DNA from: Flavobacterium azooxidireducens
Lineage (GTDB): Bacteria > Bacteroidota > Bacteroidia > Flavobacteriales > Flavobacteriaceae
DNA length: 64,000 bases
Assembly (NCBI RefSeq): GCF_023195775.1
Contig: NZ_CP096205.1
Coordinates: 3,617,001-3,681,000, forward strand
Direction: 5' to 3'
The position numbers and the translations under genes were made by a program. Each line of letters starts with the position of its first letter. Positions within the stretch are counted from its first letter, which is position 1. This document shows positions 1-64,000 of the stretch, piece after piece. The notes under the pieces were generated by a model. That model was not told where the DNA came from, did no database searches, and saw only the letters and a program-made list of their open reading frames with translations.

Positions 1-10
1 CATAAAAAAA

Positions 11-244
11 ATGAAATTTACAAACTATTTTTTAGCCACAAGAGAAAGAAATGACAGAAAAGATATTAAATTAGAATGGATTGTTTTTGTATTTGAAAAT
101 CCAATTTTTGAAACAATACAATCTGACGGGAGAATTAAACGTTGGGCATACATTGAAGATGTAGAAAAATATTTAAGAATTATCATTTTAGAGGATAAAG
201 AAACTGTTCACAACGCTTTTTTTGATAGAAGTTTTAAAAATTAA
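11..244 (+). CDS. Small hypothetical protein paired with DUF2283 gene
   Basis: The gene encodes 77 residues with no signal peptide or membrane segment. The C-terminal half has a run of the type DGRIKRWAYIEDVEKYLRII followed by ETVHNAFFDRSF, which I recall from small proteins encoded next to DUF2283 genes. It lies 4 bp upstream of the DUF2283 gene on the same strand, so the two are probably co-transcribed. The arrangement resembles a toxin-antitoxin-like module, but no catalytic motif supports that, and this is inference. Only 10 bases of upstream sequence are in the window, so promoter and start context cannot be judged fully. Confidence 0.6.
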   Translation: MKFTNYFLATRERNDRKDIKLEWIVFVFENPIFETIQSDGRIKRWAYIEDVEKYLRIIILEDKETVHNAFFDRSFKN

Positions 245-248
245 GATT

Positions 249-455
249 ATGAAAATTACATATTTCGAAGATACAGATACACTTTTAGTTTATTTTAATG
301 ATAATGAAATTGTTGAGACAAAAGATATCAATGAAAATACTTTAATTGAATTGGATGCGGAAGGTAAAATTGTGTCTATGACAATTGAACACGCTAAAAA
401 TCAAACTGAAATTTCATCCTTTACATTTAATCAAGTGCCAAAATTGGCGGTTTAG
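249..455 (+). CDS. DUF2283 domain-containing protein
   Basis: The product has 68 residues and starts at MKITYFEDTDTLLVYF. This matches the DUF2283 pattern: a beta-strand start with D-T-D-x-L-x-V/I-x-F, then IVETKDINENTLIELDAEGK and a final IEHA-type segment. The nominal longer reading frame begins at 222 inside the preceding gene; the ATG at 249 is preferred because it gives the family's usual start and avoids the overlap. Function is unknown. Members are often encoded beside a second small protein, as here. Confidence 0.75.
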   Translation: MKITYFEDTDTLLVYFNDNEIVETKDINENTLIELDAEGKIVSMTIEHAKNQTEISSFTFNQVPKLAV

Positions 456-572
456 TTCTTCAATTCTATATCTAAACATTTTAGAAAAGAGTTGAATTAT
501 TATTTTCAATTCTTCTTATATAATAAATAAAAAACAAAATAGAATTTATTACTTTTTAAAATTTATGAAGAA

Positions 573-1169
573 ATGAAACGAACAGTTTACTTATTATTAA
601 TTTTAATATCTACTTATTTTAATGCTTTTTCTCAAGGATTAAATAATGAATAATATTCATTTGATAAATCTGATTCTGAAAACATATCTAAATTCTTTTT
701 TGGAATAGAAACTTACAAATTTTATGTTAGAGCCAAACTAAATGATGACTTTGATATAATTTTAGAGGAATATTCTAATGAAGAAAAAAAGAGTACATCA
801 AAATTAGTCTCAGATGTAATTAACAAATACGGTATAAATCCCTTAAATAGAAATTTTGGAGACGAATTCATCAGAATCTACGTTAAAAATAGCACAATTG
901 AAAAGAACAGTGTTGACTTGGGAATAAAATATTTAAGCTTATCTGCACCAAAGAAATTTGAAAATTTAGATTTAAAATTACTACAATCAAGAGCATTTAC
1001 TAATATACCAACTGAAATAGAGGAAAAAACTCCAGTACTTGTAATTTATGGTAACAAAACTGGAAATCTTATTTCTTGCCCTGGAGATGCAAAACCTTCG
1101 GACATAATTAAATTATATGACTGGGTTTGTATTATATCTTTAGAAAAAATAAAGAAGAATAAGGAATAA
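573..1169 (+). pseudogene. Secreted hypothetical protein interrupted by an in-frame TAA
   Basis: An ATG at 573 opens MKRTVYLLLILISTYFNAFS, a clear Sec signal peptide ending near the SQ cleavage site. Codon 27 is TAA (651-653), yet the same frame then stays open to the stop at 1167-1169. The uninterrupted product would be about 198 residues. A shorter in-frame ORF starting at ATG 918 covers only the last 83 residues and lacks any export signal, so it is more likely the tail of this gene than a gene itself. The C-terminal part contains VLVIYGNKTGNLISCPG. I do not recognise the family. The stop may be a true nonsense mutation or a base error. Confidence 0.65.
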
Positions 1170-1187
1170 AAAATTAAACAAACTAAT

Positions 1188-2690
1188 TCAATTCTCCACC
1201 TCAATCTCAAAACTCCTCAAAAAAGCAATAGAGTTTTCAATATCATAATGCAAAATGCGATCTTCTTTTACAAAAGGAACTTCGGTACGGTAAGAAGCGA
1301 TAAATTGTTCAATAAATTCACTGGATTTCAAAGGTCTTCTGAATTCAATGGCTTGCGAAGCATTCATTAATTCAATGGCTAAAATACGTTCTAGATTTTC
1401 AATAATTTTAAAACATTTTGTCGCCGCATTCGCACCCATACTCACGTGGTCTTCTTGACCATTACTGGAAACAATGCTATCAATACTGGCCGGAGTGGCT
1501 AATTGTTTGTTTTGACTTACGATACTCGCAGCCGTGTATTGAGGAATCATAAAACCGGAATTCAAGCCTGGATTGTCAACTAAAAAAGCGGGTAATCCAC
1601 GAAGACCGGAAATTAATTGATAGGTTCTTCTTTCCGAAATACTTCCCAATTCAGCTAATGCAATTCCAAGAAAATCTAATGCTAAAGCTAATGGTTGTCC
1701 ATGGAAATTTCCACCGGAAACTATAATATCTTCGCCTACAAAAACATTCGGATTATCGGTTACAGAATTGATTTCTGTTCGAAAAACTCTTCGCACATAA
1801 TCCATTGTATCCTTTGAAGCACCGTGAACTTGCGGCATACATCGGAAAGAATATGGATCTTGAACGTGAACTTTCTTTTGATTTATAATTTGACTTCCAT
1901 CTAAAAAATCAGTAATTCGCTGAGCTGTTTCAATTTGCCCTTTATGTGGACGAACTAGGTGAATCAATTCGTTAAACGGATCAATTCGACCATCAAAACC
2001 TTCCAAAGAAATGGTTCCGATTAAATCCGCCAAATAGGATAATTTATATGATTTTAATAAAATATGAACACCATAAGCACTCATAAATTGCGTTCCGTTC
2101 AACAAAGCCAAACCTTCTTTGGATTGTAAAACGATTGGTTTCCAATTAAAATGGGCAAGCACTTCTTTAGAATGCACTTTTTTTCCTTCAAAATAAACTT
2201 CGCCTTCGCCTAATAATGGTAAACTTAAATGTGCTAACGGAGCTAAATCACCTGAAGCTCCCAATGAACCTTGCGTATAAATTATTGGTAAAACATCATT
2301 GTTGAAAAATTCTATCAATCTTTCCACTGTTTCCAATTGAACACCGGAATTTCCGTAACTCAACGATTGAATTTTAAGCAACAACATCAACTTCACAATT
2401 GAATTCGGAACTTCATCACCTGTTCCACAGGCATGAGATTTGACAAGATTTTCCTGAAGTTGCGAAAGGTTTTCAGTTGAAATTTTCACATTGCACAACG
2501 ACCCAAATCCGGTATTAATTCCGTAAATAGGATCGGTTTGTGACTGCATTTTTTTATCTAAATAATCCCGACATTTTTGAATGTTAACCTTCGCTTCTTC
2601 TGATAAAGCCAACGATTTATTTTCAAGTAAAATTTGGTTGATGGTTTCCAACGAAAGTAGGTCGGAACTGATATAATGATAGTGATCCAT
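1188..2690 (-). CDS. hutH: Histidine ammonia-lyase
   Basis: The enzyme removes ammonia from L-histidine to give urocanate, the first step of histidine degradation to glutamate. The product is 500 residues, the normal family length. The GSLGASGDLAPLAHLSL block contains Ala-Ser-Gly at about residues 145-147, which cyclise to the MIO electrophile. YGINTGFGSL near residue 56 and the C-terminal GQEDHVSMGANAA block are also typical. It is monocistronic here. Imidazolonepropionase and formimidoylglutamase genes lie far away at 45602 and 48247, and no urocanase is seen. A perfect palindrome lies about 30 bp upstream of the start. Confidence 0.97.
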   Translation of the reverse strand: MDHYHYISSDLLSLETINQILLENKSLALSEEAKVNIQKCRDYLDKKMQSQTDPIYGINTGFGSLCNVKISTENLSQLQENLVKSHACGTGDEVPNSIVKLMLLLKIQSLSYGNSGVQLETVERLIEFFNNDVLPIIYTQGSLGASGDLAPLAHLSLPLLGEGEVYFEGKKVHSKEVLAHFNWKPIVLQSKEGLALLNGTQFMSAYGVHILLKSYKLSYLADLIGTISLEGFDGRIDPFNELIHLVRPHKGQIETAQRITDFLDGSQIINQKKVHVQDPYSFRCMPQVHGASKDTMDYVRRVFRTEINSVTDNPNVFVGEDIIVSGGNFHGQPLALALDFLGIALAELGSISERRTYQLISGLRGLPAFLVDNPGLNSGFMIPQYTAASIVSQNKQLATPASIDSIVSSNGQEDHVSMGANAATKCFKIIENLERILAIELMNASQAIEFRRPLKSSEFIEQFIASYRTEVPFVKEDRILHYDIENSIAFLRSFEIEVEN

Positions 2691-2719
2691 TTAATTATTG
2701 GTTGAGGTTTCAAAATTCC

Positions 2720-2731
2720 GCAAACGTTTGC
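2720..2731. promoter_or_regulatory. Perfect 12-bp palindrome upstream of hutH (LacI-type operator candidate)
   Basis: The sequence GCAAACGTTTGC is identical to its reverse complement and sits 30 bp upstream of the hutH start codon, in the expected promoter region. LacI/GalR-family operators commonly have this form, with a central CG. No such regulator is encoded in the window, so the link to control of hutH is inference. Confidence 0.4.
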
Positions 2732-2785
2732 ATAAATGCAACATAATTGTGGTTTTTTTAATAACAAATTATGAATTGAATTTCT

Positions 2786-2793
2786 TACTTTTG
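2786..2793 (+). promoter_or_regulatory. Bacteroidota -7 box (TACTTTTG) for the TlpA-like gene
   Basis: TACTTTTG fits the TANNTTTG -7 consensus and lies 20 bp before the ATG at 2814. No TTG -33 element is seen at the usual 17-23 bp spacing. Confidence 0.4.
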
Positions 2794-2813
2794 AGAATCT
2801 AAACAATTATACC

Positions 2814-4193
2814 ATGAAAAAAATTATCGCATTACTCTCCGTAATTTGCTTTATTTCCTGTCAGGATAAAGAAGTTATTACCACATTATCAGGAAAAATT
2901 GCAAACGCTGAGTCAAAAACCATCAAACTAGAAGGGTTGAATTTTTCAAAAGAAATCAATTTAAATGAAGACGGAACATTTTCGGACACGCTTCAATTGG
3001 ATTATGACGGACTTTATTCATTGGTTCTAAATGATGAAAAACAACGGTTCATTTATTTAGAAAATGGATTTCAATTGAATATCGAAAACAATGCGGAAGA
3101 GTTTGAAAAATCATTTACTTTCAAAGGAAGTGGTTCTGATGAAAATAATTTTATGTCTAAAAAACATCAAGTAATTGAGTCGATTTATGGTAAAATGAAT
3201 GATATGGAAGGGGTTAAACCGTTATTCACTTTAGATGAAAAAGCTTTTATTGAAAAAAATGAATTGTACAAAAAAGAAATTTTAAAAACATTGGATGAAG
3301 CAAAGTTAACCAATCAAAATTTTGTAAAACTCGAAAAATTAGATGCCGATTATCATGTTTTAAAATTGTATGAACAATATCCGTCTTATCACGGATACTT
3401 TACTGACAATAGAGAATTCAAAGCTTCAGAAAGTTTTCCAAAAGTTGGTACTGATTTTTCTTTGGATAATGAAGAATTATTTAAATTCTCCAATTCCTAT
3501 CGTAATTTAAGCGGAAGTCACTTTTCCGAAAAAATGTATTCCGAAGCAGATTCAACAAAAACACCTATTGAAAAAGGTTTTGCTACTTTAAAAACGATAA
3601 AAAGTAAACTCATTCAAAGTGAAATGGTCAAAAATATGATGTATGAATTGAATGGTACAACTCCAAATTTAGAAGCTGTGTACAAAGAAATGTTGAGTTA
3701 TTCAATTGATGAAAAGTATAAAGATAAATTAACTGAAAAATTTGAAATTTTAAAAGGTATTGCTAAAGGTTTGCCCTCTCCTACTTTTGATTATGAAAAT
3801 ATAAATGGCGGAAAAACTTCTTTAGAAAGTTTGAAAGGAAAATTTGTTTACATTGATGTTTGGGCAACTTGGTGTGGACCATGTATTAGAGAAATTCCAG
3901 CTTTAAAAGAAGTTGAAAAAGAATACCACGGAAAAAACATCGAGTTTGTCAGCATTTCTATTGATGATCAAAAAGACCTCGAAAAATGGAAAAAAATGGT
4001 AGCTGATAAAGAACTAAAAGGAATTCAATTATTTGCGGATAATGCCTGGGAATCTGATTTTGTGAAAAAATATGCCATCGATGGAATTCCGAGATTTATC
4101 TTATTAGATACCGAAGGCAAAATCATCAATTCAGATGCACCAAGACCTTCTGATGCTAAATTAAAAGAATTATTGAAAGAAGTTGGGTTGTAA
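2814..4193 (+). CDS. TlpA-family thioredoxin-like lipoprotein (DUF4369-type N-terminus)
   Basis: The 459-residue product starts MKKIIALLSVICFISC, a lipoprotein signal with the lipidated Cys at residue 16. The N-terminal half is a beta-rich region resembling the DUF4369-type domain fused to many Bacteroidota thioredoxins. From about residue 320 there is a TlpA/AhpC-like thioredoxin fold with DVWATWCGPCIREIPAL, placing the redox pair at Cys354 and Cys357. The cis-Pro region GIPRFILLD follows. It probably acts as a periplasm-facing thiol:disulfide reductase; substrates are unknown. The gene ends at a strong terminator shared with the convergent peroxidase gene. Confidence 0.88.
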   Translation: MKKIIALLSVICFISCQDKEVITTLSGKIANAESKTIKLEGLNFSKEINLNEDGTFSDTLQLDYDGLYSLVLNDEKQRFIYLENGFQLNIENNAEEFEKSFTFKGSGSDENNFMSKKHQVIESIYGKMNDMEGVKPLFTLDEKAFIEKNELYKKEILKTLDEAKLTNQNFVKLEKLDADYHVLKLYEQYPSYHGYFTDNREFKASESFPKVGTDFSLDNEELFKFSNSYRNLSGSHFSEKMYSEADSTKTPIEKGFATLKTIKSKLIQSEMVKNMMYELNGTTPNLEAVYKEMLSYSIDEKYKDKLTEKFEILKGIAKGLPSPTFDYENINGGKTSLESLKGKFVYIDVWATWCGPCIREIPALKEVEKEYHGKNIEFVSISIDDQKDLEKWKKMVADKELKGIQLFADNAWESDFVKKYAIDGIPRFILLDTEGKIINSDAPRPSDAKLKELLKEVGL

Positions 4194-4220
4194 GTTTAAA
4201 CAAACATTCAATTTTTTATT

Positions 4221-4267
4221 AAACCATTTAGAAGTTAATTTAATTTCTAAATGGTTTACTTTTTTTT
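4221..4267 (+). terminator. Rho-independent terminator between convergent genes
   Basis: A perfect 13-bp stem (AAACCATTTAGAA at 4221-4233 with its complement at 4245-4257) is followed by a T-rich run on the plus strand. It sits between the two convergent stop codons and may serve both strands, more strongly the plus strand. Confidence 0.85.
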
Positions 4268-4279
4268 CAAAAACAAAAA

Positions 4280-4861
4280 TTAACTAGCCAACCAATCCAA
4301 TATTTCTTGATCTTTGGGACTGGTTCTCGGACTGATAACTTTTTCTAATTCACCTTTTTCATTTAGTAAATATTTTTGAAAGTTCCATCCTACCTCGCTA
4401 TCCTGCAAACCATTTTGTGCTTTTTGGGTCAAAAATTGATATATCGGATGCATTTCTTTTCCTTTCACCGAAATTTTACTCATCATCGGAAAAGTTACGC
4501 CGTAATTCTTTTCACAAAAAGCTCCGATTTCTTCATTCGTTCCCGGTTCTTGCGACATAAAATCATTCGCAGGAAAACCGATAATCACTAATCCTTTATC
4601 TTTATATTCTTCATACAATGCTTGAAGATCTTTGTACTGTGGCGTTAATCCGCATTTGGAAGCGGTGTTTACCACCATGATTTTTTTGCCTTTCAACGAA
4701 GCAAAATCAAATTCTTTTCCTTCCAAATCTTCTACTTTAAATGTATAAATTGATTGTTTCATAGTGGTTTCTGTTGCTGTATTTTCTTTTTTAGTTTGAG
4801 CTTGGTTTTGACAACTCATCAACATAAAACAAGAAAAAATGATTAAAAAAGATGATTTCAT
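4280..4861 (-). CDS. Glutathione peroxidase family lipoprotein
   Basis: The 193-residue product has a lipoprotein signal (MKSSFLIIFSCFMLMSC, Cys17), so it should face the periplasm. The GPx-type peroxidatic Cys is in NTASKCGLTPQY (Cys70), followed by GFPANDF with the conserved Asn/Gln context and the WNFQKYLL block with the active-site Trp-Asn. Cys replaces selenocysteine, as is usual in bacteria. Such enzymes generally use thioredoxin-like reductants rather than glutathione, and the convergent TlpA-like neighbour is a plausible but unproven partner. Confidence 0.92.
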   Translation of the reverse strand: MKSSFLIIFSCFMLMSCQNQAQTKKENTATETTMKQSIYTFKVEDLEGKEFDFASLKGKKIMVVNTASKCGLTPQYKDLQALYEEYKDKGLVIIGFPANDFMSQEPGTNEEIGAFCEKNYGVTFPMMSKISVKGKEMHPIYQFLTQKAQNGLQDSEVGWNFQKYLLNEKGELEKVISPRTSPKDQEILDWLAS

Positions 4862-4935
4862 ACTACTTATTTTATTTCAAATTTACATTTTTATAAACGA
4901 TGAACCTACTAAACAAATCACAAATGATTACTAAA

Positions 4936-7900
4936 CTATTTTTTATAATATTTTTTATATTTGAAATAAGAAGCAATCCCTAACAATGTTATCAAAATCG
5001 CAGAAATATAAACAAAACTTGGCGTTACCACTTTATCTCCGCTGGCATACGAATGCAATCCGGTTAGGTAAAAATTCACACCAAAATACGTCATCATAAT
5101 TGAATAGAAGGCGAAAATACTCATTAAATTAAACACCCAGGTTCCACGTAACGAAGGCACAAATCGAGCATGAATCACAAATGCATAAATCATAATACTA
5201 ATCAAAGCCCACGTTTCTTTTGGATCCCAACCCCAATAGCGTCCCCAACTTTCGTTGGCCCATTGTCCTCCTAAAAAGTTACCGATTGTAAGCATTACCA
5301 AACCGATGGTTAACGCCATTTCGTTGATGTAAGTGATTTCCTGAATGCTTAGTTTCATTCGTTCTTTATTTTTTTCATTGGTTAACAAAATCAATAAAAG
5401 CGACACTATTCCTAGAATCATTCCTAACGTAAATGGTCCATAACTCCCTACAATTACTGACACGTGAATCATCAACCAATAGGAGTCCAAAACCGGTTGT
5501 AAATTCGCAATCGAAGGATCCATCCAACTCCAATGAGCAATCATTAAAATCATCGATGCTACAAAAGCTCCCGAAGCAACGGTTAACTTCGATTTTCTGT
5601 CAAATGCCAATCCGAAAAACATTGTTGCCCACGCTACATAAATCATACTTTCATAAGCATCACTCCACGGTGCGTGACCTGAAATGTACCAACGGGCAAT
5701 TAACCCTAACGTATGTAAGACAAAGAAAAATCCGATTAGAATATGAAAAGCATTTATCGTATAATTGATGAATTTAGATGATTTTACAATTTGAATTACC
5801 GTAAAAATCAACATCAAAACACCCGCTAACATATACAAATAATACAAATTCTTGAAAATATCATATTTGTTATATAATATTTCAGAATCAATTCTTTTAT
5901 CAGATGGACGAACTTCACTTCCGTACTTGATTTGAAATTTTTCCATTCCACCGATGATGTCATCAGCCATTTGATAGTCTTGCGTTTTACTTGCCTCTCC
6001 TAAAATTTGCATATAAGCCGGAAGAATATTTTTAAGGTTGGCAAGTTCTGTATCTTGGTATTCATCTAATTCTAAATACGAAATCCATTTGTTGTTATCA
6101 TCATTCGGAACAGGGAAAATTTTGAGAATGCTTCCGCTTAAAGCCGAATTTAAAAGCACTACTTTTTTATCTACAGCAATAAAATCACTTTGAAATTTAT
6201 TAGGAATAGCTGCTTTGTACGCTTCGTCTAAAAATGGACTTAATTTATAATTTCCTTTTTCGTCAAAAAAACTAATGAATGGAGCATATTTAGCATCTTT
6301 TTCAATGCCTAAAACATTTCGAATACTGTCATTTCCTCGATTTAAAAACACTAATGGCACTTCAAACCAAGCGTTTGGGGTTTGCGACATCGATAGAAAA
6401 ACCTGATCAGAAGTATATCCTTTGTAGTTGTCACTTTTGCTCACTTTTCGTAGTAATTCCGACGAAAAAGTATTCACCGGTTTCATTCTTCCACCAGCAT
6501 CTTGAATCACTAAACGACCAAATTTGGCTGCGTGTTCGGGTTTTGGAATGGTGGTTTCCAGAAACTTCTCAACTTCTGCTAATGAAGGTCGTTGATGATT
6601 GTGATTCTCCTCAGCATTTTGAGAAAATCCCACCAACGAAAAAAGTAGAAATGAAAGAGACAATAAGGCGGATTTCTTTTTCTTCACTTTTTCCAACTTC
6701 ACTTTAATATCGTTAAAACGAGTATTTTTATCAAATAAAATCGCCATCATCGCAATGTAAAGTAAAAAATAACCGATGTACGTGAGCCAAGTTCCCCAGA
6801 AATCGTGATTTACCGACAGAATTGTTCCTTTTTCATCTTGATCAAACTGAGCTTGAAAAAATCGGTAGCCTTTGTAATCCAAAATATTGTTCATATAAAT
6901 ATGAGCATCTTGCTTTTTATCGCCATCTAAAACGGTCACTTTACTTTCAAAAGCAGAATAACTGTTGATGGTTCCGGGATATCTTTTGGCAATAAAATCA
7001 TTTAAATGAATGCTAAAAGGAAGTTCGTAAATTTTACTTCCAAACATCAATGTGATATCCAAATCACCCATTGTCACTGTTTGCGGAACGCCTTGTTTTC
7101 CTTTGGAACCAACTAAAGTCACTTCCTTTGTTTCACCATTGGCTTCTACTTCAACAATCAAAGCATCATCAGTTGACATATCCTTCCAATCGTTGTTGGA
7201 AACGTATTCTTTTTTACCTTTCACAGGTGCGTCGGGTAAAACAAATTGAGCTCCGGCAATGTTATAAAGCGAACGAAACATCAATGGTTGCAGGGAATCT
7301 TTCAAAACCAACCCTTTCATTTGATCGGCCATTCGCATAAAATCGCCACCAAAAGTAGATTTGATAAAAAAGGAATCTCCATCTTGAATGATGTTAATAG
7401 CTCCGTCTGTTTCTTTGTTGTAGGCAAAAAGAATTCCGTGTAAACTTTGTACTTCGCCTTCTTTTAAATGATGTTCGTGACGAGTTCCTCCACTCGATTC
7501 GACTAATTTTAAAAACGTTTCGCCACTTTCATCCGGTTTGATGCTTTCGGTGGCATTCATTATAAAATTTTTATAGCGAATGGTGTATGGTTTCGTATCA
7601 AATTTATCGTTAATCGTAAAACTATTGTTGGCTGCTTGCGATAAAATTAGCGGTTTTTCGATGGTTTTTCGCTTGGTTTCACCTCTGAAATCGCCATCGG
7701 TTAAAACCGTGAGGAACGTTTTATCAGAATAAAAACGTTTTTCTGAAGCACCTTCACGAATTGGCATCATCCCTTCAAAACTAATGTATCGAGTGATAAA
7801 AGCTCCAACTAAAATGAAGATAAATGAAAAATGCAATAATAAAGTAGCCCATTTTTCCTTTTTCCAAAGTTGATAACGTTTAATATTTCCAATAAAATTG

Positions 7901-8079
7901 ATGACAAAAAATACCATAATTACTTCAAACCACCAAGCATTATAAACCCAGATTCGGGCTGTATCTGTATTATAATCATTTTCGATAAAGGTTCCAACTG
8001 CCATCGCTGCTGCAAATGCGATGAATAAAAAAGCCATTAAACGTGTGGAAAAAAGGAAGGAAAGTATTTTTTTGTCCAT
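4936..8079 (-). CDS. ccsA: Fused cytochrome c synthase CcsBA (ResB-CcsA)
   Basis: This is a large polytopic membrane protein of the System II cytochrome c maturation pathway, which exports haem and attaches it to apocytochromes. The N-terminal ResB/CcsB part (residues about 1-450) has paired membrane spans and a long soluble loop. The C-terminal CcsA part has many spans and the haem-handling WWD block, WANESWGRYWGWDPKETWAL, near residue 945. Conserved His residues occur in LHTLGLIARWYISGHAPW. The longer frame begins at 8106; ATG at 8079 (MDKKILSFLFSTRLMAFL) is chosen because it starts directly before the first membrane span. No other cytochrome genes are adjacent. Confidence 0.93.
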   Translation of the reverse strand: MDKKILSFLFSTRLMAFLFIAFAAAMAVGTFIENDYNTDTARIWVYNAWWFEVIMVFFVINFIGNIKRYQLWKKEKWATLLLHFSFIFILVGAFITRYISFEGMMPIREGASEKRFYSDKTFLTVLTDGDFRGETKRKTIEKPLILSQAANNSFTINDKFDTKPYTIRYKNFIMNATESIKPDESGETFLKLVESSGGTRHEHHLKEGEVQSLHGILFAYNKETDGAINIIQDGDSFFIKSTFGGDFMRMADQMKGLVLKDSLQPLMFRSLYNIAGAQFVLPDAPVKGKKEYVSNNDWKDMSTDDALIVEVEANGETKEVTLVGSKGKQGVPQTVTMGDLDITLMFGSKIYELPFSIHLNDFIAKRYPGTINSYSAFESKVTVLDGDKKQDAHIYMNNILDYKGYRFFQAQFDQDEKGTILSVNHDFWGTWLTYIGYFLLYIAMMAILFDKNTRFNDIKVKLEKVKKKKSALLSLSFLLFSLVGFSQNAEENHNHQRPSLAEVEKFLETTIPKPEHAAKFGRLVIQDAGGRMKPVNTFSSELLRKVSKSDNYKGYTSDQVFLSMSQTPNAWFEVPLVFLNRGNDSIRNVLGIEKDAKYAPFISFFDEKGNYKLSPFLDEAYKAAIPNKFQSDFIAVDKKVVLLNSALSGSILKIFPVPNDDNNKWISYLELDEYQDTELANLKNILPAYMQILGEASKTQDYQMADDIIGGMEKFQIKYGSEVRPSDKRIDSEILYNKYDIFKNLYYLYMLAGVLMLIFTVIQIVKSSKFINYTINAFHILIGFFFVLHTLGLIARWYISGHAPWSDAYESMIYVAWATMFFGLAFDRKSKLTVASGAFVASMILMIAHWSWMDPSIANLQPVLDSYWLMIHVSVIVGSYGPFTLGMILGIVSLLLILLTNEKNKERMKLSIQEITYINEMALTIGLVMLTIGNFLGGQWANESWGRYWGWDPKETWALISIMIYAFVIHARFVPSLRGTWVFNLMSIFAFYSIMMTYFGVNFYLTGLHSYASGDKVVTPSFVYISAILITLLGIASYFKYKKYYKK

Positions 8080-8229
8080 TTTGAGAAGGGTAATTTTTGA
8101 AAGCACAAAAATACTTATAAAAGAAAGAATCTTATCTATTTTTATAGAATTTTTAAGGTAAGTTTAATCAGTCATTTATTCTTATCAATTTTAATCGGAA
8201 ATCGGCTCTGTTTTTATTATTTTTGACGC

Positions 8230-8991
8230 ATGGTTTCAATTGTTATTATCGGTTCAGGAAATGTAGCTCAACATTTGATTTCTGCTTTTTTGCAAAGTGA
8301 TGAAATTGAGCTCGTTCAGGTTTTTTCGAGGCAAAAAGAAAGTGTTTCGCATTTGATTTCTTCGGATAAAATTGTTTCTGATTTTGCTGAAATTAAACAA
8401 GCGGATTTATACCTAATTGCCGTTTCGGATAATGCGATTGCTGATGTTTCGACAAAACTTCCATTTGAAAATCGATTAGTTGTTCATACATCCGGTAGCA
8501 TGCCGATGGAAATTTTGGATTCAAAAAATCGTCAAGGTGTTTTTTATCCGTTACAAACATTTACTAAAAATAAACCGGTTAATTTTAAAGAAATTCCGAT
8601 TTGTTTGGAAGCTGAAGTTGAGAAAGATTTTAAAACAATTGAAACTGTTGCTAAAACTATTTCATCGGTTGTACAATCTATTTCATCTGAACAACGAAAA
8701 GCATTGCACGTGGCAGCAGTTTTTGTGTGTAATTTTGTCAATCATTTGTATAAAATCGGAAATGAAATTTGTGAAGAAAATCAACTTTCATTTGAATTAT
8801 TGAAGCCTTTGATTATTGAAACGGCTCAAAAAATCATCCATTTATCACCTGAAAATGCTCAAACCGGACCAGCCAAAAGGAATGATAGCGAAACAATCAA
8901 TACCCATTTGAATTTTTTGTCTGATGAAAATCAAAAGGAAATTTATAAACTTCTAACTAAATCTATTATTGACGATGGCAAAAAGCTATAA
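8230..8991 (+). CDS. Rossmann-like and DUF2520 domain protein
   Basis: The 253-residue product begins MVSIVIIGSGNVAQHL, a GxGxxx dinucleotide-binding turn as in NADP-dependent F420/pyrroline-reductase-like folds. The C-terminal part matches DUF2520 (RKALHVAAVFVCNFVNHLY and TGPAKRND). A reductase role is suspected for the family but no substrate is established. It overlaps the downstream KdsC-like gene by 17 bp at the start used here, so the two are translationally linked. A TATTTTTG box at 8218-8225 ends only 4 bp before the ATG, which would imply an almost leaderless mRNA if it is used. Confidence 0.85.
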   Translation: MVSIVIIGSGNVAQHLISAFLQSDEIELVQVFSRQKESVSHLISSDKIVSDFAEIKQADLYLIAVSDNAIADVSTKLPFENRLVVHTSGSMPMEILDSKNRQGVFYPLQTFTKNKPVNFKEIPICLEAEVEKDFKTIETVAKTISSVVQSISSEQRKALHVAAVFVCNFVNHLYKIGNEICEENQLSFELLKPLIIETAQKIIHLSPENAQTGPAKRNDSETINTHLNFLSDENQKEIYKLLTKSIIDDGKKL

Positions 8992-9502
8992 AGAATTAAT
9001 GAATGAAATAACCACCTTCATTTTTGATGTAGATGGCGTTCTTACGGATAGTTCTGTACATATTACCCCAACGGGCGAAATGCTTCGCATTATGAATATT
9101 CGGGATGGTTTTGCGTTAAAAGCTGCGGTTGAAAGCGGTTATCACGTTTGTATAATTTCCGGCGGAAGTAACGAAGGCGTTCGAATTCGTTTAAAAAATC
9201 TCGGCATTTCTGATGTCTATTTAGGTTCGCCCGATAAAGTGAAAACATTCAAAGAATACTGTGCTATTTACAACATAAATCCGGAACAAGTTTTATATAT
9301 GGGTGACGATATTCCCGATTATCACGTGATGAAATTGGTTGGATTACCTACTTGTCCGCAAGATTCGAGTCCGGAAATTAAAGCAATTTCAAAATACATT
9401 TCGCATAAAAACGGTGGAAAAGGTGCCGTTCGTGAAGTCATTGAACAAGTGATGAAAGTGCAAGGGAAATGGCATTTGTATTATGATGGGAAGCATGATT
9501 AA
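8975..9502 (+). CDS. kdsC: KdsC-like HAD phosphatase (KDO 8-phosphate phosphatase type)
   Basis: The product is about 175 residues, the size of the cap-less HAD subfamily IIIA phosphatase that converts KDO-8-phosphate to KDO for lipopolysaccharide. The catalytic motif is FIFDVDGVLTD, with the second Asp as acid/base. ISGG follows, then motif IV YMGDDIPDYHVMK. An ATG at 8969 is an alternative start six bases upstream; MAKSYKELMNEI is preferred. The gene ends directly at a block of repeats that separates it from ubiA and maf. The specific substrate is inferred from family resemblance. Confidence 0.87.
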   Translation: MAKSYKELMNEITTFIFDVDGVLTDSSVHITPTGEMLRIMNIRDGFALKAAVESGYHVCIISGGSNEGVRIRLKNLGISDVYLGSPDKVKTFKEYCAIYNINPEQVLYMGDDIPDYHVMKLVGLPTCPQDSSPEIKAISKYISHKNGGKGAVREVIEQVMKVQGKWHLYYDGKHD

Positions 9503-9524
9503 GATGGAAGATGGAAGATGGAAG
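9501..9524. repeat. Heptanucleotide tandem repeat (AAGATGG x3)
   Basis: Three copies of AAGATGG plus a partial fourth start at the stop codon of the KdsC-like gene. The same heptamer occurs on the opposite strand as five copies at 31965-31999. Confidence 0.8.
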
Positions 9525-9535
9525 AAACGAAATGC

Positions 9536-9836
9536 TTTTTGTCATTCCGAAAGATGACGAAGTCGAAATAGGAATCTCCTGCGAAGCAGGCAAAAAAGCT
9601 ATACTTTTTGTCATTCCGAAAGATGACGAAGTCGAAAAAGTAATCTCTTAAGAAGCAGAAAAATAGCACTAAGTTACTTTTTGTCATTCCGAAAGATGAC
9701 GAAGTCGAAAATAGTAATCTCTTACGAAGCAGAAAAATAGCACTAAGTTACTTTTTGTCATTCCGAAAGATGACGCAGTCGAAAGAGGACACGAGCGATA
9801 GCGAACTGGCGAAGGAATCTCCTGCAAAACAGGCAA
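9536..9836. repeat. Four tandem copies of a ~70-bp hairpin-rich intergenic repeat
   Basis: The gap between the KdsC-like gene and ubiA is filled by four copies starting near 9536, 9605, 9678 and 9752. Each begins TTTTTGTCATTCCGAAAGATG and continues ACGAAGTCGAAA and a (G)GAATCTC or AATCTCTTA segment. Within a copy GTCAT pairs with ATGAC, GAC with GTC, and CCTGC with GCAGG (first copy), so each unit can fold into several small hairpins. Copies 2 to 4 also share AGCAGAAAAATAGCACTAAG, indicating recent local duplication. The fourth copy carries an extra GC-richer insertion. I see no gene here; a short ORF on the minus strand merely translates the repeats. Confidence 0.9.
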
Positions 9837-9878
9837 AAAGCGACTAAATTTTCATAAAAAAACAATTGAACTAACAAG

Positions 9879-10811
9879 ATGATTTATCTAAAATTAATAC
9901 GATACAAAAACCTACTCCTACTTGCTTTAATGCAATTAATTTTCCGATACGGATTTTTAAACCAACAAGATGGATATTTAGCATTGGCGGATTGGCAGTA
10001 TTTTCTATTTGTTTTATCCACTGTTTTATTGGCAGCGGCTGGTTATGTAATTAATGATATTTTTGACCAGGAAACCGATACCATCAATCGACCGGAGAAA
10101 GTAATTGTTGGAAAAGCCATTTCCGAATCAAGAGCCTATAATATTTATGTAGGACTTAATATTGCCGGTGTTGCCATTGGTTTTTATCTTTCCAATTTAA
10201 TTAATAAACCAAGTTTTGCTACGATTTTCATCTTCATTGCAGCCTGTCTTTATTTTTATGCAACCACTTTGAAGAAGATGTTGTTGCTAGGTAATCTTTT
10301 AGTTGCTTTTATTCTTGGGTTAAGTGTTTTAATTATTGGTGTATTTGATTTATATCCGGCTACTTATGATGGAAATCGTGAGAAAATGGGTTTACTATTT
10401 AAAATTCTTACCGATTATGCCATTTTTGCTTTTGTAGTAAATTTTATTCGGGAAATAATTAAAGATGCGGAAGATACAAAAGGTGATTATAACCAAGGAA
10501 TGCAAACGCTTCCAATTGTTTTGGGTATTAACAGAACAGCTAAAATAATTTTCGTTTTATTGCTTGCTGCAATTGCTATTATATTTTGGTATACGAATCA
10601 GCATTTGATGGATTTTAACTTGTATTATGCTGTTTTATATGTACTTTTCTTAGTTATTGGTCCTCTTTTATATGCTTTAATTAAAAGTTGGAATGCTAAA
10701 TCCAGTTCAGATTTTCGTCATTTGAGTATCATTTTAAAATGGGTTATTTTCTTTGGGATTTTGTCGATTGCTGTGATTACATATAACATCAAAATCAATA
10801 CAAATGCTTAG
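9879..10811 (+). CDS. UbiA-family prenyltransferase
   Basis: The 310-residue polytopic membrane protein has the two Asp-rich motifs of UbiA enzymes: NDIFDQETDTINRPEK near residue 60 and DAEDTKGDYNQGMQTLP near residue 195, which bind the Mg-diphosphate of the prenyl donor. Bacteroidota members in this position are often annotated as geranylgeranylglycerol-phosphate geranylgeranyltransferases, but the acceptor cannot be read from sequence. It overlaps maf by 8 bp, implying translational coupling. Confidence 0.88.
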   Translation: MIYLKLIRYKNLLLLALMQLIFRYGFLNQQDGYLALADWQYFLFVLSTVLLAAAGYVINDIFDQETDTINRPEKVIVGKAISESRAYNIYVGLNIAGVAIGFYLSNLINKPSFATIFIFIAACLYFYATTLKKMLLLGNLLVAFILGLSVLIIGVFDLYPATYDGNREKMGLLFKILTDYAIFAFVVNFIREIIKDAEDTKGDYNQGMQTLPIVLGINRTAKIIFVLLLAAIAIIFWYTNQHLMDFNLYYAVLYVLFLVIGPLLYALIKSWNAKSSSDFRHLSIILKWVIFFGILSIAVITYNIKINTNA

Positions 10812-11391
10812 AGAAAAACTAAAATCGTATAAAATAATTTTAGCTTCGGGTTCGCCCAGAAGACAACAGTTTTTTAAAGATTTAGACATTGATTTTGAAA
10901 TTCGTTTAAAAGAAGTGGAAGAAATTTATCCGCTACATCTTCAAGCACAAGAAATTACTAATTATTTAGCGGAATTAAAAGCCAAAGCATTTGATGGAGA
11001 ACTAAAACCAAACGAAATTCTAATCACGAGCGACACTATCGTTTGGCACAACAATCAATGTTTAGGTAAGCCTAAAGATGAAGAAGATGCTTTTAAAATG
11101 TTACAATCTTTGTCTAATTCTACGCATGAAGTGATTACTTCAGTGTGTTTTAAAACAAATTCAAAAACCGAAACATTTCATGAAGTCACAAAAGTAACAT
11201 TTCGTGAACTTTCTGATGAAGCAATTCGTTACTATTTAACCAATTACAAACCGTTTGACAAAGCCGGAAGTTATGCCATTCAAGAATGGATTGGCTATGT
11301 TGGCATCAGTAAAATTGAAGGTTCATATACCAATGTTGTTGGGATGCCAATGCATTTAGTTTATCAAAAAATGCTTACTTTTGTCCCCTAA
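10804..11391 (+). CDS. maf: Maf-like nucleoside triphosphate pyrophosphatase
   Basis: The 195-residue product has the Maf signature ILASGSPRRQQFF near the N-terminus and SDTIVWHNNQCLGKP with the conserved acidic residues. Maf proteins hydrolyse non-canonical or specific NTPs to NMP and pyrophosphate and have been linked to septum control. The gene starts inside the end of ubiA and is followed 9 bp later by an MscS-like gene. Confidence 0.92.
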   Translation: MLREKLKSYKIILASGSPRRQQFFKDLDIDFEIRLKEVEEIYPLHLQAQEITNYLAELKAKAFDGELKPNEILITSDTIVWHNNQCLGKPKDEEDAFKMLQSLSNSTHEVITSVCFKTNSKTETFHEVTKVTFRELSDEAIRYYLTNYKPFDKAGSYAIQEWIGYVGISKIEGSYTNVVGMPMHLVYQKMLTFVP

Positions 11392-11400
11392 TTCAACACC

Positions 11401-11931
11401 ATGGAGTTTGTTAATTTATATATAAAAGAAGTTGTTGCTTCGGGCATAGTTATTGTTATTGCTATTATCTTACGTTTATTAGTTGCGAAAATTGTTAGAA
11501 GGTTTGCTCGAGTTAGTGAAATCCTTGTGCATCGAACAAATCTTGTTATCAAGTATTTTAATATTTTAATTGGAATAATCACAATAATTGAATTATTCAT
11601 TATTTGGGGTGTAAAACCACAAAATGTTATCTTAGTTACCTCTTCTGTTTTTGCTGTAATTGGCGTGGCAATGTTTGCTCAATGGTCCATTTTGAGTAAT
11701 GTTTCATCAGGAATTATTTTGTTCTTTTCGGCTCCTTTCAAAATTGGTGATACCATCAGAATTCACGATAAAGATTTTCCGATAGAAGCAGAAATCGAAG
11801 ATATTAGAGGATTTCACACGTATTTGAAAACTGCAGAAGGCGAACTTATCACATATCCAAATAGCTTACTACTTCAAAAAGGGGTTACTGTGATTAAATT
11901 TCCACGAGAAGAAAAGGAATTCATAGATTAA
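11401..11931 (+). CDS. Small mechanosensitive channel, MscS family
   Basis: The 176-residue product has three predicted N-terminal membrane spans and the MscS beta domain. The pore-lining third helix region is seen as SVFAVIGVAMFAQWSILSNV, followed by GIILFFSAPFKIGDTIRI, the MscS hallmark. It lacks the C-terminal cage of full-length MscS, which is normal for the short subfamily. The role is release of solutes on hypo-osmotic shock. It probably shares the upstream ubiA-maf transcript. Confidence 0.88.
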   Translation: MEFVNLYIKEVVASGIVIVIAIILRLLVAKIVRRFARVSEILVHRTNLVIKYFNILIGIITIIELFIIWGVKPQNVILVTSSVFAVIGVAMFAQWSILSNVSSGIILFFSAPFKIGDTIRIHDKDFPIEAEIEDIRGFHTYLKTAEGELITYPNSLLLQKGVTVIKFPREEKEFID

Positions 11932-11983
11932 CATTTTATTTATAGTAGTTTAATTGGTTTTAGCGTTATATTGCAATAAATAT

Positions 11984-13813
11984 ATGAACCAAAAACACTT
12001 TTTTACGCTATTTTTTCTCTGTTTGTTTTTGTTTTCCTCAGGTCAAGAGAAAAAAACAGAAACAGATTCAACTTCACTTACTTATAAAAGAATTGAAAAC
12101 TACTCTAAAAAAAATAACTTTACAAAGTTTCTTCATAAACTTGTTTTTAAGACTACAAAAGTCACTCCAATTAAACCAAAAAGCGTAAAAATTCCTGAAA
12201 AAAATCATACTCTTTACGAGGGTAAAATCATTCGAAATATTAATATTCAAACTCTTGATCCATTTGGATATTCTGAAAAAGATACAGCAAAAAAGCCAAA
12301 ACGATTTACTGAAAAAGCTGCCAATTCTATCCATGTAAAATCTAAAAAATTTGCCATTAGAAATATTGTTCTTATTAAACGAAATAAACCCTATGACAGT
12401 TTGATGATTAAAGAGACAGAGCGTTTAATACGTTCGCAACGATTTATAAGAAGGGTAGATATTTCTAGTGAATTAGTCTCAGCACAATCTGACAGTGTAG
12501 ATATAAACATTACAGTATTAGATTCATGGAGTTTGATTCCTAATGCCAGTTTATCTTCTTCAAGAGGATCTTATGAATTAACTGAACGTAACTTTCTCGG
12601 AACTGGCCACTTATGGGACAATCGTTTTCAACATGATTTAGACGACAAAAGAAATGCTTTTTCAACACGTTATGTTATTCCAAATATTAGAAATAGTTAT
12701 GTTCAAACGGCATTCAATTATCAAATTGATTTAGATAATAATTATGCTAAAAGTATTGAAATGGAAAGAAGATTTTTCTCTCCTTATACCCGCTGGGCCG
12801 GTGGTGTTTTTTTGGAAAATAGATTACGAAGAGATAGTTTGCCGGATTTTAGTCAAGAATATAAACTGCAGACTTTTAAATTTAATACGATAGATATTTG
12901 GGGAGGCCATTCATTTGATATCACGAGAGAGAATAATGTGAATGAACGATCAACTAACTTTGTTACTACTCTAAGATATTTAAAAATAAACTATTTAGAA
13001 GACATAACCAGTGATTTTGACCCAATCGATTTTTATACAAATGAATCTTTTTGGTTAAGTGGAATTGGAATTTCTTCCCGAAAATTCGTTCAAGAAAAAT
13101 TTGTTTTTAACTATGATATTGTGGAAGATATTCCGATTGGAAAATATTACGGAGTTACGATTGGAAATCAACTCAAGAACTTTGATAATCGATGGTATGT
13201 TGGAGCGAGAGCAACATTTGGGAATTATTTTAAATGGGGCTATTTAAGTACAAATTATGAATATGGTACTTTTTTTAGAGACAAAAAAAACGAACAAAGT
13301 GCTTTTGTTGCTCAAATAAATTATTTTACTCCTTTAATGGAATTTGGAAGATGGAAATTACGTCAGTTTTTTAAAAGTGATATAATTCTTGGAGGTCATC
13401 GCTTAGACATTCAAGGCGATAAAATATCTATAAATGAATCAAACGGAATTTCAGGATTTAATGATCCTAAGTTTTTAGGAACAAAAAAAATGATTTTTTC
13501 TTTTCAAACACAATCCTACTCTCCTTGGGATTGGGCCGGATTTCGATTCAGTCCATTTTTTAATTTTTCAATGGCGTTTTTGGGAAATACAGAATACGAT
13601 TTCCAAAAAAGTAAGGGATACGCTAAGTTAGGAATGGGTGTTTTGATTACAAATGACTACTTAGTATTTAATTCTTTCCAAATTTCTTTTGCCTACTACC
13701 CAAGTATACCTAATGATGGTGAAAATTTATTCAAATCTAATACGTTTAAAACAGATGATTTTGGTTATTTAGATTTTGAAATTAATAAACCAAGAGTTGT
13801 TTTGTATCAATAA
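11984..13813 (+). CDS. BamA/Omp85-like outer-membrane protein
   Basis: The ATG at 11984 gives MNQKHFFTLFFLCLFLFSSG, a signal peptide; the frame is open upstream from 11954 but without a better start. Of about 609 residues, the region near 100-190 resembles a POTRA module (FAIRNIVLIKRNKPYDSLMI and DSVDINITVLDSWSL). The rest alternates aromatic and polar residues as in a beta-barrel. Architecture suggests an Omp85-superfamily member, but no chaperone partner gene is adjacent and the substrate is unknown. Confidence 0.75.
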   Translation: MNQKHFFTLFFLCLFLFSSGQEKKTETDSTSLTYKRIENYSKKNNFTKFLHKLVFKTTKVTPIKPKSVKIPEKNHTLYEGKIIRNINIQTLDPFGYSEKDTAKKPKRFTEKAANSIHVKSKKFAIRNIVLIKRNKPYDSLMIKETERLIRSQRFIRRVDISSELVSAQSDSVDINITVLDSWSLIPNASLSSSRGSYELTERNFLGTGHLWDNRFQHDLDDKRNAFSTRYVIPNIRNSYVQTAFNYQIDLDNNYAKSIEMERRFFSPYTRWAGGVFLENRLRRDSLPDFSQEYKLQTFKFNTIDIWGGHSFDITRENNVNERSTNFVTTLRYLKINYLEDITSDFDPIDFYTNESFWLSGIGISSRKFVQEKFVFNYDIVEDIPIGKYYGVTIGNQLKNFDNRWYVGARATFGNYFKWGYLSTNYEYGTFFRDKKNEQSAFVAQINYFTPLMEFGRWKLRQFFKSDIILGGHRLDIQGDKISINESNGISGFNDPKFLGTKKMIFSFQTQSYSPWDWAGFRFSPFFNFSMAFLGNTEYDFQKSKGYAKLGMGVLITNDYLVFNSFQISFAYYPSIPNDGENLFKSNTFKTDDFGYLDFEINKPRVVLYQ

Positions 13814-13963
13814 ATTTAAGTATTTAACAAATTTTTTATAAAATAAATCAAATATTAACTATTTTTCATTTATATTTTAATTATCTTTACATGACATTAT
13901 TCATTTCGATAACTTAATTAAAAAATACCACTTACGATTTTATTAATTTTAATCTAATAAGTC

Positions 13964-14377
13964 ATGAAAAGGGTATGTTTGTTTTTAATTATTTTCTTTT
14001 TATTTCCAACAAAACTTTTATTGAGTCAGTCCTATTCTTCGGTGTATAATTTAGAAGAATATAACCAAATTCAAGTTCCTTTAGATTCAATTCGTTACTA
14101 CTATTATCCAAATCTTCAAGCTTACTTTGACACTCATAAAAAAGAATATATTTATAAAAAAAGTGGTGAATGGATTCGCGAAAAATCAATTCCAAATGAT
14201 TACAGAGGCTACTCATTATTCAACAAAAATTATGAAATAATAAATGGCTTAGTGAACGAAGACAATCCTGAAAAACACATTGAAACACATAAAGATATCT
14301 ATCCACAAATATTTACCGCTAAAGAAATGCGAAAAAAACTGGAAAAAATAAAGCAAAATGCTTTAACCTACAATTAG
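13964..14377 (+). CDS. Secreted hypothetical protein
   Basis: The 137-residue product has a signal peptide ending near LLLSQS, followed by a hydrophilic region with LDSIRYYYYPNLQAYFDT and a Lys-rich end. No known domain is recognised. A TATCTTTA box about 80 bp upstream may be a promoter. It is monocistronic and ends at a terminator. Confidence 0.7.
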   Translation: MKRVCLFLIIFFLFPTKLLLSQSYSSVYNLEEYNQIQVPLDSIRYYYYPNLQAYFDTHKKEYIYKKSGEWIREKSIPNDYRGYSLFNKNYEIINGLVNEDNPEKHIETHKDIYPQIFTAKEMRKKLEKIKQNALTYN

Positions 14378-14398
14378 AATTGGTTTTAATAAGGGAAG

Positions 14399-14436
14399 AC
14401 AGTCTGAATGAGTTATTTATTCGGACTGTTTTTTTA
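14399..14436 (+). terminator. Rho-independent terminator
   Basis: ACAGTCTGAAT (14399-14409) pairs with ATTCGGACTGT (14419-14429) with one G-T pair, followed by a run of Ts. It closes the preceding hypothetical gene. Confidence 0.85.
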
Positions 14437-14480
14437 TTGTTAAAGAAATTCTAATTAAAAAATCAACTTATTTAATTCAC

Positions 14481-14488
14481 TATATTTG
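14481..14488 (+). promoter_or_regulatory. Bacteroidota -7 box (TATATTTG) for the PIG-L operon
   Basis: TATATTTG matches TANNTTTG and lies 26 bp before the ATG at 14515. A -33 TTG is not seen at the usual distance. Confidence 0.45.
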
Positions 14489-14514
14489 ACTTTTACTGAA
14501 AAACTGTGCATTCA

Positions 14515-17019
14515 ATGGGGTTAAAAAAATACTTTATACTTTTATTATTACTTTTTGCTTCAACTTTATTGGCTCAACAGCCGCAAAAACCGTCTTCGGT
14601 GGAAATCTATCATCAGATTCAAAAACTTAATTTTTTAGGTTCTGTATTATATGTTGCTGCTCATCCGGATGACGAAAATACGCGATTAATTTCCTACATG
14701 GCTAATCATGTAAAAGCCAGAACTGGTTATTTATCTATTACTCGAGGAGATGGTGGTCAAAATCTTATCGGAACAGAATTACGTGAACTATTAGGCGTAA
14801 TTAGAACCCAAGAATTATTAGAAGCCAGAAAAATAGACGGCGGGGAGCAATTTTTTACTCGTGCTAATGATTTTGGTTTTTCAAAAGTACCTGATGAAAC
14901 CCTTAAAATTTGGAATAAAAATGAAGTGCTTGAAGATATGATCTACATCATCCGAAAATTTAAACCGGATGTTATCATTAATCGTTTTGACCACCGTTCA
15001 CCCGGAACAACACACGGTCATCACACTTCTTCTGCAATGCTTTCGATTGAGCTTTTTGACCAAACAAATGATCCAAAAGTTTATCCAAATCAATTAAAAT
15101 TTACTTCTACTTGGCAACCTAAAAGATTGTTTTTCAATACTTCATGGTGGTTTTATGGTGGGAAAGAAAAATTTGATAAAGCCGACAAAAGCAAGTTGAA
15201 TAATTTTGACATGGGTGTCTATTATCCTTCTTTTGGAAAATCAAATCAGGAAATTGCCGCTCTCAGCCGAAGTCGCCACCAATCACAAGGATTCGGAAGC
15301 ACCGGTTCAAGAGGTGATGAAATTGAATATTTAGAACTTATTAAAGGTGAAGCAGCTAAAGACAATAAAAATATTTTTGAAGGAATTGATACATCTTGGA
15401 ATCGTGTAAAAGGAGGAGCAGAAATTGGAAAATTAGTGACTCAAATTGAAAAAGATTTTGATTTCAGAAATCCATCAGCGAGTATTCCAAAATTAATAGA
15501 AGCATATACTTTAATTCAAAAATTGGATGACGAACATTGGAAAAAGATCAAAGCAGAAGAAATAAAAAAAATCATCTCCGGATGTGCCGGATTATTTTTA
15601 GAAGCTGTTGCCGAATCACAAAGTTCAACCCCGGGAAGCACCTTAAAAGTAAGAATTGAAGCCATTAACCGCAGTAATCAAAAAATGGTCTTAAATAGTA
15701 TCAACACTAATCCTTCGTCTATAACAGCTTTTTCAACTACAGCCCTAAAAAACAATCAACCGCAGTATATTGATTTGGAACTAAATCTTGATAAAAATGA
15801 GGAATACACTGCTCCTTATTGGCTAAAAGAGCAAGGAACTGTTGGAATGTATGCCGTTTCTAATCAAGAAAATATTGGAATTCCTGATATTATCCGAACT
15901 ATTTCGGTTACTTTCTTGGTGGAAATTAATGGGACTGTAATTCCTTTTGAACGAGAAGTAATTTACAAATATAATGATGAAGTAAAAGGCGAAGTTTACA
16001 AACCATTTGATGTTGTACCGGTAGCAACTTCATCGATTTTAGATAAAGTTAAAATCTTTAATTCTGAAAAAAATAAATCGGTTGGTGTAAAAATCAAAGC
16101 CGGAAAAGATGATGTAAGTGGAAATGCATTTCTTACAGTTGCTCAAGGTTGGAAAGTATCACCCGAATCCATTCCATTCCAAATCAACAAAAAAGGTGGA
16201 GAAACAACGGTTTATTTTGAAGTCACTCCTCCCAAAAATTCTGCTGAAATCACAGCGACAAGTTATTTGGTTGTAGATGGCGAAAAATTAGACAAAGAGC
16301 AAATCAACATTCAATACGAACACATTGCTCAACAACAAGTTTTAGCAAATTCTGAAGCCAAATTCAGCAAGTTAGATATCATCATCAAAAATGAAAAAAT
16401 AGCTTACATAATGGGAGCCGGCGATGAAGTTCCGCTTTATCTTTCGCAAATGGGATATGAAGTTACGATTTTAAAACCTGAAGAAATCACGCTTGAAAAT
16501 CTTCAAAACTTTCAAGTTGTTGTTATGGGAATTAGAGCTTACAATACAGTAGACGAATTATCATTCAAACAACAATTATTATTCGATTTTGTCAAAAATG
16601 GCAATACAATGATTGTGCAATATAATACAACAGGAAAACTTACTGTAAAAGAATTAGCTCCATTTTCACTAAAATTATCAAGAGACAGAGTGACAGAAGA
16701 AGATGCAGAAGTTCGTTTCTTAGCTCCAAATCACAAAATAGTAAACTTTCCTAACAAAATAACTTCCAATGATTTTAAAGGATGGGTTCAAGAGCAAGGT
16801 TTGTATTATCCAAACGAATGGGACGCAACCTTCACCCCTATTCTCTCATCTAACGACAAAGGTGAAGATCCAAAAAACGGAGGTCTTTTAGTGGCTCAAT
16901 ACGGAAAAGGATATTATATTTACACCGGTTTGAGCTTCTTTAGAGAACTTCCGGCAGGTGTTTCAGGAGCGTATCGCTTGTTTGCAAACATGATTTCTAT
17001 CGGAACCAAAACAAATTAG
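14515..17019 (+). CDS. PIG-L (LmbE-like) family deacetylase
   Basis: The ATG at 14515 gives MGLKKYFILLLLLFASTLLA, a signal peptide; the GTG nine bases upstream is less likely. The product is about 834 residues. The N-terminal catalytic domain has AHPDDENTR and a later HGHHTSSA segment, supplying the zinc-binding His/Asp/His of GlcNAc-type de-N-acetylases. A central beta-rich region and a C-terminal glutamine-amidotransferase-like fold (MGAGDEVPLYLSQMGYEV) follow, a layout common in Bacteroidota. It leads a tight operon with a symporter and TonB receptor, suggesting processing of an amino-sugar or similar conjugate; this is inference. Confidence 0.88.
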   Translation: MGLKKYFILLLLLFASTLLAQQPQKPSSVEIYHQIQKLNFLGSVLYVAAHPDDENTRLISYMANHVKARTGYLSITRGDGGQNLIGTELRELLGVIRTQELLEARKIDGGEQFFTRANDFGFSKVPDETLKIWNKNEVLEDMIYIIRKFKPDVIINRFDHRSPGTTHGHHTSSAMLSIELFDQTNDPKVYPNQLKFTSTWQPKRLFFNTSWWFYGGKEKFDKADKSKLNNFDMGVYYPSFGKSNQEIAALSRSRHQSQGFGSTGSRGDEIEYLELIKGEAAKDNKNIFEGIDTSWNRVKGGAEIGKLVTQIEKDFDFRNPSASIPKLIEAYTLIQKLDDEHWKKIKAEEIKKIISGCAGLFLEAVAESQSSTPGSTLKVRIEAINRSNQKMVLNSINTNPSSITAFSTTALKNNQPQYIDLELNLDKNEEYTAPYWLKEQGTVGMYAVSNQENIGIPDIIRTISVTFLVEINGTVIPFEREVIYKYNDEVKGEVYKPFDVVPVATSSILDKVKIFNSEKNKSVGVKIKAGKDDVSGNAFLTVAQGWKVSPESIPFQINKKGGETTVYFEVTPPKNSAEITATSYLVVDGEKLDKEQINIQYEHIAQQQVLANSEAKFSKLDIIIKNEKIAYIMGAGDEVPLYLSQMGYEVTILKPEEITLENLQNFQVVVMGIRAYNTVDELSFKQQLLFDFVKNGNTMIVQYNTTGKLTVKELAPFSLKLSRDRVTEEDAEVRFLAPNHKIVNFPNKITSNDFKGWVQEQGLYYPNEWDATFTPILSSNDKGEDPKNGGLLVAQYGKGYYIYTGLSFFRELPAGVSGAYRLFANMISIGTKTN

Positions 17020-17022
17020 TAC

Positions 17023-17130
17023 ATGGAAGAGAAAAAAAAAATAGCCATAAAAAGCATTTACATTTGGGTGTTAGTTGCTAATGCTTTATACATCATTTTG
17101 TTTTACTTTATTAAGACTTATTTTTCCTAA
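17023..17130 (+). CDS. 35-residue single-span membrane microprotein
   Basis: An ATG at 17023 opens MEEKKKIAIKSIYIWVLVAN and continues with a hydrophobic helix ending KTYFS, 35 residues in all. It starts 3 bp after the PIG-L stop and ends 3 bp before the symporter ATG, so it sits exactly in phase with a dense operon. The charged start followed by one membrane span predicts an N-in inner-membrane peptide. No homologue is recalled. It could be a small subunit or regulator of the adjacent sodium:solute symporter. Confidence 0.6.
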   Translation: MEEKKKIAIKSIYIWVLVANALYIILFYFIKTYFS

Positions 17131-17133
17131 TCC

Positions 17134-18840
17134 ATGCAAACACTCGATTGGTTCATACTCGTTTTTACGCTACTTTTTATTGTAGTCTATGGTGCATGGA
17201 AAACAAAAGGTAGCGAAAATGTAAAAGATTATATTTTAGGAAATAACGAAACCAAATGGTGGACAATTGGAATTTCAGTGATGGCAACGCAAGCCAGTGC
17301 GATTACTTTTCTTTCTACACCCGGCCAAGCTTTTCATGATGGAATGGGGTTTGTGCAATTCTACTTCGGATTGCCAATAGCCATGGTAATAATATGTATA
17401 TTTTTTATACCAATATATCATAAACTCAATGTTTATACAGCTTATGAATTTTTAGAAAATAGATTCGACTTAAAAACCAGAAGTTTAGCAGCGGGTCTTT
17501 TTTTAATTCAAAGAGGTTTGGCAGCAGGAATTACGATTTATGCTCCGGCCATTATTTTATCTTCCATTTTGGGATGGAATCTAAATTTACTCAATTTCAT
17601 TATTGGTATTTTAGTGATTATTTACACCGTTTCCGGTGGAACAAAAGCCGTGAATGTGACCCAAAAGCAACAAATGTTCATCATTATGTCTGGAATGTTC
17701 ATTGCTTTTTATTTAATTTTAAGTTATTTACCTGAAGAAGTTTCGTTTAGCAACGCTCTTCAAATTGCAGGTGTGAATGAAAAAATGAATATTCTTGATT
17801 TTTCTGTTAACCCGAATAGTCGTTACACCTTTTGGAGCGGAATTACCGGCGGATTATTTTTGGCTCTCTCCTATTTTGGAACCGATCAATCGCAAGTGCA
17901 ACGCTATCTTTCCGGAAAATCGGTTCGCGAAAGTCAACTCGGACTTATTTTCAACGGATTTCTGAAAGTGCCCATGCAATTTTTTATTCTTCTCACAGGG
18001 GTAATGGTTTTTGTATTTTTTCAGTTTAATAAAGTGCCGCTAAATTTTAATCCAACCAGCCAAATTGCAGTTGAAAAATCAATTTATGCCGAAGAATATC
18101 AGTCGTTACAAATGCAACTGGAAGAAATCCATGAAGAAAAGAAAATAGTAACACTCACTTACGCCAATCAATTGAACATTGATGTAGACAATCCAACGTT
18201 ACGAAAAAGAATGATTGGATTATATGAAAAAGAAAAATTGCTGAAAGAAGAAGCCAAAGCAATCATCAAAAGTTTGAACCAAGAATCAAATGACAAAGAT
18301 TATGTGTTTATTCATTTTATTCTACATTATTTACCAACCGGTTTAGTGGGATTATTGTTGGCCGTTATTCTTTCAGCAGCCATGTCTTCTACAGCTTCAG
18401 AATTAAATGCTCTTTCTTCTACAACAGTAATTGACATTTATAAACGAAATGTAAAAGGTGAAAAATCAGATAAACATTTTGTACAAGCTTCAAAGTTTTT
18501 CACTTTTCTTTGGGGTGCAATTGCCATTCTTTTCGCTTGTTTCGGAACTTTAGTAGAAAATCTTATTCAATTAGTCAATATCATTGGTTCTGTATTCTAC
18601 GGAACCATTCTTGGCATATTTCTTGTTGCATTCTTTCTGAAATTTATCAAAGGAAATGCTATTTTTTATGGAGGCGTCATTAGTCAATTAATCATTTTTG
18701 TGATTTATTACTTTTGCATTCATATTTATCCATCCGGAAAAGAAATATTAGGCTATTTATGGCTTAATGCGTTTGGTGCAGGATTTACTATAGCATTGTC
18801 TTTTTTTATTCAAGTTTTTTCGAAGCCTAAACTTAACTAA
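17134..18840 (+). CDS. Sodium:solute symporter (SSS family)
   Basis: The 568-residue polytopic protein carries the SSS family features: GNNETKWWTIGISVMATQAS near residue 37, the YTVSGGTKAVNVTQ block near residue 168, and the late LLAVILSAAMSSTASELNAL segment. A hydrophilic insert of roughly 70 residues (about 315-385) separates two spans. It probably imports the product released by the upstream deacetylase or brought in by the downstream receptor. The substrate cannot be told from sequence. Confidence 0.9.
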   Translation: MQTLDWFILVFTLLFIVVYGAWKTKGSENVKDYILGNNETKWWTIGISVMATQASAITFLSTPGQAFHDGMGFVQFYFGLPIAMVIICIFFIPIYHKLNVYTAYEFLENRFDLKTRSLAAGLFLIQRGLAAGITIYAPAIILSSILGWNLNLLNFIIGILVIIYTVSGGTKAVNVTQKQQMFIIMSGMFIAFYLILSYLPEEVSFSNALQIAGVNEKMNILDFSVNPNSRYTFWSGITGGLFLALSYFGTDQSQVQRYLSGKSVRESQLGLIFNGFLKVPMQFFILLTGVMVFVFFQFNKVPLNFNPTSQIAVEKSIYAEEYQSLQMQLEEIHEEKKIVTLTYANQLNIDVDNPTLRKRMIGLYEKEKLLKEEAKAIIKSLNQESNDKDYVFIHFILHYLPTGLVGLLLAVILSAAMSSTASELNALSSTTVIDIYKRNVKGEKSDKHFVQASKFFTFLWGAIAILFACFGTLVENLIQLVNIIGSVFYGTILGIFLVAFFLKFIKGNAIFYGGVISQLIIFVIYYFCIHIYPSGKEILGYLWLNAFGAGFTIALSFFIQVFSKPKLN

Positions 18841-18847
18841 GATTGTT

Positions 18848-21259
18848 ATGCATAAAAATTTACTTGGATTTATAGTAATCCAGTTGTTTTCATTTGGATT
18901 ATTTGCCCAAGAAGTAACTGTTAAAGATGAAGTTTCAGGTGAAACGCTTGAAGCCGTTACATTTAATTCTAATCAACCCAAACTCTCAGCAGTAACTAAT
19001 CAAATGGGAATTGCTAATCTTTCTGATTTTAAAGATGTTAAGAAAATCTATATCCGCATGTTGGGCTATGAAACCTTGACATTGAGTTATAGCCAAATTG
19101 AAAGACAAGGATTTAAACTCTTTTTAACTCCCGAAAGCACATCACTCAATGAAGTGGTTTTATCCGCTTCAAAATGGGAAGAATCCAAAAAAAGTGTACC
19201 CAATTCCATCGTTACTTTCAAACCCAAAGACATAATTTTAGCCAATCCACAAACCACAGCTGATTTGCTAACAAACACCGGAAAAGTATTTGTTCAAAAA
19301 AGTCAACTTGGAGGTGGAAGTCCAATGATTCGTGGCTTTGCAACCAACAGAGTTTTAATTAATGTGGATGGAATCCGAATGAACAACGCCATTTTTAGAA
19401 GTGGAAATGTACAAAATATCATTTCAATTGATGCTAATTCTATTCAAAATACAGAAGTAATTCTTGGTCCCGGAACTGTGATTTATGGTAGTGATGCCAT
19501 TGGTGGAGTGATGAATTTTTATACGTTAGAACCTGAATTCACCACCGATAGAAGTCAATATTATTTTGGTAATGTCATGAGCCGTTGGTCGTCTGCCAAC
19601 AATGAAAAAACGTTACATTTTGATTTGAATGTTTCCTCTAAAAAATGGGCTTTTGTCACTTCGGCATCATTTAGTGATTTTGAAGATTTACGAATGGGAA
19701 ATCACGGACCGGATGCGTACACTCGACCGGATTATGTGCAAACCATTGACGGTGTGGATGAAATCGTTACAAACGACAATCGAGAAATGCAAGTAGCTAC
19801 CGGTTATAACCAAATCAATTTCATACAAAAAATAGCTTATAAGCCCACCGAATTTTTGAATTTGACCTATGCTTATCACTATTCCACTACTTCTGATATT
19901 AACCGTTATGATCAATTATTAAGAAGAAGGGATGGAAATCTTCGCTTTGCAGAATGGTACTATGGTCCGCAAGAATGGACGATGCATCATCTTAAAATTA
20001 ATTATACAAAAGGGAATAAATGGTTTGACAAAGCTCAGTTTAATGCTGGTTTTCAACAATTTGAAGAAAGTCGTCATAACCGTAACTTTAATAGCTTAAC
20101 CCGAAACAGTAACATTGAAAATGTGGATGCATATTCTGCAAATTTCGACTTTATCAAAAAATTTGGTTCAAAAAACAGAATCTCTTATGGCTTAGAATAC
20201 ATTTTAAACAATGTAAATTCAATCGGGTTTCAACGAAATAGTGAAACACTTGAACAACAAAATGCACCTTCCCGCTATCCCGATGGTTCAAAATGGCAAT
20301 CGTTGGCGGCTTATTTGCAATATGAAAATAAATTGTCCGATAAATTTACCTTTCAATCCGGAATACGATTTAATCAAATTTGGTTAGATGCTACTTTTGA
20401 CAAAACCTTTGTAGATTATCCGTTTGATAAAACTAAAATAAATACGAGTGCTTTTACAGGAAGTGTGGGTTTTACTTATTTAGCAGCTAAAAATACAGCT
20501 CTGTTTTTTAATGCCGGAACAGCCTTTCGTTCACCCAATGTGGATGATGTAGGAAAAATTTATGAAAGTACACCCGGAAATTTAGTGGTTCCTAATCCGA
20601 ATTTGGAATATGAATATGCTTATAATGCTGAAATTGGCATTCAACAAAAAATTGGAAAATCAATTTCGTTTGATGTAACCGGATTTTACACTCATGTGAT
20701 AGATGCATTGGTCCGAAGAAATTTCACTTTAAACGGAGAAAGCACCATCGAATTTCAAGGAGAAGTAAGCAACATTCAAGCTATTCAAAATGCGGCAAAA
20801 GCTAATGTGTATGGAATTCAAGCAGGATTAAATGTAGAACTTCTTCCCTACTTACATTGGAGAACTAACGCCAATTGGACCAAAGGTGAAGAAGAATTAG
20901 ACAATGGAGATACTGCTCCTCTGAGACATGCAGCTCCTTTTTTTGGAGATACTCGCTTGAGTTTGAAAACCAATAAATGGACAACTGATTTATTACTGGT
21001 TTATAATTCCAAAATCAATGCAGAAGATTTAGCACCTTCGGAAATTGAAAAAGACTATTTATATGCTACCGATGCCAATGGAAATCCGTATGTGCCAAGT
21101 TGGTACACGTTAAACCTCAAATCAGTATATAAACTCAACGAAACATGGTCGTTTTCCGGTGGAATTGAAAATATAACAGATCAGCGTTATCGCCCGTATT
21201 CATCAGGAATTACTGCTGCCGGAAGAAACTTCATTTTGTCTGTGCGAACGGCTTTTTAA
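18848..21259 (+). CDS. TonB-dependent outer-membrane receptor
   Basis: The 803-residue product has a signal peptide (cleavage near GLFAQ), an N-terminal carboxypeptidase-like regulatory domain, a plug domain (about 115-225, with GGGSPMIRGFATNRVLI) and a 22-strand-type barrel ending in an aromatic residue. GTAFRSPNVDD followed by NPNLEYEYAYN resembles the FRAP-NPNL signature of haem/transferrin-type receptors, so haem is one possible ligand. No SusD partner is present, which argues against a classical glycan SusCD system. It is the last gene of the PIG-L/symporter operon, 7 bp after the symporter. Confidence 0.9.
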   Translation: MHKNLLGFIVIQLFSFGLFAQEVTVKDEVSGETLEAVTFNSNQPKLSAVTNQMGIANLSDFKDVKKIYIRMLGYETLTLSYSQIERQGFKLFLTPESTSLNEVVLSASKWEESKKSVPNSIVTFKPKDIILANPQTTADLLTNTGKVFVQKSQLGGGSPMIRGFATNRVLINVDGIRMNNAIFRSGNVQNIISIDANSIQNTEVILGPGTVIYGSDAIGGVMNFYTLEPEFTTDRSQYYFGNVMSRWSSANNEKTLHFDLNVSSKKWAFVTSASFSDFEDLRMGNHGPDAYTRPDYVQTIDGVDEIVTNDNREMQVATGYNQINFIQKIAYKPTEFLNLTYAYHYSTTSDINRYDQLLRRRDGNLRFAEWYYGPQEWTMHHLKINYTKGNKWFDKAQFNAGFQQFEESRHNRNFNSLTRNSNIENVDAYSANFDFIKKFGSKNRISYGLEYILNNVNSIGFQRNSETLEQQNAPSRYPDGSKWQSLAAYLQYENKLSDKFTFQSGIRFNQIWLDATFDKTFVDYPFDKTKINTSAFTGSVGFTYLAAKNTALFFNAGTAFRSPNVDDVGKIYESTPGNLVVPNPNLEYEYAYNAEIGIQQKIGKSISFDVTGFYTHVIDALVRRNFTLNGESTIEFQGEVSNIQAIQNAAKANVYGIQAGLNVELLPYLHWRTNANWTKGEEELDNGDTAPLRHAAPFFGDTRLSLKTNKWTTDLLLVYNSKINAEDLAPSEIEKDYLYATDANGNPYVPSWYTLNLKSVYKLNETWSFSGGIENITDQRYRPYSSGITAAGRNFILSVRTAF

Positions 21260-21276
21260 ACTATTCAAAACAAAAA

Positions 21277-21305
21277 AAATCCTATCACGCAACATGATAG
21301 GATTT
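21277..21305 (-). terminator. Rho-independent terminator for the DUF2911 gene
   Basis: AAATCCTATCA (21277-21287) pairs perfectly with TGATAGGATTT (21295-21305). The adjoining A-run reads as a U-tract on the minus strand, so it mainly ends the minus-strand gene, while the hairpin lies just after the receptor stop as well. Confidence 0.8.
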
Positions 21306-21326
21306 CCAATATAAAATAAAGTGAGT

Positions 21327-22178
21327 TTATTTTTTACTCCACTCAGCAATGCTGTCTTTGTTCATTTTAACATAATCAGCATTACCTGCTTTTTCAGCTG
21401 CTTCTAACGAGGCTTTTGCAGTTTCAATAGCACCTTTCTTATCACCTGCTTTCGCTTGAATTTGAGATTTTAAACGGTTATACCAAAATGGTGTTCCTTT
21501 GGCAGCTGTCATTTCAGTTGCTTTATTTACATATTCCAATGCTTTTTTGATATCACCATTTGATTGATAATAATATTGAGCAGAAGAAAAATAATCACCC
21601 GCAGAAGGTCCGGCTAACACTTTTTCAATGTTTGCCATCGCTGTTTTTTTAGTTGGAACTTCGATTTTTACAGCTGCAACAGTTTTTTCCCAAGCAAATT
21701 CTAAATGAGCAAAATCGTTATCTACATTGTTCAATGAAATAGTGAACGTTTCAACATTTCTGTTTAATGTTTCCGGTTTCACATTTACACGAGCGGCTAC
21801 TTTTGATTCTTCAAATTTTTCAGGTGTTCCCCAGTTTTCTGTATCAGTATAGAAAATCACTTCCCAATTATCTGCTTTTGGCGTAACAAAAAGTGCATAT
21901 TTACCTTTTTTCAAGGTTTTTCCATCCACCGTCACATCATCACTAAACGTAATCATTGAGTTTTGATTAGCTCCGGTTCTCCACATTTTTCCAAAAGGAA
22001 CCAAATCACCAAAAACAGCTCTTCCTTTTGCACTCGGACGACTGTAATCAATCTCAACCTCAGTTAAACCAACAGTTTGCTCAAAATTAGCTCTCGGACT
22101 TGCTGCCGGAGTTTTTACTTGTGCAGTAACTGCGAAAGAAGCAACAAAAAATACCGCTGCTAGTACTATTTTTTTCAT
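21327..22178 (-). CDS. DUF2911 domain-containing secreted protein
   Basis: The 283-residue product has a signal peptide ending near AVTAQ. The DUF2911 region follows, with VEIDYSRPSAKGRAVFGDL, VPFGKMWRTGANQNSMITF and the KGKYALFVTP block. The C-terminal 90 residues resemble tetratricopeptide-like helices (ALEYVNKATEM, AIETAKASLEAA). Function of the family is unknown. It stands alone, convergent to the TonB receptor and divergent from the SRPBCC operon. Confidence 0.88.
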   Translation of the reverse strand: MKKIVLAAVFFVASFAVTAQVKTPAASPRANFEQTVGLTEVEIDYSRPSAKGRAVFGDLVPFGKMWRTGANQNSMITFSDDVTVDGKTLKKGKYALFVTPKADNWEVIFYTDTENWGTPEKFEESKVAARVNVKPETLNRNVETFTISLNNVDNDFAHLEFAWEKTVAAVKIEVPTKKTAMANIEKVLAGPSAGDYFSSAQYYYQSNGDIKKALEYVNKATEMTAAKGTPFWYNRLKSQIQAKAGDKKGAIETAKASLEAAEKAGNADYVKMNKDSIAEWSKK

Positions 22179-22261
22179 AATTAAATAAGTTTAGTTAATT
22201 CTTCAAATTTACAGCTTCCAAATCTCAGAAACTGTTAAAGAAAGTATAAATCGAAAATATT

Positions 22262-22306
22262 TTGTTTAACATTTATTTAAAATAATTAAACAATGTTATA
22301 TCTTTA
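22262..22306 (+). promoter_or_regulatory. Inverted repeat plus -7-like box upstream of the photolyase operon
   Basis: TTGTTTAA (22262-22269) is mirrored by TTAAACAA (22286-22293), 16 bp apart, and TATCTTTA (22299-22306), a near-match to the TANNTTTG box, follows. It lies directly upstream of the SRPBCC ATG at 22317. The arrangement suggests an operator for a dimeric regulator over the promoter; the regulator is not in the window. Confidence 0.4.
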
Positions 22307-22316
22307 CAGAAAAAAT

Positions 22317-22784
22317 ATGAAGATATACACCTTGCATACCAAACAAAATTTGCCCATCTCTTTGGATGAAGCATGGGATTTTTTGTCAAGTCCAAAGAAT
22401 TTAAAAACCATAACGCCTGATTACATGGGATTTAACATTCTGAGTGGAGCAGAAAAACCAATGTTTCCAGGTCAAATCATACAATATATAGTAACTCCGG
22501 TTTTGGGCATTCCAACCAAATGGGTAACCGAAATTACACACGTACGAGATAAAGAATATTTTGTAGATGAACAACGATTCGGACCTTATGCATTGTGGCA
22601 TCATAAACATTTTCTAAAAGAAATTCCGGGCGGTGTTGAAATGGAAGACATAGTAGATTATAAACTACCAATGGGAATTTTGGGTCAATTGGTTCATCCG
22701 ATATTGGTTAAACCAAAATTGAAAGAAATATTTGATTTCAGACAAAAAAAATTAATTGAACTTTTTGGAGAATATAAAGGCTAG
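22317..22784 (+). CDS. SRPBCC-fold ligand-binding-like protein
   Basis: The product of about 155 residues starts MKIYTLHTKQNLPISLDEAW, a typical START/SRPBCC opening with a later YFVDEQRFGPYALWHHKHF block. A longer frame begins at 22293 but its first codons overlap the probable promoter, so 22317 is used. The family binds hydrophobic ligands; no activity is known here. It precedes an SDR and a photolyase, a gene order common in Bacteroidota and often stress or light related. Confidence 0.82.
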   Translation: MKIYTLHTKQNLPISLDEAWDFLSSPKNLKTITPDYMGFNILSGAEKPMFPGQIIQYIVTPVLGIPTKWVTEITHVRDKEYFVDEQRFGPYALWHHKHFLKEIPGGVEMEDIVDYKLPMGILGQLVHPILVKPKLKEIFDFRQKKLIELFGEYKG

Positions 22785-22788
22785 AAAA

Positions 22789-23481
22789 ATGAAAAACATC
22801 TTATTAATAGGGGGTTCGTATGGAATTGGTTATGCCATCGCAAAAGAATTACAATTTGAATGCAAAGTATATGTTGCGTCCAGAACATTTGAAAATACTG
22901 ATGATTTGAATGTAGTACATATTCCATTTGATGCATCAACAGACATTTTAGATACATCTAAACTTCCTGAAATTATTGATGGTTTGGTTTATTGCCCGGG
23001 AAGTATCAATTTGCGTCCGTTCAAAGGCATCAAACCGGAAACATTTGAAGCAGATATGCATATTAATTTTATTAGTATGGTAAAAGTCATTCAGACTATT
23101 TTACCTAATTTATCGGCTTCCAATCAAGCTAGTATTGTGCTTTTCAGTAGCGTTGCTGCTAGTATGGGAATGCCTTTTCACACAAGTGTTGCCGCCGCAA
23201 AAGGTGCCATTGAAGGATTTGCAAAAGCTCTTGCCGCCGAATATACTCCAAAAATTAGAGTCAATGTGATTGCACCTTCGTTAACAGATACACCATTGGC
23301 TGATAAATTTTTGAATAATGATGTGAAACGCGAAAAATCAGCAGAACGTCATCCGCTTAAGCGATTTGGCACAGCTGATGATTTGGCTCAAATGGCTACT
23401 TTTCTTTTGAGTGATAAAAGCAGTTGGATTTCGGGACAGATTTTTCATGTTGATGGCGGAATGTCAACTTTGTTAATTTAG
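22789..23481 (+). CDS. Short-chain dehydrogenase/reductase (SDR)
   Basis: The ATG at 22789 gives MKNILLIGGSYGIGYAIAKE with the SDR glycine-rich NAD(P) turn. A catalytic Ser region (VLFSSVAASMG), a downstream Lys (AAAKGAIEGFAKAL; the usual Tyr of the YxxxK motif is replaced, reading VAAAK) and the C-terminal VDGG follow. Loss of the catalytic Tyr raises doubt about a classical reductase reaction. About 230 residues. It begins 4 bp after the SRPBCC gene and is probably co-transcribed with it and the photolyase. Confidence 0.88.
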   Translation: MKNILLIGGSYGIGYAIAKELQFECKVYVASRTFENTDDLNVVHIPFDASTDILDTSKLPEIIDGLVYCPGSINLRPFKGIKPETFEADMHINFISMVKVIQTILPNLSASNQASIVLFSSVAASMGMPFHTSVAAAKGAIEGFAKALAAEYTPKIRVNVIAPSLTDTPLADKFLNNDVKREKSAERHPLKRFGTADDLAQMATFLLSDKSSWISGQIFHVDGGMSTLLI

Positions 23482-23520
23482 TTTAAAATGGTTTAAATTT
23501 GTTTAAAGCTGTTTTTGATT
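23481..23520. repeat. 10-bp phased GTTTAAA direct repeats before the photolyase gene
   Basis: GTTTAAA occurs at 23481, 23491 and 23501, with a degenerate fourth unit GTTTTTG at 23511. The spacing is exactly 10 bp, one helical turn. It starts in the last base of the SDR stop codon and ends 25 bp before the photolyase ATG. Confidence 0.6.
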
Positions 23521-23544
23521 TTTTAGATTTTTAGATTTTTTTAT

Positions 23545-24831
23545 ATGACAATTTTCTGGTTTCGAAGAGATTTACGTTTAGATGATAATATCGGCTTATT
23601 TCACGCTTTAAATAGTGATGAAGAAGTGCTTCCCATTTTTATTTTTGATGAATTTATTCTTTCTCAATTACCAAAAGATGATGCTCGGGTGAATTTTATT
23701 CACGAATTGCTTTCTACAATTCAAAAACAATTAGAAGAAAAAGGAAAATCGTTAGCTGTTTTTTATGGAAAACCGATTGATATTTTTCAAAAATTAATCA
23801 CTGAAAATAAAATTTCAACGGTTTATACCAACCATGATTATGAACCGTATGCTCGCAAGAGAGATAAAGAAATTTATCAATTATTTAAAGAAAATGAAAT
23901 TGAGTTTAAAACCAGTAAAGACCAGGTAATTTTCGAAAAAAGTGAAGTGGTAAAGGATGACGGTTTGCCTTATGTGGTTTATACGCCGTACTCAAAAAAA
24001 TGGAAAGAGAAGTTCAAAATGATTCAGTTAGTTCATTACGATTCTGAACAAAAGTTAGATAAAATTGAGAATCACTCCTACCCTTTTTTGAGTTTAAAGG
24101 ATATTGGTTTTGAACTTTCCAAAATCAAAGTTTCGCAATTTGATATTTCAGATAAATTAATTTCAAATTATCAAGCAACACGAAATTTTCCTTCTGTTGA
24201 CGGCACTTCGATGTTGGGAGCTTATCTTCGATTTGGAGCTGTTTCTATTCGAAAAATGATTGCCAAAGCCATCGAAAATAAAAACGAAACGTTTTGGAAC
24301 GAACTCATTTGGCGAGAATTTTTTATGCAAATTCTATGGCATTTTCCACATACCATCAATAAAAGTTTCAAAGAAAAATACGACCGAATTGAGTGGAATA
24401 ACAACGAAGATGACTTTAAAAAATGGTGCGAAGGAAAAACCGGTTACCCGATGGTTGATGCCGGAATGCGTGAACTCAACGCTAGCGGTCACATGCATAA
24501 CCGCGTGCGAATGGTCGTTGCCAGTTTTTTATGTAAACACCTTTTGATTGATTGGCGTTGGGGCGAAACCTATTTTGCTCAAAAATTGTTTGATTATGAA
24601 CAAGCCAGCAATGTAGGTAATTGGCAATGGGCTGCCGGTTCGGGTGTGGATGCTGCTCCGTATTTCAGAATTTTTAATCCGACAGAGCAAATAAAAAAAT
24701 TTGATAAAGACCTAAAATACATCAAAAAATGGGTGCCGGAAGTTGAAAGTTTTGATTATCCTAAACCTATTGTTGACCATAAAGAAGCGAGAGAACGTTG
24801 CTTAAAAGTATATAAAGAAGCCGTTGGATAA
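23545..24831 (+). CDS. phr: Deoxyribodipyrimidine photolyase / cryptochrome family protein
   Basis: The 428-residue product begins MTIFWFRRDLRLDDNIGLFH, the antenna-binding alpha/beta domain signature of photolyases. The C-terminal FAD-binding domain has GYPMVDAGMRELNASGHMHN and GNWQWAAGSGVDAAPYFRIF, including the conserved Trp and Asn of CPD-photolyase-type enzymes. The usual role is light-driven repair of UV pyrimidine dimers; a cryptochrome role cannot be excluded. It follows the SRPBCC and SDR genes after 63 bp that hold phased repeats. Confidence 0.94.
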   Translation: MTIFWFRRDLRLDDNIGLFHALNSDEEVLPIFIFDEFILSQLPKDDARVNFIHELLSTIQKQLEEKGKSLAVFYGKPIDIFQKLITENKISTVYTNHDYEPYARKRDKEIYQLFKENEIEFKTSKDQVIFEKSEVVKDDGLPYVVYTPYSKKWKEKFKMIQLVHYDSEQKLDKIENHSYPFLSLKDIGFELSKIKVSQFDISDKLISNYQATRNFPSVDGTSMLGAYLRFGAVSIRKMIAKAIENKNETFWNELIWREFFMQILWHFPHTINKSFKEKYDRIEWNNNEDDFKKWCEGKTGYPMVDAGMRELNASGHMHNRVRMVVASFLCKHLLIDWRWGETYFAQKLFDYEQASNVGNWQWAAGSGVDAAPYFRIFNPTEQIKKFDKDLKYIKKWVPEVESFDYPKPIVDHKEARERCLKVYKEAVG

Positions 24832-24915
24832 TTCATACTAAAAACTCCTCACATTAAAATTTAACACCTTTTAGTTTTAAATATCGTAACTTACCAAAAA
24901 TAAAAACTAAATATC

Positions 24916-25179
24916 ATGAACAAAAATGTAATTCTAGCTTCTGTTTTTACCACTTTATTTTTAATTTCTTGTGGTAAAAAAGAAGAACAACCTGCAGATA
25001 CAATCATCATTGAACAACCTGCTGAAACTCCTCCTCCTGCTCCTGCTGAGCCAGTTGAACAAGATGGAACATCGTTAGAAGTTGGAAAAGACGGTGTTAA
25101 AATTAACACCAAAAATGGTGATAATAAAACCACAATTGATGTGTCTGACAAAGATGCGAAAATAGAAATTAAAGACTAA
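24916..25179 (+). CDS. Small acidic lipoprotein, hypothetical
   Basis: The 87-residue product has a lipoprotein signal (TLFLISCGKK, Cys20), a Pro/Glu-rich stretch (ETPPPAPAEPVEQ) and a C-terminal half of alternating Lys/Asp such as NTKNGDNKTTIDVSDKDAK. The last part could form a short beta structure. No family function is known to me. It is a single-gene unit with its own terminator. Confidence 0.78.
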   Translation: MNKNVILASVFTTLFLISCGKKEEQPADTIIIEQPAETPPPAPAEPVEQDGTSLEVGKDGVKINTKNGDNKTTIDVSDKDAKIEIKD

Positions 25180-25187
25180 ATTTTATC

Positions 25188-25218
25188 AAATTCCCCTTCA
25201 AAAGAGGGGAATTTTTTA
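25188..25218 (+). terminator. Rho-independent terminator
   Basis: AAATTCCCC (25188-25196) pairs with GGGGAATTT (25206-25214), followed by Ts. It lies between convergent genes. Confidence 0.88.
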
Positions 25219-25219
25219 T

Positions 25220-25876
25220 TTAATTGATGTTTCTTATTGTTTCAAAACTTAATTCATTAAAATGACTGATGACTTTATCGGCTAATGAGTAATCTTGGAG
25301 TTTTGAATGAAAACTATCATAACCTATACAATAAATTCCGGCGGATTTGGCTGCCAAAATTCCGTTGGTGCTATCTTCAATGACGATGCAATTTTGAACT
25401 TCTGTCTTTGCTAATTCAGCAGCTTTCAAAAAAATAGCAGGATGTGGTTTCGATTTAGGGAAATCTTCGCCTGAAACTTTATGAGTGAAGTATTTATTCA
25501 AATCAAATCGATTAAAAATACGTTGAATCGTAACATTGGCTGAAGATGAAGCCAAAATCAATTGCATTCCGTTTTGATGTAAATCTATAATTAAATCTTT
25601 TACTCCATCCAATAAATACAAATCTTCTTTTTGATCAAATGCGTCATTGAATAAATTTCGCTTGGTTTCTACTAAAGTTTGAACGTCTTCTTTTAAGTCA
25701 TAGATAGTTTTCAAACGTTCGTAAATATTTTTGGTAGAATTTCCTGTAAACGAAGCATACATTTCAGGTGAAACCTCAATGTTTAATTGTTTAAAATGTT
25801 GAACATACGCAAAATGATGCACCGGTTCGGTGTCAACGATTACGCCATCCATGTCGAAAATTACGGTTTGTATCAT
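25220..25876 (-). CDS. HAD-superfamily hydrolase, beta-phosphoglucomutase-like
   Basis: The 218-residue product starts MIQTVIFDMDGVIVDTEPVH, the HAD nucleophile motif of subfamily I phosphatases and beta-phosphoglucomutases. LASSSANV is motif II, and KPHPAIFLKAAELA plus CIVIEDSTNGILAAKSAG provide motifs III and IV. It has a helical cap after motif I. It likely acts on a small sugar phosphate; the substrate cannot be assigned. Confidence 0.9.
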   Translation of the reverse strand: MIQTVIFDMDGVIVDTEPVHHFAYVQHFKQLNIEVSPEMYASFTGNSTKNIYERLKTIYDLKEDVQTLVETKRNLFNDAFDQKEDLYLLDGVKDLIIDLHQNGMQLILASSSANVTIQRIFNRFDLNKYFTHKVSGEDFPKSKPHPAIFLKAAELAKTEVQNCIVIEDSTNGILAAKSAGIYCIGYDSFHSKLQDYSLADKVISHFNELSFETIRNIN

Positions 25877-25915
25877 TAGGATTGCTGAGTTTAGATTTAA
25901 AAAAGGAACGCGGAT

Positions 25916-25975
25916 TTTTTTGATTAGCTAAAGCTAAACGCGGAATTGAACAGATTTTATTTGCTTCGCAAACGC
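25916..25975. repeat. Solo copy of the ACGCGGATTT-type dispersed repeat
   Basis: GAACGCGGATTT, a GCTAAAGC core, AACGCGGA and a TTTGCTTCGCAAA hairpin follow the order seen in the arms that flank the GxxExxY gene at 38885-39444. It sits in the 200-bp gap between the HAD and tcdA genes; no ORF is attached here. Confidence 0.6.
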
Positions 25976-26075
25976 AATTAAATATTTTTTAATTTATGGA
26001 ACACAGATCTTAAAAAACTTTAAAATTTTAAGTCTGCCATTAACTGTCACATTGACTAATCGACAAATTGCCTCA

Positions 26076-26795
26076 TTAGTTTTTCTTCAACAAATACTTC
26101 ACCACCGTTTCTGCAGCATGAAGTCCAAACAGGCAAGGCATCCAACTATTGGTTCCGTAAAATGATTTTTTAAAGTTTTTGCCATCGGTCATTTTTAAAC
26201 TTGTTTCATCCGGCATTTCAGTTGAATAAACGGCTTTAATTCCTTTAGAAATTCCTTCTTTCTTTAATCGCTTTCTGATTGTTTTGGCTAACGGACAATA
26301 TTCTGTATTACTGATGTCTCGCACTTTCACTTTGGAAGCTTCATATTTTCCTCCTGCTCCCATATTACTAATAACTTTTACTTTTTTGCGTTTGGCGGCG
26401 ATAAGTAAATTTAATTTTGGAGTGATGCTATCGATACAATCTAAAACATAATCAAAATCGGAAGTCACCAATTCAAATGCTCGTTCCGGTTCTAAAAACT
26501 CTTCCAAACGAGTAAGATTTAATTCCGGATTAATATCCATCAAACGATCACCAACCACATGAACTTTTGACATTCCAACAGTAGAATGCAAGGCCGGTAA
26601 TTGACGGTTTACATTTGTAATATCCACCACATCACCATCCACAATCGTCATGTTACCCACGCCGGCACGAGCGAGAAATTCGGCTGCAAATGAACCTACT
26701 CCGCCTAATCCGACTACGAGTACGTTTGCGTTTTTTAAATTGTTTAATCCTTCGGTTTTAAATAAGAGCTCTGCTCTTTCTTGCCATTTAGTCAT
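26076..26795 (-). CDS. tcdA: tRNA threonylcarbamoyladenosine dehydratase
   Basis: The 239-residue product is an E1/ThiF-like enzyme that cyclises t6A37 in tRNA to ct6A using ATP. It shows the GLGGVGSFAAEFLARAGVG nucleotide-binding turn, then DVVDITNVNRQLPAL and LDCIDSITPKLNLL, the pattern typical of TcdA. The C-terminus reads FYGTNSWMPCLFGLHAAETV. TatD lies just upstream on the same strand, a frequent pairing. Confidence 0.94.
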   Translation of the reverse strand: MTKWQERAELLFKTEGLNNLKNANVLVVGLGGVGSFAAEFLARAGVGNMTIVDGDVVDITNVNRQLPALHSTVGMSKVHVVGDRLMDINPELNLTRLEEFLEPERAFELVTSDFDYVLDCIDSITPKLNLLIAAKRKKVKVISNMGAGGKYEASKVKVRDISNTEYCPLAKTIRKRLKKEGISKGIKAVYSTEMPDETSLKMTDGKNFKKSFYGTNSWMPCLFGLHAAETVVKYLLKKN

Positions 26796-26823
26796 ATCGG
26801 TTGTCTGTTATCCGTTGTTGGTT

Positions 26824-27480
26824 TTACAAATTGCGGTGAAAAACTTTGTCGAAATTTGTTTTTATGAGTGACTTTAATTCTTCAATTTCTATGTTTTTAT
26901 AGTTTGCTCCTAAGGCGTAAACTTCTTCTAATGATTCTTCAATTGTATCGGTTTCCAGAAAAAATCGATCGTTTGGTACGGATTGAAAAACTGATTTTAA
27001 TTCCGGATTTCGCAATAAATATTTTCCGAAGGAAAGGTAAAATCCGTTATCCAAAAGTTGCTTTGCTGTTTGTTCGTTTTTGGAAAATCCGTGAATAATC
27101 ATTGGAACTGTGACGTTTTGTTCTTTTTTGATTTGGATAATTTCCTGAAAAGCAGCAACGCAGTGCAAAACTAATGGTTTTTGATGTTTTTCTGCTAATA
27201 AAATTTGTGCTTTGAACACTTTTTCTTGAATTTCTATAGGAATTTCGATGCGTTTGTCTAATCCGCATTCGCCTAAAGCGAGGCAATTTTGATGAGAAAG
27301 TTCTTTGTCAATTATTTGTAAATCAGATGACAATCGACTTTCATCAATGTACCAAGGATGAATTCCGATGGAATAAAAAGGTACTGAATCATCAAATTCC
27401 CACGGATATTGATTGACCAGTTCGAGAATGTTTTCTTGATTGGTAAATTTGTGTGTATGGAGGTTGAAGAGTTTAGACAC
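26824..27480 (-). CDS. TatD-family metal-dependent hydrolase
   Basis: The product of about 218 residues has the TatD metal-binding start FNLHTHKF, LGECGLDKR with the Glu ligand, HCVAAFQEI, and FLETDTIEESLEEVY with the terminal Asp. The family comprises deoxyribonuclease-like hydrolases. No ATG is available: in-frame GTG codons lie at 27498, 27489 and 27480. The one at 27480 gives a start close to the motif, as in homologues. The upstream GTGs lie in a dispersed repeat. It is 28 bp from tcdA. Confidence 0.85.
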   Translation of the reverse strand: MSKLFNLHTHKFTNQENILELVNQYPWEFDDSVPFYSIGIHPWYIDESRLSSDLQIIDKELSHQNCLALGECGLDKRIEIPIEIQEKVFKAQILLAEKHQKPLVLHCVAAFQEIIQIKKEQNVTVPMIIHGFSKNEQTAKQLLDNGFYLSFGKYLLRNPELKSVFQSVPNDRFFLETDTIEESLEEVYALGANYKNIEIEELKSLIKTNFDKVFHRNL

Positions 27481-27505
27481 GGATTTCACGGATTTTCACA
27501 GATTA
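27471..27505. repeat. Dispersed CACGGATTT-type repeat fragment over the tatD start
   Basis: TTTAGACACGGATTTCACGG and a second GGATTTTCACAGATT run resemble the TTTAGAACGCGGATTTGACAG arm of the repeat at 38885-39444. It overlaps the possible GTG start codons of the tatD gene. Confidence 0.45.
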
Positions 27506-27532
27506 CTAATTTCACAAAGCTTACTATATAAT

Positions 27533-29716
27533 TCAATCATTAATTCTATTTGGAAAAACATAATTGCTCCAAAATTGTTCATCATATTTTACAGATTGAA
27601 ACAAATGTTGTTCTTCTTTAAAATTTATTTTTGAGGGATTTACAGTTTCAAAATCATTCCATAAAGATGTAATAGCCGTATTGAAATCAAGTGAACTTCC
27701 TTGCAAATTATTTATTTTACCTAAAATAGTAATTGATGAACTTGAAATAAAATACTTGTCGTTACTCATTCTGAAATCAGTAATAATTGTTTCTTTTATG
27801 TAATCTTTACTATTATATTCTGACATTTTTCCATTCAAATTTAATCCTTCTCTATGTTGTTCAGGAAAATCGGTAATCTCCCAGTTTTCAATAATTTTGA
27901 CAATTGCATAATCTTCTTTATTAATGTAAATAAGTCCGGAATAATTGCTAAGATATGTTCTTTTGGTAAAAGTTGAATGATTTCTTGATGTTGAAAACCG
28001 AATGATGTAAACTTCAGATTTATTATATTCTTTCACTTCTTCCAAAATAAAATCAAACTTTACAAATTTTCTTTTGTTCAAAAAAGCAGCATTTTTAATC
28101 GGATTATTATTGGTTAACCCATAAAATTCTCTAATATTTTGTGGTTCATAAGTGGTTTTAGTATTCCATCTTACGTGTTTTAAATTCTTCACACTTCGCT
28201 CATAATTAAAATAACTCTTTTCATATTGATCTAAAACAAAATCGATATCCAAAGAAGTTTTATTGTCAATATCTGTTGTAATATTTGAATACATCTTTGA
28301 AAAAATGGGCGTTGTTGGATAATTTTTTTCCAAATTATCAATTGTTTTTCGAATGATTTGATACGGAGTGCGTTTGTTATAAACAATCACTTCGGCTAAG
28401 GCAATTGTTGAAGTGTCTTTCTGTGTTTGTGTGGAATTTTCATTTGAAAAATTTGTCATTTTACCCGATTCTTCCTCATCAAGAAATGCTTTTAAGACAT
28501 CATCGCTTGGCAAAATAATAGTTGATTGTTTGACTTTATTCAGGTAAATGTAACCATCGTGAAGCAAGTCTAAACGTGATTCTACAAAAGTAATCGGACT
28601 AAAAAATCGGTTAGAAATAACTTTTTTCATTTCGGGTTGACTTGAAGAAATGAAAAGATTGTGATTGTTTTTATTTTTTAAAAAATCTTCAAATGAGTTA
28701 TTCTCGATGGGTGTTTTCTCCCATTTGTTTTGAATAAAAATCGAATCGGAAGCTGTAATAGTCGCTAGACTGTAAACTTTCTCTTTTAGCTCCTTTTTTA
28801 GATACGTTCCCATTGGAACAAATTTTTGGAGAATTTGGTTCTTGACAGAAGACATATCGTTTATCAAATGACTATTAGCTGCCCAAATAATAATTTTTTC
28901 GTTGGGATGTTTTTTTAGATAGGCCAATACATTATCAGCCATTTGTTTATCACGAATATTGTCTTTTGAATCAACGTAAAAAGAGTGTAGATTATCCAAA
29001 CTTGAAAATCGTTCTTCTCCTAAAGCCAATAATCCATTAATGATTTGAAACCAATAAAAATGTTCTTCATTTTCAGGTTTTGATGAAATTAATTTGAGTA
29101 ATTCTTTCAAAGAAGATTGATATAAAGCATAACTAATATCTTCTTCGTCAAAAATTCCGGAAACGTTCATCGATTCAATCAATAATGAAAAATCATCTTG
29201 CTTGAGTTTAAATTTGAAGTTGTTTTTTTTACAATAGGCATACAAATCCGTAACTAAATCTTCTTCTCCGTACTTTCCTGAAATTTGATTATCGAAACCA
29301 AAAAGTTTTAAATCTGCTTTATTTTGACTGTAAAATTGAATGAAACTTTGAAATTCATTTCGCTTTGCCCAAATGCTAAACAACGATTTTGTAAAGGCTT
29401 CTTGAACATCTTTTCCTTCATTTATCGCTGATTGTGCTCTCCAAACATCATAAATTCCGGATTCAAAAGCAATCGTTTTAAATCCCATTTCTTGGAATAA
29501 ATAGTTGACAACCTTTGTTTTTAATTCAAAAACATTACCGTGAAAATGTGAATCTTCGCCTAGTAAAACAATTTGAGCATTTTTTAATTCTTCTTTCAAA
29601 AAGGATAATTCTGTTTCATTTATGTCTTCAGAAAGAACAATTGCTTTAGGATTAAAGGATTGAGCACTAACTATTAAGCTCAGAAAACTAAACAGAATGT
29701 AGATGATTTTATTCAA
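27533..29716 (-). CDS. Erythromycin-esterase-like domain fused to a Bacteroidota C-terminal domain
   Basis: The 727-residue product has a signal peptide (SLIVSAQ). Residues about 25-400 resemble the erythromycin esterase/EreA-like fold, with IVLLGEDSHFHGNVFE, FKTIAFESGIYDVW and IIIWAANSHLINDM supplying the Glu/His-type residues. The remaining about 300 residues, starting near LAEVIVYNKRTPYQIIRKTI, look like the region seen downstream of carboxypeptidase-like domains in other Bacteroidota envelope proteins. The fusion is unusual. Esterase activity is not assured; the family includes non-resistance hydrolases. It begins a minus-strand group after DUF1684. Confidence 0.7.
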   Translation of the reverse strand: MNKIIYILFSFLSLIVSAQSFNPKAIVLSEDINETELSFLKEELKNAQIVLLGEDSHFHGNVFELKTKVVNYLFQEMGFKTIAFESGIYDVWRAQSAINEGKDVQEAFTKSLFSIWAKRNEFQSFIQFYSQNKADLKLFGFDNQISGKYGEEDLVTDLYAYCKKNNFKFKLKQDDFSLLIESMNVSGIFDEEDISYALYQSSLKELLKLISSKPENEEHFYWFQIINGLLALGEERFSSLDNLHSFYVDSKDNIRDKQMADNVLAYLKKHPNEKIIIWAANSHLINDMSSVKNQILQKFVPMGTYLKKELKEKVYSLATITASDSIFIQNKWEKTPIENNSFEDFLKNKNNHNLFISSSQPEMKKVISNRFFSPITFVESRLDLLHDGYIYLNKVKQSTIILPSDDVLKAFLDEEESGKMTNFSNENSTQTQKDTSTIALAEVIVYNKRTPYQIIRKTIDNLEKNYPTTPIFSKMYSNITTDIDNKTSLDIDFVLDQYEKSYFNYERSVKNLKHVRWNTKTTYEPQNIREFYGLTNNNPIKNAAFLNKRKFVKFDFILEEVKEYNKSEVYIIRFSTSRNHSTFTKRTYLSNYSGLIYINKEDYAIVKIIENWEITDFPEQHREGLNLNGKMSEYNSKDYIKETIITDFRMSNDKYFISSSSITILGKINNLQGSSLDFNTAITSLWNDFETVNPSKINFKEEQHLFQSVKYDEQFWSNYVFPNRIND

Positions 29717-29731
29717 TTTGAAATTTGTTTA

Positions 29732-30328
29732 TTACTTCTTAAACGCCTTTACCCCTGCTTTTATTTCTAATTTCAAATCATTTTCTTGTGGAACGATTGG
29801 GCAGGAATAAACTTCGTTGTAGGCACAATATGGATTATAGGCTTGGTTGAAATCAACAGTCCAATTTTTTCCTTTTTGGATTTCGAGGTCGATGTAGCGG
29901 CCACCGCCATAACTTTCTACTCCGGAAGTATAATCGGTGAAGGGAAGAAATAAGCTGTTTTTATATTCATCTATTTTGGAAAATTCAACATTTTGGTAAA
30001 CGTTTAATTGACAAGGTTTTCCGTCGATTTCGAAGTGGAGTTCGCCATATTTCACATAAATTGGCTTTCTGGAAGTGGTCGTTTTCATTTCGAACGGTTT
30101 TTCCTTTTTGGTTCGGATGAACTTGGCTGTCACAAAGTATTTTTCGTTGATTGTAAAAAATTCCAGTTCCTTAAAAACAGCTAAATCTTTTTTCTTGAGT
30201 GGACTTTTAGCTGAATCTGCGTAATGTTCATTCATGTTTTTTTGAAATTGAATGACAGAATCGCGTTCGAATTTTTGTTGGGAAAAAGCAAATTGCGTGA
30301 GTAAGAAAAGAAAGACTACGTTTTTCAT
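29732..30328 (-). CDS. DUF1684 domain-containing secreted protein
   Basis: The 198-residue product has a signal peptide (FLLTQFAFSQ). The DUF1684 core is seen from KKKDLAVFKELEFF to YGELHFEIDGKPCQLNVYQN and ends with the hallmark NPYCAYNEVYSCPIVPQEN. The role is unknown. It is 15 bp upstream of the esterase-like gene on the same strand, so both are probably in one transcript. Confidence 0.9.
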   Translation of the reverse strand: MKNVVFLFLLTQFAFSQQKFERDSVIQFQKNMNEHYADSAKSPLKKKDLAVFKELEFFTINEKYFVTAKFIRTKKEKPFEMKTTTSRKPIYVKYGELHFEIDGKPCQLNVYQNVEFSKIDEYKNSLFLPFTDYTSGVESYGGGRYIDLEIQKGKNWTVDFNQAYNPYCAYNEVYSCPIVPQENDLKLEIKAGVKAFKK

Positions 30329-30427
30329 TGTTGCGTTTTTACAAAAATAGGAAATTGATTGTTAGGTTTAGATGAAAATATGCGAAGAAAAATGTTCTAG
30401 TGAAATGCGTAGTTGACGACATTTCTA

Positions 30428-30563
30428 GCCCGGATAGTAGTGGAAAGCCCGGAGCAAAAAAAACAAATTTTTCTTGACAAAAAAGAGCGACCAAAGGAAG
30501 CTCCTTTTTTGTTTAGAAAAATTGTTTTTTTGGCGAGGACTTGGAACGGATAGCCGGAATAGC
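30428..30563. other. Multi-hairpin intergenic element, possible structured RNA or palindromic repeat
   Basis: Within the 325-bp gap between DUF1684 and the MFS gene, 30456-30488 and 30500-30532 are near-perfect complements (GAGC/GCTC at the tip, 11-base loop), giving a hairpin of about 33 bp with two A/T-tracts. GC-richer flanks surround it: GCCCGGATAGTAGTGGAAAG on the left and GGAACGGATAGCCGGAATAG on the right. I have a recollection of similar sequence blocks in Flavobacterium intergenic regions but cannot check this. A 62-residue ORF on the minus strand only translates the palindrome. No gene is supported here. Confidence 0.55.
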
Positions 30564-30626
30564 TTCTGAAAAAAATCATAAACATTTTTTATTGAAAAGT
30601 TAGCTTTTTAAACACGCCCAACTTTG

Positions 30627-30634
30627 TACCTTTG
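30627..30634 (+). promoter_or_regulatory. Bacteroidota -7 box (TACCTTTG) for the MFS gene
   Basis: TACCTTTG matches the consensus exactly and lies 19 bp before the ATG at 30654, which also rules out the longer frame opening with TTG at 30624. Confidence 0.6.
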
Positions 30635-30653
30635 CGGTACTCAATTTTTACCG

Positions 30654-31862
30654 ATGCTCAAGACTGCTTTTAATCGTTATATCAATTCTTTTCGAGGTTT
30701 TAGGAGGGAAATTTGGATTCTGACGTTGATTACTTTTATCAACCGAGCGGGTACGATGGTGTTGCCTTTTTTGACTAAATATTTGAATGAAGATTTGAGT
30801 TTTAGTTATTCGGATGTGGGAACAATTATGGTTTTTTTTGGTTTGGGTTCGATGTTAGGATCCTATTTGGGCGGAAAACTGACGGATAGCATTGGGTTTT
30901 ATAAAGTAATGATTTTCAGCTTATTTGTGAGTGGTTTGCTGTTTTTTGGACTTCAATATGTGACGTCATTTTATGGATTGTGTATCGCGATGTTTGTGAT
31001 TATGACGATAGCCGATATGTTTCGTCCTGCAATGTTTGTTTCACTCAGCACTTATGCCAAGCCTGAGAACCGTACGCGAGCCTTGACATTGGTTCGATTG
31101 GCAGTAAATTTAGGTTTTGCAGCCGGTCCAGCGATGGGTGGATTGATTATTATGAATATTGGTTATCACGGTTTGTTTTGGGTTGATGGTGCTTCGTGTA
31201 TTATTGCGATTTCTATTTTTTGGCTGTTGGTTAAAGAGAAGAAAAAACCAATTGAAGAAAATGCAGTTTCTGAAAATGTTGCGGTGAAATCGGTTTATAA
31301 AGACCGTCCGTTTTGGGTGTTTTTGTTAGTGATTTTTATTACGGGAATGATTTTCTTTCAGTTGTTTACAACGCTTCCCCTCTATCATCAAAAGGCTTAT
31401 GGTTTGACGGAATTTGAAACCGGATTGCTCTTAACGCTTAATGGTTTCTTGGTCTTCTTGTTGGAAATGCCGATTGTGAATTATTTTGATCGCAAGCAAG
31501 TGAATAAGGTAAAATTAGTTTTAGTTGGATCGTTGTTTATGGCTTTGGGATTCTACGTTCTGCTTTTAGATGTTTGGGTTGGAATTTTAGTCATCAATAT
31601 TTTGTTTTTGACTTTTGGAGAAATTTTTGCTTTTCCATTTTCCAATTCTTTTGCCTTAGGTCGTGCTCCACGTGGACAGGAAGGTCGTTATATGGCTTTT
31701 TATTCTATGAGTTTCAGCTTGGCTCACATTATGAGTTCTAAAACAGGTATGAATATTTTTGATCACTTTGGTTATTTAACCAATTGGGTTGTAATGGGAA
31801 CTTTGGGATTGGTAGCCGTTGGTTGTTCATTTTGGGTGATGAAAATGGTTAGGGAGGAATAG
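30654..31862 (+). CDS. MFS transporter
   Basis: The ATG at 30654 gives MLKTAFNRYINSFRGFRREI and about 402 residues with 12 predicted membrane spans. The loop 2-3 motif reads GSYLGGKLTDSIGFYKVM and the AKPENRTRALTLVRLAVNLG region is typical of MDR/YceL-like members. The substrate is unknown, an efflux role being likely. It is a single-gene unit behind a strong -7 box. Confidence 0.9.
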   Translation: MLKTAFNRYINSFRGFRREIWILTLITFINRAGTMVLPFLTKYLNEDLSFSYSDVGTIMVFFGLGSMLGSYLGGKLTDSIGFYKVMIFSLFVSGLLFFGLQYVTSFYGLCIAMFVIMTIADMFRPAMFVSLSTYAKPENRTRALTLVRLAVNLGFAAGPAMGGLIIMNIGYHGLFWVDGASCIIAISIFWLLVKEKKKPIEENAVSENVAVKSVYKDRPFWVFLLVIFITGMIFFQLFTTLPLYHQKAYGLTEFETGLLLTLNGFLVFLLEMPIVNYFDRKQVNKVKLVLVGSLFMALGFYVLLLDVWVGILVINILFLTFGEIFAFPFSNSFALGRAPRGQEGRYMAFYSMSFSLAHIMSSKTGMNIFDHFGYLTNWVVMGTLGLVAVGCSFWVMKMVREE

Positions 31863-31964
31863 GTTTGAAAGTTGCGGGTTACTTTTCTTTTTGCCACAAA
31901 GAAATTAAGGCACAAAGTTTTACATTATTGCTACTGTGACTGCGACAGAAAACTCCTAACTCCT

Positions 31965-31999
31965 ATCTTCCATCTTCCATCTTCCATCTTCCATCTTCC
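31965..31999. repeat. Heptanucleotide tandem repeat (ATCTTCC x5)
   Basis: Five perfect copies of ATCTTCC lie in the MFS to blaI gap. This is the reverse complement of the AAGATGG heptamer repeated at 9501-9524. Confidence 0.85.
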
Positions 32000-32020
32000 A
32001 TCCCTTCAAAACTTAATTTA

Positions 32021-32070
32021 TAGTTAAATAACTAAATTTATAGTTGTGTAACTAAAAAAATAGTTGTAGG
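32021..32070. promoter_or_regulatory. Phased BlaI-type operator dyads
   Basis: TAGTTAAATAACTA (32021-32034) and TAGTTGTGTAACTA (32041-32054) are dyads of TAGTT and AACTA with a 4-bp centre. A third half-site TAGTTGTAGG starts at 32061. All three begin exactly 20 bp apart, placing them on the same face of the helix, and they end 22 bp before the blaI ATG. BlaI/MecI repressors bind such dyads as dimers and autoregulate, so this is the likely operator of the blaI-blaR pair. Confidence 0.7.
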
Positions 32071-32091
32071 TTTGTTTTAAACTTTACAATT

Positions 32092-32451
32092 ATGCAAAAG
32101 CTCACGAATAAAGAAGAAGAAATTATGCACATTTTATGGAAGCTGGAAAAAGCTTTTGTAAAAGATGTGATGGCGGAAATCACAGAAGATCAACCGCACT
32201 ACAACACTTTGTCAACCATTATTAGGAATTTGGAAGAGAAAGGATATGTTTCGCATCAAGCGTATGGAAACACGCACCAGTACTTCCCTATCATTAGCAA
32301 GGAAAAATACCGGAAGGCATTTATGAATAATGCGATTGAGCATTATTTTAACAACTCGTATAAGAGTATGGTTTCGTTTTTTGCGGAAGAAGAAAAAATT
32401 TCTGCCGAAGAACTCAGAGAGATTTTGGCTATCATCGAGAAAAAGAAATAA
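32092..32451 (+). CDS. BlaI/MecI/CopY-family transcriptional repressor
   Basis: The 119-residue product begins MQKLTNKEEEIMHILWKLEK, the BlaI winged-helix start. The recognition region is YNTLSTIIRNLEEKGYVSH and a C-terminal dimerisation helix follows. BlaI repressors are released from DNA when the partner M56 metalloprotease cleaves them after signal sensing. The next gene starts 1 bp after its stop, encoding such a protease. No beta-lactamase gene is in the window, so the regulated target is open. Confidence 0.93.
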   Translation: MQKLTNKEEEIMHILWKLEKAFVKDVMAEITEDQPHYNTLSTIIRNLEEKGYVSHQAYGNTHQYFPIISKEKYRKAFMNNAIEHYFNNSYKSMVSFFAEEEKISAEELREILAIIEKKK

Positions 32452-32452
32452 T

Positions 32453-34642
32453 ATGGAAAACTGGTTGATTTATTTCGCAAAAGTAAATGGTTTACTAGTC
32501 GTATTCTATTTGATGTATGTTCTGTTTTTAAGAAAGGAAACTTTCTTTACATCCAACCGTTGGTATTTAATTTTGGGATTGATTTCTTCGTTCGTTTTGC
32601 CATTGATAACATTTACAAAAACCGTTTGGGTGGAATCAAAACCGGTAGTTTTTGAAGAAATGTCAATTTATCAACCGGTTTTAATTGAAAATGTAACTGA
32701 AGTTGAAAAAGCAATCAATTGGAACGAAATACTAATCGCTTTTTATTCACTTGTTGCACTAGTTGTGTTGTTGAAAATAGGTTTTGAAATTGCTTCTTTC
32801 TTTAGAAACATCAAAAAGCAGGAAAGAAAAAAAGAAGAGCATTTTACATTAGTCAATTCTTCTACGACCGACAATCCTTTTTCGTTTTTTAGTTATATCG
32901 TTGTAAATCAAGAACAATTTTCTGAAGAAGAATTACATCATATTCTCATTCACGAATCCATTCACGTGAAACAAAAACATTCTTTTGATGTTATATTTTC
33001 AAGAATTATCTGTGCCATTTTATGGATAAACCCAGTAGTTTGGCTTTATCGAAAAGCAATCATTCAAAACTTAGAATTCATCGCAGACCATCAAACTTAT
33101 TTAACCATTAATAACAAATATGCTTATCAAAAAACCTTATTAAAAGTTGTAATCAGCAACAATCAATCAGCAATCACCAATCAATTTTTTCAATCATTAA
33201 TCAAAAAACGAATCGTTATGTTAAACACAAATCAATCACACAAAAAGAAATCTTGGAAATATGCAGTCATACTTCCTTTTTTAATTGCTTTTACGCTTTT
33301 ATTTCAAATTGAAACAGTCGCTCAAGCGAAAGAAAATGAAGTGGATGAAGCTACGTATGCTGTTTCTTCCAACTATTCATCTATTCTAACCAAGAATACA
33401 ACAGACAAAGAAATTAAAGAATTACAAGAAACATTTTCAGACGAAAATCAGAAACTGAAAATTTCAAATGTAAAGAGAAATAAGAATAATGAAATTATAG
33501 CGATTAAACTAGAATTCGATTTTGGAAAAACGTATAATCGTGTTATGGAACGTAAGTCTGATAAACCAATTGATAATATAAAAATCTATGTCAATTCTGA
33601 TGAAGATGATGATGATTTAGCTTATGGTTTTGAAGAGGTTAATACTACTCCAAATGATGTTATTTTTATTGAAGAAAAGAAGCCAAAAGAAAAACATTTG
33701 AGTATGGATAACCTGACTAGAAATGGAAAAGAAATTATTTTAATTATTAATGGAAATGTAAAAGGTGCCGAAGAAAAAGTTAAAATAGATTTAGATGGTG
33801 AGTTGAGTGATATGAAAGAAATCTCAGCGAGTGAATTTGAAAAAAAATACAATAAAAAAGCAGATAAAAATAAACTTTATTATGAAATTGAAACAGCAAA
33901 TGCAGCTAATATTAGCACCAATAAAAATAAAGTTGTTATAGGTAGTTATAAAAATACTGATGAAGTTTTCAAAGCGGACGACACTACTAATAAACTTTAT
34001 ATCATCAACGGAAAAGAATATTTAAAAAGTGAATTACCAAAAGGAACCACAATTTCATTAGAAGGTAGTATAACTGATTTAGATAAAGAAGAAGGCATAA
34101 AAAGATATGGGCAAAAAGGAAAAGACGGTGTTATAATTGTTGATGGTACTGCAAAATTTATTTCGACTGATGAAAAAAGTTTAAATGGCCATGGTGTTTC
34201 CTATGAAGATTCGGAAGTTAATAATAAAATCAAACAAATAAAAGAGAACAAAAATAAAGCTTTGATTATTTATGATGGAAAGGAAGTGAGTCTAGCTGAA
34301 TTAAGTAGCATTAATCCTGCAGAAATTTCGACAGTAGCCGCAATGAAAGTTCCAACAGAAAATGCACAAAAAAAATATGGAGACAAAGCAAAAAATGGAG
34401 TTATTATTGTTGAATCTAAAGAATACTATATAAAAAACAACCCTCTTTCAAAAATAAATGATGATTTTGAAAATAAAAAACAAATGGAATTAAAAGCACA
34501 AGAAAATTCTAAATTAACTGAATCTGAAAGGGAAGAAAGAATGAAAGAGAGAAATGAGAAAATAGAGGAAAGAAAAAAACTAATGGAAGAAAGAAAAAAG
34601 AAAATGGATGAAAGAAAAAGAGAATCACGAAAAAAACAATAA
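32453..34642 (+). CDS. M56-family metallopeptidase (BlaR1/MecR1-like) with Bacteroidota C-terminal repeats
   Basis: The ATG at 32453 gives MENWLIYFAKVNGLLVVFYL and about 729 residues. Membrane helices are near residues 8-28, 36-54, 92-112 and 275-295. The zinc site is HESIH at residues 167-171, with LEFIADHQTYL supplying the third ligand, as in BlaR1 gluzincins. There is no penicillin-binding sensor domain. The long extracytoplasmic part instead holds KRYGQKGKDGVIIVDG and KKYGDKAKNGVIIVES, two copies of a YGxKAKxGVIIV motif, and ends in a Lys/Glu/Arg-rich coiled coil. It forms an operon with the repressor gene; the signal is unknown. Confidence 0.9.
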   Translation: MENWLIYFAKVNGLLVVFYLMYVLFLRKETFFTSNRWYLILGLISSFVLPLITFTKTVWVESKPVVFEEMSIYQPVLIENVTEVEKAINWNEILIAFYSLVALVVLLKIGFEIASFFRNIKKQERKKEEHFTLVNSSTTDNPFSFFSYIVVNQEQFSEEELHHILIHESIHVKQKHSFDVIFSRIICAILWINPVVWLYRKAIIQNLEFIADHQTYLTINNKYAYQKTLLKVVISNNQSAITNQFFQSLIKKRIVMLNTNQSHKKKSWKYAVILPFLIAFTLLFQIETVAQAKENEVDEATYAVSSNYSSILTKNTTDKEIKELQETFSDENQKLKISNVKRNKNNEIIAIKLEFDFGKTYNRVMERKSDKPIDNIKIYVNSDEDDDDLAYGFEEVNTTPNDVIFIEEKKPKEKHLSMDNLTRNGKEIILIINGNVKGAEEKVKIDLDGELSDMKEISASEFEKKYNKKADKNKLYYEIETANAANISTNKNKVVIGSYKNTDEVFKADDTTNKLYIINGKEYLKSELPKGTTISLEGSITDLDKEEGIKRYGQKGKDGVIIVDGTAKFISTDEKSLNGHGVSYEDSEVNNKIKQIKENKNKALIIYDGKEVSLAELSSINPAEISTVAAMKVPTENAQKKYGDKAKNGVIIVESKEYYIKNNPLSKINDDFENKKQMELKAQENSKLTESEREERMKERNEKIEERKKLMEERKKKMDERKRESRKKQ

Positions 34643-34653
34643 CATTGAAAACC

Positions 34654-34688
34654 AAACGGCTACCATCATTGATAGCCGTTTTTTTTTG
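34654..34688 (+). terminator. Rho-independent terminator after the M56 gene
   Basis: AAACGGCTA (34654-34662) pairs with TAGCCGTTT (34673-34681), followed by eight Ts. Confidence 0.9.
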
Positions 34689-34709
34689 TATTTTTGTTAA
34701 AAATGGAAA

Positions 34710-34859
34710 ATGTACTCACTTTTAGCACAACTTAACAAAATGTTATTGCCAAGTTTTAGCAAGCAACAACTAGATTTAACCAAAGCCAAAAAATGGCAAA
34801 TGGCGATTATCGGTTGGCGATATTTTGTGACGACACGAGCTTTGGATAAAAATAATTAA
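34710..34859 (+). CDS. Small hypothetical protein (49 residues)
   Basis: An ATG at 34710 opens [20 protein letters not shown] and the frame continues with [20 protein letters not shown] to KNN. The internal ATG at 34740 gives 39 residues. A basic, amphipathic product with KAKKWQ and [12 protein letters not shown] looks protein-like rather than random. It follows the M56 terminator and ends tail-to-tail with the apt pseudogene, the two stop codons overlapping by 4 bp. No function is known to me. Confidence 0.45.
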
Positions 34860-35367
34860 TACGTTATCGCCGCAAATACAGGATAATCTTTTACTTTTTC
34901 TCTTCCGTTTAAGAAGGATAATTCCATTATAAAGTTCAGTTGAACGATTTCACCGCCTAATTGTTCTACTAATTCACAAACGGCTTTCGCAGTTCCGCCG
35001 GTGGCTAAAACATCGTCGTGAATTAAAACTTTATCTCCTTTTTGAATTGCATCAATGTGAATTTCCAACGAATCTGAACCATATTCCAATTCATAGGACG
35101 CCGAAATGGTTTCAAAAGGAAGTTTTTTAGGTTTTCGCACCTGAATAAACCTGCTTTTAATTCCTGTGCCAAAAGCATTGCGAAGAAGAAACCACGGTGT
35201 TCGACACCCACCACTTTATCAATTTTTTGATTACTTAAACTTTCTAAAAGAAATTGTAAGCATTCTGCAGTCGCTTCGGAACTACTCAGAAACGGCGTAA
35301 TGTCCTTAAAAACAATACCCTTTTTCGGAAAGTCAACTATGTCACGAATATATTTTTCTAAAGCCAT
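34856..35367 (-). pseudogene. apt: Adenine phosphoribosyltransferase, frameshifted
   Basis: Two overlapping minus-strand frames make one Apt. The first (start 35367, MALEKYIRDIVDFPKKGIVF) runs to [20 protein letters not shown] and then loses sense. The second frame continues from [20 protein letters not shown] and contains the PRPP-binding [17 protein letters not shown]. The frames join if one base is restored near 35146-35150, where the gene reads GGTTTATTC and homologues would need an extra T. Apt converts adenine and PRPP to AMP. A single-base loss in a T-rich spot could be a true mutation or a sequencing error. Confidence 0.9.
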
Positions 35368-35384
35368 AAAAAATTGATTTTTAA

Positions 35385-35636
35385 AGTAAAATTGAGAACA
35401 AATATGACAATAGAGCGGAAAAAGATAAACTTTACTATGAAGTTAATATTATTAAGTTGTCAATGGTTAAAGGAAATTATAACGAATCGGCTAAACCAAC
35501 GGAAGCCAAAGAAAAAAACTCTTTCAGTTACAGTTTTTCCTATGAAACTTCAGAACCGGAGAGAAATGTTAATCTTATAAAGGAAAATAAGTCAGTTGAT
35601 TTCAAAAAAGGAGTTATCTATTTTGATGGAAAATAA
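35385..35636 (+). pseudogene. C-terminal gene remnant without a start
   Basis: From 35385 to the stop at 35636 the frame is open for 83 codons but has no plausible start before the internal ATG at 35463. It encodes ENKYDNRAEKDKLYYEVNI and later KKGVIYFDGK. The first part aligns with EKKYNKKADKNKLYYEIET in the upstream M56 protein (9 of 17 identical, the rest mostly conservative). It is probably the tail of a lost gene, perhaps of a related envelope protein. The promoter of apt lies across it. The rest of the 35368-35688 gap holds only the downstream terminator. Confidence 0.45.
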
Positions 35637-35641
35637 ATCAA

Positions 35642-35676
35642 ATAAAAAACCGTCTCAAATTTCAGTATTGAGACGG
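35642..35676 (-). terminator. Rho-independent terminator for the E1 alpha/beta gene
   Basis: CCGTCTCAA (35650-35658) pairs with TTGAGACGG (35668-35676). The adjoining A-run gives a U-tract on the minus strand, just after the dehydrogenase stop codon. Confidence 0.88.
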
Positions 35677-35688
35677 CTTCTTTAAGTA

Positions 35689-37665
35689 TTAATAAGCTAC
35701 CAATTCCAACAACTCTTTTTCAAATCGTTCTTTAGGTAAATATTGATCTTCCAATGCTTTTACGAATGGAATCGGTGATTCTAAACTGCCCACTCTACGA
35801 ACGGGACCATCTAAATGCTCGAAACAATTCTCCATAATCATTGACGAAATATCGCTTGAAATTCCACCAAAAATAGTATCTTCTTGAAGGATGATACATT
35901 TGTTTGTTTTCTTGACAGATGCGTAAATAGCTTCTATATCCAAAGGTTGCAATGTTCTTAAATCCAATAAATCAGCATTAATTTCAGGATGTTTAGATAA
36001 TGTCTCCAAAGCCCAATGAACTCCCGCTCCAAACGAAATAATAGTGACTTGCGAACCTTCTTTCAGCAAAGCTGCTTTTCCAAACGGAATTGTATAATAA
36101 TCTGTCGGAACATCTTGATAAACACTTCTGTATAATTGTTTATGCTCAAAAAACATGACAGGATTCGGGTCGTTGATAGCAGTGTTCAACAAACCTTTCA
36201 CATCATAGGGAAAAGCAGGATAAACCACTTTTAAACCAGGGGTTTTAGTAAACCAAGCTTCGTTCGTTTGCGAGTGAAACGGTCCGGCTTGCGTTCCGCC
36301 ACCACAAGGCATTCGAACAACAACATCGGCTTTTTCATTCCAACGGTAATGTTGCTTTGCTAATAAATTCACAATCGGGTTAAATCCTGTAGAAACAAAA
36401 TCAGCAAACTGCATTTCTACAATCGCTTTGTGTCCGTTGATGGATAATCCCATTCCGGCAGAAACCACGGCACTTTCACAAATCGGAGTATTTCGCACAC
36501 GATCTTTTCCAAAAAGTTTTACAAAACCGTCCGTTACTTTAAAAGCTCCACCGTATTCAGCAATGTCTTGACCCATAATCACCAAGTTGGGATGACGTTC
36601 CATTGATTGCTTCAAACTTTGCGTAATCGCATCGATTACACGGATATTTTCTGTAGAATTAGAATGTTTAAATTCTTCAAAATCATATGGTTTATACACA
36701 TCATTTAATTCTTCACTTAAATCAGCTACAAAATCCGGTTCATCAAAAACAAGACGAATGTGTTCGTCCATTTCTTGTTTGAATGCGGTTCGAATAGCAT
36801 CGTCATAATCATTAGTAAGCAATCCGATTTCTTTCAAATATTCTCTGTAATTATCGATTGGGTCTTTTTGAGCCCACTCATCCATTAAGTCTTGCGGAAC
36901 GTATTTGGTACCACTCGCCTCTTCGTGTCCACGCATTCTAAACGTTTGAAATTCCAATAAAACCGGTCTTGGATTATCACGAAGTGAAGCCTTTAAATCG
37001 GACACTTTTGTGAATACTTCCAAAATATTATTTCCATCAATTATATGACTTTCCATACCGTAGCCAATGCCTTTATCGGCCAAATTTGCACAACGGTATT
37101 GCTCGTTAGTTGGTGTTGAAAGTCCGTAACCATTATTTTCAATCACAAACAAAACAGGTAAATCCCAAACGGCAGCAATGTTTAATGCTTCGTGAAAATC
37201 GCCTTCGCTGGTAGCTCCTTCTCCTGTGAAAACCGCAGTAACTTTACCATTCTTTTGGAGCTTATTGGCTAATGCAATTCCGTCTGCCACACCTAATTGC
37301 GGACCCAAATGCGAGATCATTCCAATGATTTTATATTCTTGTGTTCCAAAGTGAAACGAACGGTCGCGACCTTTGGTAAAACCACTTTTCTTCCCTTGCC
37401 ATTGAGCAAATAACCTTTGCAACGGAATATCTCTGGTGGTAAAAACGCCTAAATTTCTGTGCATTGGTAAAATGTATTCATCTCTGTCCAACGCAGAAGT
37501 AATTCCTACCGAAATGGCTTCCTGTCCAATACCTGAAAACCATTTGGAAATCTTACCCTGACGAAGTAAGATGAGCATTTTTTCTTCAATTAAACGTGGT
37601 TTCAGTAATCGAATATATAAATCAAGAAGAGTCGTGTCGGAAAGATTTTTTCTGTCGAAAAGCAT
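35689..37665 (-). CDS. 2-oxoacid (branched-chain type) dehydrogenase E1, alpha/beta fusion
   Basis: The 658-residue product fuses both E1 subunits of a thiamine-diphosphate 2-oxoacid dehydrogenase. The alpha part (residues about 1-330) carries FTGEGATSEGDFHEALN and ENNGYGLS, the ThDP/Mg motif. The beta part starts near residue 345 with LVIMGQDIAEYGGAFKVTDG and ends in a transketolase C-terminal fold. Branched-chain 2-oxoisovalerate is the likely substrate, giving starters for iso-fatty acids; pyruvate cannot be excluded. E2 and E3 genes are not adjacent. A TACTTTTG box on the minus strand at 37697-37690 may be its promoter. Confidence 0.92.
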   Translation of the reverse strand: MLFDRKNLSDTTLLDLYIRLLKPRLIEEKMLILLRQGKISKWFSGIGQEAISVGITSALDRDEYILPMHRNLGVFTTRDIPLQRLFAQWQGKKSGFTKGRDRSFHFGTQEYKIIGMISHLGPQLGVADGIALANKLQKNGKVTAVFTGEGATSEGDFHEALNIAAVWDLPVLFVIENNGYGLSTPTNEQYRCANLADKGIGYGMESHIIDGNNILEVFTKVSDLKASLRDNPRPVLLEFQTFRMRGHEEASGTKYVPQDLMDEWAQKDPIDNYREYLKEIGLLTNDYDDAIRTAFKQEMDEHIRLVFDEPDFVADLSEELNDVYKPYDFEEFKHSNSTENIRVIDAITQSLKQSMERHPNLVIMGQDIAEYGGAFKVTDGFVKLFGKDRVRNTPICESAVVSAGMGLSINGHKAIVEMQFADFVSTGFNPIVNLLAKQHYRWNEKADVVVRMPCGGGTQAGPFHSQTNEAWFTKTPGLKVVYPAFPYDVKGLLNTAINDPNPVMFFEHKQLYRSVYQDVPTDYYTIPFGKAALLKEGSQVTIISFGAGVHWALETLSKHPEINADLLDLRTLQPLDIEAIYASVKKTNKCIILQEDTIFGGISSDISSMIMENCFEHLDGPVRRVGSLESPIPFVKALEDQYLPKERFEKELLELVAY

Positions 37666-37773
37666 AGTTTGGGTGTTTTAAAACGCTCCCAAAAGTACAA
37701 AAAATAACAAATTCTAATCGTTTTGTGATACTTTTTTATAAAACGTTTTTGCGACTGTTGATAACTTTCAATT

Positions 37774-37802
37774 TTGCATAACAAAATATTTATTTACATT
37801 TG
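37774..37802 (+). promoter_or_regulatory. Complete Bacteroidota promoter (TTG-N18-TACATTTG)
   Basis: TTG at 37774-37776 and TACATTTG at 37795-37802 are separated by 18 bp, a full match to the -33/-7 consensus. It drives the 2OG oxygenase gene and argues for a start at 37855 rather than upstream. Confidence 0.72.
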
Positions 37803-37854
37803 TATTTACAAGCATTCAACTCACTTTGAGTTATTAACAAATAATAATTTTAGT

Positions 37855-38805
37855 ATGCAAAACATTCCTAGTGTTGACTTGCGTGATTTCCTGTCGGATG
37901 AACCGGCACGTAAACAAAAATTTGTAAATGAAATCGGAAAAGCTTTCGAAGAAATAGGCTTCGTAGCACTTAAAGGTCATTTTTTAGATGACAAATTGGT
38001 TGATGAATTATATGGCGAAATTAGAAATTTCTTCGCTTTACCCTTAGAAACCAAATACAGTTATGAGATTCCAGGAATTGGAGGTCAACGTGGCTATGTA
38101 TCGTTCGGAAAAGAACACGCAAAAGGCAAAAAGGAAGGCGATTTAAAAGAATTTTGGCACTTTGGTCAATATGTGAGCAAAGATTCAAAATATGCCGCTG
38201 AATATCCTGATAATGTTGAAGTAAAAGAGCTTCCTCGTTTTAACGAAGTTGGTAAAGAAGCTTATCAAATGCTGGAAAAAACAGGTATTTATGTGTTGAG
38301 AGCATTGGCTTTGCATTTAGGTCTTGACGAATTCTATTTTGATAAATACGGTAGAGAAGGAAACTCAATTTTAAGACCAATTCACTATCCACCAATTACT
38401 TCAGAACCTGAAAATGCTATTCGTGCGGCTGCTCACGGCGATATTAATTTGATTACCTTATTGATGGGTGCTCAAGGAAAAGGGTTACAAGTACAAAACC
38501 ACAATGGAGACTGGATTGATGCAATTGCTGAACCGGATGAATTAGTGATTAATGTAGGTGATATGTTGTCACGTCATACAAACAATAAATTAAAATCTAC
38601 CATTCATCAAGTAGTAAATCCACCTAGAGAATTGTGGGGAACTTCACGTTATTCTATCCCATTTTTTATGCATCCGGTAAGTGATATGCGTTTGGATGTA
38701 TTGGAAAATTGTATTGATGAAAATAATCCCAAATTATACGAAGACATTTCTGCTGGAGAATTTTTGCACGAACGTTTGGTTGATTTGGGATTGATTAAGA
38801 AGTAA
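37855..38805 (+). CDS. 2-oxoglutarate/Fe(II) oxygenase, isopenicillin-N-synthase family
   Basis: The ATG at 37855 gives MQNIPSVDLRDFLSDEPARK and 316 residues. The N-terminal DIOX_N-type domain is followed by a jelly-roll with AAHGDINLITLL (first His and Asp ligands), KSTIHQVVNP (second His) and SRYSIPFF, whose Arg binds 2-oxoglutarate. The family hydroxylates or cyclises small molecules; no substrate is evident and no NRPS genes are near. Upstream lies a textbook promoter and downstream a terminator. Confidence 0.9.
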   Translation: MQNIPSVDLRDFLSDEPARKQKFVNEIGKAFEEIGFVALKGHFLDDKLVDELYGEIRNFFALPLETKYSYEIPGIGGQRGYVSFGKEHAKGKKEGDLKEFWHFGQYVSKDSKYAAEYPDNVEVKELPRFNEVGKEAYQMLEKTGIYVLRALALHLGLDEFYFDKYGREGNSILRPIHYPPITSEPENAIRAAAHGDINLITLLMGAQGKGLQVQNHNGDWIDAIAEPDELVINVGDMLSRHTNNKLKSTIHQVVNPPRELWGTSRYSIPFFMHPVSDMRLDVLENCIDENNPKLYEDISAGEFLHERLVDLGLIKK

Positions 38806-38824
38806 TTTACATTTGAATTATTAT

Positions 38825-38860
38825 AAACCAAATCTCATCTTTTTGGGGTTTGGTTTTTGT
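38825..38860 (+). terminator. Rho-independent terminator
   Basis: AAACCAAATCTC (38825-38836) pairs with GGGGTTTGGTTT (38845-38856), two pairs being G-T, followed by a T-rich run. Confidence 0.75.
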
Positions 38861-38884
38861 TTTTGAAATAATGCTACACGCCAT

Positions 38885-39444
38885 TTTAGAACGCAGATTT
38901 GACAGATTCGCTAAAGCGAAACGCTGATTTTTACAGATATAAACCATAAAAAATAACTATATGCACTTATTACACAAAGAATTAACAGCACTCATTTTAA
39001 AAACATTTTATGAAGTATATAATGAACTAGGATACGGATTTCTGGAAAAAGTTTACCAAAATGCTTTATTTTTAGAATTAAAAGAAAAAGGTTTAAATGT
39101 TGTTCCCAACAAGAAGATTAGAGTTTTTTATAAAGGAAATAATGTTGGTGATTATTATTCCGACTTAATCGTTAATGATACTGTTATATTAGAATTAAAA
39201 GCAGCTGAATGCGTAGTTGATGAGTTTGAAACACAATTATTAAACTATTTGAGAGCAACAGACTGCGAAGTTGGTTTGTTACTTAATTTTGGTAAAAAGC
39301 CTGAATTCAGAAGAAAAGTATTTGAAAATAAAAGAAAGATAAGAAAAAATCCGTTTTAATCAGATCCTTGCGAAGCAAATCCGTCCCGATAGCAATCGGG
39401 ATCAGCGTTTCGCTTTAGCGAATCTGTCAAATCCGCGTTCTAAA
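38885..39444. mobile_element. Inverted-repeat-bounded GxxExxY unit (candidate mobile element)
   Basis: The left arm (38885-38928) and the right arm (39401-39444) are 44-bp inverted repeats with one mismatch. Each arm starts TTTAGAACGC and contains GCTAAAGC inside a small hairpin and an AACGCTGAT end. Between them is a single intact gene. The right side has a further CCCGAT/ATCGGG hairpin (39385-39400) and a TTGCGAAGCAA hairpin. The unit lies between the oxygenase and SUI1 genes, which I think are neighbours in relatives. I see no clear target-site duplication. Mobility is inferred only from this structure and solo relatives elsewhere. Confidence 0.55.
38961..39359 (+). CDS. GxxExxY protein (PD-(D/E)XK nuclease-like)
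   Basis: The 132-residue product has the naming motif in GFLEKVYQNALFLELKEKG (G-x-x-E-x-x-Y). YYSDLIVNDTVILELKAAE provides the Asp and Glu-x-Lys expected for the PD-(D/E)XK core (Pfam PDDEXK_3). Proteins of this family occur in many copies in some genomes, with no settled function. The gene lies inside inverted repeats of 44 bp, starting 32 bp after the left arm and ending 41 bp before the right arm. A nuclease activity is inferred from the fold motif. Confidence 0.9.
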   Translation: MHLLHKELTALILKTFYEVYNELGYGFLEKVYQNALFLELKEKGLNVVPNKKIRVFYKGNNVGDYYSDLIVNDTVILELKAAECVVDEFETQLLNYLRATDCEVGLLLNFGKKPEFRRKVFENKRKIRKNPF

Positions 39445-39455
39445 TAAATAATACT

Positions 39456-39791
39456 ATGCACGATTTAAGTGAACAACTCAAAAAACTCTTCCCCGACCAT
39501 CAACCTTCCAACGAACCGGAACAAGTTGATGAAACACCACACGAATTATACGTTCAAAAAGAACCGATAATTTGTCAATACGAAAAACGAAAAGGCAAAC
39601 CAACCACGATTATTTCAGGTTATGAAGGAACCGATGAAGACTTCAAAATCTTAGCCAAAGAAATAAAGAGTAAATTTGCCGTTGGCGGAAGTTTCAAAGA
39701 CGGTGAAATCATCATTCAAGGTGATTACCGTGATAAAATAATGAAATTTCTACAAGAAAAAGGATTTAAAACCAAACGTGTAGGAGGATAG
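39456..39791 (+). CDS. SUI1/eIF1-like translation initiation factor (YciH family)
   Basis: The 111-residue product has the SUI1 fold: KRKGKPTTIISGYEGTDEDF, then LAKEIKSKFAVGGSFKDGEI and a final IQGDYRDKIMKFLQEKGFKT. In eukaryotes the homologue checks start-codon choice; bacterial YciH proteins are thought to act at initiation under some conditions. It begins directly after the right arm of the inverted-repeat unit, only 11 bp away, so the repeat lies in its promoter region. Confidence 0.93.
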   Translation: MHDLSEQLKKLFPDHQPSNEPEQVDETPHELYVQKEPIICQYEKRKGKPTTIISGYEGTDEDFKILAKEIKSKFAVGGSFKDGEIIIQGDYRDKIMKFLQEKGFKTKRVGG

Positions 39792-39875
39792 TTTTTTGCT
39801 TCAAGTTTAAAGTTTCAAGTTATTTTGAATCTACCTCAGAACCTTAGTTCCTCAGCACCTTAGCACCTTAAAAAA

Positions 39876-40745
39876 ATGATACAATCATCCGAATTAATAT
39901 TAAACCCCGACGGCAGTGTTTATCACTTAAACTTACTACCGGAACAAATTGCTCACGACATTATTTTTGTAGGTGATCAAAATCGGGTAGAAAAAATCAC
40001 TAAACATTTCGATTCCATTGAATTTTCAACACAAAAAAGAGAATTCAAAACGCAAACCGGAATTTATAAAGGCAAACGAATGTCCGTAATGTCAACCGGA
40101 ATTGGTCCGGATAATATTGATATTGTGATGAACGAACTCGATGCGTTAGTCAATATCGATTTAAAAACCAGAACTATAAAAGAAAAACTCACTTCGTTAA
40201 ACATTGTCCGAATTGGAACTTCCGGTTCATTGCAAGCTGATATTTCAGTGGATAGTTTTGTGATGAGTGCGTATGGTTTGGGATTAGACAATATGCTTCG
40301 CTCCTACTTAATCGATGCTGTTTCCGAAAAAGACATTGAAGATGCTTTTATCAATCAAACGAATTGGGATTTACGAAAAGGTCGTCCGTACGTAATTAAA
40401 GGAAGTGAATCGTTAGCCAAAAAATTTGAAAGCAAGCAAATTCATAAAGGTTTCACCGGAACAGCAGGCGGATTTTACGGTCCACAAGGGCGAGTTTTAC
40501 GTTTAAATATTCAAGATGCTGACTTAAATTCTAAAATGGATTCGTTTAATTACAATGGTATTCAAATGACTAATTTAGAAATGGAAACCGCTGCAATTTA
40601 TGGCTTAGGTAAATTGTTAGGACACGAATGTTTATCGTTGAATGCAATTATTGCCAATCGTGCAAATGGAACATTTAGCGAAGATCCTTATAAAGCGGTT
40701 GATGCATTAATTGAATATGCGTTGGATAAATTGGCTGAAAAATAA
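39876..40745 (+). CDS. Nucleoside phosphorylase (PNP/UDP family)
   Basis: The 289-residue product shows the family pattern: IIFVGDQNRVEKITKHF, MSVMSTGIGPDNIDIVMNEL, IVRIGTSGSLQ, and the substrate-binding QMTNLEMETAAIYGL. It should split a nucleoside with phosphate to base and ribose 1-phosphate, probably uridine-type. The 84-bp gap before it is rich in CAAGTTT and CACCTTAG direct repeats. Confidence 0.88.
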   Translation: MIQSSELILNPDGSVYHLNLLPEQIAHDIIFVGDQNRVEKITKHFDSIEFSTQKREFKTQTGIYKGKRMSVMSTGIGPDNIDIVMNELDALVNIDLKTRTIKEKLTSLNIVRIGTSGSLQADISVDSFVMSAYGLGLDNMLRSYLIDAVSEKDIEDAFINQTNWDLRKGRPYVIKGSESLAKKFESKQIHKGFTGTAGGFYGPQGRVLRLNIQDADLNSKMDSFNYNGIQMTNLEMETAAIYGLGKLLGHECLSLNAIIANRANGTFSEDPYKAVDALIEYALDKLAEK

Positions 40746-40832
40746 TATTGAGCAGAGAAAACGGATTTCAAAAATTAGGGAAATTTTTAAAATTATTTTA
40801 ATTTCTTAAATCAGTGTTCCAAAAAATAACAA

Positions 40833-41396
40833 ATGAATTTACAAATCGAAACCAAACGTCTCCTACTTCGCCCTCTTGAATTAAACGATGCCGAAGACTT
40901 TTTTGAAATGGATAACAATCCAAGCGTTCACAAATACCTTTGGCAAAAGCCTTCACAAGATATTAGTGAAACGATAAAAACAATTGAATACGTTCAACAG
41001 CAATATCGTGAAAATAAAATTGGACGTTTTGCAACAATTCTCAAAGAAACCGGCGAATTCATTGGTTGGACAGGGATAAAATTTGTCAACGACCACGAAG
41101 AAAACGGCAACACCAATTTCTATGATTACGGTTATCGTTTAAATGAAAAATTTTGGAACAAAGGTTATGCCACCGAAGCTTCTATTGCGTGGTTAGACTA
41201 TGGTTTTAATCAAATGAACATTGAAAAAATGCACGCTTATACTCACGCTGAAAACGGAGCATCCAATCATGTTTTACAGAAAGTAGGCTTTCAATTTATG
41301 GAAGATTATCCGGATAAAGATGGCGTGATTTGGAAATGGTGGATGATGTGTAGGGACAAGTCGCGACTTGTCCGTACTGGTAATTTAGATAAATAA
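40833..41396 (+). CDS. GNAT-family N-acetyltransferase (RimJ/RimL type)
   Basis: The 187-residue product starts MNLQIETKRLLLRPLELNDA, the RimJ/L opening. KGYATEASIAWLDYGFNQMN is the acetyl-CoA-binding region and ENGASNHVLQKVGFQ follows. The last residues RDKSRLVRTGNLDK are coded by a 20-bp palindromic repeat and flanking bases, so the C-terminus probably differs from close homologues. The acceptor substrate is unknown. Confidence 0.88.
   Translation: MNLQIETKRLLLRPLELNDAEDFFEMDNNPSVHKYLWQKPSQDISETIKTIEYVQQQYRENKIGRFATILKETGEFIGWTGIKFVNDHEENGNTNFYDYGYRLNEKFWNKGYATEASIAWLDYGFNQMNIEKMHAYTHAENGASNHVLQKVGFQFMEDYPDKDGVIWKWWMMCRDKSRLVRTGNLDK
41354..41373. repeat. Perfect 20-bp palindrome in the GNAT 3-prime end
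   Basis: GGACAAGTCGCGACTTGTCC equals its own reverse complement and is flanked by GTA and TAC. It overlaps the last codons of the GNAT gene and lies 44 bp before the next gene, so it can act as a hairpin between them. Confidence 0.8.
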
Positions 41397-41416
41397 AAAA
41401 ATAGAAACCAAAAAAA

Positions 41417-42268
41417 ATGAAAACCATCAAAATAGCAGGCGTTCCCGAACATTTCAATTTACCTTGGCATTTGTGCATTGAAAACGGTGAATTTGAAGAA
41501 GCCGGAATCGATTTACAATGGACAGATGTTCCCGAAGGAACCGGAAAAATGTGTCAACTTCTTCGTGATGGTGAAACCGATATTGCTGTTATTTTAACCG
41601 AAGGAATTGTGAAAGACATCTCAGCCGGAAATCCATCCAAGATCGTTCAAATTTATGTGGAAAGTCCGCTCATTTGGGGAATTCACGTTGATGCAAAATC
41701 AAATTATACTTCACTTTCTGATTTAGAAAACACAAAAGTTGCAATTAGTCGATTAGGTTCAGGATCTCATTTAATGGCGATTGTAAATGCTCAAAATCAA
41801 GGTTGGAAAACAAATGGTTTGCAGTTTGAAATCGTCAACACAATTGATGGTGCTGTTGAAGCATTATCCAATGGAAAAGCCGATTATTTTATGTGGGAAA
41901 AATTTATGACAAAACCGTTGGTTGATAATGGAACTTTCCGCAGAATTGCCGACTGCCCTACTCCGTGGCCTTGTTTTGTTATTGCGGTTCGCAACGAAAT
42001 TCTCGAAAAACATCCGCAAACTATCGAATTGATTTTAGAAATCATCAATACAACAACCGAAGAGTTCAAAGACATTCCGAGTATCAACAGAACATTGGCT
42101 AGTAGATTTAATCAAAAAACGGAAGACATTGATTCTTGGTTACTTCAAACCAAATGGTCGCAAAAAAATATAACTTCGGAAACGTTAAACAAAATTCAAA
42201 ATCAGCTATTTGAGCTAAGTCTTATCGATAAAAAAAGTACTTTTGCTGAAATCGTGCACGCCTTTTAG
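41417..42268 (+). CDS. Periplasmic-binding-protein-like protein without signal peptide
   Basis: The 283-residue product starts MKTIKIAGVPEHFNLPWHLC, with a binding-protein fold typical of NMT1/THI5- or SsuA-like proteins. ERxxG-type turns seen are EGTGKMCQLLRDGETDIAV and GSGSHLMAIVNAQ. There is no Sec or lipoprotein signal, and no ABC permease or ATPase is adjacent, so it is predicted cytosolic. It may be an enzyme derived from the binding-protein fold. The GNAT gene lies 20 bp upstream. Confidence 0.75.
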   Translation: MKTIKIAGVPEHFNLPWHLCIENGEFEEAGIDLQWTDVPEGTGKMCQLLRDGETDIAVILTEGIVKDISAGNPSKIVQIYVESPLIWGIHVDAKSNYTSLSDLENTKVAISRLGSGSHLMAIVNAQNQGWKTNGLQFEIVNTIDGAVEALSNGKADYFMWEKFMTKPLVDNGTFRRIADCPTPWPCFVIAVRNEILEKHPQTIELILEIINTTTEEFKDIPSINRTLASRFNQKTEDIDSWLLQTKWSQKNITSETLNKIQNQLFELSLIDKKSTFAEIVHAF

Positions 42269-42289
42269 CATTTTGACGTTTCTATGTAA

Positions 42290-43222
42290 ATGAATCTATT
42301 CGGAACACTTAAGTATCAAGAATTAAAAACTAAATTCCAGGTCAAAAAACCTTGGGATGATGTGATTATTTTTGTACTTAATATTCTGATTGCGATTCCG
42401 ATTTTTATCATCATTCATCAAAATTTAAAAGATCCTGAATGGTATTTTCACTTAGATCGAATTCTAATTGCTCTTGTTTTATTAGTTCTTATTCAATTGA
42501 TTTTGAGGTTGGTACGAACAATTCTTATCATTTTCGTAGCTGTTTATTTAATTGTTTTATTGTATGGAACCGTTTTCAGCGGATATGGTTTTCAAGCCGT
42601 TTTTCAAGATTATGGCTATATGATTTATTCGATGTCGGAAAATCCGAATCCGCAAGATTTAATGATTTCTAAACTTCTTCCGTTTCCCAATAAAAATCAG
42701 ATTCTAAAAGCCATTGAATATGATAATCCGCAAGTACGCAATTTTGCTCTAACAGCCACTACTTTGCATTTTAAAGATATAAAAGGTCAGCAAGAACATC
42801 GAAAAATGATTCAGTGTTTTGCAGTTTTTAAAGAAATAAGAAACCGTTGGAACTACGTAAACGACCCAAAAGGACAAGAATATATTGCACATGCGACGGA
42901 AAGTTTAATCCATTTTTCCGGCGATTGTGATGATCATGCTATTTTGATGGCAGCTTGCATTCGAGCAGTTGGCGGTACTCCACGCCTCATTCACACGGGC
43001 GGACACATTTATCCTGAAATGCTTGTGGGCAAAAGAAGTGATTTAGAAGCGGCAGTTTATCTCATCAAAGAAGTACTTTTTGTAACCGAAAGTAAAAACA
43101 AAGAAATTCACTATCACATTGATGAACGTGGTCAAATTTGGTTAAACTTAGATTATACCGCTCGTTATCCCGGCGGACCATTTATGTCAGAAGAAATCCT
43201 TGGAGCTTTAACACTAAACTAA
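42290..43222 (+). CDS. Transglutaminase-like membrane protein
   Basis: The 310-residue product has two or three N-terminal membrane helices (residues about 25-100) followed by a transglutaminase-like domain. HFSGDCDDHAILMAACIRAV holds the Cys near residue 213, HIYPEMLV the His, and NLDYTARYPGGPF the Asp. Such domains in Bacteroidota act as cysteine proteases or in peptide bond exchange; the substrate is unknown. It starts 21 bp after the preceding gene. Confidence 0.8.
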   Translation: MNLFGTLKYQELKTKFQVKKPWDDVIIFVLNILIAIPIFIIIHQNLKDPEWYFHLDRILIALVLLVLIQLILRLVRTILIIFVAVYLIVLLYGTVFSGYGFQAVFQDYGYMIYSMSENPNPQDLMISKLLPFPNKNQILKAIEYDNPQVRNFALTATTLHFKDIKGQQEHRKMIQCFAVFKEIRNRWNYVNDPKGQEYIAHATESLIHFSGDCDDHAILMAACIRAVGGTPRLIHTGGHIYPEMLVGKRSDLEAAVYLIKEVLFVTESKNKEIHYHIDERGQIWLNLDYTARYPGGPFMSEEILGALTLN

Positions 43223-43300
43223 TTGTTTATCGAGATTATGGTTAAATTTTTTCTTTCCAAGCAAGCTTTTTATATATTTACATCATATAAACCCCAAAAA

Positions 43301-43870
43301 ATGAAAAAATTTATTTTTATCTTTTTAATTTTCACCCAAATTTCATTTGCTCAGGAAAATAATTCTTCTGATTTGGGTAAAAATGAAATCAAGTTTGATG
43401 TTGTTTCTCTAGTCGCTTTAGGAAAAATTCATGTGAGTTATGAACGATTCATTAGTAATGATTTTTCAGTTGGATTAAGCGGAAATTTTAACCAAAGTAA
43501 ATCGAGAGAAGATGACTTTGAAAACGGCAAAAACCGAACATTAGAAGAGTATCAAATTATTCCGTTTGTGCGATATTCGTTATCAAAAAGTCAGATTCGC
43601 TATTATTTTGTCGAAGTTTTTGTGTCAGCCAACCAAGGAAAATACCGCGAATTAGAACGTTTACTTGATCAAAACAACAATGCTTACTATCAAGCTGTTC
43701 AAAAAGAATATTCTGATTTTGCAGTCGGTGCTGCGGTTGGACACAAGTTTTATATCAAAGAAAAATTTGGTATTGATATTTTTGTTGGAATGGGAAAAAA
43801 CCTTTTCAGCAGTGGCGAAAGTCCTGATATAATTTCTCGTGTGGGTGTTAATTTAGGTTACCGATTTTAA
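43301..43870 (+). CDS. Outer-membrane beta-barrel-like protein
   Basis: The ATG at 43301 gives MKKFIFIFLIFTQISFAQEN, a signal peptide, and 189 residues. The frame is open from 43223 but no better start exists. Alternating patterns such as VSLVALGKIHVSYERFISND and a C-terminal SRVGVNLGYRF with terminal Phe suggest a small beta-barrel of 8 strands (OmpX-like or DUF3575-type). Function unknown. Confidence 0.75.
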   Translation: MKKFIFIFLIFTQISFAQENNSSDLGKNEIKFDVVSLVALGKIHVSYERFISNDFSVGLSGNFNQSKSREDDFENGKNRTLEEYQIIPFVRYSLSKSQIRYYFVEVFVSANQGKYRELERLLDQNNNAYYQAVQKEYSDFAVGAAVGHKFYIKEKFGIDIFVGMGKNLFSSGESPDIISRVGVNLGYRF

Positions 43871-43881
43871 TAAAATTTGAT

Positions 43882-44457
43882 ATGAAAACAATAAAATATA
43901 CATTTCTTCTTGCTTTAATAACACTTTCAATTTCCTGTAGTAAGGAAGATGAAGAGTTTTATAATGCCGTTTATACCACCATTCCGAATTTGGTTTCTAT
44001 TGAAGTGCAACCTAATTATGAAGTTAACGATGTTCTTTGGTTGAATACGAATGCTTTTTCAAGGTATTTATCCGAACCAAATCAAACTACACTTTTAGAT
44101 GTTTATCGTACAACTAATTCGCAAAAATTCAGTTTTATCTATCGTTTAGAAAAACAAGTAGACGGAAATTGGGAAGTTGTTTCTGTTGGAAATAATTTTG
44201 TTGAAGATCAAGGTTCTATGAGCATTGGAAATTATGTTACCGTCAATGCCATTTATAATTCAAATGCAGAAGCCTATGAATTTCGTGGAGGATTACGATT
44301 AACAGAAGCCGGACAATATCGAATTGGGTTTTTCAGTGGTTACAACGGTTCAGATTTTGATATTATTTCAGATAGTTCAAATAATTCAACCTTTTTAACT
44401 ATTGCAACATCAGCAAATGATGTAACAAATGGATTTTATACTTTCACTGTCAACTAA
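43882..44457 (+). CDS. Hypothetical lipoprotein
   Basis: The 191-residue product has a lipoprotein signal ending ISCSKEDEE (Cys19). The body looks beta-rich, with YRLEKQVDGNWEVVSVGNN and AGQYRIGFFSGYNG. I do not recognise the family. It is 11 bp after the barrel gene, so they may work as a pair, and its stop overlaps the corA stop by 4 bp. Confidence 0.72.
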   Translation: MKTIKYTFLLALITLSISCSKEDEEFYNAVYTTIPNLVSIEVQPNYEVNDVLWLNTNAFSRYLSEPNQTTLLDVYRTTNSQKFSFIYRLEKQVDGNWEVVSVGNNFVEDQGSMSIGNYVTVNAIYNSNAEAYEFRGGLRLTEAGQYRIGFFSGYNGSDFDIISDSSNNSTFLTIATSANDVTNGFYTFTVN

Positions 44458-45530
44458 AACCATTTTTTTCGTCTAAAATAATAAATCATTGCTAAAACAA
44501 TAAGAAACATAACTCCCAATGTGATGAAATATCCGTTGGGAGATTTTAATTCCGGGATGTTTTCAAAATTCATTCCATAAACACCCACTATAAATGTAAG
44601 GGGAATAAAGACGACAGAAACAATCGTAAGTGTCTTCATAATTTCATTCATACGATGACTTTGAGCGGAAAAATAAAAACTGGACGCACTTTCCAACGAA
44701 TTCATATCATAATCAATCTGTTCCAAAAGCTCTAAACTCTTTTGATGCAAACGAGCAAAAAAGGTGAAATTAGACTTTTCAATTCCGTTAAAATCATCAT
44801 CATCTTGAATGGATTTTAAATTAAAAAGTGAATCTTTTAAAGGAACTAAAGCTCGTTTTAAAAAGTTTAAATCCTCGCTACATTTCTCAATTCGAACTAA
44901 AACATCTTGACTTTCATTTACTTTTGCTTCAATTTGTAATTGTTCGATTAACTCTTCATATTTTTCAATGGTAATGTAAAAGTTTTCCATCACTGCATCC
45001 AACATCAAATAAAGCAAAAAATCGTTTTTCTTTTTACATACAATTCCGGAATTGGTTTTAATTCGTTCACGAATGTGCGTAAAAAAATCGCCTCTTTTTT
45101 CCTGAAAAGAAACCAACAAATTATCCTTTAAAATGAAACTTATTTGCTCAACGTGTACACTAGGTGCATTATTTTCGGGTAAAATTGATTTGATGCTAAA
45201 AAACAACACTTCACCCAATTCTTCCATTCGGGTTCGTTTCGTCACATTTAAAATATCAGCCGCAATATGATTTTCAATTTGAAGAATATCTACAATTTTT
45301 TTAATCAATTCAATATCGTGTAAACCGTGAATATTTAACCATTTAACATCTTCAGAATGAAGTAATTCTTCAATTTGAACTTGATCTAAATTTAAATCAG
45401 TCGTTTCAGTGTATGATTCTGAATTATAAACAAACAATTGCATTTCTACCGGATGATCTTTGTGTTGTCCGGTATATTCAAAATAATTGGGTTGAACTTT
45501 TCTGCCTTTTTTATATTTTAATCGCTTCAT
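44454..45530 (-). CDS. corA: Magnesium/cobalt transporter CorA
   Basis: The 358-residue product has a large cytoplasmic N-terminal domain, a long alpha-helical stalk and two C-terminal membrane spans. The CorA selectivity motif is seen as FIVGVYGMNFENIPELK after the first span. The last residues are basic (YYFRRKKWF). It mediates Mg2+ uptake. Confidence 0.95.
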   Translation of the reverse strand: MKRLKYKKGRKVQPNYFEYTGQHKDHPVEMQLFVYNSESYTETTDLNLDQVQIEELLHSEDVKWLNIHGLHDIELIKKIVDILQIENHIAADILNVTKRTRMEELGEVLFFSIKSILPENNAPSVHVEQISFILKDNLLVSFQEKRGDFFTHIRERIKTNSGIVCKKKNDFLLYLMLDAVMENFYITIEKYEELIEQLQIEAKVNESQDVLVRIEKCSEDLNFLKRALVPLKDSLFNLKSIQDDDDFNGIEKSNFTFFARLHQKSLELLEQIDYDMNSLESASSFYFSAQSHRMNEIMKTLTIVSVVFIPLTFIVGVYGMNFENIPELKSPNGYFITLGVMFLIVLAMIYYFRRKKWF

Positions 45531-45601
45531 GTGTTATTATTTTTTATAAAAATAAGCGATTTAATTTTTTCATTCTATTTTTACAGAAAATATTTTTCAT
45601 T

Positions 45602-46837
45602 ATGCAGACACTTATCATCAATATTAAAGAACTTATTCAAATCAGAGAAATCGGAATTCAGAAAGTATCCGGTAGCGAAATGGCGAATTTACCTCTACTG
45701 AGAAATGCTTTTTTATTGATTGAAAATGATTTGATAGCCGATTTTGGTTTGATGAGCGATTGCCCTACTCTACCCAATGCAAAAATCATCGATGCTTCAG
45801 AGAAAGTGGTGCTACCAACTTGGTGCGACAGTCATACTCATTTGGTCTATGCAGGAAATCGTGTGCAAGAATTTGTAGATCGAATTAATGGATTGAGTTA
45901 TGAAGAAATTGCCAATCGCGGTGGCGGAATATTAAATTCAGCTCAAAAACTCAATGAAACTAGTGAAAATGAAATTTATGAACAATCAAAGGTTCGTTTA
46001 GAAGAAGTTATGAAATTAGGAACCGGAGCCATCGAAATTAAATCCGGATATGGATTGACTGTTGAAGGCGAAATCAAAATGCTACGGGTAATCAGACGTT
46101 TAGCAGAAAATTATCCCATCAAAATAAAAGCAACTTTTTTGGGAGCTCATGCCTTTCCGAAAGAATATAAAGAAAATCATTCCGGTTATATTGATTTGAT
46201 AATCAATGAAATGTTACCAAAAATTGCTGAAGAAAATTTGGCAGATTATATCGATGCTTTTCTCGAAACTGGGTATTTTTCTGTAGAAGAAACCGAACGA
46301 ATTATGGAAGCCGGAAAAAAATACGGTTTAATTTCTAAAATTCACGTAAATCAGTTTACAGCCATTAACGGAATTGCTGCTTGTGTGAAGCACAATGCCT
46401 TATCAGTTGACCATCTTGAAATTGTAACCGACGAAGATATTGAAATACTTAAAAACTCTCAAACAATGCCGGTCGCTTTGCCGTCGTGCAGTTATTTTAT
46501 CAGCATTCCATACACACCAGCACGAAAAATGATGGCTGCCGGATTGCCATTAGCTTTAGCAACTGATTATAATCCGGGAACAACACCTTCGGGAAATATG
46601 AATTTTGTGGTAGCAACGGCTTGCATTAAAATGAAAATGACTCCGGAAGAAGCCATTAATGCCGCAACAATCAATGGTGCCTATGCGATGGGAATTTCAG
46701 ATTCGCACGGAAGTATAACAAAAGGTAAAAAAGCGAATTTAATTATTACCAAACCTATTCATTCGTTTTATCAATTGCCGTATGAATTTGGAAGTAATTT
46801 GATTGAGAATGTTTTCATAGAAGGAAAAATTATTTAA
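45602..46837 (+). CDS. hutI: Imidazolonepropionase
   Basis: The ATG at 45602 gives MQTLIINIKELIQIREIGIQ and 411 residues, the normal family length; the frame from 45413 is merely open upstream. The metal-binding start of the amidohydrolase barrel is LPTWCDSHTHLVYAGNR, followed by YEEIANRGGGI and later ALATDYNPGTTPSGNMNF. The enzyme opens 4-imidazolone-5-propionate to N-formimidoyl-glutamate. Its hut partners are hutG 1.4 kb downstream and hutH 43 kb upstream. Confidence 0.96.
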   Translation: MQTLIINIKELIQIREIGIQKVSGSEMANLPLLRNAFLLIENDLIADFGLMSDCPTLPNAKIIDASEKVVLPTWCDSHTHLVYAGNRVQEFVDRINGLSYEEIANRGGGILNSAQKLNETSENEIYEQSKVRLEEVMKLGTGAIEIKSGYGLTVEGEIKMLRVIRRLAENYPIKIKATFLGAHAFPKEYKENHSGYIDLIINEMLPKIAEENLADYIDAFLETGYFSVEETERIMEAGKKYGLISKIHVNQFTAINGIAACVKHNALSVDHLEIVTDEDIEILKNSQTMPVALPSCSYFISIPYTPARKMMAAGLPLALATDYNPGTTPSGNMNFVVATACIKMKMTPEEAINAATINGAYAMGISDSHGSITKGKKANLIITKPIHSFYQLPYEFGSNLIENVFIEGKII

Positions 46838-46845
46838 ATAGAACT

Positions 46846-47187
46846 ATGAAATATTATATTTCAATATTAGTGATAATGACATTTTCTAGTTGTCAATTCA
46901 TTTTGCCAACTGCATCTATTGATGGAGATCCAATTGAACAAAAACTAAATGATAACTTTTACATTTCTGATTATTGTTTAGAAGACAATTATTGTTTACT
47001 TGAAAAAAATCAGAATTATGTTTATGAAATGAAAATTGAAAATATTGATAGCATTTGCTTTATTGATAAAAATGAAATTTATCTTCATTCAAATGAAAAA
47101 TATTATTTAATTTCTGAAAGAGATATAGTAGAAATTGATAGAATAAACTACAAGATGGTAAGTATTAATAATTATCTAAATAATTGA
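46846..47187 (+). CDS. Small hypothetical lipoprotein
   Basis: The 113-residue product has the lipobox TFSSCQF (Cys17), then short acidic segments such as YCLEDNYCLLEKNQNYVYEM. No family recognised. It starts 8 bp after hutI, so it may share its transcript. Confidence 0.65.
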   Translation: MKYYISILVIMTFSSCQFILPTASIDGDPIEQKLNDNFYISDYCLEDNYCLLEKNQNYVYEMKIENIDSICFIDKNEIYLHSNEKYYLISERDIVEIDRINYKMVSINNYLNN

Positions 47188-47203
47188 TAATGTTTTAAAA
47201 ACA

Positions 47204-47233
47204 AAAAAGGAGCAACTTTTCAGTGCTCCTTTT
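47204..47233. terminator. Bidirectional Rho-independent terminator
   Basis: AAAAAGGAGCA (47204-47214) pairs with TGCTCCTTTT (47224-47233) around a short loop. A-run and T-run on the two sides let it serve both convergent genes, more strongly the minus strand. Confidence 0.88.
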
Positions 47234-47252
47234 AAATTTATTGTTTAAAATC

Positions 47253-48140
47253 TTATTTCAAAGAAAAACTTGTTTTTCCAACTAATTCTCCTTTGTCAAA
47301 AATGTTTACAAAGTAAGTTCCTTTTTCAAAGTTTTCACCAGGAAGATTTTCAGAAACATTTACTGTACTGTTTTCATACTGAACGGTAGAAACAAAACTA
47401 TAAGTTAATGATTGCTCACCAAATTCTGCGATTTTTTTCTCACCTAAAACATTGTTTTTACTGTCAATTACTTGAATGTAATAGGATTTATCACCTGATT
47501 TAGCCACTTTGTTTTCGGCAATCGTAAAGCTTACTTTCAAAATATCTGCTCTGCTAGCTCTTTCTGTAGCCACTTCTTTTCCTGAATTTCTTACTTTAAA
47601 AGCTCCTGTTTTTAAATTCAAAATCGAAAGTTTAGATGCTTTTTCTACAGTTTTAGATAATTCTTCATTTTGACCAGTCAATACTTGGTTGTACTGTTGA
47701 GCTTCAACTAGAATAGTTTTAGTGCTGTCAATTTCAGTAGATAAATCTTGATTCAATTTCTTTAAAGCATCATTTTCCTGAATCAAAACATTCATTTTGT
47801 TTTGTAAATCAGCCACTTGACTTTTATATCTGCTCATTGAAGCAGCATCGCCTTTTGCTTTTTTAACTTCTTCCATTAATTTAACCACTTTGTCACGCTC
47901 AGCGATTAATTCTTCAGACATCGATGTGTTTTCAGCAATTGCTGCATCATAAGTAGTTTTCAATTGAGCTAATTCTGCCAAAGCTGTTTCTTTTTCTGTT
48001 GATACAGAAGATAATTCAGTTTCTACTTTTTTAGAATCAGAACTCATTTTAAACATATAGCCCAAACTGGCTAATAGCAAAAGTGATAATACTAGGATTA
48101 TCGCTTTTAGTTTTGAATTGTTGTTGTTTTGGTTTTCCAT
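47253..48140 (-). CDS. Coiled-coil membrane-anchored hypothetical protein
   Basis: The 295-residue product has one N-terminal membrane helix (LKAIILVLSLLLLASLGYMF), then a long coiled coil (about residues 30-175, many Glu/Lys/Leu heptads) and a C-terminal beta-rich domain (VSFTIAENKVAKSGDKSYYI). The domain layout resembles a periplasmic spacer plus head. No known activity. It is divergent from hutG. Confidence 0.75.
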   Translation of the reverse strand: MENQNNNNSKLKAIILVLSLLLLASLGYMFKMSSDSKKVETELSSVSTEKETALAELAQLKTTYDAAIAENTSMSEELIAERDKVVKLMEEVKKAKGDAASMSRYKSQVADLQNKMNVLIQENDALKKLNQDLSTEIDSTKTILVEAQQYNQVLTGQNEELSKTVEKASKLSILNLKTGAFKVRNSGKEVATERASRADILKVSFTIAENKVAKSGDKSYYIQVIDSKNNVLGEKKIAEFGEQSLTYSFVSTVQYENSTVNVSENLPGENFEKGTYFVNIFDKGELVGKTSFSLK

Positions 48141-48185
48141 TTTTTAAGTTGATTTTAGGCAAAGTTAAATTTATTTTAGATTCGT

Positions 48186-48229
48186 TTTGCATAACCATAA
48201 CGTTATTTTGCATAAAAATAGTATTTTTG
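48186..48229 (+). promoter_or_regulatory. hutG upstream region with palindrome and -7 box
   Basis: TATTTTTG (48222-48229) matches the TANNTTTG box, 17 bp before the hutG ATG. Upstream lie ATAACGTTAT (48197-48206), a perfect 10-bp palindrome, and two copies of TTTTGCATAA (48186 and 48206). Confidence 0.4.
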
Positions 48230-48246
48230 AATGCAATTATTTTTTT

Positions 48247-49287
48247 ATGGAAAACCTAGTTCCGTTTACTTCCATTGATTTGGGAAAAATTACCAATCAC
48301 AGAAGTGGTGAAATTAAATTTGGCGAAAAAATGCTTACTATTCCGAAAGGAGTTGATCCAATAGCGTTTTTAACCGAAAGTAAAGCCAAGTTTGTTTTAT
48401 TCGGAATTCCGGAAGACATTGGAGTGCGAGCTAATTTTGGTCGTCCCGGAGCAGCTTCGGCTTGGCAAAGTGCTATCAGAAGCATTGCTAACATTCAGCA
48501 CAACCGTTTTTGCAAAGGAAGTCAGCTTTTGATTTTAGGCTCATTAGACGTAGCAGAAGATTTAAAGATAGCCGAAAAACTTGATTTTTTAAATGTTGAT
48601 GATAGAAAAACCTTTTCAACCTTAGTTGAAAAAATTGATAAAGAAGTTTCACATATTATATTCAACATTGTCAAAGCCGGAAAAATTCCGATTGTTATTG
48701 GTGGCGGACATAATAATGCCTACGGAAATATTAAAGGAACCGCTTTAGCGAAAGGAAAACCTATCAACGCAGTGAATCTTGATGCTCATTCCGATTTTAG
48801 AATTTTGGAAGGAAGACACAGCGGCAACGGATTTTCATATGCTTTTGACGAAGGTTTTTTGAAAAAGTATTTCATTTATGGTTTACACGAAAGTTATACG
48901 TCTAAAAATGTATTATTGCGTTTGAAAGATTTAGAAGATCGCGTTCGTTTTAATACCTATGACGAAATTGCCATCCGAAAAGTAAAAAACTTTGAACAAG
49001 AACTCAATCAGGCTTTAACTTTTATAAAAAATGATTTTTTTGGGATAGAAATCGATTTAGATTCACTTCCTAATATTGCCAGCAGTGCGATGACGCCAAG
49101 TGGATTTTCGGTAGAACAAACACGTCAATTTATTCATCATTTTGGGCAACACGCCAATGCGGCTTACTTACACATCTGCGAAGGAGCTCCCGATTTATCC
49201 GATGAAAAAAATCCGCAATTGATTGGAAAATTGATTGGTTATTTGATTACTGATTTTATGAAAGCTAAGAGTGTGTTGGAGATTTAA
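48247..49287 (+). CDS. hutG: Formimidoylglutamase-like arginase-family hydrolase
   Basis: The ATG at 48247 gives MENLVPFTSIDLGKITNHRS and about 346 residues; the longer frame from 48187 overlaps the promoter. The binuclear Mn ligands of the ureohydrolase fold are in VIGGGHNNAYGN, NLDAHSDFR and GIEIDLDSL. Formimidoylglutamase splits N-formimidoyl-glutamate to glutamate and formamide. hutI 1.4 kb away supports this over agmatinase or arginase, which are not excluded by sequence alone. Confidence 0.88.
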   Translation: MENLVPFTSIDLGKITNHRSGEIKFGEKMLTIPKGVDPIAFLTESKAKFVLFGIPEDIGVRANFGRPGAASAWQSAIRSIANIQHNRFCKGSQLLILGSLDVAEDLKIAEKLDFLNVDDRKTFSTLVEKIDKEVSHIIFNIVKAGKIPIVIGGGHNNAYGNIKGTALAKGKPINAVNLDAHSDFRILEGRHSGNGFSYAFDEGFLKKYFIYGLHESYTSKNVLLRLKDLEDRVRFNTYDEIAIRKVKNFEQELNQALTFIKNDFFGIEIDLDSLPNIASSAMTPSGFSVEQTRQFIHHFGQHANAAYLHICEGAPDLSDEKNPQLIGKLIGYLITDFMKAKSVLEI

Positions 49288-49299
49288 TATGATTTTTAT

Positions 49300-49911
49300 A
49301 TGACGAAATTATTTCTATTAATTACTATAATTTTAAGTGTAAGTTGTTCTGATAAGAAAGATAGTTACAAAAATCCTTTAACCGAAACAGTGGTAAATAA
49401 TAGAAATTTTGGTAAAGAACTTTATCAAAATGAATTTTTAAAGTATTCAGATACTCTAAAATTAGATTCTCTTAAACATAATTTAATTAACGAATTTGAT
49501 ATATATAACGAAGATATTTTTAGATTAATTCATGTTGATGCAGAGGAACTAGCGGAATTTAGTTTTGATTTTTTTCTGCCTAATCTAAATAAAGTTTTGA
49601 AAAAAAGAAGTTTTGAAATTTCAATTCGTAAAAGTGATCAAATTGAATTTAATAACACGATTTTCATCAATGAAGAAGAAATAATGCTTTATTCTCAATA
49701 TGATTTAGAAAATTATACTTTTTGGGATGTTGCTCCGAGAAGATTCTTTAGTAAAATAAATGAACTTTTGAAAAAACAAAATAGTAATGAAAAGTTCTTT
49801 TTACTTTACGAAGGAAATGATTTACATGTTATTTTATTAACTGAAAAGCAGTTTAAAATTATCTGTGAAAAATACGAATATAATAAAAGAGATATACCCT
49901 ATTTACCATAA
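49300..49911 (+). CDS. Hypothetical lipoprotein
   Basis: The 203-residue product has the lipobox ILSVSCSDKK (Cys16). The rest is mixed and not recognised (EEIMLYSQYDLENYTFWDVA, LLYEGNDLHVILLTEKQF). It starts 12 bp after hutG and may be read from the same promoter. Confidence 0.7.
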   Translation: MTKLFLLITIILSVSCSDKKDSYKNPLTETVVNNRNFGKELYQNEFLKYSDTLKLDSLKHNLINEFDIYNEDIFRLIHVDAEELAEFSFDFFLPNLNKVLKKRSFEISIRKSDQIEFNNTIFINEEEIMLYSQYDLENYTFWDVAPRRFFSKINELLKKQNSNEKFFLLYEGNDLHVILLTEKQFKIICEKYEYNKRDIPYLP

Positions 49912-49969
49912 TTATTATCCTCGGAATTGCTTACCTACCTACATAGCCTATACTCTCACAAAATTACCC

Positions 49970-49977
49970 TATCTTTG
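49970..49977 (+). promoter_or_regulatory. Bacteroidota -7 box (TATCTTTG) for the helicase gene
   Basis: TATCTTTG fits the consensus and lies 17 bp before the ATG at 49995. No -33 TTG is evident at the normal distance. Confidence 0.5.
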
Positions 49978-49994
49978 CCGGCAAATAAAATATT

Positions 49995-51242
49995 ATGACT
50001 TTTCAGGATTTAAATCTACTTCAAAATATACAACATGCCTTGTCTGACGAAGGCTATACAACGCCTACTCCTATTCAACAACAAGCCATTCCGGTAATTT
50101 TAGAAGGAAATGATTTGGTTGGATGTGCTCAAACCGGTACCGGAAAAACGGCCGCTTTTGCTATTCCGATTCTGAATTTGTTGCACAGAATTGTTGGTTC
50201 GGCTCAAAAACGCAAAAATATTCGTGCGTTAGTAGTTACACCAACACGAGAATTAGCTATTCAAATTGGTGAAAGTTTTGAAACCTATGGTCGTTATACT
50301 AATATTCGTCAACTCACTATTTTTGGTGGTGTAAGCCAAGTTCCGCAAGTAGATCAGTTAAAAAAAGGTGTTGATGTTTTGATTGTTACACCCGGTCGTT
50401 TGCTGGATTTACACAAACAAGGTTTTATCGATTTAGACCATTTGCATACATTGGTTTTAGACGAAGCCGATCAAATGTTAGACATGGGTTTTATAAATGA
50501 TGTAAAGAAAATAATCAAATTAACTCCGGATAACAGACAAACTCTATTGTTTTCGGCTACCATGCCAATTGCCATTAGAGAATTGGCCGATAGCTTTTTG
50601 ACCAAACCAAAATATGTTTCGGTTACACCAATTTCATCTACGGCTGAAACGGTTGAACAACACATTTACTTTGTAAATAAAGAAGACAAACGAAAATTAT
50701 TATATCATTTAATTCGAAATGAAGGCTTGAAGCAATTATTAGTCTTTAGCCGAACCAAGCACGGAGCCGATAATGTGGTAAAAGCCTTGAAGAAAAACGG
50801 TGTAAATGCCGAAGCGATTCACGGAGATAAATCGCAATCTGCTCGTCAACGTGTTTTGGAAGCATTCAAAAAGAATGAAATTTCAGTTTTAGTCGCTACC
50901 GATATTGCTGCTCGCGGAATTGACATTGAAAGTTTGCCATATGTTTTGAACTTCGATTTACCTAATATTCCTGAAACGTATGTTCACCGAATTGGTCGAA
51001 CAGGTCGTGCAGGAAACGGCGGAATTTCAATCTCTTTTTGTGGAAAAGACGAAGAAGTATATTGGAAAGACATTCAAAAATTGGTGAAAGTAAATGTAAA
51101 AACCATCAAAGATCATCCGTATCCTTGGAATGATGTTGAACCGGTTATTGAACCAGAGAAAAAAGATTATAGAAATACGAAGAAAGCAACTCCTTCTCGT
51201 AAATCAGATGTTTCTAAAAAGAACAAAAAACGCTGGTACTAA
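49995..51242 (+). CDS. DEAD-box ATP-dependent RNA helicase (RhlE-like)
   Basis: The 415-residue product has all core motifs in order: the Q motif region near PTPIQQQAIPV, AQTGTGKTAAF, PTRELAIQI, LDEADQMLDMGF, SATMP, and HRIGRTGRAG. A short basic C-terminal tail follows (KKATPSRKSDVSKKNKKRWY). RhlE-type helicases remodel RNA and ribosomal particles. It is convergent with the hybrid kinase gene, overlapping its stop by 4 bp. Confidence 0.93.
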   Translation: MTFQDLNLLQNIQHALSDEGYTTPTPIQQQAIPVILEGNDLVGCAQTGTGKTAAFAIPILNLLHRIVGSAQKRKNIRALVVTPTRELAIQIGESFETYGRYTNIRQLTIFGGVSQVPQVDQLKKGVDVLIVTPGRLLDLHKQGFIDLDHLHTLVLDEADQMLDMGFINDVKKIIKLTPDNRQTLLFSATMPIAIRELADSFLTKPKYVSVTPISSTAETVEQHIYFVNKEDKRKLLYHLIRNEGLKQLLVFSRTKHGADNVVKALKKNGVNAEAIHGDKSQSARQRVLEAFKKNEISVLVATDIAARGIDIESLPYVLNFDLPNIPETYVHRIGRTGRAGNGGISISFCGKDEEVYWKDIQKLVKVNVKTIKDHPYPWNDVEPVIEPEKKDYRNTKKATPSRKSDVSKKNKKRWY

Positions 51243-53431
51243 TCGTTATTTCGTTTCACTAACGTTTCAATACTGTAAATTAATTTCGATGGTTCGAATG
51301 GTTTGATCAACACGTCATTCATTCCGGCAGAAATCGCTTCTTCTGAAATTTCATCTTTGGCAAATGCTGTTAAAGCGATGATTGGAATAGTAATTCCTTT
51401 TTTTCTGATTAACCTAGTTGTGTCAAATCCGTTGATGAGTGGCATGTTTATATCCATCAGAACTACATCAAATTGTTCTTTTGACAACGCTTCCATGGCA
51501 GCATAACCATCATCTACAATTACGGTTTTAAAATTATTTTTCTCCATAATTTTACGCGTAACCATTTGGTTTATTTTGTTGTCTTCCACCACTAAAACTT
51601 TGTAAACCATATCGCTGGACAAATCGACTTTGATGTCGTTGATAATTTCATTTACTTTGGTCATATCAGAATCAAAAGCAATTGTAAACGTAAATTTTGT
51701 TCCTTTTCCTTCTTCACTTTCAACAAAAATTTCACTTTTAAAGATAGTAACTAATTTTTTTACGATGGAAAGTCCTAAACCGGCACCTTGATAATCGTCT
51801 TCTTTTCGATCAATTTGAACGAATTTATCAAATATTTTTGAAAGATCTTTCTCTGCAATTCCAACGCCGGTGTCTTCAACTTCAAACTTAACGAAGCAAA
51901 ATGTACCTTCTCTTTTCTCTAAATTCGCTTTGATTCGAACTTCTCCGTTTTGTGTAAATTTAAGTGCGTTTGAAACTAAATTCATCAAAATCTGCGACAA
52001 ACGTAGTTTATCTCCAACCAAATAATCAGGAATAGAATCGTCAATCATTGTCACCACTTTATTACTATTGCGGTTGGCTATAAATGAAAGTGAATTGGAA
52101 ACCATATTGATTTCATCATGAATATTCATCGTTAGGTTTTCTAAAACGACTTTATTTTCTTCAATTTTATTAATTTGAAGCAAATCATTTACCAACGACA
52201 AAAGGTAACGAGCAGAAAATTTCAAAGAGTTCAAATGCGGACTATCGGCCAACTCTTTATGTTCATCGGATAACATATTGGTTATTCCAACTACGCCATA
52301 AAGCGGTGTTCGCAATTCATGACTGATGGTAGAAATAAATTGTGTTTTGAGTTTTGATGCCTCTTCTGCTTTTTCTTTGGCAATTTTCAGTTCTTCATTT
52401 TTAACTTCTAAATAATCGTTTACTTTTCTCCTGAAAATATTATTTCGATATAAAATATAAAGCAAAAACATCATTAACATTAAAAACACAAGAATTAAAG
52501 AAACAATAATTTTTGTCTTTTTTAAATTTTCCGATTGAAGAAGTTTTTCTTTGTTGATGGCAGACAATTCTCTTTTTGACTCGTCTAAAGCGATATCCAT
52601 TCCAATAATTTTGGCATTTTTGATTTTTTCTAAATCGAAAATTTCGTTTTTCAAAATTTGATGTTTTTCTAAAAATGTATAAGCTTCTTCATGCTTTCCA
52701 ACATCAAATAAAAATTTAGAATAATCATTGTAAGAATCAGACAAATAGATTTTTGAATTATTTTCTTCGCCAATTCGAATAGCCTCTTTAAAATTAAATT
52801 CGGCTTGTTCGTACTCTTTTAGATAGTGGTATTTTTTTCCTAAAAGAATGTATAAATAACCTTGTACATCAACAATTCGAATCTTATCACGATTTTTTTC
52901 TACATAATCAAGATGGACAATTCCCTTTTTATATTCTTTTTCTTCAAAATAAAGCGACGTTAAATTTAGTTTTGATAAGACAACCGAATAGACATTATTG
53001 ATTTTTTCAGAAATGGCAATGGATTGATTATAGTAGTCTATTGCTTTCGGAAAATCTTTTTTTCTATAAAAATAAATATTGCCAATGTTATTAAAAACAG
53101 CTGCTTTGAGTGTATCATTCGAGGCTTTTTCAAAATGATAAACCGATTTATCATAATACTCCAATGCTTTATCAATCTCTACAATTTCCTCATAATTTCC
53201 AGCAATCGTGTTATACGACCGAGCAATTAAGTCGTCGTTTTTCATTTGCAAAGCAAAATTTAATGCTTTACGTGAAAATGACAAAGAGTTTTTATAATCT
53301 GATTTGTATAAGCAACTATCAGAAGAATTTAATAATTGCAAAACCTCCTTTTTTGTTACTATTTTTTCTTGTGAAAAAAGAGCGTAAGAAGTTAATACAA
53401 AAATAAAAAGTAGTAGGTTTTTTGGGGGCAT
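51239..53431 (-). CDS. TPR-containing hybrid sensor histidine kinase/response regulator
   Basis: The start used is the ATG at 53431 (MPPKNLLLFIFVLTSYALFS, a signal peptide); a longer frame begins at 53452. Residues about 25-300 form periplasmic tetratricopeptide-like repeats. A membrane span (SLILVFLMLMMFLLYILYR) follows, then HisKA with the phospho-His in TISHELRTPLYG, an HATPase with VSNALKFTQNG, GVGIAEKDLSKIF and GLGLSIVKKLV, and a C-terminal receiver with the phospho-Asp in VVLMDINMPLINGF. No output domain is attached and no target gene is nearby. Confidence 0.93.
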   Translation of the reverse strand: MPPKNLLLFIFVLTSYALFSQEKIVTKKEVLQLLNSSDSCLYKSDYKNSLSFSRKALNFALQMKNDDLIARSYNTIAGNYEEIVEIDKALEYYDKSVYHFEKASNDTLKAAVFNNIGNIYFYRKKDFPKAIDYYNQSIAISEKINNVYSVVLSKLNLTSLYFEEKEYKKGIVHLDYVEKNRDKIRIVDVQGYLYILLGKKYHYLKEYEQAEFNFKEAIRIGEENNSKIYLSDSYNDYSKFLFDVGKHEEAYTFLEKHQILKNEIFDLEKIKNAKIIGMDIALDESKRELSAINKEKLLQSENLKKTKIIVSLILVFLMLMMFLLYILYRNNIFRRKVNDYLEVKNEELKIAKEKAEEASKLKTQFISTISHELRTPLYGVVGITNMLSDEHKELADSPHLNSLKFSARYLLSLVNDLLQINKIEENKVVLENLTMNIHDEINMVSNSLSFIANRNSNKVVTMIDDSIPDYLVGDKLRLSQILMNLVSNALKFTQNGEVRIKANLEKREGTFCFVKFEVEDTGVGIAEKDLSKIFDKFVQIDRKEDDYQGAGLGLSIVKKLVTIFKSEIFVESEEGKGTKFTFTIAFDSDMTKVNEIINDIKVDLSSDMVYKVLVVEDNKINQMVTRKIMEKNNFKTVIVDDGYAAMEALSKEQFDVVLMDINMPLINGFDTTRLIRKKGITIPIIALTAFAKDEISEEAISAGMNDVLIKPFEPSKLIYSIETLVKRNND

Positions 53432-53474
53432 CCTAAAAATATATTTTATCAAATATAAGCTATTTATTAAAAAA

Positions 53475-53497
53475 AAATCCTGATTTCTCAGGATTTT
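53475..53497 (-). terminator. Rho-independent terminator for ettA
   Basis: AAAATCCTGA pairs with TCAGGATTTT around a 3-base loop; the long A-run reads as a U-tract on the minus strand after the ettA stop codon. Confidence 0.85.
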
Positions 53498-53505
53498 AAT
53501 AAAAT

Positions 53506-55200
53506 TTAATTTCTAACTAATTTTTTGTATTTGATACGTTTTGGAGTTAAATCTCCACCTAAACGTTTTCGCTTGTTTTCTTCATATTCAGAGAAACTTC
53601 CTTCAAAGAAATAGACTTGCGAATCGCCTTCAAATGCTAAGATGTGCGTACAAACTCTATCTAAAAACCATCTGTCGTGCGAAATAATTACAGCACAACC
53701 TGCAAAGTTTTCTAAACCTTCTTCTAAAGCTCTTAAGGTATTAATATCCAAATCATTTGTTGGCTCATCCAAAAGCAAAACGTTTCCTTCTTCTTTTAGT
53801 GTAATGGCTAAATGCAGACGGTTACGTTCACCACCTGAAAGTGTGGCTACTTTTTTGTTTTGATCGCTTCCACCGAAGTTGAATCGGCTTAAATAGGCTC
53901 TTGAATTCACTTGTCTTCCGCCCATCATAATTAATTCTTGACCATCGCAAAAGTTTTCCCAAATTGATTTTTCAGGATCAATGTTGGAATGTGATTGATC
54001 TACGTACGCAATTTTTACGGTATCTCCGGTTGTAAAATCTCCTTTATCAGGATTCTCTTCGCCCATAATCATTTTGAAAATGGTGGTTTTTCCGGCACCA
54101 TTCGGACCGATAATTCCAACTATTCCGGCTTGAGGAAGGGTGAAGTTCAAATCTTCATACAACAATTTATCGCCATACGCTTTAGAAACGCCATTCGCAT
54201 TAATCACATTTGTTCCCAATCGAGGACCATTTGGAATATAAAGCTCTAACTTTTCATCCAATACTTTTTGATCTTCGTTCAATAATTTATCATAGTTCTG
54301 CAAACGAGCTTTTTGTTTCGTTTGACGACCTTTTGCTCCTTGTCTAACCCAATCTAACTCGCGTTCTAACGTTTTTCTGCGTTTGGAAGCTACTTTTTCT
54401 TCCAATTCCATACGTTTCGATTTTTGGTCCAACCAAGAAGAATAGTTTCCTTTCCACGGAATACCTTCTCCTCTATCCAATTCTAAAATCCAACCGGCAA
54501 CATTATCTAAGAAATAACGGTCGTGCGTTACAGCAATTACCGTTCCCGGATATTGTTGTAAATGTTGTTCCAACCAAAGAACTGACTCAGCATCCAAGTG
54601 GTTGGTAGGCTCATCCAATAATAAAACATCCGGTTGTTGAAGCAATAATCGACATAAAGCTACACGTCTTTTTTCTCCTCCCGATAACACTTTTATTGGT
54701 GTTTCGGGATCTGGAGTTCGAAGAGCATCCATGGCTACTTCTAATTTGTTGTCAATTTCCCAAGCTCCGGCTACATCAATTTTGTCTTGCAATTCCGCTT
54801 GACGATCCATGAGTTTTTGCATTTTATCGGCATCTTCATAAACTTCCGGCAAACCAAACATATCGTTGATTTTATTGAATTCGTCTAATAAAGCAAAGAT
54901 TTCAGCTGCTCCTTCACGAACGATTTCAATCACTGTTTTTGTTTCGTCTAATTGTGGTTCTTGCTCCAAATAACCTACTTTGTAACCGGGTGCAAAAACC
55001 AAATCGCCTTGAAAATTTTTATCAATTCCGGCAATAATCTTTAATAAAGATGATTTTCCGGAACCATTTAAACCTAAAATACCAATTTTTGCTCCGTAGA
55101 AAAAGCTTAGGTAAATATCTTTTAAAACTTGTTTGTTCGTGCTTGAGTAAGTTTTACTTACTTTCGACATTGAAAATATTACTTTTTTATCGTCTGACAT
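53506..55200 (-). CDS. ettA: Energy-dependent translational throttle protein EttA (ABC-F ATPase)
   Basis: The 564-residue product has two ABC domains: GLNGSGKSSLL with LSGGEKRRVALCRLLL, and IGPNGAGKTTIF with LSGGERNRLHLAIT. LLLDEPTNHLDAESVLWLEQ is the Walker B part of the first. The inter-domain linker (LDWVRQGAKGRQTKQKARL) is the typical P-site tRNA-interaction motif. ABC-F proteins of this type bind the ribosomal E site and gate elongation according to energy status. The length fits the EttA group. Confidence 0.94.
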   Translation of the reverse strand: MSDDKKVIFSMSKVSKTYSSTNKQVLKDIYLSFFYGAKIGILGLNGSGKSSLLKIIAGIDKNFQGDLVFAPGYKVGYLEQEPQLDETKTVIEIVREGAAEIFALLDEFNKINDMFGLPEVYEDADKMQKLMDRQAELQDKIDVAGAWEIDNKLEVAMDALRTPDPETPIKVLSGGEKRRVALCRLLLQQPDVLLLDEPTNHLDAESVLWLEQHLQQYPGTVIAVTHDRYFLDNVAGWILELDRGEGIPWKGNYSSWLDQKSKRMELEEKVASKRRKTLERELDWVRQGAKGRQTKQKARLQNYDKLLNEDQKVLDEKLELYIPNGPRLGTNVINANGVSKAYGDKLLYEDLNFTLPQAGIVGIIGPNGAGKTTIFKMIMGEENPDKGDFTTGDTVKIAYVDQSHSNIDPEKSIWENFCDGQELIMMGGRQVNSRAYLSRFNFGGSDQNKKVATLSGGERNRLHLAITLKEEGNVLLLDEPTNDLDINTLRALEEGLENFAGCAVIISHDRWFLDRVCTHILAFEGDSQVYFFEGSFSEYEENKRKRLGGDLTPKRIKYKKLVRN

Positions 55201-55220
55201 TTTTGTGTTTGTTTATAAAA

Positions 55221-55403
55221 TTATACTCTTCCTTTTAACGCATTAAAAACCCATGCAATGGCAAAAAAGCCAAAGCCTACGGTGGCAAATCCCCAACCGG
55301 CAACATCGGCATAGCGGTAAATTCCTAATCCGATTAAAATTAACCCCATTAAAATCATTATAAAAGTTGCCCAAGCCAGGACCGTGTTTTTATTCATTCC
55401 CAT
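55221..55403 (-). CDS. Small two-span membrane protein (CAL67264-type family)
   Basis: The 60-residue product begins MGMNKNTVLAWATFIMILMG and has two hydrophobic helices with a GLGIYRYADVAGWGFATVGF connector and a FNALKGRV end. I recall this as the small CAL67264-family membrane protein of Flavobacteriaceae. An ATG two codons later is an alternative start. It lies 20 bp upstream of ettA and may be co-transcribed. Function unknown. Confidence 0.8.
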   Translation of the reverse strand: MGMNKNTVLAWATFIMILMGLILIGLGIYRYADVAGWGFATVGFGFFAIAWVFNALKGRV

Positions 55404-55462
55404 AATTTAGTTTTTTGTTTTGGAAAGGCAAATATCGGTAATATTTAAAGATTTTTTAAAGA

Positions 55463-56467
55463 CTAGTTAAAGATTTTAACTAACATTTCTTTCAATAAAT
55501 CTGATTCGTGTAATTGATTCGCACCAACTCCTTTGCTTTTTAAGTCAATGTCACGTAAAGTGGCTACAATTGAACTAACTTTTTTCATGGGATAATTTTT
55601 TAATGCCACATCGTAATCCTTTACAAAATAAGGATTTATCTTTAAAACACTTGCCACATTTTTAGGATTTTTGTCTTTTAAACCGTGGTATTGCAGTACT
55701 TGCGAAAAGAACGAAAAAACCATTCCCGTAGTCAAAACCATTGGGTATTCTTTTTTGTTTTGAGCAAAATGATCAGCAATTCGGTAGGCTTGCAATTGAT
55801 CTCGATCGCCTATTGCTTTGCGAAATTCAAACACATTGAAATCTTTACTAAATCCAATGTTTTCTTCAATATGGTTGGGATTGATGACGGTCCCTTTTGG
55901 TAAAATAATTTGCAATTTGTCTAATTCATTGCTAATTCTGCTCAAATCGGTTCCTAAAAATTCTACCAACATGGCAGAAGCTTTCGGTTCTATGGAATAA
56001 TCTTTAGGCTTCAAAACCCTTGAAATCCATGCCGCTACTTGGTTTTCATATAATTTTTTGCTTTCAAATAACAACCCGTTTTTATCAATAATTTTGGTTA
56101 ATTTTTTTCGCTTGTCTAACGTTTTATACTTGTAAGCAATTACCAAAACCGTTGATGGTTGCGGATTTTCGGCATAACTTTCTAATTTATCTATTGTTCT
56201 CGAAAGTTCTTGTGCTTCTTTTACAATCACAACCTGTCTATCGGCCATCATAGGATAACGTTTGGCATTTGAAATGATATCTTCAACCGAAACATCTCTT
56301 CCGTACAAAACCATTTGATTGAATCCCTTTTCGTCTTCCGAGAGCACATTATCTTCGATATATTCAGTTAATTTATCAATATAATAAGGTTCTTCACCCA
56401 TTAAAAAATATATAGGTTTGATATTTCCGTTTTTAATATCGTTGATGATTTTTACTATTTCGTCCAT
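55463..56467 (-). CDS. holA: DNA polymerase III subunit delta
   Basis: The 334-residue product starts MDEIVKIINDIKNGNIKPIY and shows the HolA AAA+-like layout: FLMGEEPYYIDKLTEYIEDN, SNAKRYPMMADRQVVIVKEA, and LDKLQIILPKG followed by KDFNVFEFRKAIGDRD. Delta opens the beta sliding clamp in the clamp loader. It is divergent from the HsdR-N-like gene with a 45-bp gap. Confidence 0.93.
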   Translation of the reverse strand: MDEIVKIINDIKNGNIKPIYFLMGEEPYYIDKLTEYIEDNVLSEDEKGFNQMVLYGRDVSVEDIISNAKRYPMMADRQVVIVKEAQELSRTIDKLESYAENPQPSTVLVIAYKYKTLDKRKKLTKIIDKNGLLFESKKLYENQVAAWISRVLKPKDYSIEPKASAMLVEFLGTDLSRISNELDKLQIILPKGTVINPNHIEENIGFSKDFNVFEFRKAIGDRDQLQAYRIADHFAQNKKEYPMVLTTGMVFSFFSQVLQYHGLKDKNPKNVASVLKINPYFVKDYDVALKNYPMKKVSSIVATLRDIDLKSKGVGANQLHESDLLKEMLVKIFN

Positions 56468-56512
56468 TCTACTAACTGTTGGCAGTTCGCTTTAAATAAT
56501 TAAATTTGCGGT

Positions 56513-56968
56513 ATGCAAAAACTGAATTTTCCCGACTTTTCCTTTCGCTTCAAAAATAGTGAAAATAAAGTGTTGGTGTTTGATGAAATCAGGAAAAAAT
56601 TTATTGTTCTCACTCCTGAAGAATGGGTTCGAATTCATGTTGTGCAATTTTTGATGATAGAAAAAAACTATCCAAAATCGTTGATTAATGTTGAAAAAGT
56701 GATTAAAATTAATGGTTTAATAAAACGCTATGATGTTGTTGTATTTCAACCAAATGGAAATATATTTTTAGTAGTGGAATGTAAACAACCCAATGTTCCT
56801 ATTTCGCAAACTGTTTTTGATCAAATTGCACGCTACAATCTTACTTTAAAAGCCAATTATTTAATGGTAACCAACGGTTTGAATCACTATTTTTGTCAAA
56901 TGGATTTTGAAAAGGAAAGTTATTTATTTTTAAATGATATTCCGAATTATAACTCAATCATAAAATAA
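56513..56968 (+). CDS. Type I restriction HsdR N-terminal-like domain protein
   Basis: The 151-residue product carries the HSDR_N-type PD-(D/E)XK nuclease core: KRYDVVVFQPNGNIFLVVEC, where Asp and the Glu-Cys-Lys resemble the catalytic triad. LTPEEWVRIHVVQFL is the usual start of this group. It is a stand-alone domain, widespread in Bacteroidota beside holA, and not part of a restriction system here; no hsdM or hsdS is present. A nuclease role is likely but untested. Confidence 0.88.
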   Translation: MQKLNFPDFSFRFKNSENKVLVFDEIRKKFIVLTPEEWVRIHVVQFLMIEKNYPKSLINVEKVIKINGLIKRYDVVVFQPNGNIFLVVECKQPNVPISQTVFDQIARYNLTLKANYLMVTNGLNHYFCQMDFEKESYLFLNDIPNYNSIIK

Positions 56969-56970
56969 TC

Positions 56971-57966
56971 TTGAAAAAAATCGCAGTTGTTATTCTCAAT
57001 TGGAACGGAGCAAAATTACTTAAAGAATTTTTGCCTTCGGTAGTCAATTATTCGCAAGAAGCCAATGTTTATGTTGTTGATAATGCTTCTACCGATGACT
57101 CTTTGTTGGTTTTAAAGGAACAATTTCCGTCTGTTAAAATCATTCAAAACACATCTAATTTTGGTTTTGCACAAGGTTATAATGAAGGTTTACAATCAAT
57201 TGAAGAAGAAATTTATTGTTTGGTAAATTCAGATATTGAAGTAACCGAAAACTGGCTCAGTCCTATTTTGAATTTATTTGATGAAAATCCAAACACAGCC
57301 ATTATTCAACCTAAAATTTTAGATTATAAAAATAAAGCTTACTTTGAATATGCAGGAGCTGGCGGTGGTTTTATTGATAAATTCGGTTATCCCTTTTGTC
57401 GCGGACGCATTTTTGATACAATCGAAAAAGATAATGGTCAATATGATGACACTTTACAAATTTTTTGGGCTTCCGGTGCTTGTTTTTTTATTCGAAAAGA
57501 AGTCTTCAGAGAACTAAATGGTTTTGATTCAGATTTTTTTGCCCATCAAGAAGAAATCGATTTATGTTGGCGAAGTTTCAATCGAAATTATGACACATTT
57601 TATTGTGGATTATCAACGGTTTATCATTTGGGAGGAGCAACTTTGGCTACATCAAATCCTAAGAAAACGTTTTTAAACTTCAGGAACTCGTTATTGATGC
57701 TTACTAAAAACCTTCCAAGTAATCAATTGTTCATTATTATTATCGGACGAATGGTGTTAGACGCAATAGCCGGAATTCAATTTTTAGCAAAAGGAAAGTT
57801 CAAACACTTCTTAGCCGTTCTTAAAGCTCATTTTTCATTTTATACTCTGTTAATCAAAACAATACGAAAACGAACGTCAAAAATCAAGACTAACTATTAT
57901 AAAATTAATAGTATTGTTTATGCCTATTTTGTTAAAAATTGCACGATATTTGCAGATAAATTTTAA
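56971..57966 (+). CDS. Glycosyltransferase family 2
   Basis: The start codon is TTG at 56971, giving MKKIAVVILNWNGAKLLKEF, the correct GT2 opening 2 bp after the HsdR-N-like gene. YVVDNASTDDS and VNSDIEVTENWL supply the DXD-type nucleotide-sugar site; EEIDLCWRSFNR follows. A membrane-associated C-terminal helix is likely. 331 residues. It probably adds a rhamnose-like or other sugar in envelope glycan assembly; the acceptor is unknown. Confidence 0.9.
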   Translation: MKKIAVVILNWNGAKLLKEFLPSVVNYSQEANVYVVDNASTDDSLLVLKEQFPSVKIIQNTSNFGFAQGYNEGLQSIEEEIYCLVNSDIEVTENWLSPILNLFDENPNTAIIQPKILDYKNKAYFEYAGAGGGFIDKFGYPFCRGRIFDTIEKDNGQYDDTLQIFWASGACFFIRKEVFRELNGFDSDFFAHQEEIDLCWRSFNRNYDTFYCGLSTVYHLGGATLATSNPKKTFLNFRNSLLMLTKNLPSNQLFIIIIGRMVLDAIAGIQFLAKGKFKHFLAVLKAHFSFYTLLIKTIRKRTSKIKTNYYKINSIVYAYFVKNCTIFADKF

Positions 57967-57990
57967 CATTAGTTTATCTATCAAAATGTA

Positions 57991-58019
57991 ATTCTATTGA
58001 TAGAATGGCGTTAATTTTG
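57991..58019 (+). promoter_or_regulatory. Palindrome and -7 box upstream of the OmpA-like lipoprotein
   Basis: ATTCTATTGATAGAAT (57991-58006) is a 7+2+7 palindrome located just upstream of TAATTTTG (58012-58019), a TANNTTTG box 21 bp before the ATG at 58041. The palindrome may be an operator. Confidence 0.45.
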
Positions 58020-58040
58020 TAAAATAAAAAAGAAATAATT

Positions 58041-58877
58041 ATGAGAAGAGTAGTTTTATTACTATCAGTTGTTGCCTTAACCTTGGGCTCTTGTGGTACA
58101 AAAAAGAAAATTGCAGCCTTAGAGGCACAAAACAAAGAATGTCAAGATTTGTTGAATTCTACCACGGTTAAATTAAACATGTGTTTATCTGAAAAAGAAT
58201 TATTAGCTAATCAGGTTAGTGATTTAAAGAAAAACACTTCTGACCTAATCAATAACATGGGTAATTTGACAACTTTAACCACTAAAGGTGCAGAAAACCT
58301 TGAAAAATCGTTGGAAAGTTTAAAAGAAAAAGATTTAAAAATTTCACGTTTGCAAGATGCTCTAACTAAAAAAGACAGCGTTACTTTGGCTTTAGTAACT
58401 AGTTTAAAAGGAGCTGTTGGAATTTCTGACCCGGATATTCAAATTAATGTTGAAAAAGGAGTTGTGATGATTTCTATAGCTGATAAATTACTTTTTAAAT
58501 CAGGAAGTTATGAAATTAGCGACCGTGCTAAAGAAATTTTAGGTAAAGTTGCTAAAGTAGTTAACGATAAGCCTGATTTTGAATGTATGGTAGAAAGTCA
58601 CACAGACAATGTTCCGTATAAAAATGGTGTTTTAGTTGACAACTGGGATTTGAGTGCAAAACGTGCTACTGCCGTTGTTCGTGTGTTAACCAATACACAC
58701 AAAGTAAATCCACGTCAGTTAATTGCAGCTGGTAGAGGTGAATTTATGCCTTTGGTTGAAAATAATACCGTTGAAAACAGAGCGGCAAACAGAAGAACAA
58801 GAATAATTGTGATGCCAAAAATCGATCAGTTTTATCAAATGATTGAAACGGAAATGAAAAAACAATCAGGAAAATAA
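58041..58877 (+). CDS. OmpA-family peptidoglycan-binding lipoprotein
   Basis: The 278-residue product has a lipoprotein signal (LTLGSCGTKK, Cys18), then a coiled-coil segment (residues about 25-115) and a C-terminal OmpA/MotB domain with LLFKSGSYEISDRAKEIL, VESHTDNVPYKN and NRRTRIIVMP. It should tether the outer membrane to peptidoglycan. A hairpin terminator follows. Confidence 0.93.
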   Translation: MRRVVLLLSVVALTLGSCGTKKKIAALEAQNKECQDLLNSTTVKLNMCLSEKELLANQVSDLKKNTSDLINNMGNLTTLTTKGAENLEKSLESLKEKDLKISRLQDALTKKDSVTLALVTSLKGAVGISDPDIQINVEKGVVMISIADKLLFKSGSYEISDRAKEILGKVAKVVNDKPDFECMVESHTDNVPYKNGVLVDNWDLSAKRATAVVRVLTNTHKVNPRQLIAAGRGEFMPLVENNTVENRAANRRTRIIVMPKIDQFYQMIETEMKKQSGK

Positions 58878-58897
58878 TTTTCTGAATTGATATAAAC

Positions 58898-58926
58898 AAA
58901 AACGCCTCGAATTTCGGGGCGTTTTT
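58898..58926 (+). terminator. Rho-independent terminator
   Basis: AAAAACGCC (58898-58906) pairs with GGCGTTTTT (58918-58926), with the short TCG/CGG inner stem. Confidence 0.88.
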
Positions 58927-58945
58927 CATTTTAGTTGAATTATGT

Positions 58946-59450
58946 TTACTTTTTTCTTGGCATGTCGGAAGCGGCCATGTCTCTAATGCAGACATATTTT
59001 CCATCACGTTTTTCAAACAAAGACATATAATGACCGTGATAAATTGTAGTTGTGGTGCTGTCTTTAACTGTAAACTCACCTAATTCTACCACTTTAACTC
59101 CATCGCTTGAAGGGAAAATGTCTTTCACAGCAAAGGAAACTTTAAAGTCTTTCCCTTCTTCAAAATCCTTTACTAATGATTCACGTAAAGCTGCCTTACC
59201 AGAAATTGGTAATTTATCGGTAGGATAACTTACAATATCATCGGCATAATTAGGTCATTACAGCATCAACATTACTAGAGTTTGCTGCATTTGCATACCT
59301 GTTTTCAAGTTCTTGAATTTCACTTTTAATTGCTTCTACATCAAGAGCAACCGGAGCTTCTTCAACTGGCTCAGACGCTTTTTCCTTGCATGAAAAGGAA
59401 AGAAAAGCAATCATACCAAAAACCATAATCAGTTTAATCATTTTTTTCAT
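58946..59450 (-). pseudogene. Frameshifted DUF4440/SnoaL-like lipoprotein
   Basis: The gene starts at 59450 with MKKMIKLIMVFGMIAFLSFS and a lipobox Cys (FSCKEK), then ENRYANAANSSNVDAVMT and a premature stop at about 59250-59252. A second minus-strand frame, open from 59245, continues with ADDIVSYPTDKLPISGKAAL and ends with YMSLFEKRDGKYVCIRDMAA to 58946. Between the two codons ACC and GCC lie 7 bases (TAATTAT) where 6 would restore the frame, so one extra base is present. The joined protein would be about 167 residues with a SnoaL/DUF4440-type fold. This may be real decay or a base error. Confidence 0.85.
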
Positions 59451-59734
59451 AATTAATTGAATTTAGAATTTAACGTTTTGATAATTAACTGATTCTTTTT
59501 CAATATCTTATATTAAATTCACGAAATAACTGAACATCTTTTTTCATATTCAATTAAAAATTATAAGATTGATATAAAATAAGATTGAATTTGAATAATT
59601 CAAGTGTCATAATTCTTACACTATTAAAATATAAATCAAAAAATTAAAATCTTTTGTATGAGAAAAATTCGTTTCTGTTAAAACTAAAATAAATTTCCTA
59701 CCTTTACATAGTCGTTTTAAAACACCCAATTGTA

Positions 59735-60796
59735 ATGAGAATTCTAAAATATATTTTGCTGCTGATTTTGTTGATTTTATTAGCTTTTTCGGTTTATTTA
59801 TCAACTAAAGAAGGTAATTTTTCTGTTACAAAAAGCAAGGTTATCAACATTGAAAAATCAACTCTTTTTCAGTATGTAAACGATTATCAAAATTGGGAAT
59901 CATTCTTAAATTTGAATGAGAAGAATCTAAAAGCTAGTTATCCAAATAATACAGTTGGTGTTGGTGGGTCATTTAATTGGACCGGTTCAAACGGGAACGG
60001 ATCTGTAGAAACCACTTTTTTGAAAGAAAACGACAGCATTGCTCAAAAAGTTTCTTGGAATGGTGTTACATCAGATGCTTTCATCACTTTTAAAGATACT
60101 GTTGGCGGAACCAAAGTAACTTGGAATTCCTCCGGAAAATTAGATTTTATGGGGAAAGTGGAGTCCTTTTTTTCAAGCGGATTTGAAAAGAAATTAGGTT
60201 CTGATTTTGAAAATAATTTAATTGCATTAGAAAAGGTTCTTAGTAAAGAAATTTCAACTTATTCTATCGATTTGGATGGTATTGTTGAAGTTTCTCATCA
60301 AAAATATTTAAAGCGTAAAGGAGAAAGTACTATTTCCGGTTTTTATACAGCTCTACAGGAATCAATGCCTTTGCTTTATAACTTTGTTCAGGAAAATAAA
60401 ATTAAAACTAACAAACAAAAATTTGTGGTTTTTGACAAATATGATGTAGCAAACGATAAAGTTGAATTTTCAATTGCTTCAACTCTTATGGAAATCATTT
60501 ATACAACGCCCGAAAGTGAGTTTACAGTGGATAGTATTATGCCTCATCAAGCGTTAAAAATTACATTAAAAGGTGATTATTCGCATAGTAAAGAAGCTTG
60601 GGATAAAGGATTCGATTACCTTAAAAAGAATAATTTAGAGCAAAATTACAACGGAACTTTTAGAGAAGTTTATGTAAAAAATAATACGGAAGTTAAGCAA
60701 CCTTCGCAATGGCTAACGGAAATATATATTCCTGTTAAACAACAAATTAGCAAACCAATCAGACCAGTTCCTGTAACGCCTACTCCTATTGAATAA
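59735..60796 (+). CDS. SRPBCC domain fused to a GyrI-like effector-binding domain
   Basis: The 353-residue product has an N-terminal hydrophobic helix (LLLILLILLAFSVYL), an SRPBCC/polyketide-cyclase-like region (residues about 30-165) and a C-terminal GyrI-like small-molecule-binding domain with MPHQALKITLKGDYSHSKEA and TEIYIPVKQ. The role is unknown; similar fusions are common in Bacteroidota. A TACCTTTA box at 59699-59706 may be its promoter. The 284-bp gap before it (59451-59734) is AT-rich with no gene seen. Confidence 0.85.
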   Translation: MRILKYILLLILLILLAFSVYLSTKEGNFSVTKSKVINIEKSTLFQYVNDYQNWESFLNLNEKNLKASYPNNTVGVGGSFNWTGSNGNGSVETTFLKENDSIAQKVSWNGVTSDAFITFKDTVGGTKVTWNSSGKLDFMGKVESFFSSGFEKKLGSDFENNLIALEKVLSKEISTYSIDLDGIVEVSHQKYLKRKGESTISGFYTALQESMPLLYNFVQENKIKTNKQKFVVFDKYDVANDKVEFSIASTLMEIIYTTPESEFTVDSIMPHQALKITLKGDYSHSKEAWDKGFDYLKKNNLEQNYNGTFREVYVKNNTEVKQPSQWLTEIYIPVKQQISKPIRPVPVTPTPIE

Positions 60797-60830
60797 ATCA
60801 GGTTAATTATTTTCTATACAAAAGCTATTA

Positions 60831-60856
60831 AACCTTTTTGTAAATTCACAGTCTAA
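60831..60856 (+). promoter_or_regulatory. ECF-type autoregulated promoter candidate
   Basis: AACCTTTTT (60831-60839) and GTCTAA (60851-60856) lie 16 bp apart when measured from AACC to GTCT. This is the AAC-N16/17-GTC layout of many ECF-sigma promoters. It lies directly before the ECF gene it would serve. Confidence 0.45.
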
Positions 60857-60871
60857 TCGATAAACACTGTT

Positions 60872-61414
60872 TTGCAAGACGAAAAAGCTTTTATAGAATC
60901 GTTATTAAATCCAAAAACGCAACGAAATGCCTTTCAGGAGTTGGTATCTCACTATCAGCGACCACTCTATGCACATATCCGTAACATTGTTTTAAATCAT
61001 GATGACGCAGACGATGTTTTGCAGAATACATTTGTAAAAGTTTTTAGAAATCTAAACGGATTTAAAGGGGAAAGCAAACTTTTTTCATGGATATATCGAA
61101 TTGCCACGAATGAAGCCTTGACTTTTTTACAACAAAAATCAAAACGGTTTCAAACTACCAACGAAGATTATCTTATGCAACAAACCGAAAAAATGCAAGC
61201 GGATGAGTATTTTGACGGTGATGAAATTCAGTTAAAATTACAAAAAGCCATTGCGATGCTTCCCGAAAAACAACAACTCATCTTTAAAATGAAATATTTT
61301 GAAGAATTGAAATATGAAGAAATATCGGAGATTTTAGGAACCACAGTTGGAGGTTTGAAAGCTTCCTATCACATTGCCGTTAAAAAAATTGAAGAATATT
61401 TATCACAGGATTAA
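60872..61414 (+). CDS. ECF-subfamily RNA polymerase sigma factor
   Basis: The start codon is TTG at 60872, giving MQDEKAFIESLLNPKTQRNA and 180 residues. Region 2 is seen in HHDDADDVLQNTFVKVFRNL-type sequence (NHDDADDVLQNTFVKV) and GESKLFSWIYRIATNEAL, and region 4 in MLPEKQQLIFKMKYFEELKY followed by SEILGTTVGGLKASYHIAVK. The operon continues with a one-span protein and a Spy-like protein, an envelope-stress type arrangement. The upstream AACC/GTCTAA promoter suggests autoregulation. Confidence 0.93.
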   Translation: MQDEKAFIESLLNPKTQRNAFQELVSHYQRPLYAHIRNIVLNHDDADDVLQNTFVKVFRNLNGFKGESKLFSWIYRIATNEALTFLQQKSKRFQTTNEDYLMQQTEKMQADEYFDGDEIQLKLQKAIAMLPEKQQLIFKMKYFEELKYEEISEILGTTVGGLKASYHIAVKKIEEYLSQD

Positions 61415-61444
61415 ACCATTTATAATTTTTACAGTCAAATAAGC

Positions 61445-61858
61445 ATGAATCCAATTGATTTACATAAACATCCGAAAATTAAACCCGGCTTTAAAGTTCC
61501 AGAAAATTACTTTGATGAACTTGAATCTAAAATTTTGAGTCAGATTGATAACGAAGAACCAAAAGTCATTCAACTTAAATCCTATCGAAAATACTGGTTT
61601 TCTGCGGTTGCTGCTGTTGTTATTTTAGCAATTAGCATTCCTACCTATCAAAACTGGAAAATTGAAAATGATTCACTTGATCATGATTCTATTGAAAGTT
61701 ATTTAAGTTATCATCAACGTGTTACTACAGAAGATATTATTAGTCTTTTAGACGATTCAGACATAACTTCATTACAAAAAAATCAATCATTAGAATCTGA
61801 ATCGATCGAAAATTATTTATTAGAAAATAAAGTATTAGAACATTATCTTATCGATTAA
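61445..61858 (+). CDS. Probable anti-sigma-factor-like single-span protein
   Basis: The 137-residue product has about 45 cytosolic residues (KHPKIKPGFKVPENYFDELE), one membrane helix (WFSAVAAVVILAISIPTY) and a hydrophilic C-terminus with SIESYLSYHQRVTTEDIISL and ENYLLENKVLEHYLID. Its place directly after an ECF sigma gene and its topology suggest an anti-sigma factor, though no canonical zinc-binding HxxxCxxC motif is present. The role is inference. Confidence 0.72.
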   Translation: MNPIDLHKHPKIKPGFKVPENYFDELESKILSQIDNEEPKVIQLKSYRKYWFSAVAAVVILAISIPTYQNWKIENDSLDHDSIESYLSYHQRVTTEDIISLLDDSDITSLQKNQSLESESIENYLLENKVLEHYLID

Positions 61859-61871
61859 AAATAAAATTATC

Positions 61872-62324
61872 ATGAAAAAAAGTTCCATTTATATCCTGCT
61901 CTTTTGTTTGATTTTTGTTTCAACTGCTTTTGCACAAGGCGGAAAAAGAGATAAAATTAAAACGTTAAAAACAGCTTTTATCACCACCGAATTATCTTTA
62001 ACTCAGCAAGAAGCCGAAAAATTCTGGCCAATTTATAATGCTTTTGAAGAAAAGCAATTTGAACTACGTCATAATAAAATGAAATCGTATATGAAACGTA
62101 TGGATTCTGACTTAGATTCGATGTCTGAAAAAGATGCTTCTACTTTATTAACTCAAATGGAAAGTGTGGAAGAAGAAACCCATCAATTGAGAAAAAAATT
62201 AGTTGCCGATTTAAAAAGTGTAATCAGTTCACATAAAATCATCAAACTCAAAAAAGCAGAAGAAGATTTTAATCGAAGTTTATTAAAACAATACCGCGAA
62301 AATCGTTCGTCCAAACGAAATTAA
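61872..62324 (+). CDS. Spy/CpxP-like periplasmic protein
   Basis: The 150-residue product has a signal peptide (VSTAFAQG), then a helical region: ELSLTQQEAEKFWPIYNAFE, ELRHNKMKSYMKRMDSDLDS and HQLRKKLVADLKSVISSHKI. The two LTxxE..FWPxY segments are the CpxP/Spy hallmark, here in one copy. It should sense or bind unfolded envelope proteins and is probably a target and sensor of the sigma/anti-sigma pair 14 bp upstream. Confidence 0.85.
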   Translation: MKKSSIYILLFCLIFVSTAFAQGGKRDKIKTLKTAFITTELSLTQQEAEKFWPIYNAFEEKQFELRHNKMKSYMKRMDSDLDSMSEKDASTLLTQMESVEEETHQLRKKLVADLKSVISSHKIIKLKKAEEDFNRSLLKQYRENRSSKRN

Positions 62325-63385
62325 TTTGATGTAAATTTTATTTTGATAATCTTATTCTTTCCAGCGGCAATGGCATTTCGTTCATTAATGAATCGAATGG
62401 TATGCAAGTCTTTTTCATCGCTAATTTTTTTCCAGAAATTACCGCTGTCGTCTGAAAAATAAATCCCTTGCGGACCAACACTAACCGTTAAAAGACCACC
62501 CGATTCAGGTACGAATTGAATACAAGAAGTATAACCAAACCCTTCTCCGTCGGAAATTAAAGCCCAAGTTTGTCCGCTATTGATCGTTAAGGCTTTGTTT
62601 TTTGAATTTTCATCTTGATTTTCATAATCTCCACCGGCAATTATTCCTATTGTATCATTGTAAAAATCGGCTGAAAAAATTCCTGCCATAGGTTTTCCCT
62701 GATTCATTGGAGTATCGTGCACCGACCATGTTTTTCCTTTGTCTTTTGAAAAGAAAACGCGTGCTTTGGTTCCTCCGGTTACAATCCAGGTATAATCGCC
62801 TTTTACAACCAGACTACTATTGCTGGCAGCAAAACCGGCTTCGCCTGATTCTATTTTTGGTAAATCTGAACACGAAACTTTTGTCCACGTTTTACCACTA
62901 TCTCTTGTGATTAGAATAGAAAGACATTCGTTTTGTGGATCACCCATGGCAATTCCTTCATAATCATTCCAAAATTGAATTCCGTTGTAAAACGCATTCG
63001 GATTTTTGTCTTCAAAAACTTTAGTTACCAAATTATCCTTTTTAGACACCTCATAAATCACAGCTGGTTTTTCGGTACTAATCATAAATATGGAAGAACT
63101 GTTTTTAGCAATTCCTCTAAAATGAGGATTAACTGAATCCAAAGTAATCTGACCAATATAATTCTTTGATTTATCAAATCTGCAATAACCATAAGTGCCT
63201 TTATCGGTGGCGTACCAAACTTTATCTTTTTCTAAAGTAATGGCTCTCACACTCATAGTATCAGCTAAAAGTGTATCAATTTCTACTCCTGTAAAAGGTG
63301 CTCTTAAATTTGGCTTTGACTTTTTCTCAACATTATTGCAAGAAACCAAAACGAATAACATAATAATTTCACAAATTTTACGCAT
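62321..63385 (-). CDS. BNR/sialidase-like beta-propeller lipoprotein
   Basis: The ATG at 63385 gives MRKICEIIMLFVLVSCNNVE, a lipoprotein signal with Cys16, and 354 residues; the longer frame from 63472 adds a second hydrophobic stretch and is not favoured. Asp-box type repeats are visible in ITRDSGKTWTKVS, SKDKGKTWSVHDT and SDDSGNFWKKIS, giving a YCF48/BNR-like propeller. An oxidoreductase label is sometimes used for relatives, without proof. It is convergent with the Spy-like gene, overlapping its stop by 4 bp. Confidence 0.8.
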   Translation of the reverse strand: MRKICEIIMLFVLVSCNNVEKKSKPNLRAPFTGVEIDTLLADTMSVRAITLEKDKVWYATDKGTYGYCRFDKSKNYIGQITLDSVNPHFRGIAKNSSSIFMISTEKPAVIYEVSKKDNLVTKVFEDKNPNAFYNGIQFWNDYEGIAMGDPQNECLSILITRDSGKTWTKVSCSDLPKIESGEAGFAASNSSLVVKGDYTWIVTGGTKARVFFSKDKGKTWSVHDTPMNQGKPMAGIFSADFYNDTIGIIAGGDYENQDENSKNKALTINSGQTWALISDGEGFGYTSCIQFVPESGGLLTVSVGPQGIYFSDDSGNFWKKISDEKDLHTIRFINERNAIAAGKNKIIKIKFTSN

Positions 63386-63479
63386 TTTGTTAAGAATTTT
63401 TACAAATATAAAAACAAAAATGAATTTTACAAGCACTATTTTACAATATATTCTTATAAAAAAAGTGCTCAAAAAAGTA

Positions 63480-63496
63480 TTGGCACAGAAATTGTA
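63480..63496 (+). promoter_or_regulatory. Sigma-54-like -24/-12 promoter
   Basis: TTGGCACAGAAATTGTA matches TGGCAC-N5-TTG with the two elements 12 bp apart. The -12 element has GT in place of GC. It predicts transcription start near 63507. Confidence 0.5.
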
Positions 63497-63507
63497 TAAC
63501 TGTAAAA

Positions 63508-63525
63508 AGTAAAGTTCACTTTACT
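63508..63525. promoter_or_regulatory. 18-bp palindrome at the predicted transcription start
   Basis: AGTAAAGTTCACTTTACT has 8-bp perfect arms around a 2-base centre. It begins next to the start site predicted from the sigma-54-like promoter, so it could be an operator or a 5-prime leader hairpin. Confidence 0.45.
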
Positions 63526-63548
63526 ATAAACTTTAAATACTCAACGTT

Positions 63549-64000
63549 ATGAAAACTACATTATTAACCCTTTGTATTTTGTTTGTCGGGATGACAAGTA
63601 TAAATGCCCAAGATAGAACCACTGTGCGAGCAAATTCTATTGACATTAGCGATAATTTAGATTTGAGAGCTGTTGCCCACATTTTTGGTGAAGCTTCCAA
63701 TTTAGAAGATTTTGAAAGAAGATTGAATGATCCTTCAAATCCAATTTCTAATTTAGATTTAAACAATGATAATCAAGTAGATTATTTGCGTGTAATTGAA
63801 GTAGTGGAAAACGGAACACATTTAATCATTGTTCAATCTGTTTTAGGGAGAGATATGTTTCAAGACGTTGCAACTGTTGAAGTTGAAAGAGATCGTAACA
63901 ACAATGTGCAAGTTCAAGTTGTTGGAGATGTTTATATGTATGGATCAAATTATATTTATGAGCCAGTTTATATCCACAGACCAATCATTTTTAATACGTT
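63549..64000 (+). CDS. Secreted hypothetical protein, partial (runs off the window)
   Basis: The ATG at 63549 gives MKTTLLTLCILFVGMTSINA, a signal peptide. The visible 150 residues contain LDLNNDNQVDYLRVIEVVEN, an EF-hand-like or dockerin-like Asp-rich loop, then GRDMFQDVATVEVERDRNNN and QVVGDVYMYGSNYIYEPVYI. I recall such proteins in Flavobacteriia without a function. The 3-prime end is outside the window, so length and further domains are unknown. It is behind a sigma-54-like promoter. Confidence 0.8.
   Translation, partial: MKTTLLTLCILFVGMTSINAQDRTTVRANSIDISDNLDLRAVAHIFGEASNLEDFERRLNDPSNPISNLDLNNDNQVDYLRVIEVVENGTHLIIVQSVLGRDMFQDVATVEVERDRNNNVQVQVVGDVYMYGSNYIYEPVYIHRPIIFNT

Follow-up and report, generated by a model that had tools for sequence, protein, structure and literature searches.

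The unit at positions 38885–39444 of the 64,000-nucleotide stretch of Flavobacterium azooxidireducens DNA analysed here (contig NZ_CP096205.1, positions 3,617,001 to 3,681,000; hereafter the window) carries a single gene for a predicted nuclease of the GxxExxY type between inverted arms. It is best explained, with a probability that we place just on the favourable side of even, as one of many pairs of a nuclease and its cognate repeat, a resident enzyme and a dispersed repeat population working together in the manner of the RAYT-REPIN systems. The parts of this explanation accessible to direct comparison are arms built from inward-directed units, the correspondence between arm and nuclease subfamily, gene-less copies that are commoner where the gene is present, and site states that vary by species. 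The nuclease itself may drive the spread of the repeat: each GxxExxY protein would recognise units belonging to its cognate arm class, probably as hairpins or single strands, and its PD-(D/E)XK centre would cut there; through host repair or replication, short pairs of arms would then infrequently be copied into new positions between genes, while the copy that bears the gene would seldom move.

The Window Element

The host genome comprises 3.82 Mb in one contig. The inverted pair 38885–38928/39401–39444 (44 nt, 43/44 or 98% identical, 472 nt apart) is the sole pair reported in the region 38600–39700, and gene-sized blocks stepped along the window reached an arm score of at least 34 in 2/647 cases, both at this locus (score 83), and in 0/645 elsewhere. 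The left arm on the plus strand, which starts with GAACGCAGATTTGACAGATT and belongs to an arm class common to relatives, has its units directed toward the gene, and an extra unit ACAGAT lies beyond it at 38933–38938; the right arm (minus strand) is the left arm inverted. Between the second and third units of the left arm, the hairpin TTCGCTAAAGCGAA can be read directly at 38907–38920 (plus strand), with its counterpart TTCGCTTTAGCGAA in the right arm at 39409–39422 (minus strand). Two smaller hairpins on the minus strand were likewise read directly, TTGCGAAGCAA ahead of the right arm (39368–39378) and CCCGATAGCAATCGGG adjoining it (39385–39400), the latter missing in the relative G127. The sole gene inside the arms is the GxxExxY gene on the plus strand (38961–39359, 132 aa), whose product matches PF13366 with 136.9 bits (cut-off 22) and TIGR04256 with 130.4 bits (cut-off 35). 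By eye, the neighbouring genes resemble those of a 2-oxoglutarate oxygenase (end at 38805) and of SUI1 (start at 39456). An earlier note on this DNA, which had described 43/44 inverted arms around an intact GxxExxY gene together with extra hairpins, was accurate on both counts, as the repeat search, the family matches and the hairpins listed above confirm.

The GxxExxY Protein

The residues G26xxE29xxY32 as well as D68, E78, and K80 are invariant in the nine GxxExxY proteins of the host genome and in 60 aligned proteins, and the structure model (pLDDT 90.4) finds matches to nucleases. The window protein is thus predicted to be a small PD-(D/E)XK core with nuclease function, in line with the core proposed in the earlier note. 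Cas4, lambda exonuclease, and the Hjc nucleases have the fold in common with it; the PDB search of the window protein gave no sequence relative (best E 0.55), and a shared fold shows no shared function. In Pfam, the only match at E ≤ 1 was PDDEXK_3, with neither the HUH Y1 tyrosine transposase nor any other transposase among the results. A role in anti-phage defence was considered and rejected, as neither the window protein nor the subfamily member L012 matched a PADLOC model at E ≤ 0.01. The ratio dN/dS of the window gene against its counterpart in G127 is 0.12, and values of 0.01–0.12 were obtained for 11/12 pairs of GxxExxY genes; the exceptional value for L239/L251 (0.86 at a protein identity of 88%) probably arose because the aligner had dropped a stop sign. 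These ratios suggest that the gene-bearing copy is held under purifying selection. A stop within the matched stretch, noted in 23/83 genus genes, may be where a shorter protein naturally ends, and these genes are not taken as decayed.

Inverted Arms at Other GxxExxY Genes

The host genome contains nine PF13366 genes, eight of which sit between inverted arms of their own (scores 34–83); the ninth, L013, has no clear arms (score 20). At an arm score of at least 34, arms were found at 59/83 genus loci with full flanks and at 44/74 named loci with full flanks, the named loci being drawn from the best 80 of 569 and all belonging to one broad subfamily, against 4/1055 control blocks in named loci and 0/96 in other genus loci. 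About 30–40% of the genus and named GxxExxY loci have no arms at score 34. Short flanks led to the removal of 2/85 genus and 6/80 named loci, and L052 and L056 (short flanks) as well as L061 and L064 (broken fragments) were also omitted before the counts. The controls for named loci used flanks of 300 nt and the main arm counts 350 nt, the figure of 44/74 being the same either way. For the contig scan, four closer proteins served as query, the alignment of the nine host proteins being too diverse. In a previously unseen set of 29 loci from other genomes of the phylum, none of which is a near copy of an earlier locus, arms reached a score of at least 34 in 12/29 and of at least 30 in 20/29 (controls 0/86). 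The outcome that the earlier note had named as speaking against its proposal, a lack of arms around other GxxExxY genes, does not hold on these counts; arms recur in the host genome, in the genus, among the named loci, and in the unseen set.

The arm-bearing named records bear titles of Bacteroidota, Cyanobacteria (Nostoc sp. 106C), Planctomycetes (ZRK34, complete genome), Acidobacteria, Lentisphaerae, Verrucomicrobia, Chloroflexi, Desulfobacteraceae, Geobacter, KSB1, and Proteobacteria, which amounts to about ten phyla by record title, many of the records being metagenome bins whose labels may err. The locus L085, titled Rhizobium sp., has flanks related to Flavobacterium loci and is probably misassigned. 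The flanks of the host locus L008 are related to those of the Flavobacterium-named loci L076, L077, L079, and L095.

Construction of the Arms

Arms in the host genome vary by locus and are made of repeated short units, namely CGCAAAG, CACAGAAAA, CCACGGAT, GAACGCGGATT, CACTGATT, CACATAG, and CACGGATTTCACGAATTT. The core CRCNRAK occurs in the arms of 120 elements 483 times toward the gene and 14 times away from it, at a density of 52.7 per kb in arms versus about 2 per kb in the flanks. At least two inward units in an arm are present in 89/120 elements, at least two outward units in 3/120, and the spacing of successive units is mostly 8–12 nt. The unit counts, and the Mantel counts of the following section, cover 120/174 elements, those whose arm score is at least 30 and whose arms are short (at most 80 and 75 nt, respectively). 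Because CRCNRAK had been defined after inspection of these very arms, it was tested on the 29 unseen loci, with 83 inward and 5 outward occurrences.

Of 58 distinct class-B arms, 36 carry a perfect 5-bp stem after the second unit, the place taken by TTCGCTAAAGCGAA in the left arm of the window element, compared with 1.5% in shuffled sequences. The stems themselves vary in sequence (TTCGC, TTTAC, TTTGC, TTAGC, TTCGA, and others), and since the stem is kept despite these differences, the hairpin speaks for a recognition of the folded single strand. Concerted change of the two arms was seen by eye in two cases between the host genome and G127; in 24 pairs, both arms differed at 52 columns where 18.6 were expected, and at 29 of the 52 the change was alike. 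These counts were set aside as evidence because the elements had been selected for matched arms. The left arm occurs seven times in tandem, at a spacing of ≈ 83 bp, beside the GxxExxY gene of L178 (G013:C4:408438-408955).

Arm Class and Nuclease Subfamily

Arranged in the order of the protein tree, the loci have arm ends and units that shift together with the protein motif: genes with the motif GFLEKVY have arms of GGAACGCGGATnnnACGGATT, GFSEIVY of CCGCAGATTCGCAGATT, GLLEIVY of GCCACGAATTTCACGAATTT, GFLEAVY of CGAATTAAAGCGAATTA, GLLESAY of TTAACCGCAAAGnnCGCAAAG, and the main GLLESVY group of TCTCGCAAAGACGCAAAG. Protein identity and arm similarity correlate across the 120 elements with rho 0.46, a value reached in 0/500 permutations; with permutation restricted to genes of the same genome (56 genes, 20 genomes), rho was 0.30 and 0/1000 permutations were as high. 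For 52/56 genes the arm was closer to that of the gene with the closest protein in another genome than to that of any co-resident gene. Without pairs that share flanks the number drops to 35/56 (random choice: mean 19.2, maximum 28), and for this reason the correlation is in part the descent of whole loci. In distant families of the phylum, GFLEKVY genes occur again with GAACGCGGAT- or GAACACGGA-like arms (L314, with a score of only 27, and L334, with 41). Taken together, arm sequence goes with the nuclease subfamily both within and between genomes.

Gene-less Arms

Three solo relatives of the arms had been pointed out in the window by the earlier note. All three are indeed relatives of arms, but they do not form one class: by eye, the copy at 25905–25975 (plus strand) is a lone arm of the same class as the window arms with two internal hairpins and no gene, the copy at 27475–27504 (plus strand) is a short solo array GACACGGATTTCACGGATTTTCACAGATT similar to the arms of the GxxExxY locus L016 of the same genome, and the copy at 40749–40820 (strand undefined) is a degenerate gene-less arm pair or lone arm similar to the arms of L053, with other sequence in its place in G127. 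With up to three mismatches, the window arm pattern has 15 sites in the host genome, two of which are the window arms themselves and most others of which look like lone arms; the reversed pattern has 0 sites at the same tolerance. Class B looks mostly lone in the host genome. A scan of 264 kb of this genome for strong gene-less pairs gave three inverted pairs at a score of at least 36, one of them an arm pair. Gene-less arm pairs are few in the host genome.

For class D, the 150 listed genus sites include 42 inward pairs within 200 nt, 1 outward pair, and 2 same-way pairs, and 33 of these 42 listed inward pairs have loops of 8–24 nt. Five further inward pairs among the listed sites stand 385–461 nt apart, about the length of the gene. 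The gene-less loops at the listed sites fall into two groups of 8–15 and 21–24 nt, about one helical turn apart.

Over 61 genomes, solo copies were counted as copies minus two per gene, a few broken genes counting as presence. The presence of a class-B gene was set at E ≤ 1e-30, the class-B pattern fitting only part of its subfamily, and that of a class-D gene at an identity of at least 64%, a threshold placed at a gap seen in the list. The median of class-B solo copies was 6.5 in 26 genomes with the gene versus 1.0 in 35 without (p 0.004), that of class D 4 in 19 genomes with versus 0 in 42 without (p 0.0014), kinship of the genomes being ignored in both comparisons. The cross-class control with the non-matching gene gave p values of 0.36 and 0.13. 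The association of gene and repeat has an AUC of 0.70 and 0.72; 6/26 class-B genomes with the gene have no copies beyond two per gene, 5/19 class-D genomes with the gene have at most two sites, and up to 25 (class B) and 20 (class D) copies occur in genomes that lack the matching gene. Solo repeats are therefore moderately commoner where the matching gene is present.

These dispersed copies bear on the possibility that the protein merely binds the arms and controls its own gene or chromosome structure, with nothing moving at all. The unit arrays close to the start codon and the long residence at shared sites would suit such an operator function. It would leave aside that the arms flank both sides of the gene, including the downstream one, that gene-less pairs and lone arms stand kilobases away from any GxxExxY gene, and that the occupied or empty state of a site varies between species, and we consider it highly improbable.

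Site States and Residence

The loci used for the comparison of sites were picked from search output, so their counts are not frequencies, and the site survey scored about two candidates per genome, so that a locus missing there carries no meaning. In the picked loci, the window site was empty at 15, held a GxxExxY gene at 12 besides the host genome (both flanks matched in 10), and at 2 loci contained an arm pair lacking the gene, the two pairs being of different classes. The empty and filled alleles that the earlier note had proposed to look for are thus found alongside a gene-less state, and its counter-scenario of a gene that is syntenic in all relatives without arms is at odds with the 15 empty loci. 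The L008 site is empty at 5 loci, contains the gene-sized element in the host genome and G065, and has gene-less pairs or arms of two classes elsewhere. The proB–argF spacer (names by eye) differs by genome: it carries a GFLEKVY unit in two (G049 and G042), a CACGAATT pair with no gene in one (G006), and an unrelated gene in another (G063). Neither G049 nor G042 has an element at the window site, so that members of the GFLEKVY subfamily are found at more than one place across the genus. A search of ten gene-filled genomes for this spacer gave no match to the neighbouring gene at E ≤ 1e-60. At L177, L182, L188, L189, and L336, different arm classes occupy the same spacer across species, for which hot spots or class replacement are possible.

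Flank sharing was observed in 55/55 pairs of genes at a protein identity of at least 85%, in 93/106 at 80% or more, and in 128/211 at 75% or more; accordingly, 0/55 pairs in the first group reside at unrelated sites. A gene shares flanks with its nearest relative in 64/86 cases. With L012 as query, matches were found in 7/72,556 plasmid records and 0/50,697 phage records. The gene copies thus seem to be old residents that rarely move. The autonomous unit with derivatives envisaged in the earlier note survives insofar as both gene-bearing and gene-less forms exist, but finds no support as a unit that spreads, given the shared flanks and the plasmid and phage counts. Both features would better suit an enzyme that stays in place and whose cognate repeats are dispersed. 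No transposition event was observed, and at the flank identities at hand a target-site duplication was resolved at none of the empty sites, which are too diverged for it.

Between the host genome and G127, the window gene has a dS of 0.08, compared with 1.01 and 1.09 for the left neighbours and 0.19, 0.43, 0.68, and 0.67 for those on the right, which is a sign of a recent exchange between the two lineages. In the comparison of 38885–39444 with L176, the locus in G127, the tract of young dS starts sharply at the left arm and fades rightward. Across 33 chosen flank-sharing pairs, 5 of them saturated, gene dS was similar to neighbour dS except for L083/L089 (gene 0.11, neighbour 1.15, with the left side alone measured) and L049/L216 (gene 0.28, neighbours 0.50–0.70).

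Such dips would be expected if the nuclease cut a sister genome at the unoccupied site or at an arm array without the gene, the unit then being copied in by recombination with conversion of the flanks. A homing-like process of this kind, directed to a fixed site, predicts that copies share their sites and that empty alleles exist, and both are seen. On the other hand, the same dS tract can be obtained from ordinary recombination; in the 28 pairs with unsaturated gene dS, all but the two named have a gene similar to its neighbours, most values being too high for resolution; and the dispersed gene-less pairs would be left unexplained. Homing is therefore regarded as unlikely, and the resident enzyme with dispersed cognate repeats is preferred.

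The PF05635 Family

The same layout is found in a second protein family. All four PF05635 genes of the host genome (4/4) have inverted arms made of units, and among the PF05635 loci L032–L035 and L276–L305, 22/32 reach a score of at least 34, the four host genes included (controls 0/96). By eye, their arms are alike within subfamilies, the types being TTAGACTTCTTAGA, TTCTAAGTTTCTAAG, TTCAAAGG, and TGTATATT. PF05635 proteins are four-helix bundles and not nucleases, and since their genes share the architecture, a nuclease is not needed for arms.

Two unrelated families with one layout could mean that another enzyme or replication slippage moves the repeat family of which the arms are part, and that GxxExxY genes, like those of PF05635, were caught between them as passengers. 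Along these lines, the seven tandem left arms in G013 imply that arms are copied without the gene, and gene-less pairs of different classes occur in the same spacer across species. A passenger, however, would not be expected to have its own arm class per subfamily, within and between genomes, nor cognate-specific repeat counts, nor a dN/dS near 0.05. This origin appears decidedly unlikely.

In Coxiella, a PF05635-type protein, S23p, is encoded by the 23S intervening sequence, with tandem heptamers GACAGAT ahead of the gene, and inverted repeats are discussed for such sequences in passages of PMC4990558. This precedent would be consistent with an action at the level of RNA, the arms pairing in the transcript and the insert being excised or tuned as RNA like the 23S rRNA intervening sequences. 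The conserved arm hairpins would agree with it, as would the intergenic position of the elements at the sites examined, which at proB–argF directly follows the stop codon. Mismatches between arms, however, have no wobble excess on the gene strand (92 versus 132 on the other strand; transversions 353/577), which argues against pairing in the gene's own transcript, and the region 38700–39600 gave a single Rfam match far below threshold. We deem an RNA-level function very unlikely, and return to the nuclease with its cognate repeats in what follows.

Relation to Known Systems

RAYTs are REP-associated tyrosine transposases of the HUH type. The GxxExxY system resembles theirs in that a resident enzyme gene is accompanied by cognate short repeats, that these form inverted pairs with short loops (42 inward versus 1 outward among the 150 listed class-D sites), and that genomes with the enzyme have more repeats (p 0.004 and 0.0014, kinship ignored). 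As described in PMC3116915 and PMC8049555, REPINs are hairpin-forming inverted doublets that are more numerous with the enzyme, which is vertically kept; vertical retention and rarity on or absence from plasmids are a further likeness. The GxxExxY enzyme, in contrast, matches the PD-(D/E)XK family, a fold unrelated to the HUH tyrosine transposase, and the window system thus stands outside the RAYT-REPIN family. It differs as well in arms that are arrays of CRCNRAK-like units and extend over about ten phyla by record title, and in nine genes, eight with arms, in the host genome.

The 23S intervening sequences (S23p/PF05635) are similar in having one gene of ≈ 120 codons between inverted ends, and PF05635 loci share the arm layout, whereas the window element has protein genes on either side and its PF13366 product is of an unrelated family. 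Insertion sequences and MITEs have terminal inverted repeats, gene-bearing and gene-less forms, and empty sites in common with the element. Unlike them, the window unit has no transposase (its single gene gives PDDEXK_3 only), its arms are unit-built and subfamily-specific, and close copies of the GxxExxY gene share sites, with no target duplication resolved at the diverged empty sites. Intergenic arrays of the heptamer TAACTGA have been reported from Beggiatoaceae, Cyanobacteria, and Bacteroidetes, their origin being left unexplained in the passages of PMC4679880 that treat them; they resemble the arms as short direct-repeat arrays between genes scattered over phyla, and differ in that those passages do not connect them with a gene lying between arms.

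Searches of the open-licence PMC literature for GxxExxY, PDDEXK_3, PF13366, and six arm oligonucleotides brought up no account of an association between gene and arms. What appears to be new is that the partner is a PD-(D/E)XK nuclease and that enzyme and arm diverge together; the parts are of known kinds. In a wider and more tentative reading, whose chances we would set somewhat below even, GxxExxY proteins would be the sequence-specific partners of very widespread intergenic repeats (arrays of CGCAAAG, CACGGATT, and CACAGAT), a separately arisen, nuclease-based counterpart of RAYT-REPIN with many co-diverging pairs per genome, PF05635 forming a parallel system of which the 23S intervening sequences are one offshoot. 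A partnership of nuclease and repeat would suggest what this functionally uncharacterised nuclease family does and where the unexplained short intergenic repeat arrays of many phyla come from. Next to RAYT-REPIN, it would be a second case, arisen independently, in which an enzyme resides in bacterial genomes together with a population of its cognate repeats. Eight natural enzyme–arm pairs in one genome are available for comparison, and the arm classes provide matched and mismatched substrates for DNA recognition by small PD-(D/E)XK nucleases.

A protein of 204 aa, RAYT-like by eye only and with no Pfam match at E ≤ 0.001, was noticed at L208:1825-2439 (G000, ≈ 1986.8–1987.4 kb); it carries an NHFHF motif, is inserted relative to G127, and has GTCAAAG-containing repeats at its borders.
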